A stretch of DNA of 13,476 bases, from contig JAUWYL010000028.1 in assembly GCA_030615855.1 (NCBI GenBank), forward strand, positions 1-13,476, in the 5' to 3' direction. This DNA is from a bacterium. Its GTDB lineage: Bacteria > UBP18 > UBA7526. Below are positions 1-13,476 of this stretch, in pieces. A model generated the notes under the pieces. That model searched no databases and was not told the DNA's origin. It saw only the letters and a list, made by a program, of their open reading frames with translations. The translations under genes were made by a program, and so were the position numbers. The first letter of the stretch is position 1. Each line of letters opens with the position of its first letter.

Positions 1-1286
1 CCCGCAAGGTAAAGAACGATGGAGCAAAATACTTCGGTCCCTATACCAATGCCAAAGCCATCCGCCAAACCCTAAAATTCCTAAGGACCCTCTTTCCCAT
101 CAGGACCTGCAAGAGGAAGATTGGCAAAAAGCCCTTGAAACCATGTCTTAACTATCATATTAAAAGGTGTTTTGCACCCTGTGCCGGAAAGATTAGTAAA
201 GAAGACTATCGAAAAGTAGTGGATGAGGTTGGCCTATTCTTAAAAGGAGAAAGGAGGGCGCTGATAAAGAGTTTAGAGAAGAGGATGAAAGGGGCGAAGG
301 AATCTCTAAAATTTGAAGAAGCCATTATACTACGCGATCAGATAAGATCCTTGGAGAAGATAAGCGCCAGACAGAAGGTTGTCTCGACGAGGCCCATAGA
401 TCAGGATGTCATTGCTTTCGCCTTAGGCCCGGACAATGCCTGCAGCCAGATATTTTTCATTCGTAAAGGAAAACTCATTGGTGGAGAGCACTTCTTCTTG
501 AAGGGGATAAAGGATAAATCTAAAGAGGAGATTCTAACTCCTTTAGTAAAACAGTATTATTATAATGCGATTTATATTCCAAAGGAGGTTGTTCTCCAGA
601 ACGAGATAGAGGAAAAAGAGTTAATTAAAAGCTATCTTGGGAAGAAGGGCAAACGGAGAGTTAGATTAATTGTCCCCCGAAAGGGAGATAAGTTGAAGCT
701 AATTAAATTGGCCGAGAGGAATGCTCGCCTTGCGCTTACTCAGAAATATAGCGCCAGCCAACAGATGAAGAAGGAAGCCTTAGGAGAATTACAGAGGACC
801 CTGGGATTAAGAGATCTTCCCTTCAGAATAGAGGCCTTCGATATCTCAAACATAAGCGGAACTTTAGCCACTGGCTCACTGGTGGTTTTCAGGGGGGGTG
901 AGCCAGATAAGAATGAATATCGCAGATTTAGAATTAAAAGGACACGGGGGGTCGATGATTATGCTATGATGGCTGAGGTAGTAGAGAGACGCTATAGGCG
1001 TCTTTTGAAAGAAAGAAAGATTCTGCCCGATCTAATCTTAATCGATGGGGGAAAGGGCCAACTTAGTGCTGCCTTAAAGGTCTTAAAGAGATTAAAAATA
1101 AAACTTCCCGTTGCTGCCTTAGCCAAGGAGTATGAGCATCTCTTCATTCCAGGAAAATTACCCCCCATTATCCTGGCTAAAAATTCTTCTGCATTATATC
1201 TTTTAAAGCAAATCAGAGACGAAGCCCATCGCTTCGCTTTAGCTTACCACAGAAAACTAAGAAAGAAGAAAATTATTCATGACTAA
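1..1286 (+). CDS. uvrC: UvrABC excinuclease subunit C, 5'-truncated by the window edge and lacking the C-terminal HhH domain
   Basis: UvrC makes the dual incisions of nucleotide excision repair after UvrAB loads it at a lesion. The frame is open from base 3, so the start lies outside the window and about 427 residues are visible. The first residues match the end of the GIY-YIG domain (KYFGPYTNA, then the FPIRTCK and CFAPCAGKIS segments). A UVR motif (UvrB-binding helical hairpin, KFEEAIILRDQI) follows. The RNase H-like nuclease domain has the family acidic residues in FDISNISG (codon at 840), VDDYAMM (954/957) and LIDGGKGQ (1044), and the conserved His in RDEAHRFAL (1227). Only 18 residues follow that His, whereas E. 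coli UvrC has about 70 including a tandem helix-hairpin-helix, so that DNA-binding domain is absent. The stop overlaps the next gene by 8 bp (ATGACTAA), suggesting translational coupling. Identification is firm; the missing domain is seen directly, its consequence is inferred. Confidence 0.96.
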   Translation, partial: RKVKNDGAKYFGPYTNAKAIRQTLKFLRTLFPIRTCKRKIGKKPLKPCLNYHIKRCFAPCAGKISKEDYRKVVDEVGLFLKGERRALIKSLEKRMKGAKESLKFEEAIILRDQIRSLEKISARQKVVSTRPIDQDVIAFALGPDNACSQIFFIRKGKLIGGEHFFLKGIKDKSKEEILTPLVKQYYYNAIYIPKEVVLQNEIEEKELIKSYLGKKGKRRVRLIVPRKGDKLKLIKLAERNARLALTQKYSASQQMKKEALGELQRTLGLRDLPFRIEAFDISNISGTLATGSLVVFRGGEPDKNEYRRFRIKRTRGVDDYAMMAEVVERRYRRLLKERKILPDLILIDGGKGQLSAALKVLKRLKIKLPVAALAKEYEHLFIPGKLPPIILAKNSSALYLLKQIRDEAHRFALAYHRKLRKKKIIHD

Positions 1287-1560
1287 ACTCGATTTGAGCG
1301 GTCTCACTCCTTTTCAGAGGAAGGCCTTGGAAGTAGTAAAGACCATTCCCTATGGAGAGACAAGGACCTATAAATGGGTAGCCAGGGAAATGGGAAATCC
1401 AAAGGCAGCCCGGGCCGTAGGCCAGGCTTTGAAAAGGAATCCCTATCCTATAATTATTCCCTGCCACAGGGTAATCCGTAGCAATGGAAAATTAGGAGGC
1501 TACTCAAAAGGAACCCAGAAAAAGAAAAGACTCCTTAAAGAGGAAGGAGTTACTAGATAG
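1279..1560 (+). CDS. ogt: O6-alkylguanine-DNA alkyltransferase, C-terminal DNA-binding/active-site domain only
   Basis: This 93-residue protein is the MGMT/Ogt active-site domain by itself. The helix-turn-helix part carries a Tyr at 31 and the Arg finger at 45 (NPKAARAVGQAL). The acceptor motif IPCHRV follows, with Cys62 as the nucleophile that would take the alkyl group from O6-alkylguanine, then GKLGGYSKG. The N-terminal ribonuclease-like domain of Ada/Ogt/MGMT (roughly 80 residues) is missing. In this it resembles the alkyltransferase-like (ATL) proteins, which hand lesions to excision repair; those usually have Trp in place of the Cys, and here the Cys is kept. The ATG lies inside the end of uvrC, so the two are almost certainly co-transcribed and probably co-translated. 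It could be an active self-inactivating transferase, a lesion flag for UvrABC, or both. The fold assignment is strong; the exact role is inferred. Confidence 0.93.
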   Translation: MTKLDLSGLTPFQRKALEVVKTIPYGETRTYKWVAREMGNPKAARAVGQALKRNPYPIIIPCHRVIRSNGKLGGYSKGTQKKKRLLKEEGVTR

Positions 1561-1584
1561 ACTGCTTTTAGTTTCGTTCAATCA

Positions 1585-1613
1585 TTGACAATCTACCTCA
1601 AATGGGGTAGAAT
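1585..1613 (+). promoter_or_regulatory. sigma70-type promoter for the small ORF/arsR unit
   Basis: A perfect -35 box TTGACA (1585-1590) is separated by 17 bp from TAGAAT (1608-1613, one mismatch to TATAAT). The expected start of transcription is near 1620, just before a palindromic repeat. The spacer contains a small inverted repeat, CTACC (1593-1597) and GGTAG (1606-1610), which overlaps the -10 box and could be a regulator site. It is the only clear promoter between the ogt-like gene and arsR. The operator idea is inference. Confidence 0.65.
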
Positions 1614-1622
1614 AATATTGGT

Positions 1623-1648
1623 ATCATTCGCACGAATGAGCGAATGAT
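1623..1648 (+). repeat. palindromic intergenic repeat, copy 1
   Basis: The arms ATCATTCG (1623-1630) and CGAATGAT (1641-1648) are exact reverse complements. Inside, CATTCG-CA-CGAATG (1626-1639) forms an alternative shorter hairpin. A 24-bp core (1624-1647) is identical in the copies at 2130 and 4072. This copy lies directly downstream of the predicted transcription start, so it would fold near the 5' end of the arsR transcript. No T-run follows, so it does not look like a terminator. Confidence 0.85.
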
Positions 1649-1661
1649 ATTTCATACATTA

Positions 1662-1716
1662 TTTATCTGTGTGAATCTGTAGTTTTAATCTGTGCTAATC
1701 TGTGCTAATCTGTGGT
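1662..1716 (+). repeat. ATCTGTG short-period repeat, locus 1
   Basis: AATCTGTGCT occurs at 1687-1696 and 1697-1706, then AATCTGTGGT at 1707-1716, with looser copies of the same word from 1663. The period is 10 bp. The same word family, with ATCCGTG instead of ATCTGTG, appears at 8983-9045 and in reverse complement at 6951-6993. The array ends just before the ribosome binding site of the small ORF at 1730. Confidence 0.8.
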
Positions 1717-1729
1717 TCAGGAGGGAAGG

Positions 1730-1840
1730 ATGAATCCCGTTAGACCTATCTCGCCGGTAATTCCCAGTTATGGAATTAACAACAGGTTTTGGTTTTATAT
1801 ACATATTTCAAAACGAAAGAATGGAGGTCTAACGGGATGA
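1730..1840 (+). CDS. small ORF (36 codons) upstream of and overlapping arsR; unrecognised
   Basis: The ORF begins MNPVRPISPVIPSYG and ends KNGGLTG. A perfect AGGAGG (1719-1724) lies five bases before the ATG, the best ribosome binding site in this part of the window. The TGA stop (1838-1840) overlaps the ATG of the ArsR gene (1837-1839) in an ATGA arrangement typical of coupled translation. Codons 2 to 6 and the last codons contain the two arms of a 14-bp inverted repeat. The peptide has a Pro-rich start and a basic, aromatic second half, with no signal peptide or clear membrane segment. It may be a real microprotein made with the regulator, or a leader peptide whose translation opens the arsR start. 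I do not recognise a family. A chance ORF is possible but unlikely given the start and stop signals. Confidence 0.6.
   Translation: MNPVRPISPVIPSYGINNRFWFYIHISKRKNGGLTG
1734..1838 (+). promoter_or_regulatory. predicted RNA structure masking the arsR ribosome binding site and start codon
   Basis: ATCCCGTTAGACCT (1734-1747) and AGGTCTAACGGGAT (1825-1838) are a perfect 14-bp inverted repeat. The right arm covers part of the GGAGG (1823-1827) and the first two bases of the arsR ATG (1837-1839). Within the closed region are two smaller stems: TAATTCC/GGAATTA (1758-1764 with 1772-1778) and GTTTTG/CAAAAC (1786-1791 with 1809-1814). Together they draw a three-way-junction-like fold. As RNA the outer stem would hide the arsR start until a ribosome on the small ORF passes through. 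A DNA-level role as a split operator is the alternative. The pairing is seen in the sequence; function is inferred. Confidence 0.6.
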
Positions 1841-2115
1841 AGGAACTGACCAAGCTCTTTAAAGCCCTGGCCAATGAGAGGAGACTTAAGATATTATACC
1901 TTTTGGCTAAAAAAGGAAAGGGGACGGTCTCCAGTATCAGTCAAAGTTTGGGCCTTTCTATTAGAAGTATCTCCAAGCATCTCTTGAAGTTAGAGGATAC
2001 TGGTTTAATAGCGCGCAAACAGACGAGTAAATGGGTCTATTATTCCTTGAATGACAATCCAAAAGAGGATGTAAAACACTTACTCAGAATACTTCGCAGA
2101 AGACGAAGAAAGTAA
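1837..2115 (+). CDS. ArsR/SmtB-family winged-helix transcriptional regulator
   Basis: The 92-residue protein is a compact ArsR-type DNA-binding domain. LTKLFKALANERRLKILYLL is the typical first helices, SSISQSLGLSIRSISKHLLKLEDTGLI is the helix-turn-helix, and RKQTSKWVYYSL is the beta wing. The tail is very basic (RILRRRRRK). The usual metal-binding cysteines of ArsR/SmtB sensors (ELCVCDL in helix 3) are absent and the protein has no Cys at all, so a metal sensor of the classic type is unlikely. ATG 1837 is chosen because GGAGG (1823-1827) precedes it and it overlaps the TGA of the small upstream ORF; an in-frame upstream start at 1789 would add residues unlike the family. Candidate targets are its own promoter (spacer inverted repeat) and the exported protein gene downstream. 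The effector is unknown. Confidence 0.9.
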   Translation: MKELTKLFKALANERRLKILYLLAKKGKGTVSSISQSLGLSIRSISKHLLKLEDTGLIARKQTSKWVYYSLNDNPKEDVKHLLRILRRRRRK

Positions 2116-2123
2116 CTTTAGAT

Positions 2124-2154
2124 ATTCGCTCATTCGCACGAATGAGCGAATGAT
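2124..2154 (+). repeat. palindromic intergenic repeat, copy 2 (longest palindrome)
   Basis: Here the palindrome is extended: ATTCGCTCATTCG (2124-2136) and CGAATGAGCGAAT (2139-2151) are perfect 13-bp inverted arms around CA. The 24-bp core shared with copies 1 and 3 runs from 2130 to 2153. It fills most of the gap between arsR and the next gene and has no T-run after it, so read-through into that gene is possible. Confidence 0.88.
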
Positions 2155-2181
2155 AGAAAGCCTGATTAAGGAGTCGCGGAA

Positions 2182-4044
2182 TTGAAGAAGGTAGTAGGTT
2201 TATGTTTAATAATATTCCTGACGCTATTAGCATCTCTTGTTTATGCTGATGTAATTCATTTAAGAGATGGAGGAACAGTTGAGGGGAAGATAATAGAGGA
2301 GACTAAAGACATAGTTAAAGTAAAAACTACCTATGGAATAATATCTTTTCAGAAAGATCAGATAGCTTCCATAGAGAAGCGAGTTACGGATGAGGAGATT
2401 TACAAAAAGAAGGCATCAAAGATAAAACCCAATGACCCAGAAGCACACCATCAACTCGGCCTCTTCTGTATCAAGAAGGGATTGAATAATCATGCCATTG
2501 AAGAATTCAAAGAAACCTTAAGGCTGAAATCAAAACATATCGATGCCTGCTACTATCTGGGCATCGCCTATGAAAGAAAAGGAAAGCATAAAAAGGCGTT
2601 AAAAAAATTTAAAGAAGTATTGAAGCAGAACCCATTCTATAGTGCCCGAGACAAAGATCGACTCTTCAACCTTCTAAAGAAGGCAAAAGAGAGTAAAAAT
2701 TACTCTGAAGTTCATTCCTATTTGGGAGACGCCTATGAAAGGCAAGGGGAATATGAAGAAGCGTTGGCTGAGTGGGAGAGGGTGATCGACACCTGCTTTG
2801 AATCGACGGAGGAGGAAAGAGAGAGGGCAAGAAGACATCTAAGAATATTACATAAGAGGATCCCTCCCAATAAAGACCCTGCCAAGGCCAATGTCTGGGA
2901 CATGTTCGTCGCCATCTTTAGGAAAACGGACTTTACCTGGGTAGATAAGAAAGGGATTGTAAAGCATGTCGCTGTCTCTTTAACTGATGAGCAGATTGAT
3001 ACTATACGCTCGAGTATGATGGATTTTGCCAAGTGGGTATTTGAGCATTCAAGGGGTCAGATGCGGATCAGTCTTAAATTTAAAGTCATCGATGAACCGA
3101 TATCTAAGATTAGCACCTATCGCGGGAAATATATGCTCAAGCCAGAGGACGTGAAGAACTCCATCACAAACCTCTATAAATGGGGGAAGACCGATACCCT
3201 TGCTATCTTCTGGAATTCAGGAGATATTCCACTCGCTCGCGGTGGTTACTGTTTCTCTCATGGGAGCGCAAGAAAGAATGCCTCTGTTTTCTTATGTGCT
3301 ATGTTACCCAAGTTTGATGTTACTTCTAGAACTTTTAATGTGGCCAGACACGAATGGCTACATAATCTCGATAGTGCAATCACCAATGTATTAAAGTACA
3401 AAAAAGAACTCTTCCCAGACATCGAGCGGCCGGCAGCAAGCTATAAAGAATATTCCAAGGACGTCTTCTATGAGGATATGATGAAGACCTGGGTGACATC
3501 GAAGATGTGGCAGGAGGCCACAATTATAGACGTAATTACCGCTCCCTTCATCAGGGATTGGCTAGTTTGTGGTCCCTTTGATAACTCAAAGAAGAATGGC
3601 TTGGCTACTGATTATATTCATGAGGAGTATATGAAGCCATCTTTAGGAAAGGCAAGTAATGGAAAGAGATGGAAAGAACTAAAGAGTTCTAAAGATTATA
3701 TAAACCTCAGGAGAAGTTTCAAGCCGAATAATTATGTCGTTGCCTATGTCCATACCTATATCTACTCACCCAAAGAACAGAGGGCCAGATTATGGATAGG
3801 AAATGATGATGGTGTCAAAGTATGGTTGAATGGCAGATTAATACGGGAAAGTCCAGCGCCCGGTGGGGCTCGACCCTGGGAGGAATTGGTACCCATTACT
3901 TTAGAAAAAGGCTGCAACCGGCTTTTGATGAAGGTTGATCAACTGGAAAAGGGTTGGGGATTTTACGCTCAGATATGTGACAATCGAAGCAAAGAGATTA
4001 AAGGGCTGAAGTATCAATTAAATCAACCACAAGAGATAAAGTAA
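2182..4044 (+). CDS. exported TPR protein with HEWLH metallopeptidase-like motif and C-terminal beta-sandwich-like region
   Basis: This 620-residue protein starts at TTG with AAGGAG (2168-2173) eight bases upstream. Residues 1-22 are a signal peptide (KK, hydrophobic core, VYA before Asp23), so it is exported. Residues 23-70 (VIHLRDGGTVEGKI, IISFQKDQIASIEK) form a small beta-rich module of a type often found at the start of secreted TPR proteins. TPR-like helices follow at about 85-220 (AHHQLGLFCIKKG, CYYLGIAYERKGKHKKAL, SYLGDAYERQGEYEEAL). The middle part (240-450) is unfamiliar but has HEWLH at 390-394, matching the HExxH zinc-protease signature; E431 or D432 in YEDMM could be a third ligand. 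From about 459 (WLVCGPFDN) to 610 comes a domain with RLWIGNDDGVKVWLNGRL and CNRLLMKVDQ, resembling the carbohydrate-binding or PA14-like sandwiches of secreted proteins in uncultured lineages. A role as envelope or extracellular protease is inferred. It sits 66 bp after arsR. Confidence 0.85.
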   Translation: MKKVVGLCLIIFLTLLASLVYADVIHLRDGGTVEGKIIEETKDIVKVKTTYGIISFQKDQIASIEKRVTDEEIYKKKASKIKPNDPEAHHQLGLFCIKKGLNNHAIEEFKETLRLKSKHIDACYYLGIAYERKGKHKKALKKFKEVLKQNPFYSARDKDRLFNLLKKAKESKNYSEVHSYLGDAYERQGEYEEALAEWERVIDTCFESTEEERERARRHLRILHKRIPPNKDPAKANVWDMFVAIFRKTDFTWVDKKGIVKHVAVSLTDEQIDTIRSSMMDFAKWVFEHSRGQMRISLKFKVIDEPISKISTYRGKYMLKPEDVKNSITNLYKWGKTDTLAIFWNSGDIPLARGGYCFSHGSARKNASVFLCAMLPKFDVTSRTFNVARHEWLHNLDSAITNVLKYKKELFPDIERPAASYKEYSKDVFYEDMMKTWVTSKMWQEATIIDVITAPFIRDWLVCGPFDNSKKNGLATDYIHEEYMKPSLGKASNGKRWKELKSSKDYINLRRSFKPNNYVVAYVHTYIYSPKEQRARLWIGNDDGVKVWLNGRLIRESPAPGGARPWEELVPITLEKGCNRLLMKVDQLEKGWGFYAQICDNRSKEIKGLKYQLNQPQEIK

Positions 4045-4070
4045 AATTTTTTAGAGAAAGTGAAGATAGA

Positions 4071-4095
4071 ATCATTCGCACGAATGAGCGAATGA
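4071..4095 (+). repeat. palindromic intergenic repeat, copy 3
   Basis: ATCATTCG (4071-4078) begins the same 24-bp core (4072-4095) seen in copies 1 and 2, in the same orientation. It lies in the 90-bp gap before secA. A TAGAAT (4067-4072) overlaps its left end, but no credible -35 box is at the right distance, so I do not call a promoter here. Confidence 0.85.
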
Positions 4096-4134
4096 CACTT
4101 GAAGCAGATTTTGGTGTTTGAAGGATAAAAGGAA

Positions 4135-6951
4135 ATGTTAGGGTTTGTTTTAAAGAAGATATTTGGGACAAAGCAGGAGAGGGATATCAAGCAGTTAAAA
4201 CCTCTTACAGGAGAGATTAATGCTTTGGAGCCAGATATCTCGAAGCTGAGCGATCGAGAGCTTCGGGCCAAGACGGATGAGTTCAAAGCCCGCATCAGAG
4301 AAAAGGAGAAGGAATTTGAGGAAGCGATAAGAGGATTGAAAAAGGAACTATCTGAGGCCGTCTCTCCCAAGGGAAAGGAGAAGATAAAGATTAAATTAAA
4401 AGAGACCAAGAATAAGATATTGGGAGATATCCTTCCCACGGCCTTTGCCGTAGTGAGAGAAGTGGGAAAAAAGACCATCAATATGAGGCACTTCGATGTC
4501 CAGTTGATAGGAGGAATTGTCTTACATCAGGGGAAGATCGCTGAGATGGCTACGGGAGAGGGGAAGACCTTGGTGGCTACCCTAAATGCTTACTTAAATG
4601 GTCTCAGTGGAGAAGGGGTGCATATCGTTACCGTTAATGACTATTTAGCCAGAAGGGATACGGAATGGATGGGTCCCATATATGATTTCTTGGGCCTATC
4701 CGTGGGATGCATCCAGCACGATAAGTCATTCCTCTTCGATCTATCCATAAGTGAGACGGGAAAGTGGGAACTAGATAAGGTGGGTTCCGGGATATATCTT
4801 CGTCCAGTAAGTAGACAGGAGGCCTACCAGGCAGACATTACCTATGGAACGAATAATGAGTTTGGCTTCGATTACCTTCGTGACAATATGGCCATAGGGC
4901 TCCAGGATAGGGTTCAGAGAAAACTCAACTATGCCATTGTCGATGAGGTGGATTCCATCTTAATTGATGAAGCAAGGACACCTTTGATTATCTCCGGACC
5001 AGCAGAGGAGTCAACGGATAAATATATTATTGTGGAACGTCAGGTAATACCTCGTCTTCAAGGGAGGAAAATCCTTGAGGAAGAGGAGATAGAGGCCAAG
5101 AAAACCGGGGCTGATTTAGAGAAGGGCTATGATTATATTGCGGATGAAAAGGCCGGGACCATTAAACTTACGGAGCAGGGGATTACTAATAGTGAAAAAA
5201 TATTAAAGGTGGACGATATCTATGCCCCGCCGGGGGAATGGGCCCATCATATCACTCAAGGACTACGGGCTAAGGAATTCTTCCACCGGGATCATCACTA
5301 TATGGTAAAGGATGGTCAGGTGATTATTGTCGATGAGTTCACGGGAAGATTAATGCCCGGTAGAAGGTGGAGTGAAGGACTCCATCAGGCAATAGAGGCC
5401 AAGGAGAATGTAAAGATTGCCAGGGAGAATCAGACCTTAGCCACCATTACCTTCCAGAATTACTTCCGGATGTATGATAAGTTAGCGGGAATGACCGGAA
5501 CTGCCGCCACTGAGGCAGAGGAGTTTAATGAGATCTATAAGTTAGATGTCGTAGTTATCCCTCCTAATAAGTCTTTAATAAGATACCAGTGGCCGGATGT
5601 GATATATAAGACAGGGGAAGAGAAGTTCAAGGCAGCGGTAGAGGAGATAGCAAAATTACATAAGGAAGGAAGACCAGTCTTAGTAGGAACGGTATCCATT
5701 GAGAAGAGCGAATATTTAAGTAATCTACTACGGAAGAAGGGGATTCCCCATGAGGTATTGAATGCCAAGAACCATGAGAGGGAGGCCCATATTATTGCTA
5801 AGGCGGGGCAGAAGGGTTCAGTGACCATTTCTACCAATATGGCAGGGAGGGGAACGGACATTGTCTTAGGAAAAGGGGTTGCCCAGATGGACGGGCTCCA
5901 TGTCTTAGGGACAGAGAGACATGAGGCCAGGAGGGTTGATAATCAGTTGAGGGGAAGGGCGGGGAGGCAGGGAGACCCTGGTTCCTCAAGATTTTACCTC
6001 TCTTTACAGGATGACCTTATGAGACTCTTCGGTTCGGATCGCATCTCTTTCATCATGGATAAACTCCATATCCCCTCTGATCAGCCCATTGAACATGCCC
6101 TGGTGACCAGGGCCATTACCACTGCCCAGAAGAGGGTGGAGCAGCGGAACTTTGAGATACGAAAACACCTCTTAGAATATGACGATGTCATGGAGAAGCA
6201 GAGGGACTATATCTATAGAAGAAGAAGGGAAATTCTGGAGAAGGAGAATCAGAGCCAGGCCATCAAGGAATGGATGGAGGGGATCTTAGATAGTGCTTTA
6301 GATATCCATATCTTGGAGAAGACCCATCCCGAGGATTGGGATATAGAGGGATTGAATAGAGGACTCGGCCAAGTATTTCCCATTGCTTTGAGAAGAGAGG
6401 ACATCGATCTTTCACGAATAACGAGAGAGGATCTGAGAAGGATACTCTGGGATGCTATTCTCAAAGCCTATCAAGAGAAGGAGGAAAGGATTGGCCCGGA
6501 GAGCATGCGTGCCCTGGAAAGGGACATTATGCTCCACATCGTTGATTCCAGGTGGAAAGACCACCTCTATAATCTGGACCACCTGAAAGAGGGGATCGGC
6601 CTTCGCGCCTATGGCCAGAGGGATCCCTTGATAGAATATAAACATGAATCCTTTAATTACTTTACTACTCTATGCGAGGCCATTCCCCAGGAGGGGATTG
6701 CGCTCTTATTTAAGGTTCGCTTACCGGGAGAAGCGCACGAGAGAGAAGCACCGGTTAGAAGACACTTCATCCATCAACGCTACTCGACCTACGACATGGC
6801 AGAAGCAAAAGGAGAAGTTGAACAGCCGGATATCAGAGGAGAGCCGGAGGCCAAGCCCCTTCCCTTTAAGAGGCCGGGGAGGAAGATCGGGAGGAATGAG
6901 CCCTGTCCCTGTGGAAGCGGGAAGAAGTATAAGTATTGTTGTGGAAGTTAA
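4135..6951 (+). CDS. secA: preprotein translocase ATPase SecA
   Basis: SecA is the motor that pushes unfolded preproteins through SecYEG. All 938 residues are present, close to the E. coli length (901). Motifs in order: the N-terminal [18 protein letters not shown] helix; Q-motif region and Walker A MATGEGKT (138-145); [15 protein letters not shown]; Walker B VDEVDS followed by [15 protein letters not shown]; the preprotein cross-linking domain; [21 protein letters not shown]; the [10 protein letters not shown] arginine-finger motif; and the scaffold region [19 protein letters not shown]. The extreme C-terminus is the zinc-binding SecB/ribosome motif, with Cys at 924, 926, 935 and 936 ([13 protein letters not shown]). 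About 30 extra residues sit at 197-226, between IQHD and the QADITYGT segment, compared with the E. coli protein. AAGGA (4121-4125) lies nine bases before the ATG. The stop is followed at once by a repeat and the VanZ gene. Confidence 0.98.
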
Positions 6952-6993
6952 CACGGATAGGCACGGATGGGAAAACGGATGAGCACGGATACG
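6951..6993 (+). repeat. ATCCGTG short-period repeat (reverse orientation), locus 2, providing the start of the VanZ ORF
   Basis: CACGGAT occurs at 6952-6958, 6962-6968 and 6984-6990, with ACGGAT at 6975-6980. This is the reverse complement of the ATCCGTG word found at 8983 and 9032. The array begins at the last base of the secA stop codon and runs into the VanZ reading frame. It contains both candidate ATG starts of that gene (6967 and 6979). Confidence 0.8.
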
Positions 6994-7353
6994 AAACACT
7001 TTACGTATTATTGGCTACCGCTGATTCTCTATGCGGGAGTGATATTTACCGTTTCTTCCTTTCCTCTGCCACCACCAAAGGTTGAGATTCCTTTTATAGA
7101 TAAGTTCATCCATTTGGTAGAGTATGGAATATTGGGCTTTCTCTTCTATCGTGCCCTAAGAATTTCGAGGTTGGCAAGGCGAGTCTTCATTCTCGCTATT
7201 ATCTTTTCTATTCTCTATGCTCTGAGCGATGAGATTCATCAGTTTTTTGTTCCCGGAAGAAAATTCGACCTCTGGGACTTAGCAGCCGATAGTTTAGGAA
7301 TCGTTTTGGTTACTTTATATCTGAAACATAAGCAGGGGTTAGCACGAAAATAA
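6967..7353 (+). CDS. VanZ-family small membrane protein
   Basis: This 128-residue protein has the VanZ-family layout of about four hydrophobic segments (LPLILYAGVIFTVSSF; GILGFLFYRAL; VFILAIIFSILYALS; DLAADSLGIVLVTLYL) and the family's conserved polar residues. These are DKFIHLVEYGILG after the first helix and DEIHQFFVPGRKFDLWDLAADSLG in the third to fourth region. VanZ itself gives low-level teicoplanin resistance in enterococci; the role of most family members is unknown and none should be assumed here. The first 8 or so codons are made of the CACGGAT repeat, and no strong ribosome binding site precedes ATG 6967; ATG 6979 (MSTDTKHF) is equally possible. The 15-bp gap after secA suggests co-transcription. 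Family assignment is solid, the start is uncertain. Confidence 0.88.
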   Translation: MGKRMSTDTKHFTYYWLPLILYAGVIFTVSSFPLPPPKVEIPFIDKFIHLVEYGILGFLFYRALRISRLARRVFILAIIFSILYALSDEIHQFFVPGRKFDLWDLAADSLGIVLVTLYLKHKQGLARK

Positions 7354-7408
7354 GAGGGTTATTAACAATTTTAACTGGTATTAACCTTTTTCTTAGCAAG
7401 GATAAATA

Positions 7409-8929
7409 ATGAGATATCGCTCAATGTTTCTGGCCATTCTCTCTGGAATTTTACTTATTTTTATCTTTCCTACTGTACTATTTGGCTATCACTTCCCCGA
7501 TTTAGGAATTTTAGCCTGGATAGCATTAGTCCCGCTCTTCTTAGCTATTAAAAATAAGAGCCCAAAGAACGCCTTCGGTCTGGGTCTCCTTGCTGGATTG
7601 GTAAGCTTCTCAATAATTCTTTACTGGATAAGGATTCTTTCTCCTCTAATCGGCCTTCTTATTTTAGCCTTTTACCTCGCTCTCTACATCGCCCTCTTCT
7701 GTTTTTTGTTTAATCTCTGTTTACGGTTTACGGTTTACGGTTTACGGTTTATTGTGGCTCCCTGTTTGTGGGTTGCCTTAGAATATCTCCGCTCCATTTT
7801 TCTATCCGGCTTTCCCTGGGCCCTCTTAGGACATAGCCAGTATCTAAACATACCTCTCATCCAGATTTCAGAGTTCACTGGAGCCTATGGAGTCTCATTT
7901 TTGATTGTCCTAGTGAATGCTACTATCGCCTATAGAATAGGCGAAGTCCAAAGTCCAAAGTCCAAAGTCAGAAAAATTCTTCCAATTGCAATAGTGGCAA
8001 TCATTGTGGGCGCTTGCTTTACTTATGGGAAATTGATGCTTCGTGCCTCACACCTCACACCTCGCACCTCAGAACTAAAAGTGGGTATTGTTCAGGGGAA
8101 TGTTGATTTAGAGGAGAAGTGGAGCGAAATTCTTCACGAAAAGGTCTTGGATACCCATATCAGATTGACAGAAGAAGTAGCAAAAGAAGAGCCAGAACTA
8201 ATTGTCTGGAGCGAGACCGCTACCGCTTCCTGTCTAAAACATGAGGAAGGGGATTTAGCCAAACTCTCAAATTTAGCGAAAAAATTAAAAAGCCATTTAC
8301 TCATCGGCTCTTTAGATCTGGCTACCCAGGGTGACTATTACAATAGTGCCTTTCTCATCTCTCCCCAAGGCAATATCGCCTATCAATATAATAAGGTCCA
8401 TCTGGTTCCCTTTGGAGAGGTTATTCCTCTAAGGAGACAGATTCCTCTTTTGGCCAGGTTGGTGGAGGGAATGGGGGGAGGAGGCTTTAGGGCAGGAGAG
8501 GAATTAACCATCTTTGATATAGATGGGAAGAGGTTCGGAGTACTAATCTGTTACGAGGGGCTCTTCGATAATCTGGTAAGAAAGTTTGTCAAAAAAGGTG
8601 CCGACTTTATGATTAACATTACCAATGATGCCTGGTATGAGAGAACGTCCGCTCCCTATCAGCACTTCTCATTTTCCATTTTCCGAGCCATAGAGAATAG
8701 GGTTCCCATTGTTCGGGCAGCAAATACCGGGGTCTCGGGATTTATCGATTCCTACGGAAGAATAAGAAAGGATTTAGACATCTTCATTGAAGGAACCCTG
8801 GTTGATAAGATTAGTCTGAAGAAACAGGAGACCTTCTACACCAGATTCGGCAACCTCTTCGCTTATCTCTGCCTAGGCCTAAGCGGCCTTCTCTTAATCG
8901 GGGCACTAATTAAGAAAAAGAGACATTAA
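7409..8929 (+). CDS. lnt: apolipoprotein N-acyltransferase
   Basis: Lnt adds the third acyl chain to the N-terminal Cys of lipoproteins in the inner membrane, the step before Lol sorting. The 506 residues (E. coli 512) comprise an N-terminal set of membrane helices, a nitrilase-like catalytic domain from about residue 220, and a final helix (LFAYLCLGLSGLLLIGALI) with a basic end. The triad is Glu269 (IVWSETAT), Lys329 (YNKVHLVPFGE) and Cys381 (LICYEG), matching E. coli E267, K335 and C387. NITNDAWYERTSAPYQH and RAIENRVPIVRAANTGVSG are the usual later motifs. AAGGA (7398-7402) lies six bases before the ATG. Three runs of heptamer tandem repeats lie inside the coding sequence, at about residues 104-115, 179-188 and 213-222, in loops and the linker before the catalytic domain. 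The gene appears intact despite them. Confidence 0.96.
   Translation: MRYRSMFLAILSGILLIFIFPTVLFGYHFPDLGILAWIALVPLFLAIKNKSPKNAFGLGLLAGLVSFSIILYWIRILSPLIGLLILAFYLALYIALFCFLFNLCLRFTVYGLRFIVAPCLWVALEYLRSIFLSGFPWALLGHSQYLNIPLIQISEFTGAYGVSFLIVLVNATIAYRIGEVQSPKSKVRKILPIAIVAIIVGACFTYGKLMLRASHLTPRTSELKVGIVQGNVDLEEKWSEILHEKVLDTHIRLTEEVAKEEPELIVWSETATASCLKHEEGDLAKLSNLAKKLKSHLLIGSLDLATQGDYYNSAFLISPQGNIAYQYNKVHLVPFGEVIPLRRQIPLLARLVEGMGGGGFRAGEELTIFDIDGKRFGVLICYEGLFDNLVRKFVKKGADFMINITNDAWYERTSAPYQHFSFSIFRAIENRVPIVRAANTGVSGFIDSYGRIRKDLDIFIEGTLVDKISLKKQETFYTRFGNLFAYLCLGLSGLLLIGALIKKKRH
7719..7751 (+). repeat. GTTTACG heptamer tandem repeat inside lnt
   Basis: Four exact GTTTACG units (7719-7746) plus GTTTA. 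They encode LRFTVYGLRF at about residues 105-114, between two membrane helices. The reading frame is kept. Confidence 0.9.
7944..7971 (+). repeat. AAGTCCA heptamer tandem repeat inside lnt
   Basis: Three exact AAGTCCA units (7944-7964) and a fourth, AAGTCAG. They encode the hydrophilic loop EVQSPKSKVRK between two membrane helices. Confidence 0.9.
8046..8073 (+). repeat. CCTCACA heptamer tandem repeat inside lnt
   Basis: Two exact CCTCACA units, then CCTCGCA and CCTCAGA. They encode ASHLTPRTSE, the linker between the last N-terminal membrane helix and the catalytic domain (which begins LKVGIVQGNVD). Confidence 0.88.
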
Positions 8930-8931
8930 AC

Positions 8932-8953
8932 CATTCGCGCGAATTGGCAAATG
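8932..8953 (+). repeat. palindromic intergenic repeat, copy 4 (diverged)
   Basis: CATTCGCGCGAATTGGCAAATG matches the shared core of copies 1-3 at 18 of 22 positions. ATTCGCGCGAAT (8934-8945) is itself a perfect 12-bp palindrome. It follows the lnt stop by two bases, again in an intergenic position and the same orientation. Confidence 0.65.
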
Positions 8954-8983
8954 TTGTAAACTAAAATAATTTGCGTTTATAGT
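8954..8983 (+). promoter_or_regulatory. possible promoter for prfB
   Basis: TTGTAA (8954-8959, four of six -35 bases) and TATAGT (8978-8983, five of six -10 bases) are 18 bp apart. Placement between the diverged palindrome and the prfB leader is reasonable. AT-rich sequence makes chance matches likely, so confidence is low. Confidence 0.35.
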
Positions 8984-9045
8984 ATCCGTGCTAATCCGTG
9001 TTTTTAAGCTCAAGCAGTAAGCGAAGCAAAGAAATCCGTGTCTAG
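8983..9045 (+). repeat. ATCCGTG short-period repeat, locus 3
   Basis: TATCCGTGCT and AATCCGTGTT (8983-9002) are followed by about 30 bp of unrelated sequence and then AAATCCGTGTCTAG (9032-9045). The last unit runs directly into the AGGGGGA (9044-9050) that serves as prfB ribosome binding site. It matches locus 1 apart from C for T in the central word. Confidence 0.75.
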
Positions 9046-9055
9046 GGGGAATGAA

Positions 9056-10148
9056 ATGATTGAAGAATTGACAAAAGAACTGGAGAGACTAAAAAAGGGA
9101 CTAGAAGAGATAAGGGGCTATCTTTGACTTAGATGAGTGTAGAAAAGAGATCGAAAGGTTAGAGAAGGAGACCCTGGTCCCGGACTTCTGGAAGGATAGG
9201 AAGAAGGCAGCCAGCACCACAAAGAGGTTAAATGCTCTAAAGACGAAACTCAACTCCTGGACGAAGTTGAAAGAGGATTATGAGGAGTTAGAGGTATATT
9301 TAGAGCTTCTAAAAGAGAAAGAGGATGAGAAGGTAATCAAAGAGGTTCAGGAAGGAATCTCTGAACTCTCTAAGGAGCTGGATAGCCTAAAACTAAAGAG
9401 CATGCTTAAGGAGGAAGAAGACCCCAATAACGCCATTCTCTTCATTCATGCTGGTGCCGGAGGAACGGAGTCCTGCGACTGGGCAAATATACTCTTGAGG
9501 ATGTATCTCAGATGGGTAGAGAGGAAGGGATACAGTTCCCAGATTCTCCATATTACTGGTGGAGAGGAGGCAGGAATAAGATCGGCAACCCTCCTCATCA
9601 GTGGCCTCTATGCCTATGGGTATCTTAAGGCGGAGAGCGGGGTCCATCGGTTAGTAAGAATCTCTCCCTTCGATGCCGCAAAGAGGAGGCATACCTCCTT
9701 CGCCTCTGTCTTTGCCTCTCCCGAGATCGATGAATCCATAGAGGTAGAGATTAAGGATGCTGATTTAAAAATAGATACCTATCGGGCAAGTGGGGCAGGA
9801 GGACAGCATGTCAATGTCACTGACTCCGCGGTAAGGATAACCCATCTTCCCACCGGGATTGTTGCCCAGTGCCAGAATGAGAGGTCGCAGCACCAGAATA
9901 AAGCAACCGCTTTAAAGATTCTACGTTCCCGACTATTCGAGTATTATCGAGAAAAAGAAAGGGAGAAATTGGCTGAGATTGAGAAGAAAAAGAAGAAGAT
10001 TGAGTGGGGCTCCCAGATCCGCTCCTATGTCTTACATCCCTATAGAATGGTCAAGGACCATCGGACAAACTTAGAGAAAGGAAATGTGGATAAGGTTCTG
10101 GATGGAGAGATAGATGAGTTCATAGAGGCCTACTTAACGCGTGCTTGA
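9056..10148 (+). CDS. prfB: peptide chain release factor 2, with programmed +1 frameshift
   Basis: RF2 releases finished proteins at UGA and UAA codons. Translation starts at ATG 9056 (AGGGGGA at 9044-9050, five bases upstream), reads 23 codons ending GYL and meets an in-frame TGA at 9125-9127. A +1 shift at CTT TGA C moves into the frame starting GAC 9126, giving a 363-residue protein (E. coli 365). This is the classic RF2 autoregulatory site: low RF2 makes the ribosome pause at UGA and slip. The internal Shine-Dalgarno-like element reads AGGGGC (9113-9118) three bases before CTT, against the common AGGGGG. The UGA-recognising tripeptide SPF is at residues 203-205 and the catalytic GGQ at 248-250 (E. 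coli 205-207 and 250-252). The TGA stop overlaps the -35 box of the lysS promoter. Confidence 0.97.
9113..9128 (+). promoter_or_regulatory. programmed +1 frameshift site of prfB
   Basis: The elements are AGGGGC (9113-9118), TAT, the slippery CTT (9122-9124), TGA (9125-9127) and the following C (9128). The ribosome is expected to slip from CTT to TTT so that GAC is read next. Only the shifted frame carries the SPF and GGQ motifs. Confidence 0.93.
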
Positions 10149-10174
10149 CATATAGAAGCAATATGTGATATGAT
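10145..10174 (+). promoter_or_regulatory. sigma70-type promoter for lysS
   Basis: TTGACA (10145-10150) is a perfect -35 box that overlaps the prfB stop codon. TATGAT (10169-10174) is a five-of-six -10 box after an 18-bp spacer. Transcription would begin near 10181, giving a leader of about 25 bases before lysS. This would let lysS (and perhaps lolCD) be expressed independently of the frameshift-regulated prfB. Confidence 0.7.
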
Positions 10175-10204
10175 AAAAATTCAAATAATTGACGTGAGGT
10201 AAAA

Positions 10205-11671
10205 GTGGAAGAATTCATTAAAGTGAGGCATGAGAAGCTCAAAAGGCTAAGAAAAGAGAAGATAGAACCCTATCCCCATAGGTATAAGATCACCTATAAG
10301 ACAAGAGAAATATTGGGGAAATATAAAAAACTAAAGATCGGGGAGGAAGTAAGGGGCTCCCAGGTTTCTTTGGCAGGAAGGATTATGAGTAAGAGGGGTC
10401 ATGGGAAGAGCGGATTTGCCCATATAATGGATGGCAGTGGCAAGATTCAAGTATATACCAAGTTCGATGTTGTGGGGGAAAAGAAATATGGCCTCTATAA
10501 GAAGCTCGATATCGGGGACTTCATCGGAGTTGAAGGTAGAATATTTAAGACCAAAACTGGGGAGATAACTGTCCTAGTTGAAGATTTTACCCTTTTGGCA
10601 AAGTCTCTGAGGCCCCTACCAGAGAAATGGCACGGATTAAAAGACGTGGAAATAAGGTTCAGGCAGAGATACATTGATCTAATCATGAATCCCGAAGTCA
10701 AGGAGACCTTTCTGCGAAGATCACGGATCACGTCTTTAATAAGAAAGTTTTTAGATAAAAAGGATTTCCTGGAGATTGAGACCCCCATGATGCAGCCCAT
10801 CCCCGGAGGAGCAGCCGCTACACCATTTGTTACCCACCATAAAGCGTTGCACCGAGATCTATACCTGAGGATTGCCCCTGAACTCTACTTGAAGAGATTG
10901 ATTGTGGGCGGGATGGAGAGGGTCTATGAGATAAATAGGAACTTCAGAAATGAGGGAATCTCTACCAGGCATAATCCAGAGTTCACCATGCTCGAGTTAT
11001 ACCAGGCCTACGCTGATTATGAGGACTTAATGGAATTGACAACTGAACTAATCGCCGAGATAGCCAAAGAGGTCTTAGGGACCCTGAAGATAGAGTATCA
11101 GGGAAAGAAGATAGATCTGAAGACCCCCTGGAAAAGACTTACTTTAAAAAGCGCCATAAAGAAATACACCAAACTCGATATCGATAAAACGAAGAATATT
11201 AAGAAAGAAGCGAAGAAGTTAGGGTTGAAAATTGAGGAAGACTTGGCCGATACCCAGGTGATAGATCATATCTTCAAGGAGTTTGTGGAACCCCGGCTCA
11301 TCCAACCCATGTTCATCACTGACTACCCTAGAGAATTGTCTCCCTTAGCAAAGGCGAAGAAGAATAACCCTAATTTGGCAGAGAGGTTTGAACTCTTCAT
11401 TGGGACTTTGGAACTAGCCAATGCCTACTCGGAATTAAATGACCCTATTCTCCAGAGGGAGAGATTGAAGGAGCAGCTGGCCCTAAGATGGGCGGGTTCT
11501 GAAGATGCCCATATGATGGACGAAGACTTCTTGAGGGCCCTGGAGTATGGTATGCCTCCCTGTGCGGGATTGGGAATTGGGATCGATAGATTGGTTATGC
11601 TCCTAACCGACTCTCCCTCCATTAGGGATGTTATTTTATTCCCCCATATGAAACCAGAGAAACAGCAATGA
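10205..11671 (+). CDS. lysS: lysyl-tRNA synthetase, class II
   Basis: It charges tRNA-Lys with lysine using ATP. The 488 residues match the usual bacterial class II length (about 490-505). An N-terminal helix (RHEKLKRLRKEKIEPYPHRY) leads into the OB-fold anticodon-binding domain (about 50-140: VSLAGRIMSKRGHGKSGFAHIMDGSGKIQVY, GDFIGVEGRIFKTKTGEITV). The catalytic core carries FLEIETPMMQPIPGGAAATPF, motif 2 FRNEGISTRHNPEFTMLE (from 247), PRELSPLAK, ELANAYSELNDP and motif 3 GIGIDR (457-462). GTG 10205 is used as start, with GAGGT (10196-10200) four bases upstream, a slightly short spacing. It has its own promoter overlapping the prfB end and is followed by a repeat-filled gap before the Lol genes. 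Confidence 0.97.
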   Translation: MEEFIKVRHEKLKRLRKEKIEPYPHRYKITYKTREILGKYKKLKIGEEVRGSQVSLAGRIMSKRGHGKSGFAHIMDGSGKIQVYTKFDVVGEKKYGLYKKLDIGDFIGVEGRIFKTKTGEITVLVEDFTLLAKSLRPLPEKWHGLKDVEIRFRQRYIDLIMNPEVKETFLRRSRITSLIRKFLDKKDFLEIETPMMQPIPGGAAATPFVTHHKALHRDLYLRIAPELYLKRLIVGGMERVYEINRNFRNEGISTRHNPEFTMLELYQAYADYEDLMELTTELIAEIAKEVLGTLKIEYQGKKIDLKTPWKRLTLKSAIKKYTKLDIDKTKNIKKEAKKLGLKIEEDLADTQVIDHIFKEFVEPRLIQPMFITDYPRELSPLAKAKKNNPNLAERFELFIGTLELANAYSELNDPILQRERLKEQLALRWAGSEDAHMMDEDFLRALEYGMPPCAGLGIGIDRLVMLLTDSPSIRDVILFPHMKPEKQQ

Positions 11672-11866
11672 AAAATGTAAAATGCAAAATTAGCAATGCA
11701 AAATTAAAAGTAATAACCAATCACCAAGAAACAAGATACAAACAATACTCAATAACCAATCAGCAATAACCAAGCTGTTTGAATATTGGAATTTTGAATT
11801 TGGAATTTGTTTGGTTATTGTTTCTTGTATCTTGTAACTTGTCAACTTTTTACTTTAGGACTGAGG
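11672..11866 (+). repeat. degenerate heptamer-type repeat region between lysS and lolC
   Basis: No gene is seen in these 195 bases. AATGCAAAATTA occurs at 11681-11692 and 11695-11706, 14 bp apart. AATAACCAATCA occurs at 11712-11723 and 11751-11762. The right side holds heptamers of the form TTGTNNC (11818-11838). The two halves are in part inverted: ACAAGATACAA (11731-11741) with TTGTATCTTGT (11825-11835), and CAATAACCAA (11750-11759 or 11764-11773) with TTGGTTATTG (11811-11820). The pairs nest, so a long imperfect hairpin is possible in the lolC leader. No strong promoter or terminator could be picked out from the AT-rich background. Confidence 0.75.
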
Positions 11867-13087
11867 ATGCATTATCCACTTTTTATTGCTTTGAGATATT
11901 TAAAGGGAGGAAAGGGAAGCCCTTTCCTCTCAGTCATTACTTTAATCTCTATCGGGGGAGTAACCTTAGGGGTGGCTGCTCTAATCATTACCCTATCGGT
12001 AATGAACGGTTTCCATGAGGACCTGAGGGATAAGATTGTAGGGACCAATGCCCATATTGTCATCTTAAAAGAGGGCTCGGAGGGTTTGAGCAATTATAGG
12101 GAACTGGGAAAACGGGTGGAAGGAATGGAGCATGTCCTGACCACCTCTCCCTTTATCTTTGGCCAGGCCATGATAAGATCCTCCCAAAGTTCGCTGGGGG
12201 TTGTGATAAGGGGAATAGATATAGATAAAGAGACTGAGGTAACAGACCTCGATAAAAATATCATAAAGGGAAACTTGAAGGATTTTGGCCCAGATAGCCT
12301 CATCTTGGGTAAGGAGTTGGCCATGAGTCTGGGAGCGGATGTTGGCGAACGGGTGAGGGTCATATCCCCTAAGGGAATTGCGACGCCCATAGGCATGAAG
12401 CCCAGATTCAAGAGCTTTAAAGTGATAGGAATATTCGATACCGGAATGTATGAGTATGACTCAACCCTAGCCTATGTAACATTGGATAGCGCTCGGGAAC
12501 TATTCAGAATGGGGGAAGTAGTCACCGGGCTCCAGGTGAAGATAGACGATATCTACCAGGCAAGTAAGATGGATAAAAGAATCCAGAAGGAATTAGACTA
12601 TCCCTACTGGGTGAGGAACTGGATGGAACTCAATAGCAACCTCTTCGCTGCCCTAAGGATGGAGAAGATCACCATGACAGTTATTTTAGTTCTCATTATC
12701 CTGGTTGCTGCTTTCAACATCGCCAGTACCCTGATCATGAAGGTCATCAGGAAGACGAAGGAGATCGGCATATTGAAAGCCATGGGTGCCCAACGTAAGA
12801 GTATTATGTCCATCTTCATCATGGAGGGATTGATCATTGGTCTTATGGGAACCCTTCTGGGAACATTCATCGGCTCTTTAATCTGTTTCCTGCAGGATAA
12901 GTACCATTTCGTTAAATTACCGGGAGGGGGAGAGGTCTATTATATAAGTATCCTCCCCATCTCTATGAAGGGAGGCGATATCCTCCTTATTATCTTAGCA
13001 ACTATCGGGATAAGTCTATTGGCAACCATCTATCCTGCCTGGCGGGGAGCGAGACTAGACCCAGTGGAGGCCATTCGCTACGAATAG
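11867..13087 (+). CDS. lolC: lipoprotein-releasing ABC transporter permease, LolC/LolE family
   Basis: LolC/E proteins form the membrane part of the LolCDE complex that pulls mature lipoproteins from the inner membrane and passes them to LolA. This 406-residue protein has the family layout. The N-terminus is HYPLFIALRYLKGGKGSPFLSVI. The first helix is ISIGGVTLGVAALIITLSVMNGF, ending in the motif FHEDLRDKIVGTNAHI. A periplasmic domain lies at about 55-265. Three C-terminal helices follow: MTVILVLIILVAAFNIAS, IFIMEGLIIGLMGTLLGTFIGSL and LLIILATIGISLLATIYP. Between them is the FtsX-type coupling segment KTKEIGILKAMGA, and the protein ends WRGARLDPVEAIRYE. ATG 11867 is chosen because AGGA (11857-11860) lies six bases upstream and the family N-terminus begins there; the 20 extra codons upstream are translated heptamer repeat. 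Whether a separate LolE exists cannot be told here. Confidence 0.94.
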   Translation: MHYPLFIALRYLKGGKGSPFLSVITLISIGGVTLGVAALIITLSVMNGFHEDLRDKIVGTNAHIVILKEGSEGLSNYRELGKRVEGMEHVLTTSPFIFGQAMIRSSQSSLGVVIRGIDIDKETEVTDLDKNIIKGNLKDFGPDSLILGKELAMSLGADVGERVRVISPKGIATPIGMKPRFKSFKVIGIFDTGMYEYDSTLAYVTLDSARELFRMGEVVTGLQVKIDDIYQASKMDKRIQKELDYPYWVRNWMELNSNLFAALRMEKITMTVILVLIILVAAFNIASTLIMKVIRKTKEIGILKAMGAQRKSIMSIFIMEGLIIGLMGTLLGTFIGSLICFLQDKYHFVKLPGGGEVYYISILPISMKGGDILLIILATIGISLLATIYPAWRGARLDPVEAIRYE

Positions 13088-13355
13088 GGGAAACGGAGAA
13101 TTGGAGAAACGGGGAAAGGGAGAAAGTGGGCAGGTAGGCAGCGATCGGTAAACGGTGGCCGGCTATGGAGAACAGAGATCGGTTATTAGAAAACCGAAAT
13201 CAGTAAAGAGAATGGAAAACGGAAAACAGTTTTCCAATTTCTGATTTCACTGCTGTTTTCAGATTTCTGCCAACTGTTTTCAGATTTCGTTACAGTTTTT
13301 CTTAAGACGAAACGAACTGCGTAACTAAACAACGAATAATGAGGAACAAAAAAGT
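13088..13355 (+). repeat. degenerate repeat region between lolC and lolD, with large imperfect hairpin
   Basis: No gene is seen in these 268 bases. The first 35 bases are purine-rich units such as GGAGAA and GGGGAAA with a 7-8 bp period. An imperfect hairpin spans 13196-13248: GAAATCAG (13196-13203) pairs with CTGATTTC (13241-13248), and TGGAAAAC (13213-13220) pairs with GTTTTCCA (13229-13236). CTGTTTTCAGATTTC is repeated exactly at 13253-13267 and 13274-13288, a 21-bp (three-heptamer) period. The hairpin lacks a clean T-run directly after it, so I do not call a terminator. Confidence 0.7.
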
Positions 13356-13476
13356 ATGGATGATATTATTGTAGCCGAAAATTTATATAAGACCTATTAC
13401 CAAGATGGTCAGGCTGTCCCAGTTTTAAAAGGAGTAAATCTTAAAGTAAAGAAGGAGGAGATTATATCTATCGTTG
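13356..13476 (+). CDS. lolD: lipoprotein-releasing ABC transporter ATPase LolD, 3'-truncated by the window edge
   Basis: Only the first 40 codons are visible: MDDIIVAENLYKTYYQDGQA, then VPVLKGVNLKVKKEEIISIV. This is the standard start of MacB/LolD-type ABC ATPases (xxxLxKxYxxGxxxVxVLKGVxLxVxxGExxxIVG), with the A-loop aromatic in KTYY; the Walker A that would follow is beyond the end. The position after a LolC/E permease makes LolD the most likely assignment over MacB or FtsE. GAGGA (13341-13345) lies ten bases before the ATG. It would power lipoprotein release in complex with the upstream permease. Confidence 0.88.
   Translation, partial: MDDIIVAENLYKTYYQDGQAVPVLKGVNLKVKKEEIISIV

Follow-up and report, generated by a model that had tools for sequence, protein, structure and literature searches.

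A conserved uvrC-alkyltransferase gene pair with two coinciding domain losses in the candidate phylum UBP18

In a genome of the candidate phylum UBP18, we found that a uvrC gene whose product lacks the C-terminal tandem helix-hairpin-helix domain, (HhH)2, overlaps a gene coding for a minimal O6-alkylguanine-DNA alkyltransferase (AGT). The explanation that we favor, with reasonable but not full confidence, is that of a conserved, probably co-expressed ancient repair gene pair whose members work independently, with no obligate UvrC-AGT complex. Two domain losses coincide in this pair, and the missing HhH tail and the AGT neighbor look like independent traits. A functional tie between uvrC and the AGT gene is likely at the level of the operon; a new complex is not proven.

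The stretch of DNA that was analysed (the window, 13,476 nucleotides) is the entire contig C12 of the 1.38-Mb assembly G000. The features of the locus are as follows.

1..1286 (frame 3-1286), + strand: 3' part of uvrC, 427 of 541 codons, ending without (HhH)2 (ORF, Pfam/NCBIfam, contig overlap)
792..1238, + strand: RNase H-type endonuclease domain of UvrC (5' incision), PF08459, E about 1.1e-55 to 5.3e-55
1227..1229, + strand: catalytic His codon of the RNase H domain, then 18 codons to the stop (sequence; RDEAHRFA motif conserved in relatives)
1279..1286, + strand: 8-bp overlap between the end of uvrC and the start of the alkyltransferase gene, ATGACTAA (sequence; same in G004 and G005)
1279..1560, + strand: minimal AGT (also MGMT), C-terminal half only, 93 aa (PF01035, TIGR00589)
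1411..1413, + strand: Arg45, arginine finger (AARAVG; alignment with solved AGTs and relatives)
1462..1467, + strand: Cys62-His63, alkyl acceptor and catalytic His (PCHRVI; sequence, alignments)
1543..1545, + strand: Glu89, third residue of the Cys-His-Glu triad (alignments)

Elsewhere in the window, the inverted repeat TCATTCGCACGAATGAGCGAATGA occurs in perfect copies at 1624-1647, 2130-2153 and 4072-4095, two of which flank an ArsR-type gene, as do the same two copies in G004. It is probably a dispersed palindromic repeat, with 11 sites at ≤2 mismatches in its own genome versus 1 for the reversed pattern. prfB (about 9050-10148) contains the classical in-frame TGA (CTTTGAC at 9122) and continues in the +1 frame, so that synthesis of release factor 2 probably relies on programmed frameshifting. 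Furthermore, three short arrays of 7-/8-bp tandem repeats lie in the coding frame of an lnt-like gene (7719-7751, 7944-7969 and 8046-8071).

Contig C43 carries the 5' part of uvrC and ends in an exact 141-bp overlap with the start of C12. Joining both contigs yielded a 541-aa UvrC that begins with MRLEERIRSLPQSCGVYLFKD...ILYVGKAANL and has a GIY-YIG-type N-terminus, an assignment made by eye and from the tree. Pfam detected the UVR motif, PF22920 and PF08459, and the protein scored 422.8 bits against TIGR00194, above the cut-off of 285.45, with the catalytic residues of the RNase H domain present. The translated frame ends with RDEAHRFALAYHRKLRKKKIIHD and a stop codon, 18 residues beyond the catalytic His. 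(HhH)2 gave no Pfam match in UvrC, the NCBIfam matches end before this domain (TIGR00194 at 538 of 574, NF001824 at 590 of 652), and two relatives likewise lack it. An earlier, sequence-only reading, whose interval (1044-1560) takes in only the 3' end of uvrC, had described a UvrC stopping at this very point with the HhH pair absent, and the ORF, Pfam and NCBIfam bore this out. G000 also encodes UvrA and UvrB. A search with UvrC HhH tails for an HhH relocated to a gene of its own matched only larger frames, the best of which was RadC.

The 8-bp overlap and the domain content of the downstream gene were also as first described, namely only the DNA-binding half of MGMT with the Cys and the Arg finger kept. 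PF01035 spans residues 11-91 of 93 (E 1.3e-36) with 10 residues preceding it, leaving no space for the AGT N-terminal domain. Activity does not strictly depend on this domain, and half-AGT fusions are known (PMC10779285). Alignments with solved AGTs and relatives showed that the active-site set is intact (Tyr31, Arg45, Asn54, Cys62, His63, Tyr75, Glu89). Judging by its sequence, the protein, which is the sole PF01035 match in G000, is of the AGT type and not an alkyltransferase-like protein (ATL).

We considered whether a frameshift or assembly error could conceal an HhH, the latter a possibility that the sequence-only reading had itself raised. Among the six genomes that make up our sample of this little-known phylum, G005 (UBA7526) and G004 (CSMAG_2758) carry the identical HhH-less uvrC end and the identical overlap with the AGT gene, thereby excluding such an error. 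An insert of 8-bp repeats (L003:5120-5219) interrupts the uvrC frame of G004, and the AGT of this genome (L003:6311-6619) reads PCYRVI, with the catalytic His changed to Tyr and a stop shortening its end. These alterations suggest that the G004 locus may be decaying or misassembled.

We then examined uvrC in 145 genomes of about 140 families. An AGT gene adjoins uvrC in about 15 lineages, mostly as a full-length AGT gene following an HhH-bearing uvrC (G141, G279, G139, G074, G345, G217, G134, G272, G032, G181, G316, G155, G051 and L012); in G124, an HhH-less uvrC overlaps a full-length AGT gene. By a rough estimate, chance would produce well under one such adjacency in this sample. That an AGT gene comes immediately after uvrC in many lineages that are not related makes a link at the operon level likely, with co-transcription of both genes probable, and to this extent the proposal that UvrC and the AGT act together stands. 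We found no paper on a uvrC-ogt operon in the open-access text, titles and abstract beginnings that were searched. Many uvrC-adjacent AGTs have a recognition helix with SYxW(V/L/I)A, but this motif was ruled out as a marker of uvrC-associated AGTs because other AGTs carry it too.

An AGT reduced to its catalytic half was found near uvrC in UBP18, in the phylum of G120 (three genomes in our survey), in family f198 (G244, G371) and in G213. A lytic transglycosylase-like gene lies between uvrC and the AGT gene in G120 and f198, where UvrC is HhH-less and 431-440 aa long (L110, L179, L180, L186, L187). These UvrC proteins are about 100 residues shorter than those of UBP18, and the stretch from the UVR motif to the RNase H domain is apparently missing; Helicobacter felis and H. 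suis also lack the middle region of UvrC (PMC9426483). In G213, the minimal AGT lies beside an HhH-bearing UvrC whose frame is split in the assembly. Cys-type minimal AGTs also occur in G215, G149, G220 and G336, with no uvrC within the stretch examined.

Could this arrangement be plain synteny inherited within related phyla, with no functional tie between uvrC and the AGT gene? The cluster extends to secA, as in the window: secA directly follows the AGT gene in G213, two cold-shock genes intervene in G120, and the ArsR-type gene and a TPR gene intervene in the window. Part of the conservation may therefore be general synteny. Furthermore, in a 94-row UvrC tree from which the HhH columns were left out, one starred clade (98) groups UBP18, the G120 phylum, f198, G213, G032, G181, G316 and G080. 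An AGT neighbor is present in 12 of the 13 rows of this clade, suggesting that the pair is probably ancestral there, and the AGT tree, which has few columns and weak support, roughly mirrors the clade (82). However, the pair also occurs outside this clade (G141/G279, G134/G272, G139, G074/G345/G217, G155, G124, G051 and L012), and the minimal AGT remains beside uvrC across large distances. We therefore regard synteny alone as a possible but rather improbable explanation.

UvrC proteins without HhH were found, besides UBP18, in G135, G080, G136, G118, G018, G124, G108, G087 and G120, as well as at loci L043 and L077; loci L031 and L071 run off their contigs. With the exception of UBP18, G120 and G124, none of these HhH-less lineages, nine in number, has an AGT gene adjoining uvrC, although in G080, counted among the nine, the contig stops 176 bases after uvrC (this genome gave no PF01035 match). 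These counts bear on the hypothesis that the minimal AGT substitutes in trans for the HhH, binding DNA at the alkyl lesion and recruiting or positioning the HhH-less UvrC so that reversal and excision are combined. The (HhH)2 domain has been described as needed for single-stranded DNA binding and 5' incision (PMC7835731). Consistent with substitution, the two genes overlap in three UBP18 genomes, of the four lineages in which a minimal AGT adjoins uvrC, three have an HhH-less UvrC, and ATL, which likewise consists of an AGT half, makes contact with UvrA and UvrC (PMC7835731, PMC10779285). A Fisher test on lineage counts also revealed a weak excess of HhH loss with an AGT neighbor (p 0.01 including UBP18, 0.04 without it, and 0.15 after the related lineages f116 and f198 were merged), p values that ignore relatedness and come from a sample chosen in part for its similarity to the window. 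This weak excess, together with the three of four minimal-AGT lineages, speaks against our preferred explanation; the association itself is not robust to relatedness.

Several observations oppose substitution. HhH-less UvrC proved to be common without the AGT neighbor in the co-occurrence survey that the sequence-only reading had suggested, an outcome that this reading had itself listed as refuting its idea. Most AGT neighbors accompany an HhH-bearing UvrC, as does the minimal AGT of G213. The HhH state requires 11 changes on the UvrC tree, where an independent-pairs test with few informative pairs detected no co-variation between HhH loss and AGT adjacency. H. pylori with a disrupted HhH was not markedly more sensitive to UV (PMC9426483). 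Furthermore, G002, a member of the same family as the window's genome, retains the AGT after an apparent loss of excision repair. Its uvrC has shrunk to a short in-frame remnant that is joined with the following gene, and only about the first 50 codons of uvrA are left, inside a contig; internal deletions lie behind both remnants (uvrA, L184:1791-2060; uvrC, L111:3466-4218). UvrB and Mfd had no good match in this assembly, which is 85% complete, and at that completeness nucleotide excision repair looks lost. The G002 AGT is intact (PCHRVI, Arg, Glu) and is under purifying selection (dN 0.10 and dS 0.52 relative to the window copy, dN/dS about 0.19). Its retention without uvrC indicates that, in this line, the AGT is evidently independent of UvrC. 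The suggestion that the AGT domain replaces the lost HhH thus gained no support, and such a replacement is unlikely. We give similarly little credence to a dual role in which the minimal AGT would both reverse O6-alkyl lesions and serve as the DNA-binding partner of the HhH-less UvrC, the overlapping pair choosing between reversal and excision.

The active cysteine of ATL proteins is usually replaced by tryptophan. Having lost this residue, ATL proteins have no transferase activity (PMC10779285), and the presence of Cys62 rules out ATL identity for the 93-aa protein. The ATL precedent of lesions steered to excision, to which the first reading appealed, applies by analogy alone, since the active Cys is kept here. 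That the protein is an ATL-like sensor marking lesions for excision repair with no real transferase activity is highly improbable: its size and domain content are typical of ATL and its matches include the ATL structures 3gva and 2kif, but Cys62, His63 and Glu89 are intact and full AGTs match far better (E 3e-22) than ATLs do (E 8e-13, 4e-8).

We thus return to a conserved repair gene pair with independently working members. The uvrC product would be the dual-incision nuclease of nucleotide excision repair with its C-terminal (HhH)2 lost, whereas the minimal AGT would flip out the alkylated base by means of Tyr31 and Arg45 and pass its alkyl group on to Cys62. Both genes were probably inherited as a pair from an ancestor common to several other candidate phyla, and within that group the AGT N-terminal domain would have been lost in some lines and the UvrC HhH in others, as separate events. 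The likely benefit would be joint dosage, with small O6-alkyl lesions handled by direct reversal and bulky lesions by excision.

That the uvrC-AGT pair recurs in different phyla points to joint production, in many bacteria, of the means for reversing alkyl damage directly and for excising it. The pair also offers small proteins that bear on whether AGT, like ATL, communicates with the Uvr system. Furthermore, judging by its repeated natural loss from UvrC, (HhH)2 would seem to be less essential than work in E. coli implies.

Compared with known systems, the window UvrC shares with the UvrC family (TIGR00194) a GIY-YIG-type N-terminus, a UVR motif and an RNase H-type nuclease that retains the DDH residues, but differs by the lack of the C-terminal (HhH)2. 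This domain is known to vary within the family: in Helicobacter, a lineage that has excision repair, it is reduced to a single HhH or absent, and UvrC likewise breaks off behind the RNase H domain (PMC9426483). Helicobacter is, however, an unrelated lineage, and an AGT neighbor is not mentioned in the parts of that article consulted. The window alkyltransferase shares with Ogt/AGT proteins (TIGR00589, PF01035) the whole C-terminal catalytic half, including PCHRV, the Arg finger, Tyr, Asn and Glu, but is missing the N-terminal domain. With ATL proteins (Atl1, E. coli ATL) it has in common an AGT half of about 100 aa without the N-terminal domain; ATL, which contacts UvrA/UvrC, is without the active Cys, whereas the window protein keeps it. 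The AGT C-terminal half also occurs without the N-terminal domain in AGT-EndoV of Ferroplasma acidarmanus, where it is tied to a repair endonuclease, and in AGT-2 of C. elegans (PMC10779285). The window AGT is a separate polypeptide adjoining UvrC rather than a fusion.
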